From an uncultured bacterium (lineage in GTDB: Bacteria > Bacillota > Clostridia > Oscillospirales > Oscillospiraceae): 64,000 nt of DNA. Positions 1-64,000 of the stretch are shown piece by piece (the first letter of the stretch is position 1; every line of letters starts with the position of its first letter). Where the stretch lies: the NCBI GenBank assembly GCA_946548895.1, contig CAMNQF010000006.1, positions 62,001 to 126,000 of the forward strand, read 5' to 3'. The position numbers and the translations under genes are program-made. Under the pieces are notes generated by a model, which did not search any database, was not told the DNA's origin, and saw nothing but the letters and a program-made list of their open reading frames with translations.

Positions 1-687
1 GGCCGGGGTGAGAAATACTCCCTGGAGCTGGGCCGGGATCTGTCCCGGGCCCTTACCTCGGAGCTGGCCATGCTGGCCTCACCCCAGACCACGCCGCTGT
101 TCCTACGCAAGTATCAGCGGGGGCAGATCAAGCAGTACCAGCGCCGGGAGCCCATCTACAAGGGCATGGGGGATATCATCTGCTGTCTGGATGAGTCCGA
201 CTCTACCGAGGGCGACCCCGCTGCCTGGGGGAAGGCCGTGGCGCTGACCCTGCTGGAGATCGCGGCGGACAGCGGGCGGCGCTTCGCCCTGATCCACTTT
301 TCTGGGCCGGGGAGCTTCAAAACGGAGGTGTTCCGACCCGGGGGCTATGCCATGGCGGAAAAGGTAAACGCCGCGGAAACCTTTTTAGGCGGCGGCACCG
401 ACTTCCAGACGCCCATGAATGACGCCCTGCGTCTGATGGATGAGGAGGGCCTTGAAAACGCCGACATCATTTTTATCACGGACGGCGAATGTGCTTTGCC
501 GGACGCTTATGTGGAGCGGCTTCGGACGGAGCAGGCCAATCGGCGGTTCACTGTCACCGGGGTGCTGCTGGACAAGGGCAGTCCGGGAATGACGTTCAGC
601 CTGGAGAAATTCTGCCAGAATATCTACCGTACCAGCGAACTGCTGGGGGATGAGATCGTGGCGGAGTTGGTGTGCAAGCGAGTATAA
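1..687 (+). CDS. VWA-domain protein, C-terminal part (5' end outside the window)
   Basis: The reading frame is open from base 1, so the N-terminus lies upstream; about 228 residues are visible. The segment after GDIICC reads CLDESDSTEG, a DxSxS metal-ion-dependent adhesion (MIDAS) site, and is followed by the hydrophobic-strand pattern ALIHFS and an ITDGEC strand, as in von Willebrand A domains. The stretch before it (LRKYQRGQIKQYQRREPIYKGMGDII) resembles the linker of CoxE/ViaA-like VWA proteins, which usually work with a MoxR-type AAA ATPase. The partner gene is not visible. It is a cytoplasmic protein with no signal peptide in the visible part. It reads toward the GH3 operon on the other strand. 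Family assignment is fairly sure; cellular role unknown. It may belong to the same mobile element as the 10.6-23.6 kb operon (inference). Confidence 0.8.
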   Translation, partial: GRGEKYSLELGRDLSRALTSELAMLASPQTTPLFLRKYQRGQIKQYQRREPIYKGMGDIICCLDESDSTEGDPAAWGKAVALTLLEIAADSGRRFALIHFSGPGSFKTEVFRPGGYAMAEKVNAAETFLGGGTDFQTPMNDALRLMDEEGLENADIIFITDGECALPDAYVERLRTEQANRRFTVTGVLLDKGSPGMTFSLEKFCQNIYRTSELLGDEIVAELVCKRV

Positions 688-753
688 ATCAGGCTGTAAA
701 ACAGGGGACAGTTTCATTGATTTGCCATTATACATATTTGTGTAGCTATAGAC

Positions 754-792
754 AAAAAAGGGGTGGCCGGTTTTGAGCAAAACCAGCCACCC
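754..792 (-). terminator. Rho-independent terminator of the GH3 operon
   Basis: A 14-bp stem (761-774 with 779-792, one internal mismatch) and a 4-base loop are followed on the minus strand by a run of T (A-run at 754-759 on plus). It sits about 75 bases past the stop of the minus-strand GH3 gene. Confidence 0.85.
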
Positions 793-868
793 TGTGAATG
801 AGGAGGCGGAGTTTCGGCATACCGCCTCTGTCATCGTCCAGCACGCAAATGCCGGAGATGCAGCGAGA

Positions 869-3841
869 TCATTGCTGCGCTTTCGATTCCTTGCGCAGTT
901 TGTGATCGATTACGAGGAATCGGATGCATAGCGCAATAAGCGCCACGCCTAGCGCAATGACCACATAGATGAGAGGCTGGATAATGCCTAGACCGCTCTC
1001 TTTGTAGGCCGGACGTATGATACTTACGTCACCGGCGGTTTCACTGTAGTTCCTATTGGTAACGCGAACGTGGAGGGTCATGTAGAGCACCTCTTTGGCC
1101 GCACGACGCAGAGCCTGATGGTAACTGTTGGACGATGTTTCTTGGACAAACTCACCGCCCATAACACCGCTCATCCACAAACTGGTGCCTGCCCGAAGGG
1201 ACTGGTCGCCGTTCATAAATGTATGGTGGTCGCAATAGTCAGTGATGAGCCCGCCGTGGAAACCCCACTCACCTCGGAGCACATCGGTGAGAAGCGCCTT
1301 ACTGCCACCTGCCCATACCGCGCCAATACGGTTGTAGCTGCTCATTAAGCCGTTGGCATCGTAGTCCTCTACCAATGTGCGGAAAGGCTCCAGGTAGATT
1401 TCCCGAAGTGTCTGCTCTGTCATCCAGGTGTATACGCTATCCCGGTAGACACCACTCTCGCCATCGTTGCAAATAAAGTGTTTTACGTAAGTGTATACGC
1501 CTGCCTCGCTGGCACCTTGGACCGTATTGCCGCACAGTACCCCGGATAGCACGCTGTCTTCAGAATAGTACTCATAGTTGCGCCCATTGAAAGGAGAGCG
1601 GTGCATATTTACGGCCGGGGCATACCAGCCACAGTAACCGTTCTGTATGGCCTGCTGACCAATGATGCGTCCCTCTTCGCGGGCAAGGCTGGCGTTCCAG
1701 GTCTGGGCAAGCGTACTGGAGCTGGGGAAACCAGTACCTGCTCCCATACCGGTGAAGCCGCCAATCTGCGCAGGGCCATCGGCATCTTTGAAACGCATCT
1801 TGCCCACGCTGGGCAGTTCAACGGTACCACCGTAACCAAACACAAACAGCTCCTGCATTTCCTCCACAGTAAGCTGGTCCAACAAAGCATCCCATTGAGG
1901 GTCATTGAAGTCCGCGCCTAGTTGATAGCCCAATTCGGTGGTGAGACCGTTTTCCTCAATTTTGAGACCATTCTTCGCTCCAGTAGTTATGGGGCTATCC
2001 CCGTCATCCAAATATGTTGCGGCCTGGTTCTCATCGAACAGATTCAGCACTCGCAGCTTTTCCGCCATAGGCCGGTTTGGGGTATTGGACTTAGGAAAGG
2101 TGTTTGCAAAGTCGGCACGGGTCATGTAAACAATGCCCTCACTGCCCTCGCCGTCAATAGGTACGCCATCCACAGCATCGGGGCCAGTAAATCGGTTAGT
2201 TACTTCAGCGCCGGTGGTATGGTCTATGGGGTACTGCACATTTTCCGCCAGATACACGGTGATCGGGGTACCCACCATAGTATGAGCATCGGAGCGGACG
2301 GTGATGGTATAGTTACCCGCATCCAACTCATAGCCAGCAAAGCCGTTGCTGTTGGCATCGTAGCAATCGTAGCTGGCCATGTCTTCCGCAGCAAAGGTCA
2401 GGGTAAGCGCCTGACTGTCCCCTGGCTCCAGCAGATCGGTCTTGGCAAACGCGCCCAGTTCCACGGCCGATTTTTCAATGCCACCTTTGACATAAGGAGC
2501 GGCGTAATAGAGTTGCACCACATCCTTTCCTGCACGACTGCCAGTGTTGGTGACCTTTACGGTGACAGAGATTGAGCTGTCTTTTGTGATCGCGGAGCCT
2601 TCTGCGGGGGCATCTATGATCTCCCAGTCAAAGTTGGTATAGCTCATACCGTAGCCGAAAGGATACTGCACCACGCCCTCATAACCCTTGCCATACTCGT
2701 TCGAGATGTCGTTCCAATAGCCCTCCACATCGGCAGTCTCATACCATTTGTAGCCGATGTAGATGCCCTCGGCATAGTCGGTGTAGCTAACCTGCTCATA
2801 AGCAAACGGCGTGTCAGTATTGCCGGAGGTGGTGCCATCAAAGGGATATAACCCCTCTGCACCAGTGTAGGCCCCCACGCCCTCCAGTCCGGCATTAGCG
2901 TAGCTGGCGGCGGTGGTCAAATCGTAGGCCCAGGTATCGGCGGTGCGGCCACTGGGCTCTGTCTCGCCCCACAACACAGCGGGGATAGCCGTGGCGGCGT
3001 TCTGTCCGGACAGCCCCGTAATGAGACAGGCATCAATTCCAGAGATGGTCTCCACGGGCCCCAGCTCCATTACGTTGCAGCTGTTAATGAGCACCACCAC
3101 GTTCTTATAGTTTGCGCCCACATATTCCAACAGAGACAGTTCCTCGGTGGAGAATTCAAGGGACGTTCGGTTGCCATCCACTACAATGTCTCCATCCTTT
3201 TCTACCCGTTTGTACTGCTGCTTGGTACAGTCATTACTCTCGCCCCCCAGCCGTCCGATAACCACGATAGCGGTATCGGAAAACGCCTTAGCATCATCCA
3301 GCATACTCTGGGTGTAGTAGTCTGCGTTATGAATATTCGGTTCGTATAGACGGCAAGACTGTTCCGGCCAGCTATTCAAGGTTTTCACATATTCTCGGCC
3401 CGCCTGAAACTCCTGGTACATATCGGTCAGTACAGTATTATAGGCGATGCCGTAGTCGGACAGGGCCCGAAGGAGATCCACGTCCATTTTGCTGACACCA
3501 CCGGAGCCAGATCCGCCGCCCAGCCAGGCTGTGGAAGCCCAACCGAATACGTTCACCTGTTTTATGCTGGCAGACAGAGGCAAGGTATCGTTTCGGTTCT
3601 GCACCAGCACCATTCCCTCTGCTTCCACCTGCCGGGCAAGTTCTGCGGCCGCAGACAGGGTCGCAGCCTTGTCCGCCTCATTAACTTGGGGTGATGCCGC
3701 ACCGAAAAAGGTCTGGATCAAACCGCCAAACATCCCCCAAGCAGCGTTAAGCACAATGCCTAAAACCAGAAGAAGCACGGAAAAAAACAGCCCAATGCTG
3801 TGCCGGATTCCATGAGGCTTCTTTACTTTCTGTTTGCTCAT
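869..3841 (-). CDS. GH3 glycosidase, domain-permuted, membrane-anchored (copy 1)
   Basis: 990 residues, probably a beta-glucosidase/beta-xylosidase-type exo-hydrolase facing outside. The domain order is reversed from canonical GH3: N-terminal membrane segment (about 15-36), GH3 C-terminal alpha/beta sandwich (begins EGMVLVQNRNDTLPL, about 70-330), fibronectin-III-like domain after PFGYGMSYTNFDW (about 395-520), then the TIM-barrel domain (about 660-900), and a C-terminal membrane helix (about 953-978) with a basic tail. The barrel keeps the substrate-binding block NMHRSPFNGRNYEYYSED and KHF. The nucleophile is Asp868 in LITDYCDHH. The same permuted order is known from Butyrivibrio and Ruminococcus beta-glucosidases. 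It is the second gene of an operon, 60 bases behind another GH3, and the terminator follows. Exact sugar specificity cannot be read from sequence. Confidence 0.9.
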   Translation of the reverse strand: MSKQKVKKPHGIRHSIGLFFSVLLLVLGIVLNAAWGMFGGLIQTFFGAASPQVNEADKAATLSAAAELARQVEAEGMVLVQNRNDTLPLSASIKQVNVFGWASTAWLGGGSGSGGVSKMDVDLLRALSDYGIAYNTVLTDMYQEFQAGREYVKTLNSWPEQSCRLYEPNIHNADYYTQSMLDDAKAFSDTAIVVIGRLGGESNDCTKQQYKRVEKDGDIVVDGNRTSLEFSTEELSLLEYVGANYKNVVVLINSCNVMELGPVETISGIDACLITGLSGQNAATAIPAVLWGETEPSGRTADTWAYDLTTAASYANAGLEGVGAYTGAEGLYPFDGTTSGNTDTPFAYEQVSYTDYAEGIYIGYKWYETADVEGYWNDISNEYGKGYEGVVQYPFGYGMSYTNFDWEIIDAPAEGSAITKDSSISVTVKVTNTGSRAGKDVVQLYYAAPYVKGGIEKSAVELGAFAKTDLLEPGDSQALTLTFAAEDMASYDCYDANSNGFAGYELDAGNYTITVRSDAHTMVGTPITVYLAENVQYPIDHTTGAEVTNRFTGPDAVDGVPIDGEGSEGIVYMTRADFANTFPKSNTPNRPMAEKLRVLNLFDENQAATYLDDGDSPITTGAKNGLKIEENGLTTELGYQLGADFNDPQWDALLDQLTVEEMQELFVFGYGGTVELPSVGKMRFKDADGPAQIGGFTGMGAGTGFPSSSTLAQTWNASLAREEGRIIGQQAIQNGYCGWYAPAVNMHRSPFNGRNYEYYSEDSVLSGVLCGNTVQGASEAGVYTYVKHFICNDGESGVYRDSVYTWMTEQTLREIYLEPFRTLVEDYDANGLMSSYNRIGAVWAGGSKALLTDVLRGEWGFHGGLITDYCDHHTFMNGDQSLRAGTSLWMSGVMGGEFVQETSSNSYHQALRRAAKEVLYMTLHVRVTNRNYSETAGDVSIIRPAYKESGLGIIQPLIYVVIALGVALIALCIRFLVIDHKLRKESKAQQ

Positions 3842-3901
3842 AATCCATCCTCCTTGCTTTTATCTGAGAGAAATATATAAAATTGTTTATCCGTTTTTCG
3901 A

Positions 3902-6900
3902 CTATTTAGCCGCTTTTTTGGCATGCTTCTGCTCCAGCTTGGCCAGCTTGCGCTTACTGGGCTTGAAGCCCCGGAAGATCACGTAGGCGAACCATACCGC
4001 CAGCAGACCGAACACGATGTCCACCACCAGCAAGACCTTTTGCGTCAGCCGCATTCCATCCTTGAATACACTGCCCGGCATAGCCCCATTCATAGCATTG
4101 GTATTTGCGATGGTGTACAAAGTGCGATGGAGAGCCTCCCGGGCGTAGTGATAGTGGGCGGGATTTTGAGCGTCGAAATCAAACCGAGCGCTCTCCTGAG
4201 CATAGGTCAACTTCACGTCCGCCCCGGCCTCGATCATCTGGTAGCCATCCATGAACACGCCGGTGTTGGCGTTGTCCGTCATGATGAGACCGTTAAACGC
4301 CCATTCATTGCGCAACAGGCCGGTAATCAGGTTGTAGTCGCCACCAGTCCAGGTGGCGCCCACCCGGTTGAAAGCGGTCATCACACCCATACTGGCCCGG
4401 AAGGGGCGGGTGGTATTCCGATAACCGCCGGTGCCGTCGCTCTCCACGTAGTTGAGCCCCACATCGCCAACCTTCATGCACATCTCGAAAGGCTTGAGGT
4501 AGATCTCCCGGGCGGACTGCTCGTTGAGCCAAGTGGCCACGCTGAACTGGCCCGGGCGGTCTCCCCGGTGGTTCTCCTGATCGTTGAAGGCAAAGTGTTT
4601 GATGTAGGCATATAGGCCCTTGGAGGCTGCGCCGTAGACGGCGTTAGAGCCCACAGCCCCGGACAGGAAAGCGTCCTCAGAGTAATATTCGCCGTTGCGC
4701 CCGGAGAAGGGGGTGCGGTGGATATTCATGGAGGGGGCATACCAGCCGTTGCAGCCACCTAGCAGCGCTTCATTGCCGATCATGGTGCCAAACTCCCGGG
4801 CCAGGTCCTGGTTCCAGGTATGGGCCAGGGTCATGGAGTTGGGGAACATCTTGCCGGTGCCGCCGTAGATGAGACCCGCGGCGGTGTCCGCATCGATGGT
4901 AAAGGGCTTGTTCACGCTGTCGATGTACTCAATGCCATAGCCGGACAGGCCGATGGTGCTGTAGTAATCCTCCTCGGTGAGCTGATCTAGCAGCTTATCC
5001 CACAGGGGATCGTCAAAGTCTAGACCGCGCATTTCAATGAGCGTCAGGCCGTTTTTTGCGCCGTACACCGGCGTCTCGGTGAGTGAGGCGGGGTCCACTG
5101 GGGAGTTGGAGTCAAAGGAGTCCAGCTGTGCGATGAGGTCGGCGCTGGCAATCTTTTTCCAGGTGTAGGCCACGCCGTCAGAGCTGTTGATCTCGCCGCC
5201 CCAGGTGCTGACGATGTTGCTGGGCTCACCGTCATGGACGGGGAAGGTTGCTGTCCAGTCGTTCCTGGTGAGATAGGTAATATTGCCCCGGGCGTGGTCG
5301 AAGAGGTTAGTCACGGGGGTGCCGGAGTAGGTGTCCACAGCGTAGGTGTCAGCATCCAGGGCAGAAATGGTGTGGGTTTCCACAAAGGCGGCAGCGCCGT
5401 TGTCCGTCATGCCGTCGGTAGTGGTATAGCCCTTGGCAGCCAAAACATTGTTCACGGCGGCATGGGCGTTGGCGGCGGCAGTGATGTAATAATTGCCGGC
5501 ATCCAGGATGTAGGTCTTGGCATAGGTGGAGTCGTAAGACTTGAGCTGTTCTTCCTCAAAGGTTACCGCCACGGTCTCAGACGTACCGGGGGTCAGCTCG
5601 GAGGTCTTGGCATAGCCCACCAGCATAACGGCGGGCTTTTCCACTCCATATTGCTTGTCGTAGTCGGTGTAAGGGCTCTGGATGTAGATTTCCACCACGT
5701 CCTTACCCGCCGTGCTGCCGGTGTTGGTCACATCCACGGTGACGGTGCAGGTACCGCCGGACCAGCTTGCTTTAAAATTGGACCAGTCGAAGGTGGTGTA
5801 GGACAGGCCGTGGCCGAAGGGATAGACCACCTCGCTGTCATAGTCGAAGCTCCCAGCACTGCCGGTTCCCATCACTACATCCTCGTACCGGGTTTCGTAG
5901 TATTTGTAGCCTACATAGATGCCCTCGGCGTAGGAGACGTAATTGTACTTGGTGGGATTGCCGCTCTCATCGAAATACAGGTAGTCGCCGAAATTCTGGG
6001 CGGCGGGGGAAGCCAAAGCATCAGCGGCAAAGGTGTCCACCGTCCGTCCGGAGGGATTGATGGCGCCAGTCAGGATGTCAGGCAGGGCCTGGAGACCGTC
6101 GGGCGCACCAATGACCGCCTTGATGCTGGGATAATCCGCCAGCCAGTCTAGTTCCAGAGCGGCGTTGGAATTGAGAACCAATACCACAGTATTGAAGTTT
6201 TCATCCAGATATCTCAAAATTTCCCGCTCGGTGGAGTCAGGCTCCAGGTAGGTCCGGGCCTTGTCCTCTGCGGAGTCGGCGTGACCATACATACTCCGGG
6301 GCATATCTCGGCCTTCTCCGGCTACCCGCTTCAGAAAGTAGACAGGAACCGTGCCGTTCAGACTGTCCAACACGCCGTCGGCGCTTTGCATGACGGACAG
6401 GGGGCATTCGTTGATGCGGAAGTCCTCGGCGTCACCGAAGCTAATGGAGCCCGAGGCCAAACCATAGCCCTTGCCGCCGCCGTTGGCGTAGAAGTCCCAC
6501 AGGGTTTTATTCAGATTAACCCCGGAATTTTGGAACAGAACATCCAGCTTAATGCCGCCACCCAGCATACCGCCGCCGACGCTGACAGTGGTGGAGTTGA
6601 CACTCACCAAGCTGAACGTGGTGTCCTGGGCCAAGGGCAGGGTGTTGTCCCGGTTTTCCAGCAGCACCACACCCTCGGCGGCGATGAGTTCGGCCAAATC
6701 GTCCTCCGCTGCGCCTATGGCTTGGACGCTGTAGTCCGGCTTATTGTATTGCAGGTCCAGCCCGGTGATGTTGGCCTTAGAATTGTCAATCTTGCGGTCA
6801 AACCCGTTCAGAATGCTGTTGCCCATCCGATCAAAGGACGGCACCAGGGTGTTCACGCCCACAATGCCCGCCAGCAGTACCACGATGAGCACCGCGCACA

Positions 6901-6958
6901 CCGCAGTCCGCAGGACCAGCCGCACCTTCTGGCCAACGGTTTGTTTTTTCTTCTCCAT
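3902..6958 (-). CDS. GH3 glycosidase, domain-permuted, membrane-anchored (copy 2)
   Basis: 1018 residues. The N-terminal membrane segment (about 10-32) is followed by the permuted GH3 order: sandwich domain starting at EGVVLLENRDNTLPL, fibronectin-III-like domain after FGHGLSYTTFDW, and a TIM barrel with NIHRTPFSGRNGEYYSED, KHFAFND and nucleophile Asp895 in LIMTDNANTG. A C-terminal membrane helix (about 974-998) and a Lys-rich cytoplasmic tail close it. The barrel holds an extra loop (YVESDGTGGYRNTTRPFRASMG) before the AFNRVG strand. A good ribosome site (AAGGAGG) precedes the ATG. It is the first gene of the operon with GH3 copy 1 and lies downstream of a LytTR kinase/regulator pair on the same strand, from which it is separated by a terminator and a possible LytTR operator. 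Glycosidase family certain; substrate unknown. Confidence 0.9.
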   Translation of the reverse strand: MEKKKQTVGQKVRLVLRTAVCAVLIVVLLAGIVGVNTLVPSFDRMGNSILNGFDRKIDNSKANITGLDLQYNKPDYSVQAIGAAEDDLAELIAAEGVVLLENRDNTLPLAQDTTFSLVSVNSTTVSVGGGMLGGGIKLDVLFQNSGVNLNKTLWDFYANGGGKGYGLASGSISFGDAEDFRINECPLSVMQSADGVLDSLNGTVPVYFLKRVAGEGRDMPRSMYGHADSAEDKARTYLEPDSTEREILRYLDENFNTVVLVLNSNAALELDWLADYPSIKAVIGAPDGLQALPDILTGAINPSGRTVDTFAADALASPAAQNFGDYLYFDESGNPTKYNYVSYAEGIYVGYKYYETRYEDVVMGTGSAGSFDYDSEVVYPFGHGLSYTTFDWSNFKASWSGGTCTVTVDVTNTGSTAGKDVVEIYIQSPYTDYDKQYGVEKPAVMLVGYAKTSELTPGTSETVAVTFEEEQLKSYDSTYAKTYILDAGNYYITAAANAHAAVNNVLAAKGYTTTDGMTDNGAAAFVETHTISALDADTYAVDTYSGTPVTNLFDHARGNITYLTRNDWTATFPVHDGEPSNIVSTWGGEINSSDGVAYTWKKIASADLIAQLDSFDSNSPVDPASLTETPVYGAKNGLTLIEMRGLDFDDPLWDKLLDQLTEEDYYSTIGLSGYGIEYIDSVNKPFTIDADTAAGLIYGGTGKMFPNSMTLAHTWNQDLAREFGTMIGNEALLGGCNGWYAPSMNIHRTPFSGRNGEYYSEDAFLSGAVGSNAVYGAASKGLYAYIKHFAFNDQENHRGDRPGQFSVATWLNEQSAREIYLKPFEMCMKVGDVGLNYVESDGTGGYRNTTRPFRASMGVMTAFNRVGATWTGGDYNLITGLLRNEWAFNGLIMTDNANTGVFMDGYQMIEAGADVKLTYAQESARFDFDAQNPAHYHYAREALHRTLYTIANTNAMNGAMPGSVFKDGMRLTQKVLLVVDIVFGLLAVWFAYVIFRGFKPSKRKLAKLEQKHAKKAAK

Positions 6959-7056
6959 GTTATGTCCTCCTTCAATCTTTTTTCCGCTGTCTGCGTCTTA
7001 CCCCTCCTCTTTTTGTTGACAACAAAAGCGATACAGATAAAGTGCCCCCCAATTCC

Positions 7057-7091
7057 GCTGGCATAGCGTCGAGATTATTCCGCTAAAAGTT
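7057..7091 (-). promoter_or_regulatory. Possible LytTR operator upstream of the GH3 pair
   Basis: Read on the minus strand, AACTTTTAGCGGAA (7091-7078) and GACGCTATGCCAGC (7070-7057) start 21 bp apart. Each matches roughly 8-9 of 11-12 positions of the paired repeats found upstream of the GH78 gene and the 34.8 kb operon (AAGGTTATGCGGT type). The match is imperfect, as expected if the neighbouring, different LytTR regulator binds here. An exact 8-bp repeat (ATTCCGCT, 7052 and 7077) also lies here. Confidence 0.4.
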
Positions 7092-7120
7092 TGCCCTCGG
7101 CGTATTAATTTGAAGTATAA

Positions 7121-7149
7121 CAAAAGCGCTCCTAATCGGAGCGCTTTTG
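7121..7149 (-). terminator. Rho-independent terminator after the first LytTR system
   Basis: A perfect 12-bp stem (7121-7132 with 7138-7149) has a 5-base loop; the minus-strand side ends in TTTTG then TTATAC. It lies 11 bases past the kinase stop codon and separates kinase transcription from the GH3 operon. Confidence 0.85.
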
Positions 7150-7159
7150 CCGTGAGCTG

Positions 7160-8491
7160 TCATTTTTCTGCCGTGAACTGCTGCTCGCATAGGGGAAAGG
7201 AAAGGCGCAAGACGAACAGCCCTCCCTCTGTCTCCAAGTTTAGGAAACCATGGTATTTCTCCACGATGTCCCGGATACTCTTTAGCCCGTAACCGTGATT
7301 ATACTTGTCCACTTTACTGGTGAGGGGGAGTCCATCCCTCAGCTCCAACGTCCCCCTATAAGGATTCTCAACCTGGAGAAATACCAGCCCTGACTTTTCC
7401 TGAATTCGTAGGCGGATGAGTCGCTCCGCTAGCGGCAGGGAAAGTGTCGCCTCAATGGCGTTGTCCAAAGCGTTGCCCACCAGGGTATACAGATCCACTG
7501 GGTCCAGAAAGGCCAGTTGTTTCCCATCGGCGATGCAGGACAGGGCAATCTCATACTTGGTGCAGATCAAACTTTTCTCTGTCATCACCGTGTCCAGAAT
7601 CTCGTTACCCGTCTCCAACGCTGCATCGTATATCATAACGGCGGATTGTAGTGAGTCGAGGACCTCCTCACGTCGTTCTGGATCACGGATGTGCTTGAGG
7701 GCTGCCACTTGGTGTTTTAAATCGTGGCATTTACGGTTAATAATCTCAATACTTTCTCTGGACATCTCGTACTGAGACTTATGGAGAGCCCACATCTGCC
7801 GCTGCGCCACCAGCTCGGACTCAGATTTGATCTGTTTTTGCTGCTGGAGCTGCCCAAACAGCACCGCCCCACAGGAGAAGACAGCGTAGGCGGCGTGGAT
7901 GGCCTCAAAGTCATAGGCACTGGCCATGCTGCTCATAAGTACCACCACTGCCAGCGTAGTGAGCGTTAGGGCCAGGGAATCCCGGGCCGTGGCCATTAAG
8001 CTACCGTTCTGTATCATTTTCCGTGCAAATAGTAAATAGACCATGCCATATACACCAATATGAACCAGGAAATAAATTGGGCTCCCAGTATCTATTGCCT
8101 TCTTCGGTAGGACTAACACACACAAGAGCCTGATGCAGTACGCCATATGCTCCATTAAATACGCGCAGGCCCCACAGTAGAGCGCCTCCCGGAAGTTGAC
8201 TGTGTGTACGCTCCACACGGACAAAACGCTGGCAGCAAAGAGAATACCGCACCCTGTCACTGAACCCAAAATAATCGTCTTTGATTGAATAATGCTCTGG
8301 TTGGAGAAGTTTTCGAACATTGCCGATACCACCGTCAGCACGGACCAGCCCAGGAAGCATCCTAAAAGGCGGAACCAAAACCTACTCCGTTTCTTCAGCG
8401 GCCAACTGAACACTAGCGCTGCGGAGAGCAGCTCCAAAAAGAAATAGATTAACCTGCCCGTTTGGAGGACCTGCACTGTGTCTCCGTTCAC
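7160..8491 (-). CDS. Sensor histidine kinase, AgrC/GHKL type
   Basis: 443 residues. About six hydrophobic membrane segments fill the first 200 residues. They are followed by a short helical linker and the phosphoacceptor region NRKCHDLKHQVAAL, where His of CHDLKH is the likely phosphorylated residue. The GHKL ATPase domain shows the N box (LVGNALDNAIEA) and the G box (GYGLKSIRDIVEKYHG). This is the kinase class that pairs with LytTR regulators and often reads peptides or cell-envelope cues; no agrB/agrD-like genes are next to it. Its ATG overlaps the stop of the upstream regulator gene by 4 bases (ATGA), so the two are translationally coupled. The likely target is the GH3 pair directly downstream (inference from position). 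Confidence 0.92.
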   Translation of the reverse strand: MNGDTVQVLQTGRLIYFFLELLSAALVFSWPLKKRSRFWFRLLGCFLGWSVLTVVSAMFENFSNQSIIQSKTIILGSVTGCGILFAASVLSVWSVHTVNFREALYCGACAYLMEHMAYCIRLLCVLVLPKKAIDTGSPIYFLVHIGVYGMVYLLFARKMIQNGSLMATARDSLALTLTTLAVVVLMSSMASAYDFEAIHAAYAVFSCGAVLFGQLQQQKQIKSESELVAQRQMWALHKSQYEMSRESIEIINRKCHDLKHQVAALKHIRDPERREEVLDSLQSAVMIYDAALETGNEILDTVMTEKSLICTKYEIALSCIADGKQLAFLDPVDLYTLVGNALDNAIEATLSLPLAERLIRLRIQEKSGLVFLQVENPYRGTLELRDGLPLTSKVDKYNHGYGLKSIRDIVEKYHGFLNLETEGGLFVLRLSFPLCEQQFTAEK

Positions 8492-9195
8492 AGCTCCGCC
8501 CCCAAGCAGTCGGACAGTTCACGCAGAAACTGTTTTTTTCTCGGCCTACTGATCGGCAGAGTGTGTTCCCCAATCCGTACTGCGCCCCGCTCTATCCCAG
8601 TCACTCGGCGTAGATTAACCAGATAGCAGCGGTTGCAGCGAGAGAAGCCCTGGCCCGCTACCATACGCTCCATCTCCTGAAGGGAGCATCGCATAAGGTA
8701 ATTCTGCTTCGTGGTGACTACGCTGAGGTTGTGATCTACGACCTCGGCATAGAGAATATCCTCAACGGGCACTCGGATCTTCTGCTCTGCCAAGGGGAGC
8801 ACCACAAATGCATCCTGATTCCGGGGCAGTCTGGCGATGAGCTTGTCCATCCGCACACGGAAACGGTCGTACTCTAAAGGCTTGAGGATGAAATCGCTGG
8901 CATCCACCTCATATCCCTGGATGGCATACCGAGCCAAGTTGGTAATGAACACCAGTGCCACGTTCGGATCCTGACAACGGATACGGCGGGCTGTTTCCAT
9001 TCCGTCCAGGTGGGCCATCTGGATGTCTAGGAAAAGAATATCCCACTCTGGGACGTATCGCTCCGCCAGTTCCAACCCGTCCCGAAACCAAGTAACAGCT
9101 GCCTCCAGCCCGTGCTCCTCGGTATAACGCCGGATGTATTCTTTGAGCGTCTGTGCTGAAAATCGTTCGTCCTCCGCAATGGCGATATGAAGCAT
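8488..9195 (-). CDS. LytTR-family response regulator
   Basis: 235 residues. The receiver domain (about 1-125) has the acidic pocket AEDE and the phosphoacceptor Asp in ILFLDIQM. The C-terminal LytTR DNA-binding domain (about 135-235) contains VPVEDILYAEVVDHNLSVVT and FSRCNRCYLVNLRRVTGIERG, both typical of the family. LytTR proteins bind pairs of imperfect direct repeats about two helical turns apart. The gene precedes and overlaps the kinase gene. A purine-rich GGGGGAGA site sits before the ATG. Probably controls the adjacent GH3 operon (inference). Confidence 0.93.
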   Translation of the reverse strand: MLHIAIAEDERFSAQTLKEYIRRYTEEHGLEAAVTWFRDGLELAERYVPEWDILFLDIQMAHLDGMETARRIRCQDPNVALVFITNLARYAIQGYEVDASDFILKPLEYDRFRVRMDKLIARLPRNQDAFVVLPLAEQKIRVPVEDILYAEVVDHNLSVVTTKQNYLMRCSLQEMERMVAGQGFSRCNRCYLVNLRRVTGIERGAVRIGEHTLPISRPRKKQFLRELSDCLGAEL

Positions 9196-10009
9196 GATTG
9201 CATCTCCCCCACATGAGCCAAACCTTCCATCGTTATTTTATGTCGTGCCCTGTAACCACTTTGTTAAGGGATTTTTCAACTTTTTGACTTGCTCTATAGT
9301 CGTCTCACAAAGCCTTGGTGCCCCTCCGTGCCCACCGCAAATCGTTCGATGTGCACACGTTCCGTGTTAAATCCAATTCCCTAAAATTTAAATGCTAAAA
9401 GTATGTTTCTGCACTAATGCCATATTACCATATTCAGCCATCTAAATCAGCTTGAAATTCACTGCTCATCAAATAATGTGCTTTACTTCAAGTCCTTTGT
9501 GATAAAATTTTGAGCGTTTCATAGTGGAGAAGGCAGCTCATGGGCTAATACCTCCATAGTGGTGGATTTTCCTAAAGCCAGAAAGCTAGATGTGTAATAG
9601 GAGCTGTCAAATAGTGCTCATGTGCCATAAAGTAACACGAAAAAATTTGACAGACAGCAGCCTACGCCATTCCGTTTTTATTCCTGCATAACTTTAAGGC
9701 AGTATTGTGTGATTTGATTTGACAATTCATCGGAATCTGCCTGTGTATCTGCCATTAGCCAATAATATATCATTCCAAAACTTCCGTTTCCTCAATGATC
9801 TCGACTTCCAATCACCGTTTTTATTATACTACATATAAATTCGATAAGCAACTTGAGTTTATTCTTCGACATAGTGATGCATTACATAAAAGATGGAGGT
9901 GTTGACTACCCCCTTTTTAGGCCGGAGGCCAAGCGGCTTCGGCTTCGCGCCAAAACAGGTTTTATAACAGGAAAATTCCATGAACAGAATTAAGGAGAAT
10001 AGGAAGACA
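9196..10009. other. AT-rich gene-poor stretch
   Basis: About 800 bases with no convincing reading frame on either strand, and less GC than its surroundings. It must hold the promoter for the minus-strand LytTR pair near its left end. A 9-bp inverted repeat CTGTCAAAT / ATTTGACAG (9604-9612, 9645-9653) is the only structure I see. It may be the scar between the GH3 cargo and the mobile-element operon. Confidence 0.5.
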
Positions 10010-10249
10010 ATGACAAATAAAAGAAAAGTGAACGCCGCGCCGGATTCTATCGTGCTGGGACTTAGCGGAGAAGCATTGCTTGTCATGGGGCTGATTGTTG
10101 CACTTGCCGACAACGGGAACGGGTATGCCTATGATATGGAGTAGCGGTACAACAAACTGCGGGCCGGCGGTGTGGACTGCAAGTTTTTCTATGATATCTA
10201 TGAGGATAGCACAGAACTGGGGCATGGGTACCTGTCCAATTTGAAATAA
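10010..10249 (+). pseudogene. Small unknown gene interrupted by an in-frame TAG
   Basis: The ATG at 10010 follows AAGGAG and AGGAAG motifs. The frame reads MTNKRKVNAAPDSIVLGLSG and on to DNGNGYAYDME, meets TAG at 10142-10144, then stays open to TAA at 10247-10249 (RYNKLRAGGVDCKFFYDIYEDS and on to YLSNLK). The continuity of plausible protein on both sides suggests a nonsense mutation in an 79-codon gene, perhaps CAG to TAG. I do not recognise the family. Alternatively only the first 44 codons are used. Too small to judge firmly. Confidence 0.4.
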
Positions 10250-10412
10250 CGATGCTTTGGCCCAGAAATGCTATGTCGCCATGATTGACTTTTTTGGATG
10301 CGTAACAAGCAGAATAACGCACATGGGAAGGGCAGCGGTTGCCGCCTTTTCTCATTTGCACATGAGGTTTCATAAGGTGGAACCCCTCCACCTATCCGCC
10401 CAGGCCCCAACA

Positions 10413-10421
10413 TGGTACAAT
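10413..10421 (+). promoter_or_regulatory. Candidate extended -10 promoter of the mobile-element operon
   Basis: TGGTACAAT fits the extended -10 pattern TGNTATAAT with one mismatch in the hexamer; no good -35 is seen. It lies about 130 bases before the leader terminator and 200 before the first operon gene. Confidence 0.35.
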
Positions 10422-10434
10422 AAACCTGTATTTC

Positions 10435-10462
10435 AGGGCGGAGTAAGTTAGGGCGGAGTAAG
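10435..10462 (+). repeat. Tandem 13-bp direct repeat, 15-bp period
   Basis: AGGGCGGAGTAAG occurs exactly at 10435-10447 and 10450-10462, just downstream of the candidate -10 element. It could be a regulator or initiator binding site. Function unknown. Confidence 0.6.
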
Positions 10463-10547
10463 CGAGGGAGGAACGGCGTGGAAAGGGGGCGAAGTCTGCC
10501 CTCCGCCGGACTGATACGGCCTGGAAGAACAAAACATCTGGACAAGA

Positions 10548-10590
10548 AGACTGTGAGTTGCCCCATGGGGCGGTTCGCGGTCTTTTTTTG
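10548..10590 (+). terminator. Leader terminator/attenuator before the JAB operon
   Basis: A long hairpin (10548-10564 with 10567-10583) is paired along its whole length, with five G-U pairs, around the palindrome GCCCCATGGGGC. It is followed by seven T. It ends about 15 bases before the ribosome site of the first gene. In this position it would stop transcription entering the operon unless relieved, so attenuation or antitermination is likely. Confidence 0.7.
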
Positions 10591-10617
10591 TCCCCAAAAG
10601 CGAAAGGAGAAAAGACC

Positions 10618-12063
10618 ATGAGCGAACAGAGCAGCAGCGGATTCCCCTCTGCGGAGGTGCCCGATGGTAAGGGTTTGGACATCGACGCCATCTTCGGCGG
10701 CGCGCCTAACGGCGGAACCCCCGGCGATGTGAACCCCTTTGAGGCGGCGCTGGCCCAGCAGCCCGCGCTCGCCGCAGCCATCCCGCAGGGGCAGCCCCAG
10801 ACGACGGCTATGCCCGCCGAACAGGCGCAGCCCCAGACGACGGCTGTGCCCGCCGAGCAGGCGCAGCCCCAGGCCGCCCAGCAGCCCGCAGCATCTGCGC
10901 CGCCTGTGTTCCAGAGCGTCCAGCCTGTGCAGCCCGCCCCGGCCACCGCGCCTGCGGCAGTCCCGGCACCCCAGCCCCCGCTGGACATCGACCCCCTGGC
11001 CGCCGCCATGGCGGAGCAGGAGGCCAAAACCGAGCAGAAGGCAGCCAAGTCCCTGTTTGAGAAGGCCCCGGTGTTCCACTACGGCAGCGCCCGGGAGGAC
11101 ATCACCGACCCCGGCATGACCTTCGAGGAGCTGCGTATCGCCAAGTCGGCGGATTTCCCCGAACTGGGCGAGGGCAAGAAGGTGTCCTGGACGGTGGAGT
11201 ACGGCAAGACGGTGAAGGCCATCACCGACCCCAAGGGCACTACCATCGCCTCCGTCAAGTCGGAGATTGAGCTGTCCAAGGCGTTTCTGGACAACCTTAA
11301 GAAGGCCAAGGACAAGAACCCGGACTGCCTGGTGAAGCCCCGGGTCACCGCCCAGAGCAAGGGCATCGCCGCCTATAAGGGCGTGTTCGCCTCATTGGAG
11401 GAAGCCCGGGCATCGGGCAAGGCCATCTGCACCATCCCCGGCGGGGACGGCAGGGTGTACGAGCTGCGCAAAAACGAGCTGGGCGAGTTCATCGCCCCCA
11501 AAGACAGCGTGATCGACCTGGGATCGGTCAGGGCCGGGTTTACCCCGGCCCTCCCGCTGGTGCCCATGGAGCTGCTGGCGCAGATCATCTCCTTCTTTCG
11601 GTGCTGCATGACCGGCCCCGAGGAATTTGAGGCGCTGGCCCACATCCTCTGGGATAAGCAGGAGCAGGAATTTGTGGTGCGCATCCCTGAGCAGACGGTG
11701 ACCAAAGCCCACATCGACGCCAAACTGAACCGGGACGATCTGCCGGAGGAGCGGTATCTCCACTACATCGACATACACAGCCACAACAGCATGGAGGCCA
11801 AGTTCTCCCCCGTGGACGATGAGGACGAACGGGCCACCCGCATCTACATCGTGGTGGGCCGCCTGGACAAGTTCTTCCCCGATATCACGGTGCGGATGTC
11901 CTGCGGCGGAACCTACCTGACGCTGCCCCCGGGATGCGTGCTGGAGAGCTTTGGCGCGGTGTTTCCCGCCGAGTGGCGCACTCAGGTGAAGCTGCTGCGC
12001 AGAAGCGCCCCGCCGGTGCTGCATCCTTTGGCTGAGCCGCTTCGGTGTCAGGGGATTGTCTAA
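10618..12063 (+). CDS. JAB/JAMM metalloprotease (PRTRC-A-like) with possible ubiquitin-like segment
   Basis: 481 residues from the ATG behind GAAAGGAG (10606-); an upstream in-frame ATG lies in the terminator hairpin and is unlikely. Residues 1-150 are a low-complexity Ala/Pro/Gln linker with 12-residue repeats. Residues about 165-215 (MTFEELRIAKSADFPEL, then GKKVSWTVEY and ITDPKGTT) resemble PRTRC protein C, a ubiquitin-like fold. The C-terminal domain carries a full JAMM zinc signature, HSH at 387-389 with Ser397 and Asp400 spaced HxH-x7-SxxD. JAMM enzymes cut isopeptide or C-terminal ubiquitin-like bonds. The stop overlaps the ATG of the ThiF/E1-like gene, so the pair is coupled. It is the first gene of a 13-kb operon. 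JAMM call is firm; the ubiquitin-like segment is inference. Confidence 0.8.
   Translation: MSEQSSSGFPSAEVPDGKGLDIDAIFGGAPNGGTPGDVNPFEAALAQQPALAAAIPQGQPQTTAMPAEQAQPQTTAVPAEQAQPQAAQQPAASAPPVFQSVQPVQPAPATAPAAVPAPQPPLDIDPLAAAMAEQEAKTEQKAAKSLFEKAPVFHYGSAREDITDPGMTFEELRIAKSADFPELGEGKKVSWTVEYGKTVKAITDPKGTTIASVKSEIELSKAFLDNLKKAKDKNPDCLVKPRVTAQSKGIAAYKGVFASLEEARASGKAICTIPGGDGRVYELRKNELGEFIAPKDSVIDLGSVRAGFTPALPLVPMELLAQIISFFRCCMTGPEEFEALAHILWDKQEQEFVVRIPEQTVTKAHIDAKLNRDDLPEERYLHYIDIHSHNSMEAKFSPVDDEDERATRIYIVVGRLDKFFPDITVRMSCGGTYLTLPPGCVLESFGAVFPAEWRTQVKLLRRSAPPVLHPLAEPLRCQGIV
10792..10875 (+). repeat. 36-bp tandem repeats coding a QPQTTA(M/V)PAEQA linker
   Basis: Units start at 10792, 10828 and (partial) 10864. 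They encode the disordered N-terminal linker of the JAB protein and probably vary in copy number between strains. Confidence 0.8.
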
Positions 12064-12840
12064 TGAAGTTTTCTATGACCCGCCCGGTGAAGATCGTCAT
12101 GCTGGGCGCGGGCGGCACAGGAGGCCACATCGCGCCTCACCTGTACCGCCTGCTGTACTCCCTGCACCGCCCGGTGCGGTTCATCCTCTGCGACGGCGAC
12201 GTGGTGGAGGAAAAGAACCTGGTGCGGCAGAACTTCACCCCCCGCCGACCTGGGGGAGAACAAGGCCAGGGTACTGGCGGAGCGGTATTCCGCTGTGTTC
12301 GGCATGGAAACGGAGTATGTGCCCTCTTTTGTGGAGGATGAGACACAGCTTTGCGGCCTGCTGAAACCGGAGCACCTCTGGATGCGCCAGCCCGGCCACG
12401 AATACAATGTGCGGACGCCGGAATTGGTCATCCTCATCGGCGCTGTGGACAACAACAAATCCCGGCAGCTGTGCCACCGGGTGTTCTACCAATCCGAAGA
12501 ACTGATCTACATCGACAGCGGAAACGGCGAGTTCACCGGCCAGGTGGTGTGCGGCGTGCGCCGGGGCGGCAGAACCTACTACCCGCCTATCGGCATCGTC
12601 TACCCGGACGTGCTGGAGGAGACGGACAAGTTCCCCACGGAGCTGTCCTGCGCCGAGGCGTCGGTGTCAGCCCCCCAGAGCATGGCGGCCAACATCACGG
12701 CGGCCACCATTGTGGTGGACATGATCTACAACATCCTGGCCACGGGCAGCAGCACCGTGCGGCGGGTGACCTTTTCCACCCAGACCGTCAATGTGCGGCC
12801 TGAGCTGCAACAGAAGAAAGAAAGGAGAAAAGCGGCATGA
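12063..12840 (+). pseudogene. ThiF/E1-like adenylyltransferase (PRTRC ThiF family), frameshifted
   Basis: The first frame gives MKFSMTRPVKIVMLGAGGTG with the nucleotide-binding glycine motif, then CDGDVVEEKNLVRQNFTP. Directly after this, at a run of six C (12238-12243), the coding frame changes. The +1-shifted frame continues ADLGENKARVLAERYS and then MFGMETEYVPSFVED through VILIGAVDNNKSR to ELSCAEASVSAPQSMAAN, the region with the probable catalytic cysteine, ending at 12840. One C too many explains everything. ThiF/E1 proteins adenylate the C-terminus of a ubiquitin-like partner and pass it to a cysteine. The start overlaps the JAB stop (TAATG). The frameshift could be real decay, slippage at the C run, or a sequencing error. 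Confidence 0.85.
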
Positions 12841-13940
12841 GAGCCAAAATAGATGCAAAGGATTTTGTCCAAGCGTTGGAGCGGGTGAGCGGCATGATCC
12901 GCAAATCGTCCATCCCCGTCCTGAACGCCGTGCTGGTTCGATTTGAGGCGGATCGCTGTACCCTGACCTCCACCAACATCGACACCTATCTGTCTGTGGA
13001 TCTGCCCGCACAAGGGGACAACTTCGCTTTTTTGCTGGATCGGCCCCGCGAGACTGCCAGGGCTTTTCGGCAGTTTGAAGGCGAATTGGCCCTGGAACAG
13101 ACGGAGAAAGGCGAGGGGGAACACCGGCGGATCACGCTGGCCTTGTCCTGCGGCCCCCGGTCTGCGATGCTGCACCCGTTTCTGCCCGAGGACTTTCCCA
13201 GGGGGCCGAAGTGGGAGCCGAAGCATAGCTTCACCGCCAACGCAGCCAAGCTGTACGCCCGCGTGGAGCGGGTGAGGTATGCCGCCGCGTTTCCCAGCCC
13301 TGATGATACCCGGCCCAGCCGGAGCAAGGTGCAGTTCAGCGGAAGCCATGTCTATGCTGTGGACGGCTACCGCATGGCCTGGGACACCGACCCGGAGCTG
13401 GATATGCCCCGGCCCTTTATGGCGGCCCCGGACGCGCTGGAGCATTTGAAGCTGTTTGGGGATCAGGCGGTCTCCATCCAGCTGGGGGAGCGGTTCGCCA
13501 GGGTGACCGACGGCGTGACATCGCTTCTGTTCCGCCTGCCGGAGGGCGAGCTGTTCAAGCTGGACAGCGCCATCCCGGAGCGGTATCAGGCGGAGGCCCA
13601 AGTGTCCCCGAAGGAGTTCCTGTCCGAGCTGAAGTATCTGAAGCGATCCCTGCGGGGGAACCAGGCCCATGTGGTGCGGTTCAGCGGCGGCAGTCTGCTG
13701 GGCGAATACGCGGGAGAGCGGTACGCCACCAAAATCTCCGCCACCGGCTGTAAAGATGTAGAGTTCGGGTTCAACCTGGACTACATGGCGGACGCCCTGG
13801 AGCAATTCGGCAGGGAGCCGTCTGTGAAAATGAAGGTCAGCGCCGGTTCCCTTGGCCCGATCATCTTTGAGGCCGAGGGGCGGAACGACCACGCCATGGT
13901 GCTGCCCGTCCGGCTGAAAGAAGTCAGCAGGGCCGCGTAA
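12837..13940 (+). CDS. DNA polymerase III beta sliding clamp homologue of a mobile element
   Basis: 367 residues, the usual size of DnaN. The N-terminal domain reads KIDAKDFVQALERVSGMIRK, SSIPVLNAVLVRF and LTSTNIDTYLSVDLPA, matching the first clamp domain. The middle has HVYAVDGYRMAW (the TDGHRLA strand of clamps). The C-terminus ends GRNDHAMVLPVRL, equivalent to the final MPMRL of bacterial clamps. It forms a ring on DNA that tethers polymerase and other factors. It is unusually divergent from housekeeping DnaN and sits between the ThiF-like and unknown element genes, so it most likely serves element replication. The ATG overlaps the preceding stop (ATGA), with AAGGAG just upstream. Confidence 0.85.
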   Translation: MRAKIDAKDFVQALERVSGMIRKSSIPVLNAVLVRFEADRCTLTSTNIDTYLSVDLPAQGDNFAFLLDRPRETARAFRQFEGELALEQTEKGEGEHRRITLALSCGPRSAMLHPFLPEDFPRGPKWEPKHSFTANAAKLYARVERVRYAAAFPSPDDTRPSRSKVQFSGSHVYAVDGYRMAWDTDPELDMPRPFMAAPDALEHLKLFGDQAVSIQLGERFARVTDGVTSLLFRLPEGELFKLDSAIPERYQAEAQVSPKEFLSELKYLKRSLRGNQAHVVRFSGGSLLGEYAGERYATKISATGCKDVEFGFNLDYMADALEQFGREPSVKMKVSAGSLGPIIFEAEGRNDHAMVLPVRLKEVSRAA

Positions 13941-13952
13941 TAGGAGGAAACA

Positions 13953-14426
13953 ATGGATTTCAAGGAATTTAACAGGCTCTACCGCAAGGATACCATCTCG
14001 TTTTTGATCGCCTTGAATCTGTACCTGGGCTACGGGGCCACCGTGCTCAGGGCAGGCTCCAAGGAGGATCTTTCCGGCGCCGCGGCCCTGGAGATCTCCG
14101 GGCTGTTCGCGGCGGAAAAGCGGGATCACATCATCGAAACAGCGCGGAAGCTGGCCGAGATAGATCCCAACGATTTGATCCCGTACATCTCCCAGTGCGG
14201 CATCCGCGCCGGGGCCAGCAGCTCCGATGAGCCCGGCGTCTGCCCGGTGTGCGGCGGCAGGATCAAGTACGACCACGAGGGCTCCTCAGAGTGGAACTTC
14301 ATCCTGACCTGGCACTGCCTGGACTGCGGCGCCACCGGCGAGGAGAACCATCACCTGGTGTTTGACGCCCACTATAACCTGCACGAGAAGAACGGGGATC
14401 CCATTCCTCGGAGATATCAGAAATAG
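13953..14426 (+). CDS. Conserved element protein with C-terminal zinc ribbon
   Basis: 157 residues, not recognised by name. The N-terminal two thirds is helical (DFKEFNRLYRKDTISFLIAL). Residues 97-125 hold CPVC and, after 21 residues, CLDC, a four-cysteine zinc ribbon likely to bind nucleic acid or protein. A GGAGG site lies just before the ATG, and the gene is 12 bases behind the clamp gene. Cytoplasmic. No catalytic motif seen. Confidence 0.7.
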   Translation: MDFKEFNRLYRKDTISFLIALNLYLGYGATVLRAGSKEDLSGAAALEISGLFAAEKRDHIIETARKLAEIDPNDLIPYISQCGIRAGASSSDEPGVCPVCGGRIKYDHEGSSEWNFILTWHCLDCGATGEENHHLVFDAHYNLHEKNGDPIPRRYQK

Positions 14427-14439
14427 GAGGAAACTGAAC

Positions 14440-15081
14440 ATGAAAATTGTCTACATCCCCCGCGGTGAGACCGTGTCCTATGATAACCTCGCCACCGAGT
14501 GCCTGGTGGTAGAGGGCTGCCTGAAGGTGACCTATGACCTCAAGGCAAAGAAAATTATTGGCAGCGGCTCTGTTACGGCCAGCAGTATTTCGGCGGACGA
14601 CATTCGCGCGGATGAGCTGAGTTCGGTAAGAGTGTCCTGCCGGCGTTTGATTGCCAAGCGGGTGGAGACCTCTGAGCTGTTTGCGTCGGAAAGCGCCGCC
14701 GTGTCGTGCCTGTTGTCCGCGGACTATGTGCAGGCAAGCCGGCTGTCGGTAGTGCTCAGCTACGTCCATGACGTAGACGCGGATGAGGTCATCAACCTCA
14801 AACAGAAAAAGCGGGGCTTGTTCCGATTCCTGCTGGCATCCAGTCTGCGCTCCTGGTGGACACGGCTTACCGCTCCCGCTGATGACGGCGCCCTTACCCA
14901 AATCGGAGCCCAGCGCAGCGGGTCCGATTTGGAGAGGAGACACAGCGAAATGAGCGAGCTTTCGGCTTTAGCCGGAAGCGAGGGATATGGAGCTTGTGCC
15001 GACGATGCGGAGTACGAGGTCAAAAACCCCACGCCGGTTGTCCACCTGGAAACTGAGAAGGAAAACAAGCCCGCCGCTTAA
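14440..15081 (+). CDS. Unknown protein with bactofilin-like repetitive beta pattern
   Basis: 213 residues from the ATG behind AGGAGG. Residues about 20-120 show a short periodic alternation of hydrophobic strands and turns (LVVEGCLKVTY, DLKAKKIIGSGSVTASSISADDIRADELSSVRVSC), the look of a right-handed beta-helix such as bactofilins (polymer-forming cytoskeletal proteins). The C-terminal 90 residues are polar and probably disordered after a basic stretch (KQKKRGLFRFLLASSLRSWW) that might touch the membrane. If real, it could scaffold element DNA or anchor a complex. Fold assignment is by eye only; a neutral name is hypothetical protein. Confidence 0.65.
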   Translation: MKIVYIPRGETVSYDNLATECLVVEGCLKVTYDLKAKKIIGSGSVTASSISADDIRADELSSVRVSCRRLIAKRVETSELFASESAAVSCLLSADYVQASRLSVVLSYVHDVDADEVINLKQKKRGLFRFLLASSLRSWWTRLTAPADDGALTQIGAQRSGSDLERRHSEMSELSALAGSEGYGACADDAEYEVKNPTPVVHLETEKENKPAA

Positions 15082-15147
15082 CTGCGGGCGAATCGGAGGC
15101 AGGAAGCGGCCGCTTCCTGTCCTCTCAATTTTAAGGAGGTCATGAAA

Positions 15148-15597
15148 ATGTCCCACAAATCACAGGAAAAGAATATGCGCAGGCTGGCCGAACTGCTGGG
15201 CCAGGATCTGTCCTACATCTGGGGTGAAAAGGAGAACGGCCCCAACGGCGCGAAAAAGCAGTTCCTGAACACGGGCAAGGTGTTTCTCCGTGCGCTGGCC
15301 AAGGATCTGGGTCTGCAAGACGTCAGGGTGCACTCTGAACCCTCCGGCATTGGCGAGTCCGGGGACTGCACCCTTATGGGAATGTGGCAGACTAACGGAT
15401 TGTACATCGACCTCTCCCAGTTCTGCGGCAACCGGGAAAACGTACTGCTCTACCGCACCATTCGCCACAGCAAGGATTACAGCGGCGGGTATAACAATTT
15501 CCTCACCCTGCGGGATCTGGCGGAGATGAGTTATCCCGACCTGCTGTTCCTGCTGGCGGCGGTGCGGGAGGAGGGCGGCTATGAGCGGGCAGCCTGA
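15148..15597 (+). CDS. Conserved element protein of unknown function
   Basis: 149 residues. I chose the second ATG (15148) because AAGGAGGT lies 8 bases ahead of it but only 2-3 bases ahead of the first ATG at 15142. The sequence begins MSHKSQEKNMRRLAELLGQDL and includes GDCTLMGMWQTNGLYIDLSQF. No known motif. It overlaps the next gene by 17 bases, which supports it being a real member of the operon. Confidence 0.7.
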   Translation: MSHKSQEKNMRRLAELLGQDLSYIWGEKENGPNGAKKQFLNTGKVFLRALAKDLGLQDVRVHSEPSGIGESGDCTLMGMWQTNGLYIDLSQFCGNRENVLLYRTIRHSKDYSGGYNNFLTLRDLAEMSYPDLLFLLAAVREEGGYERAA

Positions 15598-16996
15598 CGC
15601 GCCCCAAACCGAACCGCGCAGCTATGCCCTGGAGGGGCTGCGGGGGCTTCAAAGCGAAGTCCCCCAGTTCACCCAGGCCATGGTGCTGTGCCGGGCCAGG
15701 GTGGAGCGGCACCGAAATACCGATCTTGCCGCCGCCCGGGACGATTACAACGACCTGCAAAAGGCACGGCAACGGCTGGTGGAGGCATTGGGTGAGGCCC
15801 AGCTTCTGCTGATGGAGGCGGAGGAATACCAACTGGCCGCCAACGCGGGCCAGCTGAAGGACGGTCTTCTGGGCTTTAACCTGCTGAGCAATACCTACCG
15901 CCCGGTGTATGACGCGCTGAACAGCTTTGCCGCCCAGCTCCCGGTGGATGGGACTACCAACGCCAGGGTGGTGGGGCGGCTGATGAACAACATCAAGCTG
16001 GGGTATTATCCCACCGACCCGGACAACATTTCGCTGATTTTGAAGGGCGTCCGCTTCCCGGAAGGGGTGACCACCAACCTGCTGGATCCCTGCTGCGGCT
16101 GCGGAAAGGCCCTGCGGCAGATGGCTGACGGAAACAACTGCTTCACCTACGGCGTGGAGCTGGACAACGCCCGGGCAGATGAGGCCCAGACCCGGCTCCA
16201 CCGGGTGGGCTTCGGCAGCTTCTTTTTCAGCCAGGTCAGCGCCAACGCTTTCCATCTGCTGTTCCTCAACCCGCCCTATCTGTCCGTGCTCAACGAGAGC
16301 GGCGGCAGGGCGCGGCATGAGAAGCGGTTCCTGATCGAGAGCCTGGGTGCGCTGACCCTGGGTGGCCTGCTGGTGTACGTCATTCCGTACTATCGGCTCA
16401 CCCCGGACATCTGCCGGGTACTGGCGGACAATTTTGAAAATCTGGGCCTTTGGCGGTTTACCGACGCCGAGTTCAAAAAGTTCAAGCAGGTGGCCGTTCT
16501 GGGCACGCGGAAAAAACGGGACGATGTTCCCCAGAATACGCAATGGCTGGAATGGTTCGCCGCGCACCCCAACTCCATCCCCTGCCTGACCGAGCTGCCC
16601 GAGGGTCACTACCCCCTCCCGGCCAGGCCGCTGGAGGTAAAGACCTTCCGTGGGGAGAAGTTCAACGAGAAGGAACTGGAGCGGCAGTTGAGCCGTTCGG
16701 ACAGCTTCCAGCGGATGATGGCCCGCAGCGAGCTGGATGGCGGAATAAAACGCCCGCCGCTGCCCCTGTCCATCAGCCAGATCGGGCTGATCGGCGGCTC
16801 CGGGCTGATCAACGGCCTGATCGAGTGCGCCACGCCCCATGTTATCAAAGGCCGGATCGTGAAGGTGACCCGGAATGAGACCGAGGAACAGTTTGACCCC
16901 AAGGGCCGGCACACCGGCACCGAGCTCCACGAAACCATTACTAACAAAATGATCTTCAACATCTTGACGCCCAACGGCTTCAAGGCACTGACGTAG
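15581..16996 (+). CDS. N6-adenine DNA methyltransferase-like protein (DUF6094 type)
   Basis: 471 residues. The N-terminal 90 residues form a helical/coiled region. A class I methyltransferase fold follows: motif I is LLDPCCGCGKAL (about 168-178, binds AdoMet), an acidic motif II (GVELDNARADEA), and the catalytic NPPY at 230-233, the signature of adenine-N6 or related amino methylases. The C-terminal 200 residues are specific to this element family and may read the target. No restriction nuclease is next to it, so it may be a solitary methylase that protects or marks element DNA. GAGGAGG precedes the ATG, within the end of the previous gene. Confidence 0.82.
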   Translation: MSGQPDAPQTEPRSYALEGLRGLQSEVPQFTQAMVLCRARVERHRNTDLAAARDDYNDLQKARQRLVEALGEAQLLLMEAEEYQLAANAGQLKDGLLGFNLLSNTYRPVYDALNSFAAQLPVDGTTNARVVGRLMNNIKLGYYPTDPDNISLILKGVRFPEGVTTNLLDPCCGCGKALRQMADGNNCFTYGVELDNARADEAQTRLHRVGFGSFFFSQVSANAFHLLFLNPPYLSVLNESGGRARHEKRFLIESLGALTLGGLLVYVIPYYRLTPDICRVLADNFENLGLWRFTDAEFKKFKQVAVLGTRKKRDDVPQNTQWLEWFAAHPNSIPCLTELPEGHYPLPARPLEVKTFRGEKFNEKELERQLSRSDSFQRMMARSELDGGIKRPPLPLSISQIGLIGGSGLINGLIECATPHVIKGRIVKVTRNETEEQFDPKGRHTGTELHETITNKMIFNILTPNGFKALT

Positions 16997-17007
16997 GAGG
17001 ATTCTTT

Positions 17008-17292
17008 ATGAGTGTAATTGCTGTGAATCCCCGGTTCAATCCGGGGCAACTGATGATCACCCGCAACGCGAAGGACATGCTTCCCCGCGTGGAGGTAAAC
17101 GCCGCCATCAAGCGGCACCTACAAGGGGACTGGGGCGATGTGTGCCAGTCGGACGGGGAGCTCAACGAGGAAGCCCTGCTCAATGGCGACAGGCTGTTCT
17201 CTGTCTACCATACCCAGGACAACGTGAAGTTCTGGATCATCACGGAATCGGACCGCTCCGCCACCACCGTTCTGCTCCCCAGCGACTACTGA
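17008..17292 (+). CDS. Conserved element protein, 94 residues
   Basis: Begins MSVIAVNPRFNPGQLMITRN and ends GDRLFSVYHTQDNVKFWIIT then ESDRSATTVLLPSDY. The last part is a compact alpha/beta pattern I associate with a small protein common in Firmicutes integrative elements. The function is unknown; public annotations as a restriction subunit would not be supported by this sequence. A TAGGAGGA site precedes the ATG and the spacing to neighbours is short, consistent with the operon. Confidence 0.75.
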   Translation: MSVIAVNPRFNPGQLMITRNAKDMLPRVEVNAAIKRHLQGDWGDVCQSDGELNEEALLNGDRLFSVYHTQDNVKFWIITESDRSATTVLLPSDY

Positions 17293-17304
17293 GGGGGCGG
17301 CGGC

Positions 17305-17598
17305 ATGAAGCTGGACTTGGATCTGCTGGTCATGCGGCTGATACTGGAACAGGAGGGGACGGTTTTGCCCCAGGCCAGCTGCAACGAGTATTTGATAAGC
17401 CAGGTGCTTCTCCCCCTTTTGCGGGGCGAGACAGTACCCTTGCGCGCCATCGACTACAGCGCCTTTGATGAAGACGACATTTTGGCGCTGGCTGAGTACA
17501 ACGACGCCGTATATCGGATTGCCCAGGCTTTGGGGCAGACGGCGGAGCGCATCGGCGCCATCACGCCTGTCGCCCGCTCTGCCCGGCAATTTTGTTGA
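17305..17598 (+). CDS. Conserved element protein, 97 residues
   Basis: MKLDLDLLVMRLILEQEGTV and on; largely helical. The ATG follows TGAGGGGG. No motif recognised. It lies 12 bases behind the preceding gene and 8 before the next. Confidence 0.6.
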   Translation: MKLDLDLLVMRLILEQEGTVLPQASCNEYLISQVLLPLLRGETVPLRAIDYSAFDEDDILALAEYNDAVYRIAQALGQTAERIGAITPVARSARQFC

Positions 17599-17606
17599 GG
17601 TGCGCC

Positions 17607-18170
17607 ATGGATATATTGGACGACAATGTATTCCAGATCCTGTGCACCGCCAAGCGTCTGGCGGACAACGGTTTTCTGGAACCGTTTCTCGAACGGTGCG
17701 GCAGTTATGATCTGGGCCGGGAGGAATTCTACGATTTCGCGTGGGAAGCGGTCGGCTGTGTTTTTCCTGATCGCACGGGATACTGGAATCAGGAAAATGA
17801 AATAGACACCATCGTTATCTTTGACCCCCTGGTGGATGAATTCTGCCGTCTTCTGGCACAGTACGAGACGGCGTGCGGCGCCGCGCCGGGTGAGAGCGAT
17901 CTGCGGCATGAGACCGTCACAGACGTCTTGCGCGCGTTCGACCTGGAGGGCTGTTTGGATGGCTACTACATTTACGACTATGATTTTCGCGTTTGTGACA
18001 CCGGGCATGGCCGAAAGCGGCTGGTGTTCCTGTCCGGGATAGAGTTCTGCGGGATCCAGGGACTGCCCGGAGCCATGGCGGATGTCCGCCGCGCGCTGGA
18101 ATACCAGGTTCGGCGGCTCCGCCGCGCGCTGGGCATGGAACAGGAAACTGAAACAAAGGAGGCGGCTTGA
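17607..18170 (+). CDS. Conserved element protein, 187 residues
   Basis: The start is taken at ATG 17607 behind TTGAGG; an in-frame TTG 15 bases upstream is less likely. The sequence is acidic in the middle (DDNVFQILCTAKRLADNGFL, then DYDFRVCDTGHGRKRLVFLSG) and ends in a basic helix followed by an acidic tail. No family recognised. Its stop is immediately followed by the ATG of the E2-like gene, so the two are probably coupled. Confidence 0.65.
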   Translation: MDILDDNVFQILCTAKRLADNGFLEPFLERCGSYDLGREEFYDFAWEAVGCVFPDRTGYWNQENEIDTIVIFDPLVDEFCRLLAQYETACGAAPGESDLRHETVTDVLRAFDLEGCLDGYYIYDYDFRVCDTGHGRKRLVFLSGIEFCGIQGLPGAMADVRRALEYQVRRLRRALGMEQETETKEAA

Positions 18171-18848
18171 ATGGGATGCAATGGCGATATCGTCCTGCGC
18201 ATTTCGCCCGAGCGGCTGGAGATCGCGCTGGAACAGCAAAAGGAGGGCGGCGTAGTCGCCCGCAAGAACATCTCGCCGGAAGCCCTGGCCGCCTGTATCC
18301 TGGGCAGCCGGTATGACGAAAGGGCTCGGGCCACCGGCCTGCTGCCCGAGGGCTGCATCGCGGCCATTCTGGAGGAGGTAAATACCACCTACTTCATCCG
18401 ATACCCGGAATTGTACGCCGACATCAGCTATTACGGAACGGAATATCTCCATTTTCCCCTTCCCCGGCTGGTGTTTGCCTTCCAGCATCTGGCCAAAACG
18501 GGCAGGGTGGGCAAGTGCCGGCTGTGCGTGGTAAAGGATGAACTGCTGACCCCAGATACGCCCACATATCACTATCCGTTTTCCAACGTGAACAGTGAGA
18601 ACGGGCAGATCTGCACCGGGAACAACGCCCTGCCTGCCTACCCAGACCCGTTCAGGCTCCACACGCTGATGGGGTACATCCTGCGGCTGCCCAACAACAA
18701 CGACTACTTCATGGCCGCGCATAACCGGCCCCACGCTGGGTACCGGGATCTACTGGAGCTGATGAAGGACAAATCCCCTGGCTTCTACTACTCTGATATT
18801 TTGGTGGAGGACGGCAAAACACTGAACGCCTTTATGAATGGGAGGTAA
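18171..18848 (+). CDS. PRTRC-B / prokaryotic E2 family D-like protein
   Basis: 225 residues. The centre reads FPLPRLVFAFQHLAKTGRVGKCRLCVVKDELLTPDTPTYHYPFSNVNSENGQICTGNN, matching the PRTRC protein B pattern of a proline-rich hinge, a PF-N strand and a G-IC-G turn seen in the E2-like (ubiquitin-conjugating) superfamily. The cysteine in GQICTG is the obvious candidate for the active or structural residue. With the JAB and ThiF-like genes of the same operon it completes a JAB-E1-E2 set. A GGAGGCGGC sequence precedes the ATG, which directly abuts the upstream stop. Family fairly sure; conjugating activity is inferred, not shown. Confidence 0.75.
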   Translation: MGCNGDIVLRISPERLEIALEQQKEGGVVARKNISPEALAACILGSRYDERARATGLLPEGCIAAILEEVNTTYFIRYPELYADISYYGTEYLHFPLPRLVFAFQHLAKTGRVGKCRLCVVKDELLTPDTPTYHYPFSNVNSENGQICTGNNALPAYPDPFRLHTLMGYILRLPNNNDYFMAAHNRPHAGYRDLLELMKDKSPGFYYSDILVEDGKTLNAFMNGR

Positions 18849-18852
18849 TGGC

Positions 18853-19734
18853 ATGGAACGGAAAGACCCGAGACAGATTCAGGCCGAGCTGGCCATGCCC
18901 TTTGCGCCGGAGGACTTAGAATGGCGGCTGCAAAGGACGTTTGAGTACCAAGGTGAAGCCAAAGGCGTCGCCGTCCCCTACGTCACCAACCGGGCCATCA
19001 TGTCCCGGCTGGACGATGTGGTGGGCCCGGAGAACTGGTACAACGACTTCAAGCCCTGGCATGGCACCGGCGGGAAGGAAGCCCAGCTGTGCGGCATCTC
19101 CATCCGCTACGGGGACGGCTTCATCACCAAATGGGACGGCGCCGAGGATTCGGACATCGAGCCCGTGAAGGGCGGCCTGTCCGACAGCATGAAGCGGGCC
19201 GCCGTCCAGTGGGGCATCGGCCGGGTGCTGTATAACATGGACGTGGTGTTTGTGGAAGTGGAAAAGCGGGGCAAGACCTGGATCATCAAAAAAGACCAGC
19301 AGGAGCAGCTGGACTGCGCCTACCGAAAAATGCTGGGCAAGCTGGGCCTGACCCCGGCCCCCGCAGGCGGCCTGCGGCCCCAGCCGGAGCCCGCGCCGGA
19401 CGGTCAGACGGCGGGAACGCAGCAGGGGAGAGGCAGCAATGATGCCGCCGGACGTGCCGGACGCGCATCGGAAGGTAAGCCGAGGGGGAACGGCATTTCG
19501 TACATCATCCGCCATGCCCGCATCAACAAGGGGATCAACTCCATCAGCACCCAGCTGAGGCTGGAGTCCTCCCAGGGGGACAAGCTGGAAGCCTTTGTCC
19601 GGGGAGAGCACCCGGAGCTGACCGTGGGCGTCGTGCTGGTGGACGTGAAGCTGGAAAAGCGGCAGAAAGATACCGTTGTCTACTATATGCTTGAAAAGTT
19701 TAAGATCGCGGACACCCAGCCCCAGGCAGCTTAG
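18853..19734 (+). CDS. Rad52/22-family single-strand annealing protein
   Basis: 293 residues. I chose ATG 18853, five bases past the preceding stop, with GGGAGGT ahead. The N-terminal half is the annealing core: LAMPFAPEDLEWRLQRTFEY, VPYVTNRAIMSRLDDVVGPENWYNDFKPW, then GFITKWDGAEDSDIEPVKGG and SMKRAAVQWGIGRVLYNMD, all matching phage/element Rad52-type proteins. A Gln/Gly/Ala-rich linker follows, then a C-terminal domain. It would coat single-stranded DNA and anneal complementary strands during element replication or recombination. It is followed by an SbcC-like ATPase, a common partnership. Confidence 0.88.
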   Translation: MERKDPRQIQAELAMPFAPEDLEWRLQRTFEYQGEAKGVAVPYVTNRAIMSRLDDVVGPENWYNDFKPWHGTGGKEAQLCGISIRYGDGFITKWDGAEDSDIEPVKGGLSDSMKRAAVQWGIGRVLYNMDVVFVEVEKRGKTWIIKKDQQEQLDCAYRKMLGKLGLTPAPAGGLRPQPEPAPDGQTAGTQQGRGSNDAAGRAGRASEGKPRGNGISYIIRHARINKGINSISTQLRLESSQGDKLEAFVRGEHPELTVGVVLVDVKLEKRQKDTVVYYMLEKFKIADTQPQAA

Positions 19735-19747
19735 AAAGGAGAGGCAC

Positions 19748-21556
19748 ATGAAAAAAATCCAAAGCTTTCAGATCACCGGCATGACCATCGCCGGGTTCAA
19801 GTCCTATGGGGAACCCACGGAGCTGGTGTTCGGAAATCCCACCGTTATCACCGGCGGCAACGGCCGGGGCAAGACCAGTATTGCCGACGCCATCGCTTTT
19901 GCCGTCACCGGCCTCCCCTTCTTTGGGGAACGGGGCATCGACCGGTTGCACAATGAAACCCAGCCCGACGTGTCCATCACCATGAACTTTGTGGATGAGG
20001 AGGGCACCGCCCATGTGCTCACCCGCACCCGGCACAAGAGCGCCATGACCATCCTCTATGACGGCTACACGATCCGCCAGATGGATCTCACCGAGCTGTT
20101 TGGGGAGAAGGACGTGTTCCTGTCCATTTTCAATCCCCTCTATTTCATTGAGGAACTGGGGGACGACGGCAAAAACCTGTTGGAGCGGCACCTGCCCCCG
20201 ATCTCCCACGAGACGGTGCTGGCCCAGCTCTCCGACGCCACCCGGGCAGCCCTGGAAAACGAACCGCTTCTCTCCCCGGACATCTACCTGAAGCAAAAGC
20301 GGGCGGATATTCGGGAGCTGGAGGAAACCATCATCTATCTCCAGGGGCAGAAGGATCTGAGCGAAACCCAGGGGGAAAACCGGGAACAAAGCATTGCCGC
20401 CCTGACCGCCCGCCACACGGCCCTTGCCAAGGAGGTGGAGGAGCTGGAAGCCAAGCGGTTCGACGGCCTGGACACAAAGGCCATGGAGCAGCAGCTGGTG
20501 GAGCTCAGCGCCCGCTACCATGAGGCGGCTCAGGATGACTCTCCCCTGGACGCTGAGATTTTGGCGCTGGAGCGGAAGCTGGCCGCCCGAAAGGCGGAAC
20601 AGTACCAGTCCGCCTACACCCAGGCCATCGCCGACGCCACCGCAAAACTGGGGCAGCTGACCGCCCGGTTCAGCATGGACAAGCAGGCATTCCAGACGTT
20701 TGCGTCCGGCATGACCTGTCCCACCTGCCGCCGCCTCATCACCGAGGAAGCGTTGGTGGAGGTGCGGGCCGGGCTGGAACAGTCCGCCAAGGAGACCGTC
20801 GCCGCCGGCCAGGAGCAGCGGGCCCAGCTCAATGAGCTGAAAGAGAACGACACCAAGGCCAAGGCGGTCTTTGAGCAGTTCCAGGCCGATGATGTGGCAA
20901 AACTGGAACAGCAGCTGGCCGGCCTCAACGCGAAAAAGTCTGAGGACAGTCCCGTGGACAGCCTGCGCGCTGAGATCCAGCAGCTCACCGCCGACCTGGA
21001 GTACGGAAACCTCTCCGAGTCGGAGTACGATCAAATGGAGGAGTGCCGGGAGGGGCTGCGGGAGTGCGCCGCTGATTTGAAGGCGGCCCAGGCCGTGGTG
21101 GAGCAGAAGCCGGAGGACTTTGACGGAAAGATCAAGGCTGCCCAGGATCAGATCACGGTGCTGAAAAAGCTGATTGCCGACGTTGCCATCTATGTGAGCG
21201 AACGGGCGAAGCTGACCTTCTCCGCGCTGAAAATGAACCGGGTGGAGATCTCCCTCTACAATGTGGTGAAAACCACCGGGGAGCGGAAGGACGCTTTTAA
21301 GTTCACCTACGGCGGGCGGCGCTATGACCGGCTCTCCCTGTCTGAGAAGATACGGGCGGGGATGGAGGTATCCGAGCTGATGAAGCGGCTCACCGGGCGC
21401 AATTACCCGGTGTTTGTGGACAACATGGAGTCTGTGGACGATCTGGCCAATGTGCGGCCCACGGGGCAGGTCATCATGGCCAAGTGCGTCGGCGGCACGC
21501 CGCTGGCGGTGCGCCCGGTGCGGCCCATCACCCTGGCGGAACGGCAGGCTGCATAG
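19748..21556 (+). CDS. SbcC/Rad50-like SMC ATPase
   Basis: 602 residues from the ATG behind AAAGGAGAGG. Walker A is GGNGRGKTS at 36-44. Long coiled-coil arms (about 180-310 and 335-480) flank a zinc-hook-like CPTC at 324-327. The C-terminal lobe has the signature LSLSEK and a Walker-B strand YPVFVDNME. The protein is shorter than chromosomal SbcC, as usual in mobile elements. It should clamp DNA ends and act with a nuclease or the Rad52-type protein; no SbcD nuclease is visible. Translation begins 13 bases after the Rad52 gene. Confidence 0.88.
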   Translation: MKKIQSFQITGMTIAGFKSYGEPTELVFGNPTVITGGNGRGKTSIADAIAFAVTGLPFFGERGIDRLHNETQPDVSITMNFVDEEGTAHVLTRTRHKSAMTILYDGYTIRQMDLTELFGEKDVFLSIFNPLYFIEELGDDGKNLLERHLPPISHETVLAQLSDATRAALENEPLLSPDIYLKQKRADIRELEETIIYLQGQKDLSETQGENREQSIAALTARHTALAKEVEELEAKRFDGLDTKAMEQQLVELSARYHEAAQDDSPLDAEILALERKLAARKAEQYQSAYTQAIADATAKLGQLTARFSMDKQAFQTFASGMTCPTCRRLITEEALVEVRAGLEQSAKETVAAGQEQRAQLNELKENDTKAKAVFEQFQADDVAKLEQQLAGLNAKKSEDSPVDSLRAEIQQLTADLEYGNLSESEYDQMEECREGLRECAADLKAAQAVVEQKPEDFDGKIKAAQDQITVLKKLIADVAIYVSERAKLTFSALKMNRVEISLYNVVKTTGERKDAFKFTYGGRRYDRLSLSEKIRAGMEVSELMKRLTGRNYPVFVDNMESVDDLANVRPTGQVIMAKCVGGTPLAVRPVRPITLAERQAA

Positions 21557-21575
21557 GAGGTGATCCCGTCTGGCC

Positions 21576-22640
21576 GTGAAGCAGTATGACAAAATTCCCA
21601 TCGTGGACGCGGCCAGACGGTGTGGTGTGGCCCTCGATTCCCGGACGCTGAAACACCGGGAGGTGGAGGCCACCTGCCCCTTCTGCCGCGACCACGGGCC
21701 GGGGAAGTACCATCTCAGTCTCAATACCAGCACAGACCAGTACCGCTGCAACCTGTGTGGCGCCCACGGCAACAGCTTGACGCTGTATGCCCGGCTGATG
21801 GGCGTGACCAACCGGGAAGCATACCAGGCGCTGACCCGAGAGGGCAAGGTCTATCCCATGCCCCGGCAGGAACAGGCCCGGACGGAGGCGGAGCGCCAGC
21901 CCCTGCCCCTGGAGCGGCGGCACGAAGCCTATACCTCTATGCTGGAGCATCTCACGCTGCTGCCCCAGCATCGGGAAAACCTGTTGGAGCGGGGGTTGTC
22001 TGAGGAACGTATCGTGCAGAATCAGTACCGCAGTATGCCGGAAACGGAAGCGGGGCGGAGGCTTTTGGCCGCCCTGCTCCGCTCCTGCGGCCATGAGCTG
22101 CTGGGGCTGCCGGGATTCCGCACCTACTACGGCGACTGGACGATCAGCGGGCCGAAGGGGTTCCTGATCCCTGTCCGCAACAAGGATGGGCTGATTCAGG
22201 GCATCAAGATACGGCTGGACGATGCGGACAAGCCCAGCCGGAAATACCGCTGGCTGTCCAGCCGGGACATGCCCAACGGCACGCGCAGCCATTCCTGGGT
22301 TCATGTCACCGGCGACACCACCCAAAAGCGGGCCTTCCTCACGGAGGGCCCGCTGAAGGGGGACGTGGCCAGCTATCTGGCCCATGACGCGCTGTTTGTG
22401 TGCGTGGGCGGGGTGAACGCCATCCGGGGGTTGAAGGACACGCTAAAGGATTTGGGCGTTACCTAGGTGGTGGAGGCCATGGACATGGACCAGATGACCA
22501 ATTCCAACGTCCGCAATGCCGTGCTGGCGATGCGGAAGGAAGTACAGGCCATCAAGGGCCTAAAATACACGAAATACACATGGGACCCGGCGTACAAGGG
22601 GGTAGACGACTACTTCCTCAGCCGGGTGGCGGCCATGTAA
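21576..22640 (+). pseudogene. CHC2-zinc-finger primase-like protein interrupted by TAG
   Basis: The frame starts at GTG 21576 (or CTG 21570, better spaced from AGGAGG at 21555). A CHC2-type zinc finger reads CPFCRDHG and YRCNLCGAHGN, followed by the TOPRIM-like half with FLIPVRNKDGLIQGIKIRLD and FLTEGPLKGDVA. After KDLGVT a TAG (22464-22466) stops translation, but the same frame continues VVEAMDMDQMTNSNVRNAVLAMRKE and on to YKGVDDYFLSRVAAM with TAA at 22638-22640. This tail is the expected end of TOPRIM proteins (the DMD acidic motif). A Lys or Gln codon mutated to TAG explains it. The protein would make primers or bind element DNA; without the acidic tail it is likely inactive. Confidence 0.85.
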
Positions 22641-22659
22641 AAAGACAAGGAGGGCAAGT

Positions 22660-23637
22660 ATGGATAACGTATTTGATATGCATGATTTCATCGGCACATC
22701 CCAGGGCGACCAGGCCCATATGCTGGGTAAGTTCCTCTATTTCTCCCTGGCGAACCTGCTTGTGGACAAGGGGGAGCTGTCCAAGCTGTGCGAGGACATG
22801 GGCATTCCCTACGCCGGTGGCACCCGGCTGTCCGTGGGCGACGCGTTCCGCTCCGCCACCGGCGATATCCGGGAGCGTGTCCCGGTGACGGCCATGGGGG
22901 AGACCAACATCTACCTGGCCTACTGCCGGGATAACAAGCGCACCAGCGCCGATATTTTATCCCGGGAGCTGGTGAAGGAGACGCTGAACCAAAAAACCAA
23001 CAACTACGAAAAGCTGGCCAACATCAGCTATGATAAGAAGGACGGCGTGTTCCGGGCGGAAAACCTGGCGCCGGATGATGCCATCGACGTGCCGGCCTGC
23101 TGCCGCAAGGCGGAGGAGCTGTTTGAGCTCTATCAGAAGTGCGCCAACCGAAAGCAGATCGAAACCATCTGTGTCAACTATCTGCGGGGGCTGGAGGCCA
23201 CTAAGCTGAGTATCACGGGGCATATGTACTTCGTGCCCCGCACCCACATGGACAAGGTGGATGTGTTCGAGGAGTTCATCGGGTTGCTGGGCGGGCTCAA
23301 CCGCAGGGAGACGCCGCTGATGGTGAACAGCTTTTTCATCATCGACGATGAAAAGCAGCGGTCTAAAATGACCGAGGAATTCTATGCGGCGGTGAAAAAA
23401 GAGATTGCCACCTACCAGGAGCGGGCGGACTACCTTATCAAATCCGGCAGCCAGAGCCCGGCGGTGATGGATCGCTGGGTGCTGAAGATCCAGGCGCTGG
23501 AGGAAAAGAAGAAGCACTATGAGGAGGTGCTCCGCCGGGAGTTGGACGGGCTGGACGACGAGTTTTCCACGCTGAAGTTCCTGGGGCAGGAACTCCAGAT
23601 GAGGGTACAGAGTATTCGCTTTCAAAAAGTAGCATAA
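22660..23637 (+). CDS. Conserved element protein (possibly DUF6744)
   Basis: 325 residues. The N-terminal half is alpha/beta (MLGKFLYFSLANLLVDKGEL, VPVTAMGETNIYLAYCRDNK), and the C-terminal third is a coiled coil with many Glu and Lys. No catalytic motif is obvious. Similar proteins sit next to primase and SbcC-like genes in Clostridia elements; the DUF number is from memory and uncertain. It is the last gene of the operon, 19 bases behind the primase tail, and is followed by a strong terminator. AAGGAGGG precedes the ATG. Confidence 0.7.
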   Translation: MDNVFDMHDFIGTSQGDQAHMLGKFLYFSLANLLVDKGELSKLCEDMGIPYAGGTRLSVGDAFRSATGDIRERVPVTAMGETNIYLAYCRDNKRTSADILSRELVKETLNQKTNNYEKLANISYDKKDGVFRAENLAPDDAIDVPACCRKAEELFELYQKCANRKQIETICVNYLRGLEATKLSITGHMYFVPRTHMDKVDVFEEFIGLLGGLNRRETPLMVNSFFIIDDEKQRSKMTEEFYAAVKKEIATYQERADYLIKSGSQSPAVMDRWVLKIQALEEKKKHYEEVLRRELDGLDDEFSTLKFLGQELQMRVQSIRFQKVA

Positions 23638-23650
23638 ACGGGAATAAGCG

Positions 23651-23690
23651 TGCGGGGGAAGGTTCAGCCTTCCCCCGCATTGTTTTCTTT
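23651..23690 (+). terminator. Rho-independent terminator of the mobile-element operon
   Basis: A perfect 12-bp GC-rich stem (23651-23662 with 23668-23679), a 5-base loop and then TTGTTTTCTTT, 14 bases past the last stop codon. Confidence 0.9.
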
Positions 23691-23923
23691 ATTTGTTGCG
23701 ATGCCTCTTATGCAATTAAATAGAAAGCCTTTCCCATAGCATGAGCCTGGAGCCTGTCTCTTAACGAGATGTGGTCTGTTAGCTGGCCGTTCCGTCTCCT
23801 AATATTGGGTATCGTTCTGCTCCAGCTTCTCTGGCAAGCAGCAGTGGACTGCCAGACTATAATAAAAATAATGGTTTGTATGCAACTGGCAGGCTGTGCT
23901 CTGGCACAAGAACGGCTGACAGC

Positions 23924-24979
23924 TCAATGTGCTTCCTCAGAAGCTGGAAGTGCTGACAGCGTGACCACAAACGTAGTTCCCACGCCCACCTGGCTGGACG
24001 CTTCAATTTTTCCGCCATGAAGGTCAACAATTCTTTTTGTGAGTGAAAGGCCCAGCCCATTCCCAGCTGTTTTATGGGATGTATCACCTTGATAAAATTT
24101 TTCGTATATTCGTTGGAGTACTGCTTGATCCATGCCAATCCCATCGTCTTGGATTACAACTTGAATGTCAGTTCCTATCTTCCTGAGCAGTACACGGATT
24201 TTTCCGGCTTGCTTGACAAATTTAATTGCGTTTCCAAGCAGGTTTTGCCAAATCTGTAGGAGTAGATCACGGTTGGCATAACAGTCCACTGGATCTAGGT
24301 CAATATCCAACTCAAGATGTTTTCCGTTCCACTGCGGTTCCAACATTAGGATAGCCTCCCGCAGTTGCTCATCCAGGGAGAACCACTCCCTCTGAATTTC
24401 AATCTCTTGGTGTTCCAGCCGCGACAAAAGTAGAATATTACCGATCAGTGTGGAAAGCCGCCGTGTGTTAAACAGGATGCGCCGAGTATATTCAGTCCGT
24501 TTTTCTTCGGAAAGCTCTTTGCGCTGCAGCAGTGTGGCGTATCCCTCAATCGCCGATAAAGGTGTCTTGAATTCATGAGACACGTTTTCAATGAAATCAT
24601 TTCGGAGGATTTCAGTTCCGGCCAGCTCTCGGGCCATCACGTTGAAGTTGTGGGCCATCTCCCGGATTTCAGATGCTGGTATGTCCTCATTCAATTGAAT
24701 GTTGAAATTTCCCTTCGCCACCTCCTGAGTGGCTTTGCTGATTTCAAGGATCAGCTCCAGCGGACGTTTTCCAATCAGCCTGAACAGAACCGTTCCAATG
24801 ATGATGCTGACGGTTGGGGTAACAATCAGCCCCCGAAAAGGATGCTGAAAATCCAGAAACCCGATCCGAAACAGCAGCACGGCGAAGGCGGTGGAAAGGG
24901 TCATGGTTATGCTCAAGACCAGAAAAAGCAGAATGGAAAACATTGCGGCTGTTTTCAGCGTCCACTGATACCGTTTCAT
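23924..24979 (-). CDS. Sensor histidine kinase, HAMP/HisKA type
   Basis: 351 residues. Two membrane helices (about 10-37 and 47-67) with almost no extracellular loop suggest sensing within the membrane, as in kinases that monitor a partner transporter. A HAMP-like linker follows, then the H box NVSHEFKTPL, N box LLQIWQNLLGNAIKF, D box DDGIGM and G box GNGLGLSLTKRIVDLHGG. The start codon overlaps the stop of the OmpR-type regulator by 4 bases. It is divergent from the ABC transporter, which is its probable target or sensor partner (inference). Confidence 0.92.
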   Translation of the reverse strand: MKRYQWTLKTAAMFSILLFLVLSITMTLSTAFAVLLFRIGFLDFQHPFRGLIVTPTVSIIIGTVLFRLIGKRPLELILEISKATQEVAKGNFNIQLNEDIPASEIREMAHNFNVMARELAGTEILRNDFIENVSHEFKTPLSAIEGYATLLQRKELSEEKRTEYTRRILFNTRRLSTLIGNILLLSRLEHQEIEIQREWFSLDEQLREAILMLEPQWNGKHLELDIDLDPVDCYANRDLLLQIWQNLLGNAIKFVKQAGKIRVLLRKIGTDIQVVIQDDGIGMDQAVLQRIYEKFYQGDTSHKTAGNGLGLSLTKRIVDLHGGKIEASSQVGVGTTFVVTLSALPASEEAH

Positions 24980-25647
24980 TTTTTCACCACCTTGTAACCC
25001 AGCCCACGGATCGTGATGATATCAAAGTCTGGATTTCCGCGGAAACGCTCTCTAAGCCTGCTGATATGCACATCTAGGGTGTGGGGGTCCGTTTCGCTGT
25101 CCGCGCCCCATACATCGTCCATGAGCTGACGCCTCGTAAATATGTGGTTGGGAGAGGCCGCCAGCTTGAACAGGAGGAAGAATTCCTTCTGAGGGAGCTC
25201 TGTATCCCCGCCGCCAGTATGGACGGTCAATGTGTCGCAGTCAAGAATGGTATCGCCCAGCTTCGTTCTGCGCTGACTGGCGATTTGGGATCGGCGCAGC
25301 AGGGCCTCCACGCGCCATACCATCTCGTTGACATCAATGGGCTTGACCATGTAATCATCTGTGCCAACGCGGAAGCCTTCTCGCTTATCCGCCGCGCTGG
25401 ATCTGGCTGTAATCATCAGGACAGGCATGGTGTAATGTGCTTCCCGTAGCGCTTTAATCAGCTCGAACCCGTCCATACGCGGCATCATAATATCCGAAAT
25501 GATCAAATCGACATACGTCTCGTCCAAAACGTCAAAGGCATCAATTCCATCTGCTGCTGGAACCGCGGTGTATCCATTTTCCGTCAGAACCGCACAAAAA
25601 AGATCCCTCAGCTCTTTGTCATCCTCTACGACCAAAATGCGAAACAT
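24976..25647 (-). CDS. OmpR/PhoB-family response regulator
   Basis: 223 residues from the ATG reading MFRILVVEDDKELRDLF; an upstream in-frame GTG is part of the ribosome site. The receiver domain has EDD, the phosphoacceptor Asp in DLIISDIMMPRMDG, and the conserved KPID Lys. A winged-helix output domain follows (KEFFLLFKLAASPNHIFTRRQL, DPHTLDVHISRLRERF, IRGLGYKVV). It is likely to bind the regularly spaced TTGAG boxes between it and the ABC transporter gene. Confidence 0.94.
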   Translation of the reverse strand: MFRILVVEDDKELRDLFCAVLTENGYTAVPAADGIDAFDVLDETYVDLIISDIMMPRMDGFELIKALREAHYTMPVLMITARSSAADKREGFRVGTDDYMVKPIDVNEMVWRVEALLRRSQIASQRRTKLGDTILDCDTLTVHTGGGDTELPQKEFFLLFKLAASPNHIFTRRQLMDDVWGADSETDPHTLDVHISRLRERFRGNPDFDIITIRGLGYKVVKK

Positions 25648-25712
25648 TGCCGTCACCTCTCCCTCAGTATACCGAGCATATAAGCGGAATGGAAGTATTT
25701 TAACGCAAAAAC

Positions 25713-25776
25713 CTCAACGGAACCTCAACTGTGCAAAATTGAGGTTCAGTTGAGAGACAGTTGAGTTTTACTTGAG
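25713..25776. promoter_or_regulatory. Array of six 11-bp-spaced CTCAA/TTGAG boxes
   Basis: CTCAA begins at 25713 and 25724; TTGAG begins at 25739, 25750, 25761 and 25772. Within each orientation the period is exactly 11 bp, one helical turn, the spacing used by OmpR-family dimers. The array lies between the divergent regulator gene and the ABC transporter, ending about 48 bases before the transporter ATG. Confidence 0.75.
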
Positions 25777-25823
25777 AAAGCCGCGGTATTCTCTGTTCAT
25801 AAAACACGGCGGGAGGCACACCC

Positions 25824-28619
25824 ATGCTTCAAATCAAACATATTACGAAGCGGTATCAGACGGGAAGCCTGATTCAGCGGGCCTTAGATGATGTCTGTCT
25901 GAGCTTTCGGGACAGCGAATTTGTTTCAATCCTTGGCCCCAGCGGTTCTGGTAAAACCACGTTGCTGAATATCATCGGCGGACTGGATCAATATGATAGT
26001 GGCGAATTAATGATCAACGGCATCTCCACCAAAAAATATAGGGATAAGGACTGGGATTCCTACCGAAACCACACCGTTGGCTTCGTTTTCCAAAGCTACA
26101 ATTTGATTCCTCACCAGTCCATCCTCGCGAATGTGGAGTTGGCGCTGACTATCTCCGGCATCTCTCGCAGGGAGCGCCGCCAAAGGGCAGAGCAGGTGCT
26201 GACTCAGGTGGGGCTGGGGGATCAGCTCCATAAGCGTCCCAATCAAATGTCTGGGGGACAGATGCAGCGAGTGGCCATTGCAAGGGCGTTGGTCAACAAT
26301 CCAAGCATCCTTCTGGCCGACGAGCCCACCGGAGCACTGGACACCGCCACCAGCCTCCAGATCATGGAGCTGCTGCGGGAGGTTTCTAAAGAACGTCTGG
26401 TTGTCATGGTGACTCACAATTCTGAGTTGGCGGAGCGGTATTCCACTCGTATTGTCAAACTGCAGGACGGTAGGATTACGGACGATTCCGCGCCTTATAC
26501 CCCGGAAGTGGGGGAGCTCCCGACACCAAAGTATCAAAGCATGGGCCGGGCTAAAATGTCGCTCCTCACAGCATTGTCGCTCAGCTTTAATAATTTGCGC
26601 ACAAAAAAAGGGCGGACGCTGCTAACATCTATTGCTGGCTCCATTGGCATCATCGGTATTGCATTGATCCTGGCCCTTTCCTCCAGTGTAAACCGCTATA
26701 TCGCAGATATACAGAAGGACACAATGACCTCTTATCCCATCACGATCAGTGCGGAAACCTTTGATATGTCCGGCATGATGGCTGGCGGGCAGCGGATCGG
26801 CGGGCCAAACACGCGATCCGAACTGCGGGATGGCGTACACGCGGATTACCGGGATATTGAACTGAGCGAAACCGTATTCGCCAGTATCATAGAAAATAAC
26901 CTGACAACGTTCAAGAGCTATTTGGACGACCCAAACAGCGAAATCCATCAGTATCTGGGGGAAAATGGATTTGTCTACACCTATGATGCGTGCTTTGATG
27001 TTTATTCTTATGACGCGAACGGAGTGTTGATTAATAGCGGCGCAGATGTTGGGACCTTAATCAGTTCCGGCGGAGGATTCAGCTCCATGCCAGGCGGAAT
27101 CGGAGATATGTCAATGATGATGGGCGGATCTGCTGGGGCCGAGAATTTCTCCGAGCTGATGGCAAGTCCTGACGGCAATATGGTCAGTCATATCGTCACC
27201 GACAGCTATGAAATGCTTTACGGGGCCTGGCCAGAGCATTTTGACGAGGTGGTGTTGGTTCTGGATGAGAATCAGTCCCTTTCTGCCGGCACTCTCTATC
27301 AACTGGGTCTGCTGACAGCGGAGGACTATGAGGAAGCCTCCGAGCAAATCAAAATGGGAGAAGAAGTGACCGCAAAGGACTGGAGCTATGAGGAAATCAG
27401 CGGCCATCGTTTTTATCTTGTTTTGCCCAGCAGTTACTATGCCGAACATGAGAACGGCACGTTTTCCTATATTGGCGATAAGGCTTTGAACGCAGAGCAG
27501 CTTTTGGAGGATGCTCTGGAACTGAAAATCTGCGGTATCGTCAAGCCGCGGGAGGATGCTGCAAACGCCGTCATTTCCACTGCTGTGGCCTATACCTCCC
27601 AGCTGACAGACTATGTGATCCAACAGACAGATGGAAGCGCTGTGGTCCTTGCCCAAGAAGCAAATCAGGAAACCAATGTCCTCACAGGGATGAAATTTGA
27701 GGCGCTGGATGATGCTGAAAAAATTGTGGAAGCCTCCGCCTATATCTCGGCGATGGGCATATCGGATAAGGCATCCCTTTATTCTATGATTTTGTATTAC
27801 AGCTCCGCAGATGCACAGGGAACCGCTCCCGCAGAGCAGCAAAGCGAGCTTCAGTCCATGCAGGGGACAGGCCAGACAGGTACTGCAAATATGGGCAGTG
27901 CAAATATGGATGAAGCCGCTATGGCGCAGGCGTTGGACGTCTGGCTGGCGGAAACGCCGGACAATGAGATCTTGTTGTCCGTTTACAACGAGTATATCGA
28001 CGGGGCCTCATATGCAGACAACATGAAAAAGTTCGGCAAAGTCAGCTATGATGCGCCCGCATCCATCAGCATTTATACCGACAGCTTTGAGGATAAGAAC
28101 GCGGTTTCCGCCTGCATTGAGCGCTATAATGACAGCGCTGACGAGGCTGGCAAGATTACCTATACCGACTATGTGGCCCTATTGACCAGTTCCATTACAT
28201 CAATGGTCGACGTGATCTCGTATGTCTTGATTGCCTTTGTGGCGGTGTCCCTGGTTGTCTCCTGTATTATGATCGGCATCATCACGCACATCTCCGTGAT
28301 GGAGCGGACGAAAGAGATCGGCATCCTCCGGGCGTTGGGAGCATCCAAGCACAATGTTTCCCAGGTATTTAATGCCGAGACATTTATCGTTGGCATCTGT
28401 GCAGGCTTGCTGGGTGTAGGGGTGTCCGCGTTGCTGACAATTCCCATTAATGCCGTACTGGAAAGTCTGCTGGGCATCGAAGCGCTTACGGTAGCCCTGC
28501 CCGCCGTATATGCAGTAGTTTTGGTCGCGTTGAGCGTGGTCATCACCATGATAGGCGGGCTGCTACCTGCGAAAAGGGCGGCAAAACAGGACGCTGTCAT
28601 TGCGCTGCGTACAGAATAG
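25824..28619 (+). CDS. Fused ABC transporter ATPase-permease, MacB/FtsX type
   Basis: 931 residues. The N-terminal 225 residues are a complete ABC ATPase: Walker A GPSGSGKTTLL, Q loop VFQSYN, signature MSGGQMQRVAIARAL, Walker B ILLADEPTGAL and the switch His in MVTHN. The permease half has one membrane helix near 275-295, a large extracellular domain of about 500 residues rich in Met/Gly/Ser, and three helices near the C-terminus with the FtsX pattern (ERTKEIGILRALGASKHNVSQVF). Such proteins drive mechanotransmission, peptide or lipid efflux, or antibiotic resistance. It is divergent from a two-component pair and followed by a DUF6273-like surface protein. Confidence 0.92.
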   Translation: MLQIKHITKRYQTGSLIQRALDDVCLSFRDSEFVSILGPSGSGKTTLLNIIGGLDQYDSGELMINGISTKKYRDKDWDSYRNHTVGFVFQSYNLIPHQSILANVELALTISGISRRERRQRAEQVLTQVGLGDQLHKRPNQMSGGQMQRVAIARALVNNPSILLADEPTGALDTATSLQIMELLREVSKERLVVMVTHNSELAERYSTRIVKLQDGRITDDSAPYTPEVGELPTPKYQSMGRAKMSLLTALSLSFNNLRTKKGRTLLTSIAGSIGIIGIALILALSSSVNRYIADIQKDTMTSYPITISAETFDMSGMMAGGQRIGGPNTRSELRDGVHADYRDIELSETVFASIIENNLTTFKSYLDDPNSEIHQYLGENGFVYTYDACFDVYSYDANGVLINSGADVGTLISSGGGFSSMPGGIGDMSMMMGGSAGAENFSELMASPDGNMVSHIVTDSYEMLYGAWPEHFDEVVLVLDENQSLSAGTLYQLGLLTAEDYEEASEQIKMGEEVTAKDWSYEEISGHRFYLVLPSSYYAEHENGTFSYIGDKALNAEQLLEDALELKICGIVKPREDAANAVISTAVAYTSQLTDYVIQQTDGSAVVLAQEANQETNVLTGMKFEALDDAEKIVEASAYISAMGISDKASLYSMILYYSSADAQGTAPAEQQSELQSMQGTGQTGTANMGSANMDEAAMAQALDVWLAETPDNEILLSVYNEYIDGASYADNMKKFGKVSYDAPASISIYTDSFEDKNAVSACIERYNDSADEAGKITYTDYVALLTSSITSMVDVISYVLIAFVAVSLVVSCIMIGIITHISVMERTKEIGILRALGASKHNVSQVFNAETFIVGICAGLLGVGVSALLTIPINAVLESLLGIEALTVALPAVYAVVLVALSVVITMIGGLLPAKRAAKQDAVIALRTE

Positions 28620-28630
28620 GAGGGATTGTT

Positions 28631-29722
28631 GTGTTGAACTGCTCTTTTGGGAAAAAAGCGATCTGTTGGGCGTCTTTCGCGTCGATGGCGTTCCTGCTCC
28701 TGAGCAGTGCGGTATTTCCGGCTTTTGCGGAAACGGGAAAAGCGGAGATTCATGCGGGGGATGTGGTGTGCTTTGGCACATGCGATGATGCCTGCGGCTT
28801 TGACGGGAAATGGCTGGTTCTGGATACGGAGCATACCAATACCGGCGAGCCGGGTATGTTCCTTGTGGCGCTGAACCTCATTTCGGATGAAAAGGGAGGC
28901 AGCCTCCTGTTTCGCGACATTGGGGACGTATCTGTCTCCTTTGCGGACAGGGGAGACGCCTTTGCGGCGGAACACCCCGGATCGACTGACTATCGGAACA
29001 GCGATATTCAGATCTGGTGTGAAGGCTTTGCACAATCCCACCTGACCCAGGCGGAATACGGTGCGCTCCTCCCTACGCTGAAATCAGATGCAGGCGTTGC
29101 GATTCCAGGCTTTGGAATCCCAATTCCCGGGGTTTCTACCGGCACGGTGGATTTTGACCCGGCTGATGAAATCCTGAACGGCGACAGGTTATTCCTGCTT
29201 TCCGCTGAGGAAATCACGAATCCGCAGTATGGTTTTGTGGATGCCCGTTCCCGTGTTGCCCAGTACAAGGGAACGGAGGAAGGCTACTGGCTCCGTTCCC
29301 CCCATATCCCTACATTTCCGTTGGATGTAGGATTTGTATTCAGCTTCGGAGCGGTGATGGATTTCCCCGTGAACGGAAATTTTGCGTTTGAAATGAATTC
29401 CTATGCCCGTCCGGCCTGCAATCTGGACAGCAGTAAAATCACGGATGCGGAAGTTTTGGCAGTGTGCGGCGAAAAAACGATCTGGCGGCTGAGCTTCCAA
29501 GATGGCGAGCACAACGACCGGGAGTATGATACCAGCCTTCCGATTATCGGCGAGGTTATGGATTTGACGGCGCTGCTGAAAAAGGCGCTGGTGATTACCG
29601 CCTGCGTGTTGATCCTTCTGATTGTTGTCATAGTGGTGGTAATTCGGAAAGTGCTTCGTAAACGGCGAACGAAACGGATGGCAGAGAAAAAACAGGAGGA
29701 AGGATCGATCGGTGGAGAATAA
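28631..29722 (+). CDS. Surface protein with DUF6273-like domain and C-terminal anchor
   Basis: 363 residues, GTG start 12 bases after the transporter stop with AGGAGG between them. An N-terminal signal segment (about 8-35) is followed by an extracellular domain with SDIQIWCEGF-type, GDRLFLLSAEEI and YWLRSPH motifs characteristic of DUF6273, a domain found with other surface modules and thought to bind or process wall components. A single membrane helix (about 318-340) and a basic tail leave the domain outside. It is probably co-transcribed with the ABC transporter. Function unknown. Confidence 0.8.
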   Translation: MLNCSFGKKAICWASFASMAFLLLSSAVFPAFAETGKAEIHAGDVVCFGTCDDACGFDGKWLVLDTEHTNTGEPGMFLVALNLISDEKGGSLLFRDIGDVSVSFADRGDAFAAEHPGSTDYRNSDIQIWCEGFAQSHLTQAEYGALLPTLKSDAGVAIPGFGIPIPGVSTGTVDFDPADEILNGDRLFLLSAEEITNPQYGFVDARSRVAQYKGTEEGYWLRSPHIPTFPLDVGFVFSFGAVMDFPVNGNFAFEMNSYARPACNLDSSKITDAEVLAVCGEKTIWRLSFQDGEHNDREYDTSLPIIGEVMDLTALLKKALVITACVLILLIVVIVVVIRKVLRKRRTKRMAEKKQEEGSIGGE

Positions 29723-29780
29723 CTGGGAATTGTATTGAGAACTGCACAGTCAGGTGGACAGTGAATAATTAAAGAATTTT

Positions 29781-29814
29781 CAACTACCGGCACCTGTTGG
29801 GGTGCCGGTAGTTG
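29781..29814. repeat. 14-bp perfect inverted repeat
   Basis: Stem 29781-29794 with 29801-29814, 6-base loop. There is no T tract on the plus strand; the left flank would give a weak one on the minus strand. It may end the transporter transcript. Confidence 0.65.
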
Positions 29815-29882
29815 CATGAAGAAAAAATCTCCCTATGAAGTAATATGATGAGCTCCCCCCAAAGCACCGAATTTAAGCGATT

Positions 29883-29919
29883 AAAAGAGATAAATGGCTT
29901 CATACCATTTGCCTCTTTT
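29883..29919. terminator. Probable bidirectional terminator
   Basis: AAAAGAG..AAATGG pairs with CCATTT..CTCTTTT around a 7-base loop, with only two unpaired bases per arm. A/T ends suit either strand. It isolates the GH78 gene from the genes before it. Confidence 0.6.
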
Positions 29920-29980
29920 GCTGTTGTAGTGTTGTGGAGTTTAATTTGTCCCTATAGAATATTTTGATTCTCCAACACAA

Positions 29981-30015
29981 AAGGTTATGCCGTAAAATGG
30001 CAAGGCTGTGCGGTT
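29981..30015 (+). promoter_or_regulatory. LytTR operator upstream of the GH78 gene
   Basis: Two direct repeats, AAGGTTATGCCGTA (29981) and AAGGCTGTGCGGTT (30002), start exactly 21 bp apart, the arrangement bound by LytTR regulators. The second repeat starts 40 bases before a perfect TATAAT. A near-identical pair lies at 34715. Confidence 0.75.
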
Positions 30016-30041
30016 GCCCTTTCTTATCATATGACAATATG

Positions 30042-30047
30042 TATAAT
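30042..30047 (+). promoter_or_regulatory. -10 element of the GH78 gene
   Basis: TATAAT, with no recognisable -35 at the 17-bp distance (CTTTCT), as expected for an activator-dependent promoter served by the repeats just upstream. It is 64 bases from the ATG. Confidence 0.65.
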
Positions 30048-30111
30048 TGCTGCAGAATAGGCTGCGAATATTTATATAAAATAGCGCAGGCCGGTTTGAG
30101 GAGGAGAGTAT

Positions 30112-32529
30112 ATGATAAAAAGGGAATGGCTTACACGAGGTACTGCGTTGCTGATCTGCGCTGCCTCTATGTTCTCGTTGCTGGCCGGATGTAACAGTGA
30201 GGATAACATTATACCCGCTCCTTCTGCCTCAGTGGAGGTAGAAAACGTTGTCCCGGACCGGGGCATGGCAGACCGTTCGGATCTTATGTATTTGGATAGC
30301 ATTGAGAGGTATAAAAAGACAGACTGGACCGCCAATTGGATCTGGACCGAAAGCTGCGCAGAGGACAGCTATGTGGCTTTCCGCAAGACCTTCACCCTGG
30401 ATCAGGCCGTCCCCTCTGCTACCGCGTTTATTTCTGCTGTAGACAAGTACGTGCTGTGGGTCAACGGGGAGCTGGCCGTGCTGGACGGTTCGCTGAAGCG
30501 GGGCCCCACTCCTTACGACAGCTACTATGATACAGTGGAGCTCACCAATCTGAAGCAGGGGGAGAACACCATCGCACTGCTGGTGGCTTTCAACGGCCGC
30601 TCCGGGGACGGTTCCATTGTCCCCGTCCTTCTGGACGAGGAGGGGGACGAGTACACCCAGGCGGGGCTGATCTTTGAACTGGATGCCGGGGGCGTGGCCG
30701 TCTGCTCGGATAGCTCCTGGAAGGCCGCCCGGCATAACGGCTACAAGAACCGGGTCACCGCCGGGGCGGATTACCCAGGCTATACCCAGTCCTCCATGCT
30801 GGCGGAACGTAACGTCTACTTTGATGCACGGGACGACCTGGGTGAGTTTATGGCCGAGGGCTACGATGATAGCCAGTGGGAGAACGCCACGCCGATCTCC
30901 AAGGCTGGAGACTTGCCCTTCGGCGACCTCTACTCCGCCATGATCGCACCCATCAAATTTGAAGAAATTACTGACTTTGCCAACTCCACGGACTATGTAG
31001 GCAAGGCGTTGGCCCAAGATACAACCCTGGTGCTGGAATTGCCGGGCAACATCCAATTCACTCCCTATTTCGAGTTGGAGGCTCCGGCGGGCAAAAAGCT
31101 GACCTTCTACACCGACACCTACACCGACAAGCAGGATATGCCCAACTTCAAGGACACCTATGTCACCGCCGAGGGGATCCAGCACTATGAGAATTATCCC
31201 TGGCGCAGCGGCTCCAAGCTCATCATCGAGGCGGAGGCCGGGGTGACCTTTACCCGGCTGGGCTACCGCGCCAGCGGCTTCAACGGGGAGTGGGCGGGGG
31301 CCTTCGTCTCCTCGGATGCCGGGCTGAACCAGCTGTGGCAGGAGTCACTCAACACCCTGGCAATCTGTATGCGGGATACATACATGGACTGCCCCGAGCG
31401 GGAACGGGGTCCCTACATGGGGGATGCCTCCAACCAAATCGACGCGGCGCTATACAGCTATGACCAGGCGGGATTGGATATGACTAAAAAGGCCATCCTG
31501 GCCTGCGTAGCCTGGACGCGGACGGACGGGGCCATTCCCAGCCGCGCCCCCAGCGTGAAACCCCAGGAGATTCCCAATCAGAGCCTGATCTTTGTGACCA
31601 GCGTCTACCACTACTGGCTCCATTCCGGGGACCGGGAAACCGCAGCGGCTTACTGCGGCGCGTTTCTCAACTACCTGAAGCTGGTAGAGATGGAGGATGG
31701 CCTGCCGGTGTACCGGGAGGGCTCCTGGACGTGGAACGACTGGGGCGAGCGCATCGACACCAAGCTGCTCCAGGCGGGCATCTACTATTACGCCCTCAAT
31801 GTGACCAAGGCCATGGCCGATGATCTGGGCATCACCGAGGGGACCGAGTTCCTCACAGAGCGGATGAACTCCATGCAGGAGAACTGGCGGGCCGCCTACT
31901 ACACGGAGGAGGGCTTCAAGAGTTCGGACAGCAAGTACGTGGATGACCGCGCCAACGCCATGCTGGCTCTGTCCGGTTTGGCGGGGGAGGAAGACTATGC
32001 TCTGATCTCTGATGTCATTATGAGTACCTACCAGGCCAGCCCCTTTATCGAGAAGTACGTGCTGGAGGCCCTGTGCGTGATGGGCCGAACCGATTTGGCC
32101 CTCCAGCGGATGCGGGACCGCTATGCCCCTATGCTCAGTGATGAGTATGACACTCTGTGGGAAACCTTCGATGGGGAGACCGGCACCGTCAACCACGGCT
32201 GGACTGCCGCGCCGCTGTACATCCTGTCCAAGTACGCGGCCGGTGTCCGCCCCACCGAGGCGGGGTTCGAGAAATATGAGATTGCTCCCTGCGGTACGCT
32301 GGGCAGCTTTGACTGCACCGTCTGGACTCCCAAGGGGGAGATCGGTGTCAAGCTGGAAACTACAGCGGAAGGCCGGACGATCACCGTGAATGCCATCGAC
32401 GCCGTGGGGACGGTGATTGTGCCAGAGAGTATCGGCATGGACATCACCGTTACTGGCGGGGACTGCTCTGTGGACGGCGGGAGGGTAACCATCGCCCGGG
32501 CCGGAGAGTATGTCATCACCATCCGATAG
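30112..32529 (+). CDS. GH78-like alpha-L-rhamnosidase, lipoprotein
   Basis: 805 residues. A lipoprotein signal ends in LLAGC (Cys27), so the enzyme is tethered outside the membrane. Next comes a jelly-roll domain typical of GH78 (DSYVAFRKTFTLDQAV, YVLWVNGELAVLDG). The (alpha/alpha)6 barrel carries MDCPERERGPYMGDASNQ, equivalent to the conserved DCPxRxE block that holds the general acid of GH78, and TWNDWGE. A C-terminal beta-sandwich (NHGWTAAPLYILSKYAAGV onward) closes it. GH78 enzymes remove rhamnose from pectin or flavonoid glycosides; related enzymes act on other sugars, so specificity stays open. It stands alone behind a LytTR operator and is convergent with the second LytTR pair. Confidence 0.82.
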   Translation: MIKREWLTRGTALLICAASMFSLLAGCNSEDNIIPAPSASVEVENVVPDRGMADRSDLMYLDSIERYKKTDWTANWIWTESCAEDSYVAFRKTFTLDQAVPSATAFISAVDKYVLWVNGELAVLDGSLKRGPTPYDSYYDTVELTNLKQGENTIALLVAFNGRSGDGSIVPVLLDEEGDEYTQAGLIFELDAGGVAVCSDSSWKAARHNGYKNRVTAGADYPGYTQSSMLAERNVYFDARDDLGEFMAEGYDDSQWENATPISKAGDLPFGDLYSAMIAPIKFEEITDFANSTDYVGKALAQDTTLVLELPGNIQFTPYFELEAPAGKKLTFYTDTYTDKQDMPNFKDTYVTAEGIQHYENYPWRSGSKLIIEAEAGVTFTRLGYRASGFNGEWAGAFVSSDAGLNQLWQESLNTLAICMRDTYMDCPERERGPYMGDASNQIDAALYSYDQAGLDMTKKAILACVAWTRTDGAIPSRAPSVKPQEIPNQSLIFVTSVYHYWLHSGDRETAAAYCGAFLNYLKLVEMEDGLPVYREGSWTWNDWGERIDTKLLQAGIYYYALNVTKAMADDLGITEGTEFLTERMNSMQENWRAAYYTEEGFKSSDSKYVDDRANAMLALSGLAGEEDYALISDVIMSTYQASPFIEKYVLEALCVMGRTDLALQRMRDRYAPMLSDEYDTLWETFDGETGTVNHGWTAAPLYILSKYAAGVRPTEAGFEKYEIAPCGTLGSFDCTVWTPKGEIGVKLETTAEGRTITVNAIDAVGTVIVPESIGMDITVTGGDCSVDGGRVTIARAGEYVITIR

Positions 32530-32535
32530 GAGCAC

Positions 32536-32570
32536 AAAAAAGCCGGGACCGCTGAGTGGTTCCGGCTTTC
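32536..32570. terminator. Bidirectional terminator between GH78 and kinase genes
   Basis: A 12-bp stem (32539-32550 with 32558-32569, one G-U pair) begins in an A-run and ends in TTT. It serves the convergent GH78 and histidine-kinase genes. Confidence 0.85.
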
Positions 32571-32573
32571 CTA

Positions 32574-33935
32574 TTATGCGGTTTTATCCCTGTTTCGGCC
32601 AAGGGGGAAGCGAACCGTGAGGAAGAACATATTGTCCACCACTTTGATATCCATCGCACCGCCGTACTGCGCCGCGATATATTGGATGCTTTTCGTGCCG
32701 AAGCCGTGATGGGAGCTGTCTCCCTTGCTGGTGACGGGCAGGCCATGGGCCAGTTCCAAGTCGCCCTGGAAGTAGTTGGACTCCTCAATAACCAGCACGT
32801 CCTCCTCCTCACGGCAGGAGAGGGAGATCACCCGGTCTTCCAAAGGAAGCGGTTTCACGGCCTCGACTGCGTTATCAATAATGTTACCAAACAGGGAGTA
32901 GGTCTGCACTGGTGTGAGAAAATCCAACTTGCTGCCATCAGCCATGCAGGAAAAGGAAATACCGCTTTTTTGGCAGGTCATGGCCTTTTCGCACAGCACC
33001 ACATCCAGCACCTCGTTGCCGGTTTTGATGTTGGCGTCGTAGAACTGGATGGCCTCCCGCAGGGAGGCGGCCTCTTCTCCGGTGAGCTTGTCCTCGATTT
33101 TGTCCAGAATGTGCTTGAGATCATGGCACTTCATGTTGATGACATCCATGTTGGCCTTGACGGACTCAAACTGCGCCCGATCCTGCCGCCAAAGCTGGTG
33201 GAGGATACCAATCTGCTCCTCCTGCTCACTTTGGGAAAAGATGCCTGCGCAGATCGTCAGGATGGTGAAGCTGAAGCCTACATAGAGGATCTTTGTCACA
33301 ACATTGAGCATGGGGCTTTCCCCTTCGTACACCCGGGAGACACAAATCAGGATATTCACCAGCGTCACCGTGGCAATGGACAGGATAATGACATTGCGAG
33401 TGGTGCGCCGGTTGTGAACCAGCCGGTTTTTCGGCGTGAACAGCAAAGCCAGCACGACAATGGACAAGAGATGAAAAACAAAAAAGAGCGCCCAGTCCAG
33501 ATCTGAGATGCCTGCATCTCCCGGATGGAGCAGCGCGAGCGTTTCCCGGTCATTGATCCCCCGCAGATTTTGCAGCAGAGGATAGAGCTTGTTGGTGAAC
33601 TGATAGGCCGCCATACCGGAGCAGAAGGCCAGCAGCATCTCTTCAATATCGTCCCTCCAGCAGAACATGAGCGCGGTAAAGTTCAACACGGTGATGGCGG
33701 AGTAGCACAGCACCCGCACCAGGAGAGAGTCCGCCTCCGTATACCAAATAGCCAGGAGATAACAGACCACCATTCCCTCCAACAAGGTGAGGGCGATTCG
33801 GACGAAGAAAAAGTCCCGCCGTTCAAACCTGCGGGCAAACAGGGCAATGCAGATGTAACACTCCCAGTAGGTCAGCATCAGGTTGACGCTCTGCATGGTG
33901 TACGGCGTGGTAAAAGCCGCAATCAATTCATTCAT
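32574..33935 (-). CDS. Sensor histidine kinase, AgrC/GHKL type (second pair)
   Basis: 453 residues, six to seven membrane helices in the first 220 residues, then the phosphoacceptor region MKCHDLKHILDKI, N box YSLFGNIIDNAVEAV and glycine-rich HHGFGTKSIQYIAAQYGG. It is the same architecture as the kinase at 7.2-8.5 kb but clearly divergent in sequence. It overlaps the LytTR regulator gene by 8 bases. It is likely to sense a sugar, peptide or envelope cue and to control the two operons that carry the shared 21-bp-spaced repeats (inference). Confidence 0.92.
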   Translation of the reverse strand: MNELIAAFTTPYTMQSVNLMLTYWECYICIALFARRFERRDFFFVRIALTLLEGMVVCYLLAIWYTEADSLLVRVLCYSAITVLNFTALMFCWRDDIEEMLLAFCSGMAAYQFTNKLYPLLQNLRGINDRETLALLHPGDAGISDLDWALFFVFHLLSIVVLALLFTPKNRLVHNRRTTRNVIILSIATVTLVNILICVSRVYEGESPMLNVVTKILYVGFSFTILTICAGIFSQSEQEEQIGILHQLWRQDRAQFESVKANMDVINMKCHDLKHILDKIEDKLTGEEAASLREAIQFYDANIKTGNEVLDVVLCEKAMTCQKSGISFSCMADGSKLDFLTPVQTYSLFGNIIDNAVEAVKPLPLEDRVISLSCREEEDVLVIEESNYFQGDLELAHGLPVTSKGDSSHHGFGTKSIQYIAAQYGGAMDIKVVDNMFFLTVRFPLGRNRDKTA

Positions 33936-34638
33936 AGCGCCGTGTCTCCATGAAGCGGACGAAAGCGTCGGTAAACGCTTTCCGTTTTGGATGGCTGATC
34001 TGAAGCGGTTCCCCGCCCACGATCACATTCATGCCGTCAATGCGATCCACGTGGGCCAGATTGACCAGCAGAAAATTATTGCAGCGGACAAAGTCCTGCC
34101 CCGCTAGAGCGGACTCCGCGCTTTTCATGGTCTGGTACTGGCGGTATTCGCCGCTGGCAGTGTGGTAGACGCAGTGGTGCCCCTTGACCTCCACATAGCG
34201 AATGTCCCTGGGTGAGAGACGCACAAAGCTGGTATCTGTACGGACAAGCACGTCAGGGGGCATCACATACTCCAGTCTGGTCAACACCTTGGTGAATTTG
34301 AGTGCAAATTCCGGGTAGGATATCGGCTTGACAATGAAATCGGAGGCGGCCACCTCATAGCCCTGGATGGCGTACTGGCGCATGGTGGTGACAAAGATAA
34401 GAATTACCTTCTCATCCTTTTCCCGCAGGAGTTTGGCCGCGTCCATACCATTGAGCAGGGGCATCATAATATCCATGTATACGATGTGAAATGGTGAGTA
34501 TTTCTCCAAAAAAGTAATGGGTTCATAAAAAATTGAAACGGAGACAGACAATTTGTGGTCAGCGGCGTAGGCTTTGATATGGCCTTCCAGCGCCGCGGCC
34601 TGCTCGCGGTTGTCCTCAACAATAGCGATATCAATCAT
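33928..34638 (-). CDS. LytTR-family response regulator (second pair)
   Basis: 236 residues from the second ATG (MIDIAIVEDN), which sits 9 bases from AAGGAGG; the first ATG is only 3 bases from it. Receiver: EDN pocket, phosphoacceptor Asp in IVYMDIMMPLLNG, KPIS Lys. LytTR domain: SPRDIRYVEVKGHHCVYHT and FVRCNNFLLVNLAHVDRIDG. It is divergent from the lipoprotein-GH3 operon, whose operator lies only about 70 bases upstream of this start and could also control its own gene. Probably the binder of the repeats at 29981 and 34715. Confidence 0.92.
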   Translation of the reverse strand: MIDIAIVEDNREQAAALEGHIKAYAADHKLSVSVSIFYEPITFLEKYSPFHIVYMDIMMPLLNGMDAAKLLREKDEKVILIFVTTMRQYAIQGYEVAASDFIVKPISYPEFALKFTKVLTRLEYVMPPDVLVRTDTSFVRLSPRDIRYVEVKGHHCVYHTASGEYRQYQTMKSAESALAGQDFVRCNNFLLVNLAHVDRIDGMNVIVGGEPLQISHPKRKAFTDAFVRFMETRRYE

Positions 34639-34714
34639 GTCCATCCGCCTCCTTCCGTTTATTTAATATAGCAATTTTAACAAGGAAAGTCAAGATTGGG
34701 TCGCTCGCATTTGT

Positions 34715-34749
34715 AAGGTTGCGCGGCCAGAGACAAAGGTTATGCGGTC
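34715..34749 (+). promoter_or_regulatory. LytTR operator upstream of the lipoprotein-GH3 operon
   Basis: AAGGTTGCGCGGCC (34715) and AAGGTTATGCGGTC (34736) start exactly 21 bp apart. They match the pair before the GH78 gene in sequence, spacing and distance to the start of the gene. The site lies between the divergent regulator gene and the operon it probably controls. Confidence 0.75.
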
Positions 34750-34776
34750 TCCATTGAAAAATTTAGGCACATCAAA

Positions 34777-34782
34777 TAAATT
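34777..34782 (+). promoter_or_regulatory. Candidate -10 element of the lipoprotein-GH3 operon
   Basis: TAAATT begins 41 bases after the start of the second repeat, against 40 for the TATAAT of the GH78 gene. Four of six consensus bases; no clear -35. Confidence 0.4.
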
Positions 34783-34834
34783 GAGGGGGTAAAAAGGGGG
34801 AGGCCCCCGACAAATATATGAGGAGGATATCTCA

Positions 34835-35470
34835 ATGAAAAAGCACACGAAATTGGCAACTCTGTTTCTGGCCATGGCGATGGCTCTGTCCTTGGCTTCT
34901 TGCAGCGGTGGCGGTGGCGGAAGCAGCGCCGGGGGCAAGGTCACCGGCGTTTACCTCAGCCCCGCCAACCTCAGCTACAGCAATATGCGCCCTCAGTATA
35001 ATTATTACCTCACCACTTTTACCCAGCAGGAGATCACCCTGATGGATGACAACACCTACTGCCTGGTGGTGTCCGCTTCCACCTTCTCCGCCCTGGAGTT
35101 GGCTGAGAGCACCAACGATGCCAAGGGCAACGAGCGGGAAAACTCCATCACCAAGTTCTATGGCACCTACACCTCCCAGACCAACGACTTGGACGAGGAT
35201 CTGCTGGACGTGACCCTGTCCGCCCCCACCCGCGTGGTGCGTAGCTTTGACCAGCTCTACTGGGCGGACACCGACAACTGGACCGACGCCATGGGCAAGG
35301 CCGTAGTGCCCGCCGAAGTCGACCAGACCACCGGCGCCCCGGTAGCCAATCCCGATGCCCAGCCCTGGACCGCCCAGCAGTACCTGGACAGTCTGGCCTT
35401 CCCTGAGACCTCTGTGCAGGTCAATGTCAAAACCAGTTCCTTCGATTTCACCGCTGACTTCGTCGGTTGA
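34835..35470 (+). CDS. Small lipoprotein of unknown function
   Basis: 211 residues. Lipobox LASC (Cys23) followed by a Gly/Ser linker. The mature part has an alternating strand pattern (YNYYLTTFTQQEITLMDDNTYCLVVSAS, TKFYGTYTSQTNDLDEDLLDVTLSAP) and may form a beta-barrel or lipocalin-like fold; no named family recognised. It opens the GH3 operon directly behind the LytTR operator, so it may bind the sugar substrate or product at the surface. AGGAGG precedes the ATG. A second, longer lipoprotein with similar wording (YQFWGTYEESGENASML) occurs later in the operon. Confidence 0.75.
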   Translation: MKKHTKLATLFLAMAMALSLASCSGGGGGSSAGGKVTGVYLSPANLSYSNMRPQYNYYLTTFTQQEITLMDDNTYCLVVSASTFSALELAESTNDAKGNERENSITKFYGTYTSQTNDLDEDLLDVTLSAPTRVVRSFDQLYWADTDNWTDAMGKAVVPAEVDQTTGAPVANPDAQPWTAQQYLDSLAFPETSVQVNVKTSSFDFTADFVG

Positions 35471-35515
35471 GCTTTCGTTTCCTGAACATCAGAGACTGAT
35501 CGGGAGGAACGCTTC

Positions 35516-38398
35516 ATGAAAAAACCCTACATATGGCGGGGACTTTGCACCCTCCTGGTGCTTGTGTTTTCCCTGACCATGTTTGGCCAAAGCCTGGCAT
35601 TCACCCGGGAGGGGGATGTGAACCTGTTCCTGGGAACCCTGCCCCCTGCCGTCCAGGTCACCGGCGACACTAATTACTACCCCTCCAGCTATGCCTCCAT
35701 GGACGAGATGCGCGCCGCCCTGAAGGATTACCTCATCGAGAGCCAGGAGGAGGGCAGCGTACTGCTGCGCAATGAGAACAATGCGCTTCCCCTGGCCTCC
35801 AATGCCAGCGTAACGCTGTTCGGCTTTGCCGCCGCCACCCCTGTCTACCACGGCGGCTCCGGCGGCCCGCCCAACGATGGCATCAACCTCTACGACGCCA
35901 TGAAGGAGGAGGGTTTCCAGGTCAACGAGACGGTGTACAACGCCATTGTAGCGGCCAACGGTGCCCGCACCAAGACCGGCCTCATCGGTGAGATCCCCGC
36001 CAGCGCCTACGCCGGGACGGAGAGCTCTTATGCCGCCAGCTACAACGACGCCGCCATTTATGTCATGAGCCGCTTCGGCGGCGAGGAGGGCGACCTGAAC
36101 CACGGCCTCCAGGACGACTGGCAGGAAGGTCCCGCCGGTGTACCCGAGCTGGCCCTCCACCAGGAGGAAATCGACACCCTTAACATGATTAAGGACTCCG
36201 GCAAATTCGGCAGGATCATCGTAGTGCTCAACTCTGGCTACGCCATGGATCTGGGCTGGCTGGCGGACTATGGTGTGGACGCCTGCCTGTGGATTGGATA
36301 CCCCGGCAATTATGGCATGACCGGTGTGGCCCGCCTGCTGGGCGGTCAGGCCGACCCCTCTGGCCGCAACGCCATCACCTACGCCGCCGACTCCCTCAGT
36401 TCCGCCGCCATGCAGAATGCCGGCGACTTTACCTTCGACAACCTCACCGGCTTGTACAAGAACAAATACCTGGTGTACGCCGAGGGCATCTACGTGGGCT
36501 ATAAGTATTATGAGACCCGCTATCAGGATCAGGTGCTGGGCATCAACAACGCCAATGGTCCCAAGGGTGTGTACACCAGCCGTGACGGCGCGTGGAATTA
36601 CGCCGATGAGATGGTGTTTACCTTTGGCGCGGGCAAGAGCTATGCCGGCTTTACCCAGGAGCTGCTGAACGTGGATTGGGACAAATCCAGTCACATGGTC
36701 ACCGCCCAGGTGAAGGTGACCAACAACGGCGCACCCAACTATTCCGGCAAGAGCAAGGACGTGGTGCAGCTCTATGTCCAGCTCCCCTACGAGCCGGGGC
36801 AGGCGGAAAAGAGCGCTATCCAGTTGGCTGATTTCGCCAAGACCTCCGCCCTGGCAGCGGGGGAGAGCGAGACGGTGACGTTGGAGTTCTCCGACTATAT
36901 TTTCGCCACCTATGACAGCTCCGCTGCCAACGGGGCGGACAGCTCCAAGACGGGCTGCTATGTGTTTGACCCCGGCGAGTACTACTTCGCCATCGGCAGC
37001 GACGCCCACGACGCGCTGAACAACGTGCTGGCCGCCCGGGGCGTCACCGGGATGTTCGATGCTGAGGGGAATCCTGTGGAAGGCGATGCGTCCAAGGCCC
37101 ACAAAGACGGGCTGGCCAGCCTGGACAATACGACTTATGCGGTCTCCCCCTACACCGGGGAGGTGGTGTCCAACCACTTTGAGGACCGGGACATCAACTA
37201 TTTCATTCCCGGTTCCGTAACCTATCTGACCCGCGCCGACTGGAATACATTCCCCGAGACGGTAGCCAGTCTCACCGCGACCCCGGAGATTCAGGATCTG
37301 ATGGAGAACTTCCAGTATGAGAAGCCCTCTGACGCCCCCGACATCTCCGCGTACAAGTACAAGCAGGACAACGGCATTTCTTTCATTGAGATGAAGGACG
37401 CGGCCTTTGACGATCCCAAGTGGGAGGAGTTCATCGACCAGCTCACGCCCAGCGAACTGGCCCAGATCACCGGCGACAAGATGGGCCTGGATATGATTGA
37501 AAGCATCGATTTCCCCGCCTACGCCGGTGGCGATGGCCCAGACGGCCACCAGGGCGGTGTGCTGTTTAACGCGGAAATGGCAGCCACCTCCACCTTTAAC
37601 AAGGAGATGCTGAAGCTCCGGGGCGAGTTCTTTGCCGAGGAGAGCTACTGGATCGGCTTCCGCCACATCTACTCCCCCGGTGGAAACATCCACCGCACCC
37701 CCTACTCCGGCCGCAATTTCGAGTACTACAGTGAAGACGCCAACATGAGTTATATCTGCGGTGAAATCCAAACCAAGGCCATGGCCGACCGGGGCTGCGC
37801 GGGTACCTTCAAGCACTTCTGCGGCAACGATCAGGAGACCAACCGCCACGGTGTAGCCACCTTCATGACCGAGCAGACCTACCGTGAGGGTCCCCTGCGG
37901 GGCTTCGAGGGCGGGCTCCAGGCCGGGCACAGCATGGCCACCATGACCGCCTACAACCGCATCGGCTGCGTGCCCACCGCCAGCGACTACGAGACCATGA
38001 CCACCGTGCTGCGGGGTGAGTGGGGCTTCACCGGCATCAACATGACCGACAGCTCCAAGGACTCCGCCAGCTATATGGGTACCGCCGACGCCATTCAGGC
38101 GGGCACCTGTCAGTTCAATAACGACCCTGGCCGCGTGCCTGAGGCATCCAACCTGCTGGTGAAGGACAAGGATGGCTTTATCTGGGGCAAGCTCCGGGAG
38201 GTGGCCAAGTATTACCTCTACACCATGAGCCGCTCCAATTTGGTGAACGGTTTGAGCAAGACGGAGACGGTGCAGAACTACACCCCGTGGTGGAAGCCCG
38301 CCCTCACCGGGCTGAATGCTGCCATCGGCGTGTTGACTGCGGGCACTGCGGTACTGTATGTCCTGTCCGAGATCAAATCCAGGAAGGGGGGCAAATAA
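35516..38398 (+). CDS. GH3 glycosidase, domain-permuted, membrane-anchored (copy 3)
   Basis: 960 residues. N-terminal membrane segment (about 5-22), then the sandwich domain (EGSVLLRNENNALPL), fibronectin-III-like domain after FGAGKSYAGFTQ, TIM barrel with NIHRTPYSGRNFEYYSED, KHFCGND and nucleophile Asp845 in INMTDSSKDS, and a final membrane helix after TPWWKPA (about 925-950). It differs from copies 1, 2, 4 and 5 in having a SSKDS context after the nucleophile, shared with copy 6. AGGAGGAA lies 45 bases after the lipoprotein stop. Followed by a small membrane protein gene one base later, a pairing repeated with copy 6. Confidence 0.9.
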   Translation: MKKPYIWRGLCTLLVLVFSLTMFGQSLAFTREGDVNLFLGTLPPAVQVTGDTNYYPSSYASMDEMRAALKDYLIESQEEGSVLLRNENNALPLASNASVTLFGFAAATPVYHGGSGGPPNDGINLYDAMKEEGFQVNETVYNAIVAANGARTKTGLIGEIPASAYAGTESSYAASYNDAAIYVMSRFGGEEGDLNHGLQDDWQEGPAGVPELALHQEEIDTLNMIKDSGKFGRIIVVLNSGYAMDLGWLADYGVDACLWIGYPGNYGMTGVARLLGGQADPSGRNAITYAADSLSSAAMQNAGDFTFDNLTGLYKNKYLVYAEGIYVGYKYYETRYQDQVLGINNANGPKGVYTSRDGAWNYADEMVFTFGAGKSYAGFTQELLNVDWDKSSHMVTAQVKVTNNGAPNYSGKSKDVVQLYVQLPYEPGQAEKSAIQLADFAKTSALAAGESETVTLEFSDYIFATYDSSAANGADSSKTGCYVFDPGEYYFAIGSDAHDALNNVLAARGVTGMFDAEGNPVEGDASKAHKDGLASLDNTTYAVSPYTGEVVSNHFEDRDINYFIPGSVTYLTRADWNTFPETVASLTATPEIQDLMENFQYEKPSDAPDISAYKYKQDNGISFIEMKDAAFDDPKWEEFIDQLTPSELAQITGDKMGLDMIESIDFPAYAGGDGPDGHQGGVLFNAEMAATSTFNKEMLKLRGEFFAEESYWIGFRHIYSPGGNIHRTPYSGRNFEYYSEDANMSYICGEIQTKAMADRGCAGTFKHFCGNDQETNRHGVATFMTEQTYREGPLRGFEGGLQAGHSMATMTAYNRIGCVPTASDYETMTTVLRGEWGFTGINMTDSSKDSASYMGTADAIQAGTCQFNNDPGRVPEASNLLVKDKDGFIWGKLREVAKYYLYTMSRSNLVNGLSKTETVQNYTPWWKPALTGLNAAIGVLTAGTAVLYVLSEIKSRKGGK

Positions 38399-38399
38399 G

Positions 38400-38807
38400 A
38401 TGAAGCGCTTGTTCCAAGACGCGAAACCGGGCTTTTGGTTGAGCGCGGCTGCCGCAGTTATTGCCCTGGCAGGGGCTGCGGCTTACGTGATCATCTACAT
38501 GGCCACCGCCGCCGAGACGGTGGACCGGGTGTTCTCCTGGCTTACCTTTGGACTGGCGCTGGGCGGTGCGGTCATTACCCTGGCGGGTGAGACGCTGCGG
38601 CTCCCTTTCACCCCCATCCTGGGCGGGGCCTGCTTCTCCGTGGCCCTAGCCAACCATCTGGTGGAAACCGCTTACCCCCTGGCCGATGTACTCACCGGCG
38701 TGCCCTTCTTCGGGGGAAATCCCACCTTGGCCATTGCCTTTTCCGTGGTGTTCGGTGTGGCCGCCATCCTCAATGTGGCCGGCGCTTTCATGGCCCACCG
38801 CAAATAA
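38400..38807 (+). CDS. Small four-helix membrane protein paired with GH3 copy 3
   Basis: 135 residues from the ATG one base after the GH3 stop (TAAGATG); the GH3 3' end supplies GGAAGGGGGG as ribosome site. About four hydrophobic helices (13-35, 48-70, 75-95, 108-130) and a short basic C-terminus. It is a paralogue of the protein at 49095: both have a charged N-terminus, four helices and a central FTPILGGACFSVALANH / FAPFVPTAFYAAAFGV segment. No known family. Position argues for a role with the membrane-bound GH3, for example assembly, stability or sensing. Confidence 0.8.
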   Translation: MKRLFQDAKPGFWLSAAAAVIALAGAAAYVIIYMATAAETVDRVFSWLTFGLALGGAVITLAGETLRLPFTPILGGACFSVALANHLVETAYPLADVLTGVPFFGGNPTLAIAFSVVFGVAAILNVAGAFMAHRK

Positions 38808-38823
38808 TTCTCTGGCTTCTCAG

Positions 38824-38848
38824 CCCTCCCCGGCTATGGCAGGGAGGG
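38824..38848. repeat. Intercistronic hairpin
   Basis: CCCTCCC (38824-38830) pairs with GGGAGGG (38842-38848). No T tract follows. It may stabilise mRNA ends inside the operon. Confidence 0.55.
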
Positions 38849-38881
38849 TGGGAACGATATAAAAAATTGGAGGAAAACGCT

Positions 38882-40012
38882 ATGAAAATGAAGAAACTCT
38901 TGGCCGCCGTCCTGTCGGCGCTGATGCTGGTCTCCCTGCTGGCCGCCTGCGGCGGCAGCCCCAGTAGCAATTCCCAGGCCCCCTCCGAGGAGCCCTCCCA
39001 GCCCACCGAGGGCGGCAGCAAGACCTACCAGTTCTGGGGCACCTATGAGGAGTCCGGCGAGAACGCCTCCATGCTGAACGCCGCGTTTCTGCTGAACCTG
39101 AATGAGGACGGCACCGCCGTGGCGGATAAATATATGTTTGCCAACTTCGACGCCTCCGACGCGGCCACCAACCCCACCTTCACTGCCAGCTATATGTCCG
39201 GCACCTGGAAGGAAGTAGAGAAAGATGGCGTGGCCTGCCTCCAGATCAAGCTGGCCTATGTGGACGAGGCGGGCACTGAGTCCAACTCCCAGACTGCCTA
39301 CGCCTACGATGTGGCCGGGGTGTACTCCTTCGACCTGACCTTCCCCGTGGTGCCCGGGATGTCCTACACCCGCGTGGCTTCTATGGAGGGCAAGGAGGGC
39401 CAGACCTACGCCGACGCCAACGCCTTCATCCAGGCCTATAAGCAGGAGTTCACTGCCCCCGAGAATGTGGGTACCTTCACCGATGCGGATAACAACGGTA
39501 CCGCCTACCTCCAGGCCGACGGCACTGTGCTGGTTTACGCCGGCTATGACAAGTTTGCCGACGGCACCTGGTCCCTGGCCGACGGGGCTATCGCCATCAC
39601 CCTGGGCGGCGAGAGTGTAGACGTGACCATGGACGGTAATAAGGCCACCTTCTCCACCGAGCGAAACCTGGGCGATGGCAACACCACCAGCTACACGTTC
39701 GTCTGCGAGGACATCTCCGCCCTGTCCGCCCCCGAGGCTCCCGCCAACGGCGGCGAGGAACCCGCTGAGGAGGGTATCGCCTCCTACGAGGCCGGCGGCC
39801 TGGTGCTGGTGCTGCTGGACGACACCAACATGAAGGTCAAGTACCCCGAGTACGGCATGGAGCGGGACGGCTTCACCTACGTGCTGGACGGCGACACTCT
39901 GACCGTTACCGCCCCCGGAGAGGACGTGCTGGGCGCGTTTGGCCAGATCTGGACCGCCATGGGCGGCGAAACCTGGACCATCGACGGCAGCACCGCCACC
40001 AAGGCCGGGTAA
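38882..40012 (+). CDS. Lipoprotein of unknown function
   Basis: 376 residues from ATG 38882 behind TTGGAGG. Lipobox LAAC (Cys23), then a Ser/Pro/Glu linker. The mature part appears to hold two or three beta-rich repeats with strands such as KTYQFWGTYEESGENASML, GTAYLQADGTVLVYAGYDKFADGTW and GLVLVLLDDTNMKVKY, reminiscent of lipocalin-like carbohydrate or ligand sensors. No catalytic motif. It sits within the GH3 operon and is followed by a terminator. Possibly a glycan-binding surface protein (inference). Confidence 0.75.
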   Translation: MKMKKLLAAVLSALMLVSLLAACGGSPSSNSQAPSEEPSQPTEGGSKTYQFWGTYEESGENASMLNAAFLLNLNEDGTAVADKYMFANFDASDAATNPTFTASYMSGTWKEVEKDGVACLQIKLAYVDEAGTESNSQTAYAYDVAGVYSFDLTFPVVPGMSYTRVASMEGKEGQTYADANAFIQAYKQEFTAPENVGTFTDADNNGTAYLQADGTVLVYAGYDKFADGTWSLADGAIAITLGGESVDVTMDGNKATFSTERNLGDGNTTSYTFVCEDISALSAPEAPANGGEEPAEEGIASYEAGGLVLVLLDDTNMKVKYPEYGMERDGFTYVLDGDTLTVTAPGEDVLGAFGQIWTAMGGETWTIDGSTATKAG

Positions 40013-40044
40013 GCGGCGCATAGAAGAAAGCCGAAACCCAACGC

Positions 40045-40086
40045 AAAAAAGGCTCCAGGCCAGCTCGCTCGCCTGGGGCCTTTTTT
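40045..40086 (+). terminator. Terminator inside the GH3 operon
   Basis: A 16-bp stem (40045-40060 with 40071-40086, one G-U pair) ends in TTTTTT. The next gene's AAGGAG site starts at 40091, leaving no room for a promoter, so GH3 copy 4 probably depends on read-through or a promoter within the lipoprotein gene. Confidence 0.85.
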
Positions 40087-40104
40087 AGAAAAGGAGCGTT
40101 ATTG

Positions 40105-43059
40105 ATGAAGAAAAAAGGCAGCCTGCTGTGGACCATCCTCACGGTAATCACCGCCCTGCTACTGGTGGTGTGCATCGTGGCCATCCCTGTCACCAACGCA
40201 TTTGCCACTGCCATCAACGTGGCCCTGGGGGCTAAGACCCAGGAAGTCATCCCTGACCCCGATGCCAAGATCTATTTCTGGAGCGATTACGAGAACGAAG
40301 ACGACCTTGTGGCCTTTGAAAAGCAGCTGTGCCATGACATTGAGGCGGAGGGCGCGGCTCTGCTGGTCAACCGGGACAATACCCTGCCTCTGGCCGAGGG
40401 CACCAAGTTCACCCCCTTCTCCCAGTCCAGCTTCAACCTGCTGTACGGCGGCACCGGCTCCGGCCAGGTGTCCGCCAACGACGCCATCTCCCTCAAAGCG
40501 GCGCTGGATGGGGTATTCGGTGAAAACTCCGTCAACCCGGAACAGTGGAAGTTCTACGCTGGGGCGGGGTACAAACGTGTGAACGCCGACACCACCGGTG
40601 GCAATCAAGCTCAGTATCGCATCAATGAGGTGCCATGGAGTGAGTACGGTGCCGTGGCCACCACTTGGAACCAGTACGGCGATGTGGCCCTGGTAGTGCT
40701 GGCCCGATCCGGCGGCGAGGGGGCGGACCTGCCCTCCGGTCTGCCCGAGCTGGAGCCTTACATGACCGGCGGTGACTATCTGCGTCTGTGCAAAGAGGAG
40801 ATTGAGATGCTGGAAAACCTGGAGCAACTCAAGGAACAGGGCATATTCAAGAAAATCGTCGTATTGCTCAACTCCTCCAACACCCTCCAGCTGGACTTCG
40901 TGGACGATTACGGCATCGACGCGGTGCTGTGGATCGGCGATGTGGGCATGACCGGCATCACCGCCGTGGCCGATATCCTGGCGGGCAAGGTGAATCCCTC
41001 CGGCCGCATTGTGGACACCTTCCTCAAGGACAATCACTCCTCTCCCGCCATGCAGAACTTCGGTGCGTACCCCTACACCAACGGCGCGGATTACGACGTG
41101 GCCACCGCCCAGAATAACACCGACCCCGGCATCGGCAAGTGCAACCGGGACTACGTGGTGTACCAGGAGGGCATCTACGTGGGCTATCGTTACTACGAAA
41201 CCCGGTACGAGGACTATGTACTGGGCCAGGGCAACGCTGGGGAGTACAGCTATGACAACGACGTGGCGTTCCCCTTCGGCTCAGGCCTGAGCTACACCAC
41301 CTTCGAGTACTCCAACTTCTCCGTTCAGGAGCAGGGCGATACCTTCCAGGTGGAGGTGGACGTGAAGAACACCGGCGCGGTGGACGGCAAGCACACTGTG
41401 CAGATCTACTTCCAGTCTCCTTACACCCAGTATGACATCGACAACCAGGTGGAGAAGGCTGCCGTGGAGCTGTGCGGCTTCGACAAGAAGTTCATCGCCG
41501 CAGGGGACACCGAGCACTTCACCATTACGGTGGAGAAGGAAGACCTGACCTCCTATGACCACATGAACGCCAAAACCTATATCCTGGAGGACGGCGACTA
41601 CTACTTCACCGTGGGCAGGGACGCCCATGACGCTATCAACAACATCTTGGCCGCCAAGGGTGCGGATCAAAGCCGCATGACCGCCGCCGGCAATGCCGGG
41701 CTGGCCTCCAAGTGGAACAACCCCACCTTCGACAAGACCACCTATGCCGTGTCCTCCGTCACTGGCCTGCCTATTACCAACCTTTTTGAGGACGCCGACC
41801 TGAACAAGTACGACGGCGTAGAGGGTCAGACCATCACCTACCTGACCCGGAACGACTGGACGGGCACCTTCCCCTCTACTGTCTCGCTGAAGATCACCGA
41901 TCAGATGTGGAAGGACGGCTTGTCCCACAACGAGGCGGATCGGGTGGCCATGGTGGAAACCGCCAAGAATCGATATTGGTCTGATGCCACGATGCCCAAG
42001 ATGGGTGTGTCCGGCACACTCAGCGCCAGTATGTTCGCTGAGACTGAGGCGGACGATCCCTCCTGGAGCGACCTCATCAGCCAGATTCCTTACAGCGAGA
42101 TGACCAATCTCATCTACAACGGCTTCCATCTCACCCAACCGGTGCCCTCCATCAGCCTGCCCGGCACCAACGATGAGAACGGCCCCCAGGGATTCACCAA
42201 GAGCCTGATGGGCGGCTCCTCCGCCATGGCCTATACCTCTGAGGACGTGATGGCCGCTACCTTCAATCTGGAGCTCATCGAGAACATGGGCAAGTGCATC
42301 GGCGAGGATTTCCTCCACGCCACTGACGATTCCGGCACCGTGTTCTCCGGCATCTACGGCCCGGGGGCCAATATCCACCGTACCCCCTATTCCGGGCGCA
42401 ATTTTGAATATTATTCCGAGGACGGCTGGCTGTCCGGCCGGGTTGCCGCCGTGGAGGTGGCCGCCATCCAGGACCGGGGTGTGTATGTCTTTACCAAGCA
42501 CTTTGCCCTCAACGACCAGGAGGAGGGGCGCTACGGCATCTCCACCTGGTCCAACGAGCAGGCCATCCGCGAGCTGTATCTGGAGGGCTTTGAGGGCAGC
42601 GTAGCCCGGGGCGGCGGCATGGGCGTGATGAGCTCCTTCAACCGCCTGGGCGTTACCTGGAGCGGGGCCCACCACGGCCTGATGACCGGCGTCCTCCGGG
42701 ACGAGTGGGGCATGAAGGGCGCGGCCATCACCGACTGCTCCGTTATGGCCTCCTACATGGACTACCGGCTGGGTGTGCTGGCGGGGCAGGATCTGTGGGA
42801 CGGCTACAGCATGGGGATGGAAACCCTGGACGGGCTGGACAACGACCCCGCAATTGTTTCCGCCGTGCAGAACGCTGTCAAGCATATCGCCTACTCCATC
42901 ACGCATAGCCACGCCATGAACGTGGGCAACGCCACCGTGCGTACCATTACCCCCTGGTGGCAGATGGCCATCTACGCCGCCACAGGCGTGATGGCGGTAC
43001 TCACGGCGGGCAGCGTGTTTATGCTGATTCGCAGTAAAAAGAAAGTGAAGAACGGCTGA
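40105..43059 (+). CDS. GH3 glycosidase, domain-permuted, membrane-anchored (copy 4)
   Basis: 984 residues from the ATG (a TTG precedes it). N-terminal membrane segment (about 7-28), sandwich domain (EGAALLVNRDNTLPL), fibronectin-III-like domain after FGSGLSYTTFEY, TIM barrel with NIHRTPYSGRNFEYYSED, KHFALNDQEEG and nucleophile Asp877 in AAITDCSVMASYMDYRLG, and a C-terminal membrane helix after TPWWQMA. It is closely similar over its full length to the next gene (shared YVVYQEGIYVGYRYYETRYE, KAAVELCGFDKK, and the whole barrel). The pair arose by tandem duplication. Same likely reaction: release of a terminal beta-linked sugar. Confidence 0.92.
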   Translation: MKKKGSLLWTILTVITALLLVVCIVAIPVTNAFATAINVALGAKTQEVIPDPDAKIYFWSDYENEDDLVAFEKQLCHDIEAEGAALLVNRDNTLPLAEGTKFTPFSQSSFNLLYGGTGSGQVSANDAISLKAALDGVFGENSVNPEQWKFYAGAGYKRVNADTTGGNQAQYRINEVPWSEYGAVATTWNQYGDVALVVLARSGGEGADLPSGLPELEPYMTGGDYLRLCKEEIEMLENLEQLKEQGIFKKIVVLLNSSNTLQLDFVDDYGIDAVLWIGDVGMTGITAVADILAGKVNPSGRIVDTFLKDNHSSPAMQNFGAYPYTNGADYDVATAQNNTDPGIGKCNRDYVVYQEGIYVGYRYYETRYEDYVLGQGNAGEYSYDNDVAFPFGSGLSYTTFEYSNFSVQEQGDTFQVEVDVKNTGAVDGKHTVQIYFQSPYTQYDIDNQVEKAAVELCGFDKKFIAAGDTEHFTITVEKEDLTSYDHMNAKTYILEDGDYYFTVGRDAHDAINNILAAKGADQSRMTAAGNAGLASKWNNPTFDKTTYAVSSVTGLPITNLFEDADLNKYDGVEGQTITYLTRNDWTGTFPSTVSLKITDQMWKDGLSHNEADRVAMVETAKNRYWSDATMPKMGVSGTLSASMFAETEADDPSWSDLISQIPYSEMTNLIYNGFHLTQPVPSISLPGTNDENGPQGFTKSLMGGSSAMAYTSEDVMAATFNLELIENMGKCIGEDFLHATDDSGTVFSGIYGPGANIHRTPYSGRNFEYYSEDGWLSGRVAAVEVAAIQDRGVYVFTKHFALNDQEEGRYGISTWSNEQAIRELYLEGFEGSVARGGGMGVMSSFNRLGVTWSGAHHGLMTGVLRDEWGMKGAAITDCSVMASYMDYRLGVLAGQDLWDGYSMGMETLDGLDNDPAIVSAVQNAVKHIAYSITHSHAMNVGNATVRTITPWWQMAIYAATGVMAVLTAGSVFMLIRSKKKVKNG

Positions 43060-43072
43060 TCCACCGCAATCC

Positions 43073-43119
43073 GGCGGGCCGAGGGCTGGGACCTGTGCCC
43101 GCGGCCCGCCCATTTTTAT
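43073..43119 (+). terminator. Terminator between GH3 copies 4 and 5
   Basis: GGCGGGCCG (43073) pairs with CGGCCCGCC (43102-43110), with an inner GGGC/GCCC stem, followed by ATTTTTATT. The ribosome site of the next gene begins almost at once, again implying read-through. Confidence 0.75.
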
Positions 43120-43132
43120 TAGGAGGCCAGTT

Positions 43133-46090
43133 ATGAAAAAGAGAACCCTCTGGAAAATTCCCACTGCGATTTTCGCCGTGTTCACAGTGGTCTGCGTGGC
43201 GGCAATTCCCATCACCAACTATTTCGCGCCGATGATCAATGTGGCGCTGAACGCCGAGACCCAGCGCATCATCCCCGACCCGGACGCACAGATCTTCTAC
43301 TGGACCCGTTACGACTCCGAGGAAGAGCTGGTGGCCAACGACTGGAACGTATGCCGCCAGGTGATGGCGGAAGGGGCCTCGGTGCTGCTCAACCGAGACG
43401 ATACCCTCCCCCTGGCCGCTGACACCAAGTTCTCCTGCTTCTCCCAGTCCTCCGTGGACCCGGTGAAGGTGGGAACCGGTTCCGCTTTCGTCTCCACCGG
43501 CGAGGGCGCCAGCCTGTACTCCGCGCTGGAGGACAGCTTCCAGCCGGGGTGTGTGAACACCGACCTGTGGAAGTTTTATGTCACCAGCGGCTATAAGCGG
43601 GAAAACGCCGCCCTGTCCGGCGGCGACCCCTCCCAGTACCGCATCAACGAGGTGCCCTGGGAGAAGTACACCGACGCGTTGAAAGGCACCTTTGCCGACT
43701 ATGGTGACGCTGCCTTGGTCACCCTGTCCCGCTCCTCCGGCGAGGGCGCCGATTTGCCTAGCGGGTTGGAGATGCTGGAACCCTATATGACCGGCGGCGA
43801 CTATCTCCGGCTGTGCAAGGAGGAGATGGAACTGCTCCAAAATCTGAAGGGACTGAAGGACCAGGGTGTGTTCAAAAAGATCATCGTTCTGCTCAACTCC
43901 TCCAGCACCCTCCAGTTGGACTTCATTGACGAGTATGGCATTGACGCCGTGGTTTGGACGGGCAACCTGGGCATCAACGGTCTGCCCGCCGTGACGGATA
44001 TCCTGGCGGGCAAGGTGAACCCCTCCGGGCGCATTGTGGACACCTTCCTGAAGGACAACCATTCCTCCCCCGCCATGGTGAACTACGACGCGTTCCCCTA
44101 TACCAACGCCTCCCAGCTGGATCTGGCCTTTGCCCAGAACAACACCGCCCCCGGCATTGAAAAGTGCAATATGAACTATGTGGTGTACCAGGAGGGCATC
44201 TACGTGGGTTACCGCTACTACGAGACCCGGTACGAGGACTATGTGCTGGGACAGGGCAGCGCTGGGGAGTACGACTACAGTGCTGATGTGGCCTTCCCCT
44301 TTGGCTCCGGCCTGAGCTACACCACCTTTGAATATTCCAACTTCACCGTGGAGGATCAGGGTGAAGCCTTCCAAGTGGGGGTGGATGTGGCCAACACCGG
44401 CGGCATGGACGGCAAGCACACCGTGCAGATCTACTTTCAGTCCCCCTATACCGACTACGACCGGGAAAACGGGATCGAGAAGGCCGCTGTGGAGCTGTGC
44501 GGCTTTGACAAAAAGGAGATCAAGGCCGGCGAGACCGAGCACTTTGACATCCGCGTCCTGAAAGAGGATCTGACCAGCTATGACGCCAACGCCGCCAAGA
44601 CCTACATCATGGACGCCGGGGACTACTACTTCACCGTGGGTACTGACGCGCACAACGCCGTCAACAACATCTTGATGGCCAAGGGGGCGGACGCTTCCCG
44701 CATGACCGGTACCGGCGACGCGGCTCTTACGGAAAAATGGAACAACCCCGGGCTGGATACCACCACCTATGCGGTCTCCTCCGCCACGGGGAAACCCATC
44801 ACCAACCTGTTTGACAACGCCGATTTGAACAAGTATGTGGGCGCGGAGGATCAACAGGTAGTCTACCTCACCCGCAATGACTGGACCGGGACCTTTCCTC
44901 AGGCTGCTGCGAGCCTACGGGTCACCGATGCCATGTGGAATGACGGTTTGACCCACGAGGAGACGGGCAGGGCCGCCCTGGTGGAACAATACAAAAAGCT
45001 CTACTGGGCCGATGTGAACCAAGTCCCCTCCGCAGGGGCGGGCGGCACCCTTAGCGCCATCGATTTCGTGGAAAAGGACTATGACGACCCCGCCTGGGAT
45101 GAGCTGATCAGCCAGATTTCTTATGAAGATATGCTGAACCTGATCTATAACGGCTCCTACCAGACCCAGGTGCTCCCGGCCATCAACCTGCCCGCCACCC
45201 AGGAATTTGACGGCCCTACCGGCTTCACCAAGAGCATCGTGGGCGGGGCCAACGGTATGGCCTTTACCTCCGAGGATGTGATGGCGGCGACCTATAACCG
45301 GGAGCTGATCCAGGAGGTGGGCAAGTGCATGGGCGAGGATATGCTCCACGCTCAAGCCGGGGACAACGCAGCCGCTGTGGCCGGCATTTATGCTCCCGGC
45401 TTGAACATCCATCGCAGCCCCTACCTAGGCCGACACAATGAGTACTATTCAGAGGATGGCTGGCTGTCCGGCGAAATCGCCGCTGCCCAGGTTCAAGGAC
45501 TCCATGACCGAGGGATGCTGGCCTTTGTGAAGCACTTTGCTCTCAACGACCAGGAGCAGGGCCGGTATGGGATCTCTGTCTGGGCCAACGAGCAATCCAT
45601 TCGGGAGGTATACCTGGAAAGTTTTGAGGGAGCAATCCGGGGCGGCGCTTCCAACGTCATGAGCTCCTTCAACCGCATCGGAGTGGTGTGGTCCGGCTCC
45701 CACCACGGCCTCATGACCGGCATACTCCGGGACGAGTGGGGCATGGAGGGCTCCGCCATTACCGACATGGCCATCAACGCCAAGTGGATGGACTACCGGC
45801 TTGGTGTGCTGGCCGGGCAGGACTACTGGTGTGGTCAAAAGGGGAGCATGGGTACCCTGGACGGCTCGGAGAATGATCCTGCCCTGGCATCGGCGGTGCA
45901 TCACGCAGTGAAAAACATTGTCTATAGCATCACTCGAACCAATGCCATGAATATGGGCAATGCCACCGTTGTGATGGTCACCCCCTGGTGGCGGATCGCG
46001 CTGTACGCCGCCACCGGCGTGTGTGCCCTGCTCACCGTGGGCAGCGCGTTCATGGTGGTGCGCAGTAAAAAAACAGCGAAAAGCGGCTGA
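43133..46090 (+). CDS. GH3 glycosidase, domain-permuted, membrane-anchored (copy 5)
   Basis: 985 residues, tandem paralogue of copy 4. N-terminal membrane segment (about 6-28), sandwich domain (EGASVLLNRDDTLPL), fibronectin-III-like domain after FGSGLSYTTFEY, TIM barrel with NIHRSPYLGRHNEYYSED, KHFALNDQEQG and nucleophile Asp878 in SAITDMAINAKWMDYRLG; C-terminal helix after TPWWRIA. A His replaces the usual Asn in the GRN substrate block (GRHNEYYSED), and Leu replaces Ser before it, so its sugar preference may have shifted from copy 4. AGGAGG precedes the ATG. Confidence 0.92.
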   Translation: MKKRTLWKIPTAIFAVFTVVCVAAIPITNYFAPMINVALNAETQRIIPDPDAQIFYWTRYDSEEELVANDWNVCRQVMAEGASVLLNRDDTLPLAADTKFSCFSQSSVDPVKVGTGSAFVSTGEGASLYSALEDSFQPGCVNTDLWKFYVTSGYKRENAALSGGDPSQYRINEVPWEKYTDALKGTFADYGDAALVTLSRSSGEGADLPSGLEMLEPYMTGGDYLRLCKEEMELLQNLKGLKDQGVFKKIIVLLNSSSTLQLDFIDEYGIDAVVWTGNLGINGLPAVTDILAGKVNPSGRIVDTFLKDNHSSPAMVNYDAFPYTNASQLDLAFAQNNTAPGIEKCNMNYVVYQEGIYVGYRYYETRYEDYVLGQGSAGEYDYSADVAFPFGSGLSYTTFEYSNFTVEDQGEAFQVGVDVANTGGMDGKHTVQIYFQSPYTDYDRENGIEKAAVELCGFDKKEIKAGETEHFDIRVLKEDLTSYDANAAKTYIMDAGDYYFTVGTDAHNAVNNILMAKGADASRMTGTGDAALTEKWNNPGLDTTTYAVSSATGKPITNLFDNADLNKYVGAEDQQVVYLTRNDWTGTFPQAAASLRVTDAMWNDGLTHEETGRAALVEQYKKLYWADVNQVPSAGAGGTLSAIDFVEKDYDDPAWDELISQISYEDMLNLIYNGSYQTQVLPAINLPATQEFDGPTGFTKSIVGGANGMAFTSEDVMAATYNRELIQEVGKCMGEDMLHAQAGDNAAAVAGIYAPGLNIHRSPYLGRHNEYYSEDGWLSGEIAAAQVQGLHDRGMLAFVKHFALNDQEQGRYGISVWANEQSIREVYLESFEGAIRGGASNVMSSFNRIGVVWSGSHHGLMTGILRDEWGMEGSAITDMAINAKWMDYRLGVLAGQDYWCGQKGSMGTLDGSENDPALASAVHHAVKNIVYSITRTNAMNMGNATVVMVTPWWRIALYAATGVCALLTVGSAFMVVRSKKTAKSG

Positions 46091-46105
46091 TCTGCAACAA
46101 TTCAG

Positions 46106-46140
46106 CGGGCCGCAGCTCCACAAGCTGTGGCTGCGGCCCG
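46106..46140. repeat. Intercistronic hairpin between GH3 copies 5 and 6
   Basis: A nearly perfect hairpin: CGGGCCGCAGC (46106) with GCTGCGGCCCG (46130-46140) and an inner CCACA/TGTGG stem. There is no T tract, so mRNA stabilisation or processing fits better than termination. Confidence 0.7.
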
Positions 46141-46162
46141 AAAACACTTCAGGAGGCGCGTC

Positions 46163-49093
46163 ATGAGGAAAAAATACCAGAAATGGCTGGGACTGGCGGC
46201 GGTGTTTGCCCTGTTGCTGTCCGCCGCCTTGAGCCTCACCAGCTCCGCATTTTATTACAGTGGCTATGTAAACAGCTTTTTGGGTATCACTGGCGAAACC
46301 ATTGAAGTGAGCGGGGACACCAATTACTATCCCTCCGCTTATGGGCCGTTGAATGCGGAAAACGCCGACCGGCTTATTGCGGATGAACGGGATCATAACC
46401 TTCGGGCCATGTACGAGGGGACGGTTCTGCTGCGCAACGAAAATGGTGCGCTTCCCTTGGCCGCTGACGAGCGGAGCGTCACTGTTTTTGGCAATTCGGT
46501 CAACGACCCCATCTATAAATCAAATGCCGGGAACGCCAGCTTTAACGCTGACCGGGGCGGCGAACTGTATACCGCCTTTGAGGCCGCTGGTTTCCAGGTC
46601 AATCCCGCTATGCGGGACGCGTATGCGAGCAGCGGCATCGTCCGCACCTCGGTGGCGACCCGGGGCGGTTCTGCTGTGGGCGAAGCGCCTGCCGGCTTCT
46701 ACACTAACACGCTGAAAAGCTCCTATGCATCCCAGTACAATGACGTGGCCTTTGTCCTCCTTACCCGTTACGGCGGAGAGGGTGTCGATTTGGATCCCCT
46801 GGACGCGGACGGCGTTCCCATGCTTTCCCTCCACCAGGAGGAGGCAGACCTTTTGAAGATGATCCATGACAGCGGAAAGTTCAGGAAAACCGTAGTCCTC
46901 ATCAATAGCCCTTTTGCTATGGATATCGAGTGGATTGAATATGAGGAGTACGGGGTGGATGCCTGCCTCGTGTTCGGCGCGGCAGGCGACTATGGCTTTA
47001 TCGCGCTGATGGATATCCTGACAGGGGCAGCAGATGTGTCCGGGCATCTGCCGGACACCTGGGCCTCCAGCTCCTTGTCCGCACCCGCCATGCAGAATTT
47101 TGGCGATTACAAATTCACCAATCTGGAGAAGATGTACGGCGACCGCTACCTGGTGTATGCGGAAGGGATCTATGTGGGTTACAAATACTATGAGACCCGT
47201 TACCAGGACCAGGTGCTGGGCATCAACGACGCCAACGGCTCTGCCGGAGCGTTTGCCAGCGATGGCGGCTGGGACTATGCCGCTGAGATGGCCTATCCGT
47301 TCGGCTATGGCCTGTCCTATGCCCAGTTCGACCAGGAGGTGGAGAGCATCCTCTGGGATCAAAGCGCCCACACCGTCACCGCTGCTGTGAAGGTTACCAA
47401 CAACGGCGGATTTGACGGGAAGTCCAAGGCACTGGTTCAGCTCTACGCCCAACTCCCCTGGGAGCCCGGACAGGCCGAGAAGTCCGCCATCCAGCTCATA
47501 GGCTTCCAGAAATCAAGTGAGCTGGCCACCGGGGAAAGCGAGACGGTCACCATCACCGTACCTGATTACTATTTTGCGGTTTATGATGAGAACGCTGAAA
47601 ACGGCGCGGATCCCACCAAGACCGGCTGCTACATATTTGACGCAGGGGATTATTGGTTTGCCATCGGCGGCAGCAGCCATGACGCGTTGAACAACATTAT
47701 GGCCGCCAGGGGGATCGAGGGCCTGTTTGATGAAAAGGGGAACCCTGTGTCCGGCGTTCCCTCCAATGCGGTAAAAGCAGCGCTGGGGCAGTACGATAAC
47801 ACTACCTACGCGGTCAGCCCCACAACCGGAGCCGTTGTGTCCAACCAGCTCCAAGACGCTGATTTGAACGAGCATCTTCCCGGCACTGTCACTTATCTGA
47901 GCAGGTCAGACTGGAACACCTTTCCCGAGAGCTATACCGGCTTGACCGCCACTGACGCCATGGCGGAGCTGATGATCGGGAAAACCTATCAAAAACCTGG
48001 TGACGCCCCGGATACCGGCGACATGGCTTTTGGTGAAGACGCCGGTTTGAAGCTGGTAAGCATGAAAGACGTGGAGTTCGGAGCGGATCAGTGGAAGACA
48101 TTTATTGACCAACTTACCATCAATCAGCTGGCCACTATCTGCGGTGACAACCGGGGCAATGTGGCCATCCCCGAAGTAGGTAAGCCTGCAAACGCCTCCA
48201 CCAACGGCCCCTGCGGCGTTCAGGGCAGCTATACCAAGGGAAATGGGAAAGGCTGTACCCTGTTTGTGGATGAGCCGATCCAGGCGGCCACGTTCAACCT
48301 GGACCTGGCCAGGGAACGGGGCACCCTTATGGCGGAGGATGCCATGTATGCCGATGTCACCATGGTGTTCGGCCCCGGCGCCAACATTCATCGGACGGCC
48401 TACCTGGGCCGCAATAGCGAGTATTTCTCTGAGGACGGCCTGATGAGCTATCTGATGAGCCGTGCCAACGCCCAGCCCATGACAGAAAAGGGCGTCATCA
48501 CTGGCTTCAAGCACTTCTGCCTCAACGACCAGGAGGTCAACCGCCATGGTGTGGCCACTTTTGCCACTGAGCAGGCCTGCCGGGAGATTTATTTCAAGGC
48601 ATTTGAAGGCGCGCTGAGCGATGGCGGCGGTCTGGGCGTCATGACCAGCTACAATCGGATCGGGATGACCGCGTCACCTGCCCACTACGGCGCACAGGTG
48701 GAGATCCTCCGCAACGAATGGGGGTTTAAGGGCATCAACATTACCGACTCTTCCAAGGATGCCTCTGATTATGTGCTCACCGCCGAGTGTATCACCAGTG
48801 GCACCGATCTGTTCCTCTCCGACACCGGGCGCACCAGCGAACTGACCAATCTGGCGATCAAAGACCGGGACGGCAACATCCTGAACTGGATGAAAACAGC
48901 CAATGAGCATTTCTATTATGCCCACAGCCGAAGCATTCTGGTTAATGGATTGGCAGAAGAAACTGTCGTCCATGAAACCGTTTACTGGTGGCAGCCGGCG
49001 CTGATCGCTGTTTGCGCCGCCTTTGGCCTGTTGACCGCGGCATCCCTGGGGATGTTTGCCTGGAAAGCTTACGTAAAAAAGGAGGGACGCTGA
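46163..49093 (+). CDS. GH3 glycosidase, domain-permuted, membrane-anchored (copy 6)
   Basis: 976 residues from ATG 46163 behind AGGAGG. N-terminal membrane segment (about 8-28), sandwich domain (EGTVLLRNENGALPL), fibronectin-III-like domain after FGYGLSYAQFDQ, TIM barrel with NIHRTAYLGRNSEYFSED, KHFCLNDQE and nucleophile Asp862 in INITDSSKDASDY, and a membrane helix after VYWWQPA. It is closest to copy 3 (same VSGDTNYYPS N-terminal phrase, AEKSAIQL, SSKD nucleophile context), and like copy 3 is followed at once by a four-helix membrane protein. Codon choice is a little less GC-rich than copies 3-5. Confidence 0.9.
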   Translation: MRKKYQKWLGLAAVFALLLSAALSLTSSAFYYSGYVNSFLGITGETIEVSGDTNYYPSAYGPLNAENADRLIADERDHNLRAMYEGTVLLRNENGALPLAADERSVTVFGNSVNDPIYKSNAGNASFNADRGGELYTAFEAAGFQVNPAMRDAYASSGIVRTSVATRGGSAVGEAPAGFYTNTLKSSYASQYNDVAFVLLTRYGGEGVDLDPLDADGVPMLSLHQEEADLLKMIHDSGKFRKTVVLINSPFAMDIEWIEYEEYGVDACLVFGAAGDYGFIALMDILTGAADVSGHLPDTWASSSLSAPAMQNFGDYKFTNLEKMYGDRYLVYAEGIYVGYKYYETRYQDQVLGINDANGSAGAFASDGGWDYAAEMAYPFGYGLSYAQFDQEVESILWDQSAHTVTAAVKVTNNGGFDGKSKALVQLYAQLPWEPGQAEKSAIQLIGFQKSSELATGESETVTITVPDYYFAVYDENAENGADPTKTGCYIFDAGDYWFAIGGSSHDALNNIMAARGIEGLFDEKGNPVSGVPSNAVKAALGQYDNTTYAVSPTTGAVVSNQLQDADLNEHLPGTVTYLSRSDWNTFPESYTGLTATDAMAELMIGKTYQKPGDAPDTGDMAFGEDAGLKLVSMKDVEFGADQWKTFIDQLTINQLATICGDNRGNVAIPEVGKPANASTNGPCGVQGSYTKGNGKGCTLFVDEPIQAATFNLDLARERGTLMAEDAMYADVTMVFGPGANIHRTAYLGRNSEYFSEDGLMSYLMSRANAQPMTEKGVITGFKHFCLNDQEVNRHGVATFATEQACREIYFKAFEGALSDGGGLGVMTSYNRIGMTASPAHYGAQVEILRNEWGFKGINITDSSKDASDYVLTAECITSGTDLFLSDTGRTSELTNLAIKDRDGNILNWMKTANEHFYYAHSRSILVNGLAEETVVHETVYWWQPALIAVCAAFGLLTAASLGMFAWKAYVKKEGR

Positions 49094-49094
49094 G

Positions 49095-49496
49095 ATGAAA
49101 AATGCGTTTAAAAACCGGGGTTTGGGCTTTTATATGAATCTGATCGCGGGGGCCGCAGCCCTGCTGGGCGCCATCCTGTATATCGTGCTTGACGGAACGG
49201 ACAAAACGTTTACGGTCGTTGGCTTTGCCCTGGCGTTGGCAGGCGCGGGCTCCACCGCGCTGACGGTGTTCACCCGGCTGAAATTTGCCCCTTTCGTGCC
49301 TACGGCGTTCTATGCCGCCGCTTTTGGAGTAGTGCTCCGTGTCGCGGTGCCCAGCTTGTCCGATGTGTGGAATAAAGTCAATTTTATTGGCGGCAATGCT
49401 GCTATGGGCATGGCTTTTGCGGGGGTGTTTTTCCTTTGCGCGGTATTGGGTGTGGTTTCCTGCTTTGCCGGATCAAATGGGCAGGACATGAAATAA
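49095..49496 (+). CDS. Small four-helix membrane protein paired with GH3 copy 6
   Basis: 133 residues, starting one base after the GH3 stop (TGAGATG), with AGGAGGG in the GH3 3' end. Four hydrophobic helices (about 14-36, 44-62, 70-90, 105-127). Paralogue of the protein at 38400, conserving length, topology and place behind a GH3. No named family. Confidence 0.8.
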   Translation: MKNAFKNRGLGFYMNLIAGAAALLGAILYIVLDGTDKTFTVVGFALALAGAGSTALTVFTRLKFAPFVPTAFYAAAFGVVLRVAVPSLSDVWNKVNFIGGNAAMGMAFAGVFFLCAVLGVVSCFAGSNGQDMK

Positions 49497-49509
49497 GGGA
49501 GTGACCGAA

Positions 49510-50550
49510 ATGAGCCAAAAAATCTTTATGATCTCGGCGGCGCTTGGGCTTCTCCTTGTCCTGAGCGCCTGTGCGGACAGACCCCCTGACCGTCAAGGGG
49601 ATTCTGCCAGCGATTCGCCGGGCGAAGTTTCTTCAGAACCCTCCGCTGTGTGGAAGCTCTCCATCGCGCAGCCACCGGAGAAGCTGGAGTATGAGGAAGG
49701 CGAGACCTTTGATCCGGCTGGGGTTGTCATTGACGCCAAGATGAAGGATGGCTCAATACTGGAAAACGTGGCCTATGAGGGGATCATCGTAGACCAACCG
49801 CTGACGCGGACGTCCCTGTTTGCTAAATTTGTCTATGGAGGGGAAACCGTGGAGCAGAACATCAAGGTCACGCTGAAGGGAAACCGGGAGGAATACTCTG
49901 TCGCAGGCACACGGGAAACCGCCGGTAGCCCCCTGGCGGGAAAGGTCATCTTCTGGCTGGGCTCCTCTGTCACAGAAGGGGCCAGTTCCGGTCAGGAATC
50001 TATGGCCGACTTCCTGGCAAAAAAGCATGGAGCCCAGTGTATCAAGGAGGCTGTGTCCGGCACCACGCTGGCGGACCGGGCCAACAGCAGCTACGTAAGC
50101 CGTCTGGATCAGTATCTGGCCTCTGATGAAAGGGCAGGCCATGTGGACGCGTTCATCTGCCAGCTGTCCACAAACGATAAGGGTTTCCCTGATGGTTTTG
50201 GCGCTGTGACGCCGGCGGATGTGCGCGATGCCGCCGCCTTTGACACCGCCACCACCTTTGGGGCAATGGAGTACATCATCGCCACGGCCAAAGGCACATG
50301 GGACTGCCCCGTGTATTTCTACACCAACCCGCCCATGGATGACGAAAACTATGAAACGATGGTGCAGGCGCTGGAGGAGCTCGCGGAAAAATGGGGCGTG
50401 ACCATCATTGACCTATATCGTGACCAGGCGTTCAACGACATCAGCGAGGAAGAACGGGCGCTCTATATGGCGGACAGCATCCATCCGACAAAGGCCGGCT
50501 ATCGGGAGTGGTGGCTGCCAAAATTTGAAGAAGCGCTGTCGGGGATTTAA
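49510..50550 (+). CDS. SGNH/GDSL esterase, lipoprotein with Ig-like domain
   Basis: 346 residues from ATG 49510 behind GGGAG (an upstream GTG is in frame). Lipobox LSAC (Cys21). Residues about 50-125 form a bacterial Ig-like (Big_3-type) module (PPEKLEYEEGETFDPAGVVIDAKM). The hydrolase domain has block I FWLGSSVTEGASSG (Ser nucleophile), block II EAVSGTTLAD, block III LSTND and block V DSIHPTKAGYREWW (Asp-His). Such enzymes deacylate sugars or glycans outside the cell. It follows the GH3/membrane protein pair in the same direction and likely removes acetyl groups so that the GH3 enzymes can act (inference). Confidence 0.88.
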   Translation: MSQKIFMISAALGLLLVLSACADRPPDRQGDSASDSPGEVSSEPSAVWKLSIAQPPEKLEYEEGETFDPAGVVIDAKMKDGSILENVAYEGIIVDQPLTRTSLFAKFVYGGETVEQNIKVTLKGNREEYSVAGTRETAGSPLAGKVIFWLGSSVTEGASSGQESMADFLAKKHGAQCIKEAVSGTTLADRANSSYVSRLDQYLASDERAGHVDAFICQLSTNDKGFPDGFGAVTPADVRDAAAFDTATTFGAMEYIIATAKGTWDCPVYFYTNPPMDDENYETMVQALEELAEKWGVTIIDLYRDQAFNDISEEERALYMADSIHPTKAGYREWWLPKFEEALSGI

Positions 50551-50576
50551 AAATGTAAAAAGGGAGGGAAACATCC

Positions 50577-51425
50577 ATGCCGATCAAAGCAGTCCAGCAG
50601 TTCATGCTGGGCACGGTGCTGAATCATGAGGCCCAGGCCCGGAATACGCTGCAAAAAATGAAGGATGCCGGGTACGATGGGATCGAGCTGTGCAGCTTTA
50701 TGATCCACCCCAGCGGCCTTTTAGTCCGCCTCATCACTAAAGCTGCCGGTATGCCCGTGGGCGGGGGCGGCAGGCTGGACTGGCCCCGACTGGTAAAGGG
50801 ATCCGGGCTCCGGGTGGTCAGCCTGCACACCGACTTGGACAGCGTGGAAAAGGACATCCCCGCCACCGCCGCCGAGGTCAAAGCGCTGGGAGCAAAGTAC
50901 GCGGTGATCACAGGGATGTACCGCTTCCCCTACGGTGACGAAAGGGCGGTCAGAGAGCTGGCCGCCCGCCTGAACCGGGCCGGGGAAGTGCTGGCCCGGG
51001 AGGGCGTCAGCCTGCTGTATCATAACCACAACTGCGAATTGCAGTGGGTGAACCGGGGACAACGGGCCTATGACATCCTGCTGTCCGAGACAGATCCGGC
51101 GACGGTAGGTTTTGAATTCGACAGCTACTGGTTCACGGAAGGGGGTGCCAACGCCCTGTTCTGGATGAAGCAACTGGGGGGACGCATGAAGCTATGGCAC
51201 ATTAACGACCGAGGGACGCGGCTGTCCGGGCCAGCCATGACCCCTATCCTGAAAAGCGACAGCATGGAGCTGGGCTATGGAAATATGGATTTGCTGCCCC
51301 TGGTAGAGCAGGCCAAGTCTGTGCCTGTGGAGGCTGTGATTCTGGAGAGCCACCGCAACTGGGTGGAAAAATCGCCGGTCAAAAGCTTTCAGCGCAGCGC
51401 TGAGTTTTTGGAGAAATACATTTGA
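50577..51425 (+). CDS. Sugar phosphate isomerase/epimerase-like TIM barrel
   Basis: 282 residues, AP-endonuclease-2/xylose-isomerase-like superfamily. Seen: DAGYDGIELCSF at the N-terminus, strand LLYHNHNCEL with metal-binding His/Glu, GFEFDSYWF, LWHINDRG and VILESHRNW near the end, giving the usual metal ligands. It is cytoplasmic, with no signal. Family members interconvert keto and aldo sugars or act on inositols; the exact sugar is unknown. It lies 26 bases behind the esterase with GGGAGG before the ATG and is followed by a GH2, suggesting a catabolic cassette. Confidence 0.85.
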   Translation: MPIKAVQQFMLGTVLNHEAQARNTLQKMKDAGYDGIELCSFMIHPSGLLVRLITKAAGMPVGGGGRLDWPRLVKGSGLRVVSLHTDLDSVEKDIPATAAEVKALGAKYAVITGMYRFPYGDERAVRELAARLNRAGEVLAREGVSLLYHNHNCELQWVNRGQRAYDILLSETDPATVGFEFDSYWFTEGGANALFWMKQLGGRMKLWHINDRGTRLSGPAMTPILKSDSMELGYGNMDLLPLVEQAKSVPVEAVILESHRNWVEKSPVKSFQRSAEFLEKYI

Positions 51426-51438
51426 GTAGGTGAGGCAA

Positions 51439-53370
51439 ATGGAACTGCGAAAAAGGATCAAGGTCAATGAGGACTGGAGCTTTACCGGGCCAAGCGGCAG
51501 AACGCAGCGAGTGGATCTGCCTCATACCTGGAACAACATTGATGGCCAGGATGGTGGAAACGACTACTGGCGGGGAACGTGTATCTACTGCAAGTCCTTT
51601 CCCAAACCGAATTTCACGGCAGATCAGCGGGTGTACCTGGAATTCCAGGGGGTGAACGCATCAGCCAAGGTAGAGTTGAACGGAAATCTTGTCGGGAGCC
51701 ACAATGGGGGCTATTCCACATTCCGTTGGGATATTTCGGAGCTGCTTTCAGATGCCAATGTGCTGACGGTTCATGTGGATAACGGCGTCAATGACCGGGT
51801 GTACCCGCAAAAAGCGGACTTTACTTTTTATGGCGGCATCTACCGGGATGTCTCGCTGATTATCGTCAACAAACGTCACTTTGATTTGGACCACCTCGGT
51901 GGACCGGGCATCATGGTCACAGCCAAGCCTGTAGAAAACTATAGCCGGGGCGAGGTGCAGGTGAAGACTTGGAGAAACTGCGAAGAAGGCCAGGTACATA
52001 TATCCATCCTGGACGGGTTGGGCAAAGAGGTTGCCGCTGCTGATATGACGAACGGGAAATTAGATGTGCCCAATGTGCAGCTTTGGAACGGAGTGAAGAG
52101 TCCTTATCTGTACACCGCTGTCGCGACACTTGACATAGATGGCAAAAAGGTAGATCAGATCAGTACTCGGTTTGGTGTGCGGGACTTTCATGTGGATGCC
52201 AGGGAAGGTTTTTTTCTCAACGGGAGGAGTTATCCGTTGCGCGGCGTGAGCCGTCACCAGGACTGGAAAGGCATTGGCAACGCGATTACCTGCAAACACC
52301 ATGATGCCGATATGGCTCTCATCCGGGAGATGGGGGCCAATACCATCCGGCTGGCCCACTACCAGCACGACCAGTATTTCTATGACCTGTGCGACCAGTA
52401 CGGGATGGTGGTGTGGGCAGAGATCCCCTACATCTCTGAGCATTTGCCCGGTGGTCGCAGCAATACCATCAGTCAGGCCAAGGAGCTGGTCGTCCAAAAC
52501 TATAACCACCCGTCTATTGTGGTATGGGGTGTATCCAATGAGATCACCATTTCCACCAAGGACAAGGCGGATATGCTGGACAACCACCGAGTGCTCAACG
52601 ACCTTTACCACCAGATGGATCCCACCCGGCTGACTACCCTGGCCTGTTATGCCATGTGCGGTCCCTTCAACAAGACCGCACATATCACCGATGTGGTAAG
52701 TTGGAACCTATACCTGGGCTGGTATGTGCCTGGATTGTTCCTAAACGATTTCTGGATTGACTTTTTCCACAAATGCTACCCGGACAGGCCGCTGGGCTAC
52801 TCAGAATATGGCTGCGAGGCCATGCCCAACCTGCACTCCTCCAAGCCCCACCGGGGAGACCACACAGAGGAATACCAGTGCATCTATCACGAGTATATGC
52901 TGCGCTGTTTCGAGCACAGGCCCTTCCTCTGGGCCACCCATGTGTGGAATATGTTTGACTTTGCCGCCGATGCCCGGGATCAGGGCGGCGAACCAGGCAT
53001 GAACCACAAGGGGCTGGTCACCTTTGATCGCAAAACCAAGAAAGACAGCTTCTACCTTTATAAAGCATGGTGGAGCGATGAACCCTTTGTCCATATCTGT
53101 GGCAGCCGGTACGTGGATCGGCCCGAATCGACCATCAAGGTCAAGATCTACTCCAACCAGGGTAGAGTGGCGCTGTATGCAAATGGCAAGCTTGTGGAGG
53201 AAAAGGCCGGAGACAAGGTGTTTGAATTCAAAGTCCCTCTGGAGGGCGATGTGGAGTTGAAAGCGGTTGCCGGCAACTGCACCGACCTATGTGCTGTTCG
53301 CCGGGTAAGTGCACCTAATCCAGCCTATAAACTCCATGGGAAAAGCTCCAACAGCGCCAACTGGGTGTAA
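51439..53370 (+). CDS. GH2 glycosidase (beta-galactosidase/beta-glucuronidase type)
   Basis: 643 residues from ATG 51439. Domain order: jelly-roll sugar-binding (KVNEDWSFTGPSG to NVLTVHVDNGVNDR), immunoglobulin-like, then the TIM barrel. The acid/base Glu is in VVWGVSNEITIS and the nucleophile Glu in PLGYSEYGCEAM. It is cytoplasmic (no signal). The C-terminus is a short beta region ending NPAYKLHGKSSNSANWV, a plausible natural end for this subfamily. Its stop is directly followed by a truncated GH3, evidence of a deletion or recombination at this point. Substrate: a beta-galactoside, beta-glucuronide or related; not fixed by sequence alone. Confidence 0.9.
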   Translation: MELRKRIKVNEDWSFTGPSGRTQRVDLPHTWNNIDGQDGGNDYWRGTCIYCKSFPKPNFTADQRVYLEFQGVNASAKVELNGNLVGSHNGGYSTFRWDISELLSDANVLTVHVDNGVNDRVYPQKADFTFYGGIYRDVSLIIVNKRHFDLDHLGGPGIMVTAKPVENYSRGEVQVKTWRNCEEGQVHISILDGLGKEVAAADMTNGKLDVPNVQLWNGVKSPYLYTAVATLDIDGKKVDQISTRFGVRDFHVDAREGFFLNGRSYPLRGVSRHQDWKGIGNAITCKHHDADMALIREMGANTIRLAHYQHDQYFYDLCDQYGMVVWAEIPYISEHLPGGRSNTISQAKELVVQNYNHPSIVVWGVSNEITISTKDKADMLDNHRVLNDLYHQMDPTRLTTLACYAMCGPFNKTAHITDVVSWNLYLGWYVPGLFLNDFWIDFFHKCYPDRPLGYSEYGCEAMPNLHSSKPHRGDHTEEYQCIYHEYMLRCFEHRPFLWATHVWNMFDFAADARDQGGEPGMNHKGLVTFDRKTKKDSFYLYKAWWSDEPFVHICGSRYVDRPESTIKVKIYSNQGRVALYANGKLVEEKAGDKVFEFKVPLEGDVELKAVAGNCTDLCAVRRVSAPNPAYKLHGKSSNSANWV

Positions 53371-54430
53371 GAGAGAGAGGCCCTGGCTGTCCAAGGTCAA
53401 GGCGCTGGTCCACGGCTACTTGTGCGGCCAGGCGGGGGCGTCCTCCGTCCTCAAGGTGATTATGGGCCAGGTGAACCCCTCCGGCAAGCTGGCGGAGAGC
53501 TACCCTATCAAATACGAGGACGTGTCCTCCGCCCCCTACTTCCCCGCCAAGGAGCGCACCGCCGAGTACCGCGAGAGCCTGTACGTGGGCTACCGCTACT
53601 TTGAGACCGCCAAGGTGCCCGTGCTGTTCCCCTTTGGCTTCGGTCTGAGCTACACCACCTTCGAGTACTCCGACCTCACCGTTTCCGCCAAGGAGGCCAC
53701 GTTTACCCTCAAGAACACCGGCAAGATGGACGGGGCCGAGGTGGCCCAGCTGTACGTGTCCAAGCCGGACGGGGACGTGTTCCGCCCGGCCAAGGAGCTG
53801 AAAGGCTTTGCCAAGGTGTTCCTCAAGGCGGGTGAGTCCAAAAAGGTGACTATCCCCCTGGACGACAAGGCGTTCCGCTACTTCAACGTGGACACCAACC
53901 GCTTCGAGATGGAGGGCGGCACGTGGACGGTGATGATCGGCGCGTCCGTGGCGGATATCAAGCTGTCCGGGACGGTGGAGGTGCAGGGTACCGGGGCCGT
54001 CAGCCCCTATGACAAGGAAAAGTTCGCCAAGTATTTCTCCGGCGACATCAGGGCCGTCTCCGACGGGGAGTTCGAGGCCCTGCTGGGCCGTCCCATCCCC
54101 GACGGCAGCTGGAGCGGCATCCTGGACATGAACGACGCCATCTGCCAGCTGTACTACGCCAAGAGCGGTCTGGCCCGGTTCGTGTACAAGATTCTGACCA
54201 ACAAGCTCAACAAGAGCATCGAGAAGGGCGAGCCGGACCTGAACATCACCTTCATCTACAATATGCCATTTAGAGGCATCGCCAAGATGGCGGGCGGGAT
54301 GTGCACCATGGAGATGGCGGAGGGCATCCTTACCATCTGCAACGGCCACTTTTTCAAGGGGCTGGGAGCTGTCGTCGGCGGGTTCTTTCGCTCGGGTAAG
54401 AAACGCAAGGCGGCGGCCGCCATTAAATAA
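53371..54430 (+). pseudogene. 5'-truncated canonical GH3 (C-terminal part)
   Basis: The readable GH3 begins RPWLSKVKALVHGYLCGQAG, in the middle of a canonical-order GH3 sandwich domain, then VIMGQVNPSGKLAESYP, FGFGLSYTTFEYSDL, a fibronectin-III-like domain and a roughly 120-residue unusual C-terminal region (YFSGDIRAVSDGEFEALLGR). The TIM barrel with the nucleophile is missing. The junction is a GAGAGAGAG run right after the GH2 stop, with no ribosome site. About 500 N-terminal residues are lost, so it cannot be a working glycosidase. Unlike the six large GH3 genes it had the normal domain order and no anchors, so it was a cytoplasmic enzyme. Confidence 0.85.
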
Positions 54431-54442
54431 GGAGGAATTGTT

Positions 54443-56023
54443 ATGAGCCAAGAACCCAATACCACACTGAACCGTGCAAAGCCGTATCAGCTGATGCTGT
54501 TCCCGCTGAACAACGGCGCAACCAACGTCTATTTTGTCCTGATCCTGTCCTATGTGGCTCAGTTCGGGTCCAGTATCCTGAAGTTGGGTATGTTTGCTTC
54601 CATCATGGTCACAGTGATGCGGGTGGCCGACGCCGTCACCGACCCCATCATCGGTGCTATGATGGACCGCACCAGCACTAAAATCGGCAAATTCCGGCCC
54701 TTCATGATCCTGGGCAGCGCCGTCATGGCGGTAAGCGTTATCGCGCTTTATGTGCTGCTGCCGTTCATTCCTGAGAGCATGATGTGGCTGCGCTATGTGG
54801 CTTTCGTGGTAGTGTATTTCGTCTGGGTCATCGGCTACACCTTCCAGACCTCCTGTACCCGGGCGGGCCAGACCGTGCTCACCAACGACCCCAACCAGCG
54901 GCCCATGTTCACCATCTTCAATACGGTGGGCTCCCTGCTGGGCATGGGGGTCATGCAATTCATGATCCCGCTGGTGAAGGGGATGTACGACGTGAAGGAC
55001 GCGGCGGGCAACATTATCACCTCCGGCTACGCCGATCCTATGGTGTACCGTATCATCACCCCCATTGGCATTGCCATTTCCGTGTTCCTGACTATCCTGG
55101 CCATCATCGGCATTGCCGAGAAGGATAACCCCAAGTACTATGGTATCGGCGGCGAAAAGCAGGAGAAGGTGAAGCTCTCCGAATATGTGGAAATCATCAA
55201 AAACAACAAGCCCATGCAGCGGCTGATGGTGGCTGGCGCAGGATGTAAGCTGGCCCTGGCCATCGCTACCAACACCACTGTCCTGCTGGCGCTGTACGGT
55301 ATCCTGATGGGCAATTACAACTCCCTCTACCTGCCCATGATGGTGCTGGGCTACGTGTGCGCGGTGCCCTTCTTCCTGCTCAGTATGCGCACCTCCCAGA
55401 AGCTGGGCCAGCGGGCCTCGCTGATCCGCTATGTGTCTGTGGCCCTGGTCTGCTATGTGGGCGTGCTGGCCCTGCTGCTGTTCAGCGACCACGACAATCC
55501 CACCCGGATGCTGTCCTTCCCATTCCAGGGCGGCGGGGCCATCAACCTGTACACCATTTTGTTTATCATGTGCTTCGGCATCGGCTATGGGGCTTACTAC
55601 GCCACAGCGGATATGCCCATCCCCATGGTGGCCGACTGCTCCGATTACGAGACCTACCGCTCCGGCAAGTACATACCGGGCATTATGGGCACCCTGTTCT
55701 CCCTGGTGGATAAGCTGGTGTCCTCCCTGGCCCAGACGCTGGTGGCGTTTATTTTCCTCATCTGCGCGGGCCTGCACGAGCTGCCGGACGACGGCACGCC
55801 CTACTCCGGCGGCATCAAGGTGGCGGTGATCGTGATGTTCTGCGTCATCCCTATGCTGGCCTGGGCGGCCACCCTCATCGCCATGAAGGGCTACAGCCTG
55901 ACGGGCGAGAAGATGAAGACCATCCAGGCGGTGAACGCCGCCCGTAAGGAGGCGGTGGACCGGGGCATGACCCTGGAGCAGGCCATGGAATCTATCACAG
56001 ACGAAACAGTGGGCAAAAAATGA
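54443..56023 (+). CDS. GPH-family sugar symporter (MelB/XynP-like)
   Basis: 526 residues, about twelve membrane helices. Family marks: DAVTDPIIGAMMDRTSTKIGKFRPFMILGS near the start (the conserved D-TDP-G-DRT-GKFRP motif) and ADCSDYETYRSGKYIPGIMGTLFS in the second half. GPH carriers import glycosides, pentosides or hexuronides with a cation. AAGGAGG precedes the ATG, 12 bases after the GH3 remnant. It probably imports products of the surface enzymes encoded upstream. Confidence 0.92.
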   Translation: MSQEPNTTLNRAKPYQLMLFPLNNGATNVYFVLILSYVAQFGSSILKLGMFASIMVTVMRVADAVTDPIIGAMMDRTSTKIGKFRPFMILGSAVMAVSVIALYVLLPFIPESMMWLRYVAFVVVYFVWVIGYTFQTSCTRAGQTVLTNDPNQRPMFTIFNTVGSLLGMGVMQFMIPLVKGMYDVKDAAGNIITSGYADPMVYRIITPIGIAISVFLTILAIIGIAEKDNPKYYGIGGEKQEKVKLSEYVEIIKNNKPMQRLMVAGAGCKLALAIATNTTVLLALYGILMGNYNSLYLPMMVLGYVCAVPFFLLSMRTSQKLGQRASLIRYVSVALVCYVGVLALLLFSDHDNPTRMLSFPFQGGGAINLYTILFIMCFGIGYGAYYATADMPIPMVADCSDYETYRSGKYIPGIMGTLFSLVDKLVSSLAQTLVAFIFLICAGLHELPDDGTPYSGGIKVAVIVMFCVIPMLAWAATLIAMKGYSLTGEKMKTIQAVNAARKEAVDRGMTLEQAMESITDETVGKK

Positions 56024-56271
56024 AGATGGCACTTGGATAAATCAACAGCTCCACACTTTTTGAGATGGTTACACGCAATGCTGTAACAAAATATTTCCCG
56101 GTCATCCATTTCTGAAAACATGAAATAAAATGATACAGCATGTTGAAAACGGGTGGCTTTTTGTCATTGTGGAACACACCCGAATCCTCTATTATTTATT
56201 GTAGGAATTGTACAAATCCGGACTCCAATTGATTGTGACCGTCCAGTAAAATGACATAGGGAGAGGTTGTT

Positions 56272-57744
56272 ATGGTAAAACGTACCAGAACTAAAAATCC
56301 GGATGCCGTCACGCTGCGAGACTGTTTCGGCACCACCGCGCTGTCCACTGTAAATGGGCTTTGCACCGTGTTCATGTCCAGTCTGTTCATGCAGTATATG
56401 ACCGACTATGCGGGACTGGGTGCCATGGGTGCCACGCTGGCCACATCGCTGCTCCTGTTTGCCCGTATCTTTGATGCGGTGGACGATCCCATCCAGGGGT
56501 TTGTAATGGATCGCGGGAAACGGACCAAAATCGGGAAATACAAACCCTTCTTCCTCCTCAGCATCCTGCTGACCGGCATTGGCTGCATCCTCCTCTATTC
56601 GCTCCCGTCTGCCTTTGCGACAAAGCCGGTGCTGATTGTCGTGTGGGTCATCTTCTTCTATCTCATGTTCGACGTTGGCACGTCCTTCTACAAGGATAAC
56701 CTCCTGTTCCGGACGATGACCAATGATCCCAATGAACGCTCCAAGCTGGTCATCGGCCCCCGGGTATGGACCATGATGCTGGGCGTCGTTACCTCCGCCT
56801 TTACAGCTGTGCTGGTTACGGTGAACGAAACGGTTGGGAACTATCACGACTCGTTTGCCATCCTAATCACCGTGATTGTTGGTGTGGCGATGGTGATTGC
56901 CCTGATCGGCTGGTTCTTGGTCAAGGAAAAGCACAGCGCGCAGGGAAATGAGGCAGAACCGGTAAAATTTAAGGACTTCTTCCTTCTGTTCAAAGAGAAC
57001 AAGCCCATGGTGATCTATTATTTAAAGGGCATCTTTGCCGGCTTTATCTGGTCCCTCATTTTCGCCACCCCTGCGTACTACATCAAATGGGGCTTCTGTA
57101 CTGACCTTGCCACTGGCGTCACCAACATGGAGCAGTATGGCGTCCTCAACGGCATTTCCTCCATGATGATGCTCATCCCGCTGCTGTTTGGCGCGGTCAT
57201 TGGCCGCCCGATCCTGAAGCTCTTTAAGAATGACCCGATCAAAATGACCTGTTCTCTGCTGATCATGCAGTCGGTAGGCGGCCTGATCCTGTTCATTGCC
57301 CAAATGACGGGGCTTCTGGCGAAAACTCCCGCGCTGTTCTTCATCACCATGTTCATCATGGCGGTGGGGGTGGGAACCGACTTTGTCCCCCAGTCCATGG
57401 TGGAGATGGAGATCATGGACTACAACATTTACAAAACCGGCAAGGACCGCTCCGCCCTGACCATGGTGGCCGGCGGCTTCATCGTCAAGGCACAGGCGGC
57501 GCTTTCTGCGGCGATTATCGGCTCTGTGCTTATGGCAATCGGTTACAACGTGGATCCTGTCACCTCCGATTACCTGGGCGAGCTGTCGCAGATCCCCACC
57601 ATGCTCAACTGGTTCATCGTTATCATGGGCCTGGTCCCCGCGATCCTCGGCGTGATATCCACCCTGATCCTGCGTAAATACCCCATTAAGGAAGACGAGC
57701 GCAGGAAAATCCGCGAGTGTCTCGATCAGCGCAACGCAGGATAA
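56272..57744 (+). CDS. GPH-family sugar symporter (second copy)
   Basis: 490 residues, twelve helices. Marks: LLFARIFDAVDDPIQGFVMDRGKRTKIGKYKPFFL in the first half and EMEIMDYNIYKTGKDRSALTMVAGG in the second. It is only distantly related to the first copy. Separated from it by 248 bases that must hold a promoter I cannot pinpoint. AGAGG precedes the ATG. It is convergent with the AraC regulator gene, the stops being three bases apart. Confidence 0.92.
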   Translation: MVKRTRTKNPDAVTLRDCFGTTALSTVNGLCTVFMSSLFMQYMTDYAGLGAMGATLATSLLLFARIFDAVDDPIQGFVMDRGKRTKIGKYKPFFLLSILLTGIGCILLYSLPSAFATKPVLIVVWVIFFYLMFDVGTSFYKDNLLFRTMTNDPNERSKLVIGPRVWTMMLGVVTSAFTAVLVTVNETVGNYHDSFAILITVIVGVAMVIALIGWFLVKEKHSAQGNEAEPVKFKDFFLLFKENKPMVIYYLKGIFAGFIWSLIFATPAYYIKWGFCTDLATGVTNMEQYGVLNGISSMMMLIPLLFGAVIGRPILKLFKNDPIKMTCSLLIMQSVGGLILFIAQMTGLLAKTPALFFITMFIMAVGVGTDFVPQSMVEMEIMDYNIYKTGKDRSALTMVAGGFIVKAQAALSAAIIGSVLMAIGYNVDPVTSDYLGELSQIPTMLNWFIVIMGLVPAILGVISTLILRKYPIKEDERRKIRECLDQRNAG

Positions 57745-57747
57745 GGC

Positions 57748-58779
57748 TCAGTCCTCCGAAGCGTGCCTGCGGTATTCCAACGGCGTGAGATGATATTCCC
57801 GCTGAAACACTTTGTAAAACTGTGTCCTGTTTTCATAACCCAGCGACGCCGCGACTTGGCTGACCGGGAGTTCCGTGCTTCTCAGCAGCCGCGCCGCCTC
57901 AGCCAGCTGAACCTTCTGACAATACGCTTTGAGGGTGTACCCGGTGTGCCTCTTGATGATGCGGGAGATATGCTCACAGGAGTAGTTGAGCGTCTCCGCA
58001 AGCTCAGTCCGGCGGATGACCCCGTGTTGTGCCTCAATCAGCTTCTTGGCCTGCTCCACGGCCATCAGTTCCCGGCTGTGCCCCAGCGAAACGTGGGTCG
58101 CCTTATAGGTGTCAGGGCTTTCCAGCGCCGCAAACAGCCGGAGTAAAGAGGAATAGATGTCGAACTGATAGCCGATCCGCTTCACGGAAAATGCACGGAT
58201 CAGCTCCTGGGTCAGCTGCGGGATCGCGTCCGTCCCCAGAAGGGTAAAGTCCAGGTAGTCTTTTTTATAGGCGGCGCGCTCCGAGAGGTTGTCACTGAAA
58301 AACTGATTGAGGATGCTTTTGTACTGGAACGGCGGCGGAAATGATTTGGGCCACTGTGTCAGCAGTGCGGGGTCGATGCCGATGTAAACGATATCTGCGT
58401 TTGACATATCTGTTTCCCGGTGCATGGTATTTCGGTTGAGGAGGCAGAGGTTCCCCTGTGTATAGGTGGTCTCTGCCTCCTCAATCATCACCCGGACGTC
58501 GCCCCGCTGCACATACATCAGCTCGAAGAAGTTGTGCTTGTGCATATAGGTTTCGTGAAAGAACTCGCTTTTGATTGGCGTGTGGACGCAAAAGGACCAC
58601 GCATCCATATAGTTGGAAAACAGGTACTCCTGGGGCGTATGGATGCTGGTCACCACCGACAACGGAGAAAAATAGTCCCGCTCGGCCGTATGGTTGCGAA
58701 GATAGTTCGGGCCATGGCTGTCGGTTTGGCCCCGCATTTCGTCAATGCTGTCAAAATACAGGTGTGTCATGTTTTCCAT
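57748..58779 (-). CDS. AraC-family transcriptional regulator
   Basis: 343 residues from the ATG of MENMTHLYF, behind CAAGGGGG; a longer upstream frame lacks a ribosome site. The N-terminal half has a cupin-like ligand pocket (HETYMHKHNFFELMYVQRGDVRVMIEE and NLCLLNRNTMHRE). The C-terminal 100 residues contain two helix-turn-helix units (RTELAETLNYSCEHISRIIKRHTGY and LPVSQVAASLGYENRTQFYKVFQREY). Such regulators activate glycoside-use genes when a sugar binds the cupin. It is divergent from the GH43 operon with only 62 bases between start codons, so it almost certainly controls that operon and perhaps the neighbouring transporters. Confidence 0.93.
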   Translation of the reverse strand: MENMTHLYFDSIDEMRGQTDSHGPNYLRNHTAERDYFSPLSVVTSIHTPQEYLFSNYMDAWSFCVHTPIKSEFFHETYMHKHNFFELMYVQRGDVRVMIEEAETTYTQGNLCLLNRNTMHRETDMSNADIVYIGIDPALLTQWPKSFPPPFQYKSILNQFFSDNLSERAAYKKDYLDFTLLGTDAIPQLTQELIRAFSVKRIGYQFDIYSSLLRLFAALESPDTYKATHVSLGHSRELMAVEQAKKLIEAQHGVIRRTELAETLNYSCEHISRIIKRHTGYTLKAYCQKVQLAEAARLLRSTELPVSQVAASLGYENRTQFYKVFQREYHLTPLEYRRHASED

Positions 58780-58841
58780 GCGAACGCCCCCTTGAGGGCA
58801 GTATATCATAAAAACGCGCTTTTTTGAAGGAGGAATCACCA

Positions 58842-60305
58842 TTGAAACGGCAATGCTACAATCCTTATCTCCCCAGTTGGGAATACATCCCCGACGCTGA
58901 GCCGAGGGTGTTCGGCGAGCGGCTGTACATCTATGGGAGCCACGATCTGTTTGGGGCGAAGGAATACTGCGAGGGCAATTATGTCTCCTGGTCGGCCCCG
59001 GTGGGCGACCTTTCCGACTGGCGGTACGAGGGCGTGATCTTCAAAAAAGAGGATACCCCGTGGAATCAGGAAAAGCTGTCCTACTATGCCCCGGATGTGG
59101 TGCGCGGCACGGATGGGCGGTATTATCTCTATTATTCCGTGGCCAATACGTCCATCACCTCCGTTGCCGTGTGCGACACCCCCGCGGGGAAATATCAGTA
59201 TTTGGGCGATGTCCATTTCCCGGACGGGCGGGTATATGGCTCAAAGCCGGAAGACTGGTTCGTGTTTGACCCTGCCGTACTGGTGGACGACGACGGACGT
59301 GTTTTCCTCTATGTGGGCAGCGGTCAGGCGTCAAACGGGAACTTCGGCCACGAGATCAAGGGCCTGTTTGTGATGCAGCTCGCGCCTGATATGCTGACCA
59401 TCATCAGCGAGCCGACGATCATCATGCCGGCGGATTTTGACCCCAAGAAGCCGAACTATTGGGAGGGCCCCTCTATCCGCCACATCGGTGAGTGGTATTA
59501 TCTGGTCTATCCGGCCACCGACATCACCGGCCTCAATTACGCCATGAGCCTGTTTCCCGACAAGGGTTTTGTCCACAAGGGGCCGATCCACTCCTCCAGC
59601 GATATCGGTTTGAACGGCAGAAAGCTCATGAACGCCGCCTATCCCATGGGCAACAGCCACGGCGGCATGGTGTGCGTCAACGGCCAATGGTACATATTTG
59701 ACCACCGCACCACCAACGGAGTGAAAAAGAACCGGCAGGCCGTGGCCGAGCCCATTGAGATCCAGGAGGACGGCACGATTCAAATGGTGGAGGCCACAAG
59801 CTGTGGATTGAACGGCGGCCCCCTGAAGGGGATCGGGACCTATCCGGCCTACATTGCCTGCGTCCTTCATCACGCCGGGGTGTTTGGCATCCGCAACCCT
59901 ATGGGCGGACCTGAGATCACCCAGGACGGCCCGGACTATGAACCGCCGGAGCCAGAGGACGGCGAAGTGACGATGGACACGGAGCTTACCGCGCCAACGG
60001 CCTATATTTCCAAAATGAAGAATGGCAGCGTCGCCGGGTTCCGATATTTTGACCTGGAAGAAACCACGCGCATCGACGTGACGGTTCGCGGCGGAGGCGG
60101 CGTACTGGAGCTTTTGCCCGGGGAAAAGGGTGTCGTCATAGCTTCCATTTCCATTGCCGCCGCGGACAAATGGACGGCTGCCGGCACGAAATTCAACGCC
60201 AAGCGGCTGGCGCTGGAGAGCCGCCGGCCCATCGGCTCCTGCCCCCTGTATTTTCGGTATAAGGGCAAAGGCGCCCTTGATCTTTTGAACTTTACGCTCG
60301 CATAA
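58842..60305 (+). CDS. GH43 glycosidase (arabinosidase/xylosidase type)
   Basis: 487 residues from TTG 58842, chosen because GAAGGAGG lies 8 bases ahead; the frame is open further upstream. The five-bladed propeller is visible: catalytic base Asp in YIPDAEPRVFGERLYIYGSHD, the pKa-tuning Asp in DPAVLVDDDGRVFLYVGSG, and the general acid Glu in YWEGPSIRHIGEWYYLVYP. A C-terminal beta-sandwich (about 370-487) may bind sugar. It is cytoplasmic (no signal). GH43 enzymes remove arabinose or xylose from hemicellulose fragments or galactose from related chains. First gene of an operon with an esterase, a deacetylase and a GH2. Confidence 0.9.
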   Translation: MKRQCYNPYLPSWEYIPDAEPRVFGERLYIYGSHDLFGAKEYCEGNYVSWSAPVGDLSDWRYEGVIFKKEDTPWNQEKLSYYAPDVVRGTDGRYYLYYSVANTSITSVAVCDTPAGKYQYLGDVHFPDGRVYGSKPEDWFVFDPAVLVDDDGRVFLYVGSGQASNGNFGHEIKGLFVMQLAPDMLTIISEPTIIMPADFDPKKPNYWEGPSIRHIGEWYYLVYPATDITGLNYAMSLFPDKGFVHKGPIHSSSDIGLNGRKLMNAAYPMGNSHGGMVCVNGQWYIFDHRTTNGVKKNRQAVAEPIEIQEDGTIQMVEATSCGLNGGPLKGIGTYPAYIACVLHHAGVFGIRNPMGGPEITQDGPDYEPPEPEDGEVTMDTELTAPTAYISKMKNGSVAGFRYFDLEETTRIDVTVRGGGGVLELLPGEKGVVIASISIAAADKWTAAGTKFNAKRLALESRRPIGSCPLYFRYKGKGALDLLNFTLA

Positions 60306-60320
60306 CGAAGGAGGATAACC

Positions 60321-61445
60321 ATGGACTGGACACCAATTTGGCATCAAGCCGCCGCCCCCGCATTCGCTATGGGCCTGTTGGCAGGGAAAAAGAAAACGGT
60401 GGTGTTTCATGTAACGCCCCAGGTTTCCGGCGAGAAGCTTCGGGTTCGTTTCTCAAATCACTATGGGAAGAAACCCTATGCCATCGGCGGACTGACGATA
60501 TGGGCGCAGGGGAAGATGCACCCCGTCACGAGCGGCGGCAGCGGCTCCTTCTCTGTCCCCGTGGGGGAAAGCTGCTATTCTGACGAGATTCCGTTCCCGA
60601 CGGCCCAGGGCGAGGAGCTGGAGATCAGGCTCTATTATGCGTCAAAGGTCATGGACAGCAATATGACCGAGGAGGCCGCCGTGGTCTACCCGGGCGATCA
60701 CACCGGGGACAAGGAGCTTCCCCCGGCCCGCAGGGAGGGCTATAAGGAGCAGTACAACCTCTATGAAGCCGTTCCCGGGATGGATCAGATTGATGTGCTC
60801 ACCGGCCAGCCGTCGAAGATCATCGCAGCCTTCGGGGACAGCATAACGGCCATGAACCGCTGGGTGAAGCCGCTGCAAAAGCGCCTGTCCGACGCCTACG
60901 GCGGCAGGTACGCGCTGATGAACGCAGGTATCAGCGGGAACTGCCTGCTCTATGATATTCCGGGGCTGATGGGGGCTTCCTACGGAGAAAAGGGGGTATC
61001 CCGTTTTGAACGCGATGTGCTCCGCTTTGACGGCCTCCACGGGGTGATCCTCGCGCTGGGCGTCAATGACGCGGCTTATTACTCCAAAAAGACAGAGACG
61101 GTCATCTCCCTGGAAAAATACGCGTCTGCCGTAACAGACATCGTGGAGCGGCTCCACAAGATGGGCGTCCGGGTGATTGCCCAAACCCTCCCGCCCCGCA
61201 TCGGGTTTGTGAAAAAGGGCTATACCCCGGAGATGGAGACCCTGCGGGTCAGTATCAACGGATGGATCAGGGAAAGCACGATGTTCGACTACATATTTGA
61301 CGCGGATGCCCTGCTGCGGGATCAGAACAATCCCTCGGTCACCGACGAGCGCTACCATCAGGGCGACCACCTGCACCCGAACCAGGCCGGCGGTATGCTG
61401 CTGGCACATGCATACGATCTGAAACAGCTGACCGGGGAGGCGTAG
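60321..61445 (+). CDS. SGNH/GDSL carbohydrate esterase
   Basis: 374 residues, cytoplasmic. An N-terminal beta-sandwich (about 1-140, VVFHVTPQVSGEKLRVRFSNHYG) precedes the hydrolase domain with block I FGDSITAMNRW (Ser nucleophile), block II NAGISGNCL, block III LGVNDAA and block V GDHLHPNQAG (Asp-His). This architecture is typical of acetyl-xylan esterase-like enzymes in hemicellulose loci. AGGAGG precedes the ATG, 15 bases behind the GH43. Confidence 0.88.
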   Translation: MDWTPIWHQAAAPAFAMGLLAGKKKTVVFHVTPQVSGEKLRVRFSNHYGKKPYAIGGLTIWAQGKMHPVTSGGSGSFSVPVGESCYSDEIPFPTAQGEELEIRLYYASKVMDSNMTEEAAVVYPGDHTGDKELPPARREGYKEQYNLYEAVPGMDQIDVLTGQPSKIIAAFGDSITAMNRWVKPLQKRLSDAYGGRYALMNAGISGNCLLYDIPGLMGASYGEKGVSRFERDVLRFDGLHGVILALGVNDAAYYSKKTETVISLEKYASAVTDIVERLHKMGVRVIAQTLPPRIGFVKKGYTPEMETLRVSINGWIRESTMFDYIFDADALLRDQNNPSVTDERYHQGDHLHPNQAGGMLLAHAYDLKQLTGEA

Positions 61446-61447
61446 GC

Positions 61448-62188
61448 ATGGGCAAGAAGTATTTTACGCTCAGCTTCGATGATGGGCTGGAGCAAGACAA
61501 ACAGGTGATCCGGCTGATGAAGCAATACGGGCTTAAAGGGACTTTCAACCTCAATGCCGGCCTGTTCGGCGCCCGCGGCGAGGTGAAGGGAATCGGAACC
61601 TTCTCTTTCCAGGACTGCCCCGAGGGGGTAAGTCACAAGTGGCCCTTCTCCTATGTGCGGCACAACCGAATCCCGCAGGACGAGGTGCTCCAGGTCTATG
61701 AGGGGATGGAAATTGCCACCCATGGCTTCCGGCATGAATCCCTGGGCGCTGTCAGCGAGGACGAAATGCGCGCGTCGGTGGACGCGGACAAGGCCGCCCT
61801 GGAGGGGCTCTTTGGCGTCCCCATCGTGGGCCATGCTTATGCGCAGGGCTCCACCTCACCGGCGGTGCAGGCGTATTTGAAGGAACGAGGCTACCGGTAT
61901 GCCAGGGCAGTGTTCCCCTCCGGCGGCTATGAGTTCCCCGAAAACCCGCTGAACTTCCGCCCCTCCACCTCCATCATTTTGAAGGACGCCATGAAGCTGG
62001 TGGAGCGCTTCAAGCGCGAGGAGGCCCAGGATCGGGACTTGCTGCTATACCTCTGGGCGCACAGCTATGAAATGGACTACGGAAAGGGCAATGCCAGCTG
62101 GGATGCCCTGGAACGGCTTTTTGAGGCCATCGCGGGGCGCAGCGATATCGTATACTGCACCAACAGCGAGGCATTCTCACATATTTGA
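61448..62188 (+). CDS. Polysaccharide deacetylase (NodB fold)
   Basis: 246 residues, 2 bases behind the esterase stop. Motif 1 TLSFDDGLEQD supplies the metal-binding Asp pair and motif 2 ATHGFRHESL the His-x3-His. The remainder follows the NodB barrel, ending with LLYLWAHSYEMD (the final conserved His). There is no signal peptide, so it acts inside the cell on acetylated or N-acetylated sugar fragments, unlike the usual cell-wall deacetylases. Substrate not fixed. Confidence 0.86.
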   Translation: MGKKYFTLSFDDGLEQDKQVIRLMKQYGLKGTFNLNAGLFGARGEVKGIGTFSFQDCPEGVSHKWPFSYVRHNRIPQDEVLQVYEGMEIATHGFRHESLGAVSEDEMRASVDADKAALEGLFGVPIVGHAYAQGSTSPAVQAYLKERGYRYARAVFPSGGYEFPENPLNFRPSTSIILKDAMKLVERFKREEAQDRDLLLYLWAHSYEMDYGKGNASWDALERLFEAIAGRSDIVYCTNSEAFSHI

Positions 62189-62202
62189 GGGGGCGCAGAT
62201 AG

Positions 62203-64000
62203 ATGAAAAAACAAAACTTTAACACGGGCTGGCTGTTCAGTGCCGTGGGCGGGGAGCAGGCTATGAAGCCCGTTACGCTTCCCCATGACGCAATGCTGTA
62301 CGAGAAACGCTCGAAGAATGCCGCTACAGCGGGGGCCTGCGGATATTTTCCCGGCGGCGCCTATGTCTATATCAAACGGCTTCCCGTGCCCGAGGAGTGG
62401 CGGGAGCAGTCCGCTGTCCTGGAATTTGAGGCGGTCTATCAAAACGCCCAGGTGTTCGTGAACGGCGCCCTCGCCGCCGAGCAGCGGTACGGCTATACCA
62501 ACTTCTTTGTGGCGCTGGATCGGTATCTGAAATACGGCGAGGAAAATGAGATCAAGGTGATCGCCGACAACTCGGCGGTGCCCAATTCCCGCTGGTATTC
62601 CGGGAGCGGGATCTATCGGAACGTAAACCTTTTCCTTGGGGATCGGAGCCATATCATCCCCGACGGCCTGTTGATCTCCACCTCCGGGAACGACACGGCC
62701 CATGTGAAGGCGTCGGTCACCGGCGGCGACACGGTTCGGGTCTCCATCCTGGACGGCGAAAGCATCGCGGCGCAGGCCGAGGCGCCGGTAAAGGACGGGG
62801 CAGCTTCCGTGGACATCCCCGTTTCCCAGCCCCGGCTTTGGGACGCAGACCACCCCGAGCTGTATCTGTGCCGGGCGGAGCTGCTGAAGGACGGCGAGGT
62901 GGTGGACACGGCGGAGGAGCGGTTTGGTTTCCGCACCCTCAGCTGGAGCGTCAAGGGTTTCTTCGTGAATGGGCAAGAGACGCTGCTTCGCGGCGCCTGC
63001 ATCCACCACGACAACGGCATCCTGGGCGCGTGCTCCTTTGAAGCTGCTGAACTCCGCCGCGTCCGGCTGCTCAAGGAGGCCGGCTTCAACGCGATACGTT
63101 CCTCCCATAACCCGGCGTCCAAAGCCTTGCTGGATGCCTGTGACCAGCTGGGTATGTATGTCATGGATGAATTCTGCGACAACTGGCTGGTGCATAAAAA
63201 CCCCTACGACTATGCGGACAAGGATTTCCGTGCGTGGTGGGAACGGGATCTCACTGCCATGGTGATCAAAAACTACAACCACCCCAGTGTAGTCATGAAT
63301 TCCATCGGGAACGAGATCTCCGAGCTGGCCATCCCCGAGGGACAGGAGTACTGCAAAAAGCTGGCCGTCCTGGCCCGGAAGCTGGATCCGGGGAAGGCCG
63401 TGACCCTGGGCGTCAACCTGATGCTGTGCAGTATGTCGGCCAAGGGCGGCGGCATATACGGCGACAAAAAGGACGGGAAGGAGAACAAAAACGGCAGCCA
63501 GACCATGGATAATGTCCCTACCAGCGCGTTTTTCAATATGCTGATGAACATGGCCGGGGGGATGATTGAAAAAATGGCCGCCAAGCCCGCCGCGGATAAT
63601 GCCACAAAGGTGTGCTTCTCCTACCTGGATATCGGCGGATATAACTACGCCGCCTCCCGGTATGAGAAGGACGGCACACTTCATCCGGACCGGGTTATCG
63701 TCGGCTCCGAGACCTTGCCCAAAAACCTCTATCACAACTGGCAGCTGGTGAAAAAGCTCCCCTATGTCATCGGCGATTTCATGTGGACCGGCTGGGACTA
63801 CCTGGGGGAGTCCGGCATCGGCACCGTCCGCTACAAAAGCTTCAAGAATCCCGGCCAGGACGCGCCTATCATTTCCGGCGGCTGCGGCGTGATCGACATC
63901 TGCGGAAAGCTCCGCCCCGAGGTGCAGTGGAACCGGCTGACTTGGGGACTGGATCACACCCCCGGTATCGGTGTGGAACCGTATACCCACGCCGGGGAGA
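62203..64000 (+). CDS. GH2 glycosidase, N-terminal part (3' end outside the window)
   Basis: About 600 residues are visible and the frame is open to the last base. MKKQNFNTGWLFSAVGGEQA begins the sugar-binding jelly roll, with LEFEAVYQNAQVFVNG and SRWYSGSGIYRNV, typical of GH2. An immunoglobulin-like domain follows (PRLWDADHPELYLCRAEL). In the TIM barrel, the acid/base Glu is in VVMNSIGNEISE and the probable nucleophile Glu in RVIVGSETLP. FNAIRSSHNPASKALLDACDQLGMYVMDE is the classic GH2 block. It is cytoplasmic. AGGGGG lies before the ATG, 14 bases behind the deacetylase stop. Probably a beta-galactosidase or relative. Confidence 0.9.
   Translation, partial: MKKQNFNTGWLFSAVGGEQAMKPVTLPHDAMLYEKRSKNAATAGACGYFPGGAYVYIKRLPVPEEWREQSAVLEFEAVYQNAQVFVNGALAAEQRYGYTNFFVALDRYLKYGEENEIKVIADNSAVPNSRWYSGSGIYRNVNLFLGDRSHIIPDGLLISTSGNDTAHVKASVTGGDTVRVSILDGESIAAQAEAPVKDGAASVDIPVSQPRLWDADHPELYLCRAELLKDGEVVDTAEERFGFRTLSWSVKGFFVNGQETLLRGACIHHDNGILGACSFEAAELRRVRLLKEAGFNAIRSSHNPASKALLDACDQLGMYVMDEFCDNWLVHKNPYDYADKDFRAWWERDLTAMVIKNYNHPSVVMNSIGNEISELAIPEGQEYCKKLAVLARKLDPGKAVTLGVNLMLCSMSAKGGGIYGDKKDGKENKNGSQTMDNVPTSAFFNMLMNMAGGMIEKMAAKPAADNATKVCFSYLDIGGYNYAASRYEKDGTLHPDRVIVGSETLPKNLYHNWQLVKKLPYVIGDFMWTGWDYLGESGIGTVRYKSFKNPGQDAPIISGGCGVIDICGKLRPEVQWNRLTWGLDHTPGIGVEPYTHAGE

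Follow-up and report, generated by a model that had tools for sequence, protein, structure and literature searches.

From where would a gene block that encodes a JAMM protease, an E1-like protein and an E2-like protein take its ubiquitin-like modifier, when no separate gene for one is found? Such a block lies in a 64,000-nt stretch of DNA from a member of the Oscillospiraceae (assembly GCA_946548895.1, contig CAMNQF010000006.1, positions 62,001-126,000 of the forward strand), here called the window, whose numbering is used throughout (Table 1). The element in the window is a mobile element of a gut bacterium; the ORFs flanking the gene block are, as judged by eye, chromosomal in appearance, and the 64 kb yielded no tRNA. 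A preliminary description of this DNA had proposed that the modifier domain is fused into the JAB protein, a view that profile matches, a domain model and naturally split versions of the gene now support. We consider it probable, at roughly two chances in three, that these genes specify a ubiquitin-like conjugation system related to PRTRC, whose modifier is synthesised joined to its protease as one precursor and is cut off after a conserved Lys-Gly (KG) pair.

Table 1. Features of the gene block, in coordinates of the 64,000-nt window
Feature	Position	Strand	Evidence or remark
Ubl-JAMM fusion protein	10618..12063	+	ORF, 481 aa; PRTRC_A E 2e-12
Ubiquitin-like domain (predicted beta-grasp, PRTRC-C-related)	11062..11364	+	aa 149-249
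Lys248-Gly249, predicted modifier C-terminus and cleavage site	11359..11364	+	conservation, ends of free versions
JAB/JAMM domain	11515..11919	+	aa 300-434
JAMM metal site H387-x-H389-x7-S397-x2-D400	11776..11817	+	E338 upstream, 11629-11631
E1/ThiF-like adenylyltransferase gene, frame-broken	12063..12840	+	pieces 12063-12341 and 12295-12840; TIGR03736 on both
Sliding-clamp (DnaN) homologue	12837..13940	+	dnan 1.7e-14, below cut-off; overlaps ThiF gene end
DUF6094 methyltransferase-like protein	15581..16996	+	PF19587 5e-174
E2-like protein (Prok-E2 family D / PRTRC-B-like)	18171..18848	+	PF14460 above cut-off; predicted catalytic Cys148 at 18612-18614
Rad52/22-like recombination protein	18853..19734	+	PF04098 2.8e-15
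SMC/Rad50-like ATPase	19748..21556	+	PF13476 5e-11
Primase-like gene (CHC2 zinc ribbon), in-frame stop	21576..22640	+	PF01807 2e-4; dnaG 1.2e-6
DUF6744 protein, final gene of the conserved block	22660..23637	+	PF20529 5e-109

The three enzyme-like genes are those named in the preliminary description, namely a first gene with a complete JAMM site, a ThiF/E1-like gene next to it and a gene of the PRTRC-B/E2 family D type 6 kb further on, and all three readings hold. In the fusion protein, residues E338, H387, H389, S397 and D400 of the E...HxHx7Sx2D site are all present, and the modelled JAMM fold is nearest to PfJAMM1-SAMP2 and to a bacterial Ubl-deubiquitinase complex. The TIGR03735 (PRTRC_A) match over aa 300-434 reaches 47.1 bits against a cut-off of 101.8, and the Pfam Prok-JAB match (E 1e-3, 19.4 bits) likewise stays below its cut-off of 25; by these scores the protein is PRTRC_A-related, yet outside the curated PRTRC group. 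Neither the JAMM nor the E2 protein has a match in PHROGs, nothing appeared in BFVD at E <= 0.001, and PDB sequence searches with the JAMM and free-C profiles gave chance-level matches only. The first ~140 residues of the fusion protein are rich in Pro, Ala and Gln and presumably disordered. The model obtained for aa 141-481 is mediocre (pLDDT 76, pTM 0.56), for which reason the placement of its domains was left unused. The E1-like gene, whose start overlaps the JAMM stop codon, is split over two reading frames in the window. Its two pieces match TIGR03736 (PRTRC_ThiF) at E 1.2e-8 and 6.3e-12, with 34.6 and 45.3 bits against a cut-off of 144.75 (99.9 bits for the intact ThiF of locus L003), and other ThiF models are matched as well. 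Since the assembly that holds the window consists of 116 contigs, the frame change may be an assembly error; unless it is, the window copy may be inactive for conjugation because its E1 gene is broken, and no second ThiF copy was found in the genome. ThiF is a single ORF in 10 of 12 other loci, the exceptions being an internally deleted copy (L004) and one that stops after 77 codons, away from the contig end (L007), and one Cys column is invariant in all eight ThiF sequences compared. The E2-like gene, ~6 kb beyond ThiF, matches PF14460 with 33.1 bits (cut-off 25), as a member of Prok-E2 family D, and TIGR03737 (PRTRC_B) at E 3.9e-6 (26.4 bits, cut-off 131.45). In an alignment of 20 E2-like proteins, seven of which (L025, L049, L056, L115, L118, L121 and L122) were identified only by where they lie and how they align, including one without a Pfam match (L056), only one Pro and one Cys, C148 of the window protein, are invariant. 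The PRTRC_B model also matches in five of five Bacillota plasmids tested (E 2e-17 to 3e-4, all under the cut-off), one of these genes carrying an internal stop.

The candidate modifier lies between the N-terminal region and the JAMM domain. The preliminary description had noted a PRTRC-C-like segment at about residues 165-215; the resemblance stands and the limits do not, as both profile comparison and structure prediction support a ubiquitin-like beta-grasp domain related to PRTRC-C at aa ~149-249. In the domain model, aa 149-246 superpose on ubiquitin 1-76 (5oxh), a helical insertion precedes the last strand and KG follows immediately, giving a predicted beta-grasp fold with a C-terminal Gly tail at modest fold scores. 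The window domain has no direct match to PF14454 or PRTRC_C; profile-profile comparison gave E 6.5e-6, and the matches between the domain and free PRTRC-C, between the domain and the Bacilli versions, and between free PRTRC-C and the Bacilli versions were in each case equalled by none of 200 shuffles. The local profile matches themselves stop short of the KG end, and the alignment of Bacilli with Oscillospiraceae domains is still partly ambiguous. A fusion protein of Alicyclobacillus is intermediate, one chain matching PF14454 (Prok_Ub, 5.7e-4) and PRTRC_C (0.0075), both under cut-off, together with PRTRC_A (8e-15). Residues 187-249 alone, from the third strand to KG, match the Bacilli profile weakly in an alignment that runs through to KG (E 0.0067, 0 of 60 shuffles as high) and do not match free PRTRC-C (E 0.24, 20 of 60 shuffles as high). 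A separate ubiquitin-like unit at aa 187-249 was considered and dropped, the AF2 model folding the whole stretch as one domain. Compared with four relatives, dN/dS is 0.04-0.29 in the ubiquitin-like part and 0.10-0.33 after KG; the domain and the JAMM part are thus together under purifying selection in the fused form.

The predicted end of the modifier, K248-G249, is placed by the model just behind the last strand, where the C-terminus of ubiquitin falls. KG is kept in all 28 Oscillospiraceae-type rows (L044 and L045 being near-identical, L026 and L137 partial) and is more conserved there than its immediate neighbours, although it is not the sole invariant pair, since 25 columns among those with at least 24 letters are invariant in this set. 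Of 22 places in the family at which the JAMM protein was found, five were left out of the set: L138, L145 and L148, which lie at the start of their loci and begin inside the JAMM part, L140, which has a stop ahead of that part, and L147, which showed no JAMM motif. An equivalent KG is present in 14 of 14 rows from Bacilli and Actinobacteria (10 fused, 4 split), in which no columns other than K and G are invariant. Among 14 free C proteins (11 from PRTRC plasmids, three from large phage contigs), the K is found in all and the G in 13, and nine end exactly at KG (7/11 of the plasmid ones). One phage protein has a single Cys beyond KG, that of Pelobacter ends in KA, and three plasmid proteins carry tails of 57, 5 and 64 residues beyond KG, which we count in favour of the precursor explanation, as they are what would be expected of a precursor. 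Another possible cleavage site, DPKG at aa 204-207, near which a global alignment with free PRTRC-C ends, was rejected because G207 is kept in only 20 of the 28 rows, against 28 of 28 for G249, and because in the model two helices still lie between this site and the last strand.

It is the natural splitting of the gene that argues most strongly for KG as a functional C-terminus. On megaplasmids of Peribacillus, Metabacillus, Cytobacillus oceanisediminis and Rossellomorea the domain is a gene of its own immediately ahead of the JAMM gene; three of these split domains end exactly after KG, and the fourth, that of Rossellomorea, runs two residues further. In Peribacillus the JAMM start lies five bases past the stop codon of the domain gene, which the JAMM gene overlaps in the other three. 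One and the same sequence is therefore the end of a chain in some species and the interior of a chain in others, which argues for KG as the predicted terminus. On the best JAMM tree the fused state requires five changes, of which well-supported branches force only one; the terminal branches of this tree are long, and it has 13 open forks among its 32 inner branches.

A separate PRTRC-C gene was found neither in the window, as the preliminary description had it, nor elsewhere in its genome, within the limited reach of the models: some of the free-C models used missed the fused domain as well. When 1155 ORFs of the window were compared with the free PRTRC-C and Bacilli profiles, the JAMM ORF itself ranked first, weakly (E 0.053 and 0.011). 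The same two profiles gave no second C beyond weak matches on 11 fused plasmids. These searches drew on 15 non-canonical plasmids, hand-picked from lists of 47 and 50 records so as to avoid near-copies; three of the 15 showed further C-profile matches (E 9e-4, 0.027 and 0.028). The free-C profile recovers the fused domain in one of the 15 and not in the window's genome, and the Bacilli profile recovers it in 15 of 15, 14 of which had supplied its rows. Citricoccus L042, whose weak PRTRC-C match has no PRTRC genes around it, was left aside.

Of 400 genomes from the window's family, 21 carry the JAMM protein, which is thereby represented in 15 of 106 genera. It was found at 22 places; the domain is wholly or partly present at 17 of them, the sequence begins or stops short of it at four, and one place showed no JAMM motif; in a phylum-wide draw the window's own genome was the only one to match (1/398). 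In a plasmid collection the window protein matches 47 records, Bacilli genera leading among those named, together with sphingomonads and Nostoc. Scans of viral contigs with single proteins found nothing; a scan with alignment A1 returned 70 loci. In five displayed phage stretches an E2-like gene always precedes the JAMM and ThiF-like genes; a free C is seen in three (L049, L050, L056), and none was seen in the displayed stretches of Salmonella phage Arash and L047. A sliding-clamp homologue is present on 14 of the 15 hand-picked non-canonical plasmids, against 4 of 11 canonical ones, a difference that could be due to lineage. It lies within ~10 kb of the JAMM gene in six of the 15 and farther away in eight; of the 11 canonical plasmids, two have it close to the PRTRC genes. 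The clamp is a candidate partner or target.

PRTRC-type sets of E1, E2 and JAMM genes are annotated on many large plasmids. The PRTRC system (TIGR03735-TIGR03738; PF14454, PF14460, PF14464) likewise combines a JAMM protein (A), an E2-like protein (B), a ubiquitin-like protein (C) and ThiF. The window differs in that its A protein carries C at the N-terminus, its E2 gene is set apart, after replication genes, and its scores fall below the PRTRC cut-offs; as far as the NCBIfam library covers PRTRC ParB, E and F, none of the proteins in the block matched them at E <= 1. By the curated cut-offs the window system is a PRTRC-related variant and not a PRTRC member. Titles and abstract starts, preprints and most subscription journals aside, yielded no description of a PRTRC-C/PRTRC-A fusion and, in those papers naming PRTRC that were covered, no account of its mechanism; the string PRTRC also occurs in the literature as part of a promoter name. 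In CBASS Cap2/Cap3, Bub and Bil the E2 is of a different family, whereas the modifier of the window is fused to the protease; at E <= 0.1 none of the PADLOC models matched the JAMM, E2 or Ubl part, which indicates neither CBASS nor Bil, and the E1-E2/BilD models matched only the L003 ThiF, weakly. A likeness is also offered by the phage tail proteins TAPI and TAPK, for which JAB proteins are proposed to release ubiquitin-like domains at a C-terminal glycine and a fusion of TAPI with TAPJ or TAPK is described as possible (PMC1779556). Unlike the window, these belong to a tail-assembly context with NlpC/P60 and to different families. To our knowledge, E1 and E2 are absent from these tail systems. 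Eukaryotic ubiquitin and FUBI are made as N-terminal fusions to ribosomal proteins and freed after Gly, whereas the fusion partner in the window is the presumed protease itself. Archaeal SAMP2 and JAMM1 (PDB 5lda) are separate proteins, unlike the fusion described here.

In the mechanism that we favor, the modifier (PRTRC-C) would be synthesised as the N-terminal portion of PRTRC-A, the JAMM protease, and a JAMM domain, acting on its own chain or on another one, would cut after Gly249 and leave the modifier ending in Gly. This glycine would be adenylated by the ThiF/E1-like enzyme, and the modifier would pass to Cys148 of the E2-family-D protein and then to targets, perhaps, as a guess, proteins of the element's own replication machinery, from which the JAMM protein could also take it off again. 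Cleavage, activation, transfer and targets are what we infer from the gene set, and self-release of the modifier is plausible. Our confidence is slightly lowered because the local profile matches stop short of the KG end and some E2 assignments were made by position. A more specific form, in which mobile elements of Bacillota would use the self-releasing precursor to provide modifier and protease in equal numbers and to tag their own replication proteins, chiefly the sliding clamp, as a counterpart of PCNA ubiquitination and SUMOylation, is speculative and quite unlikely to hold as a whole.

It could also be that the ubiquitin-like domain stays attached and serves the JAMM enzyme in a regulatory or substrate-like role, KG being structural. 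Deubiquitinases with UBL domains provide a parallel, the top two Foldseek matches being the DUSP-UBL structures of USP15 and USP11, and the shared purifying selection would agree with such a role. However, the KG pair comes after the final strand, where confidence in the model is lower (pLDDT block mean 66), and is more conserved than its neighbours, the split genes stop there, and E1 and E2 would have no modifier because no other C was found; we therefore regard permanent attachment as unlikely. A sulfur-carrier system, with a ThiS/MoaD-like domain and a ThiF activator, in which the freed Gly would carry sulfur without protein conjugation, seems very improbable: the E1-like protein does match ThiF models, and JAMM processing of fused ThiS/MoaD has been proposed earlier (PMC1779556), but the set includes an E2-family-D gene with a conserved Cys, and the neighbours match replication and repair families rather than cofactor enzymes.

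Compatible with any of these readings is the possibility that the window copy is a decayed relic whose fusion has no present role here. The broken ThiF, the in-frame stop in the primase-like gene, the chromosomal look of the surroundings, the lack of a tRNA and the similarly broken ThiF or JAMM genes of L004, L007 and L008 would fit decay. On the other hand, the JAMM-Ubl reading frame is unbroken and its dN/dS low, the ThiF break may stem from the assembly, and the spread of the JAMM protein through the family, with ThiF mostly in one ORF elsewhere, speaks against decay, which appears somewhat unlikely.

Under the conjugation reading, the fused and the naturally split versions together predict the exact bond to be cleaved, in a form suited to a one-tube assay, and a long-uncharacterised bacterial tagging system becomes testable. 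If it is true, the precursor logic of eukaryotic ubiquitin would exist in bacteria with protease and modifier in a single chain, and protein tagging would become a candidate part of plasmid replication control.

The operon carries two broken genes in the window, the ThiF gene and a primase-like gene with an in-frame stop (see table), which together suggest decay or assembly errors. Damage to ThiF was also seen in related loci. At locus L004 (10360-11109), an internal deletion has left a single ORF that begins as ThiF and finishes as the SMC-like gene, and at locus L007 (1229-1459) the ThiF frame ends in a stop after 77 codons; the remaining conserved genes of the operon were not found downstream of this shortened ThiF. 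On the Peribacillus and Rossellomorea megaplasmids the ThiF region is seemingly split by group II intron ORFs (ltrA), with the flanking pieces only partly checked, and an ltrA ORF also lies near ThiF in Alkalihalophilus. Clamp-loader genes adjoin the compared operons in Sporosarcina and Lysinibacillus, and a clamp gene does so in Azospira.

Coordinates of features in the window and in compared loci
Feature	Source	Position	Remark
Primase-like gene	Window	21564-22637	In-frame stop inside
ltrA	Peribacillus, L114	6916-10789	At ThiF region
ltrA	Rossellomorea, L117	6872-10740	At ThiF region
ltrA	Alkalihalophilus, L020	12831-16808	~1.3 kb past ThiF
PRTRC-C-like gene	Phage contig L049	7754-7942	Protein end ...DKGC
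PRTRC-C-like gene	Phage contig L050	7792-8028	Protein end ...GTKG
PRTRC-C-like gene	Phage contig L056	7860-8057	Protein end ...GTKG
gp248c, gp247c, gp246c	Salmonella phage Arash, L025	1519-4536
DnaX and delta' genes	Sporosarcina, L021	5977-9850	Directly after ThiF
DnaX and delta' genes	Lysinibacillus, L023	12918-16560	Directly after ThiF
dnaN	Azospira, L037	3019-4146	Immediately upstream of PRTRC-E

Three large phage contigs encode a free PRTRC-C-like protein, its gene standing first and being followed by the E2-like, JAMM and ThiF genes. In phage Arash, gp247c matches PRTRC_A and gp246c matches PRTRC_ThiF; gp248c is assigned as E2-like solely through alignment. The existing annotation lists both gp246c and gp248c as structural proteins.

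The window's genome encodes another Prok-JAB protein (L001; G000:C4, about 41.5-44.8 kb), whose gene is neighbored by a ThiF/E1-like gene, judged by eye, and perhaps also by an E2-like ORF; this locus is possibly a different type of ubiquitin-like operon. The operon under study is itself present on MT835919, a scaffold of fecal origin whose database entry reads 'Bacteriophage sp.'; since the scaffold carries this operon, a plasmid or some other kind of mobile element is a likelier identity for it than a phage.
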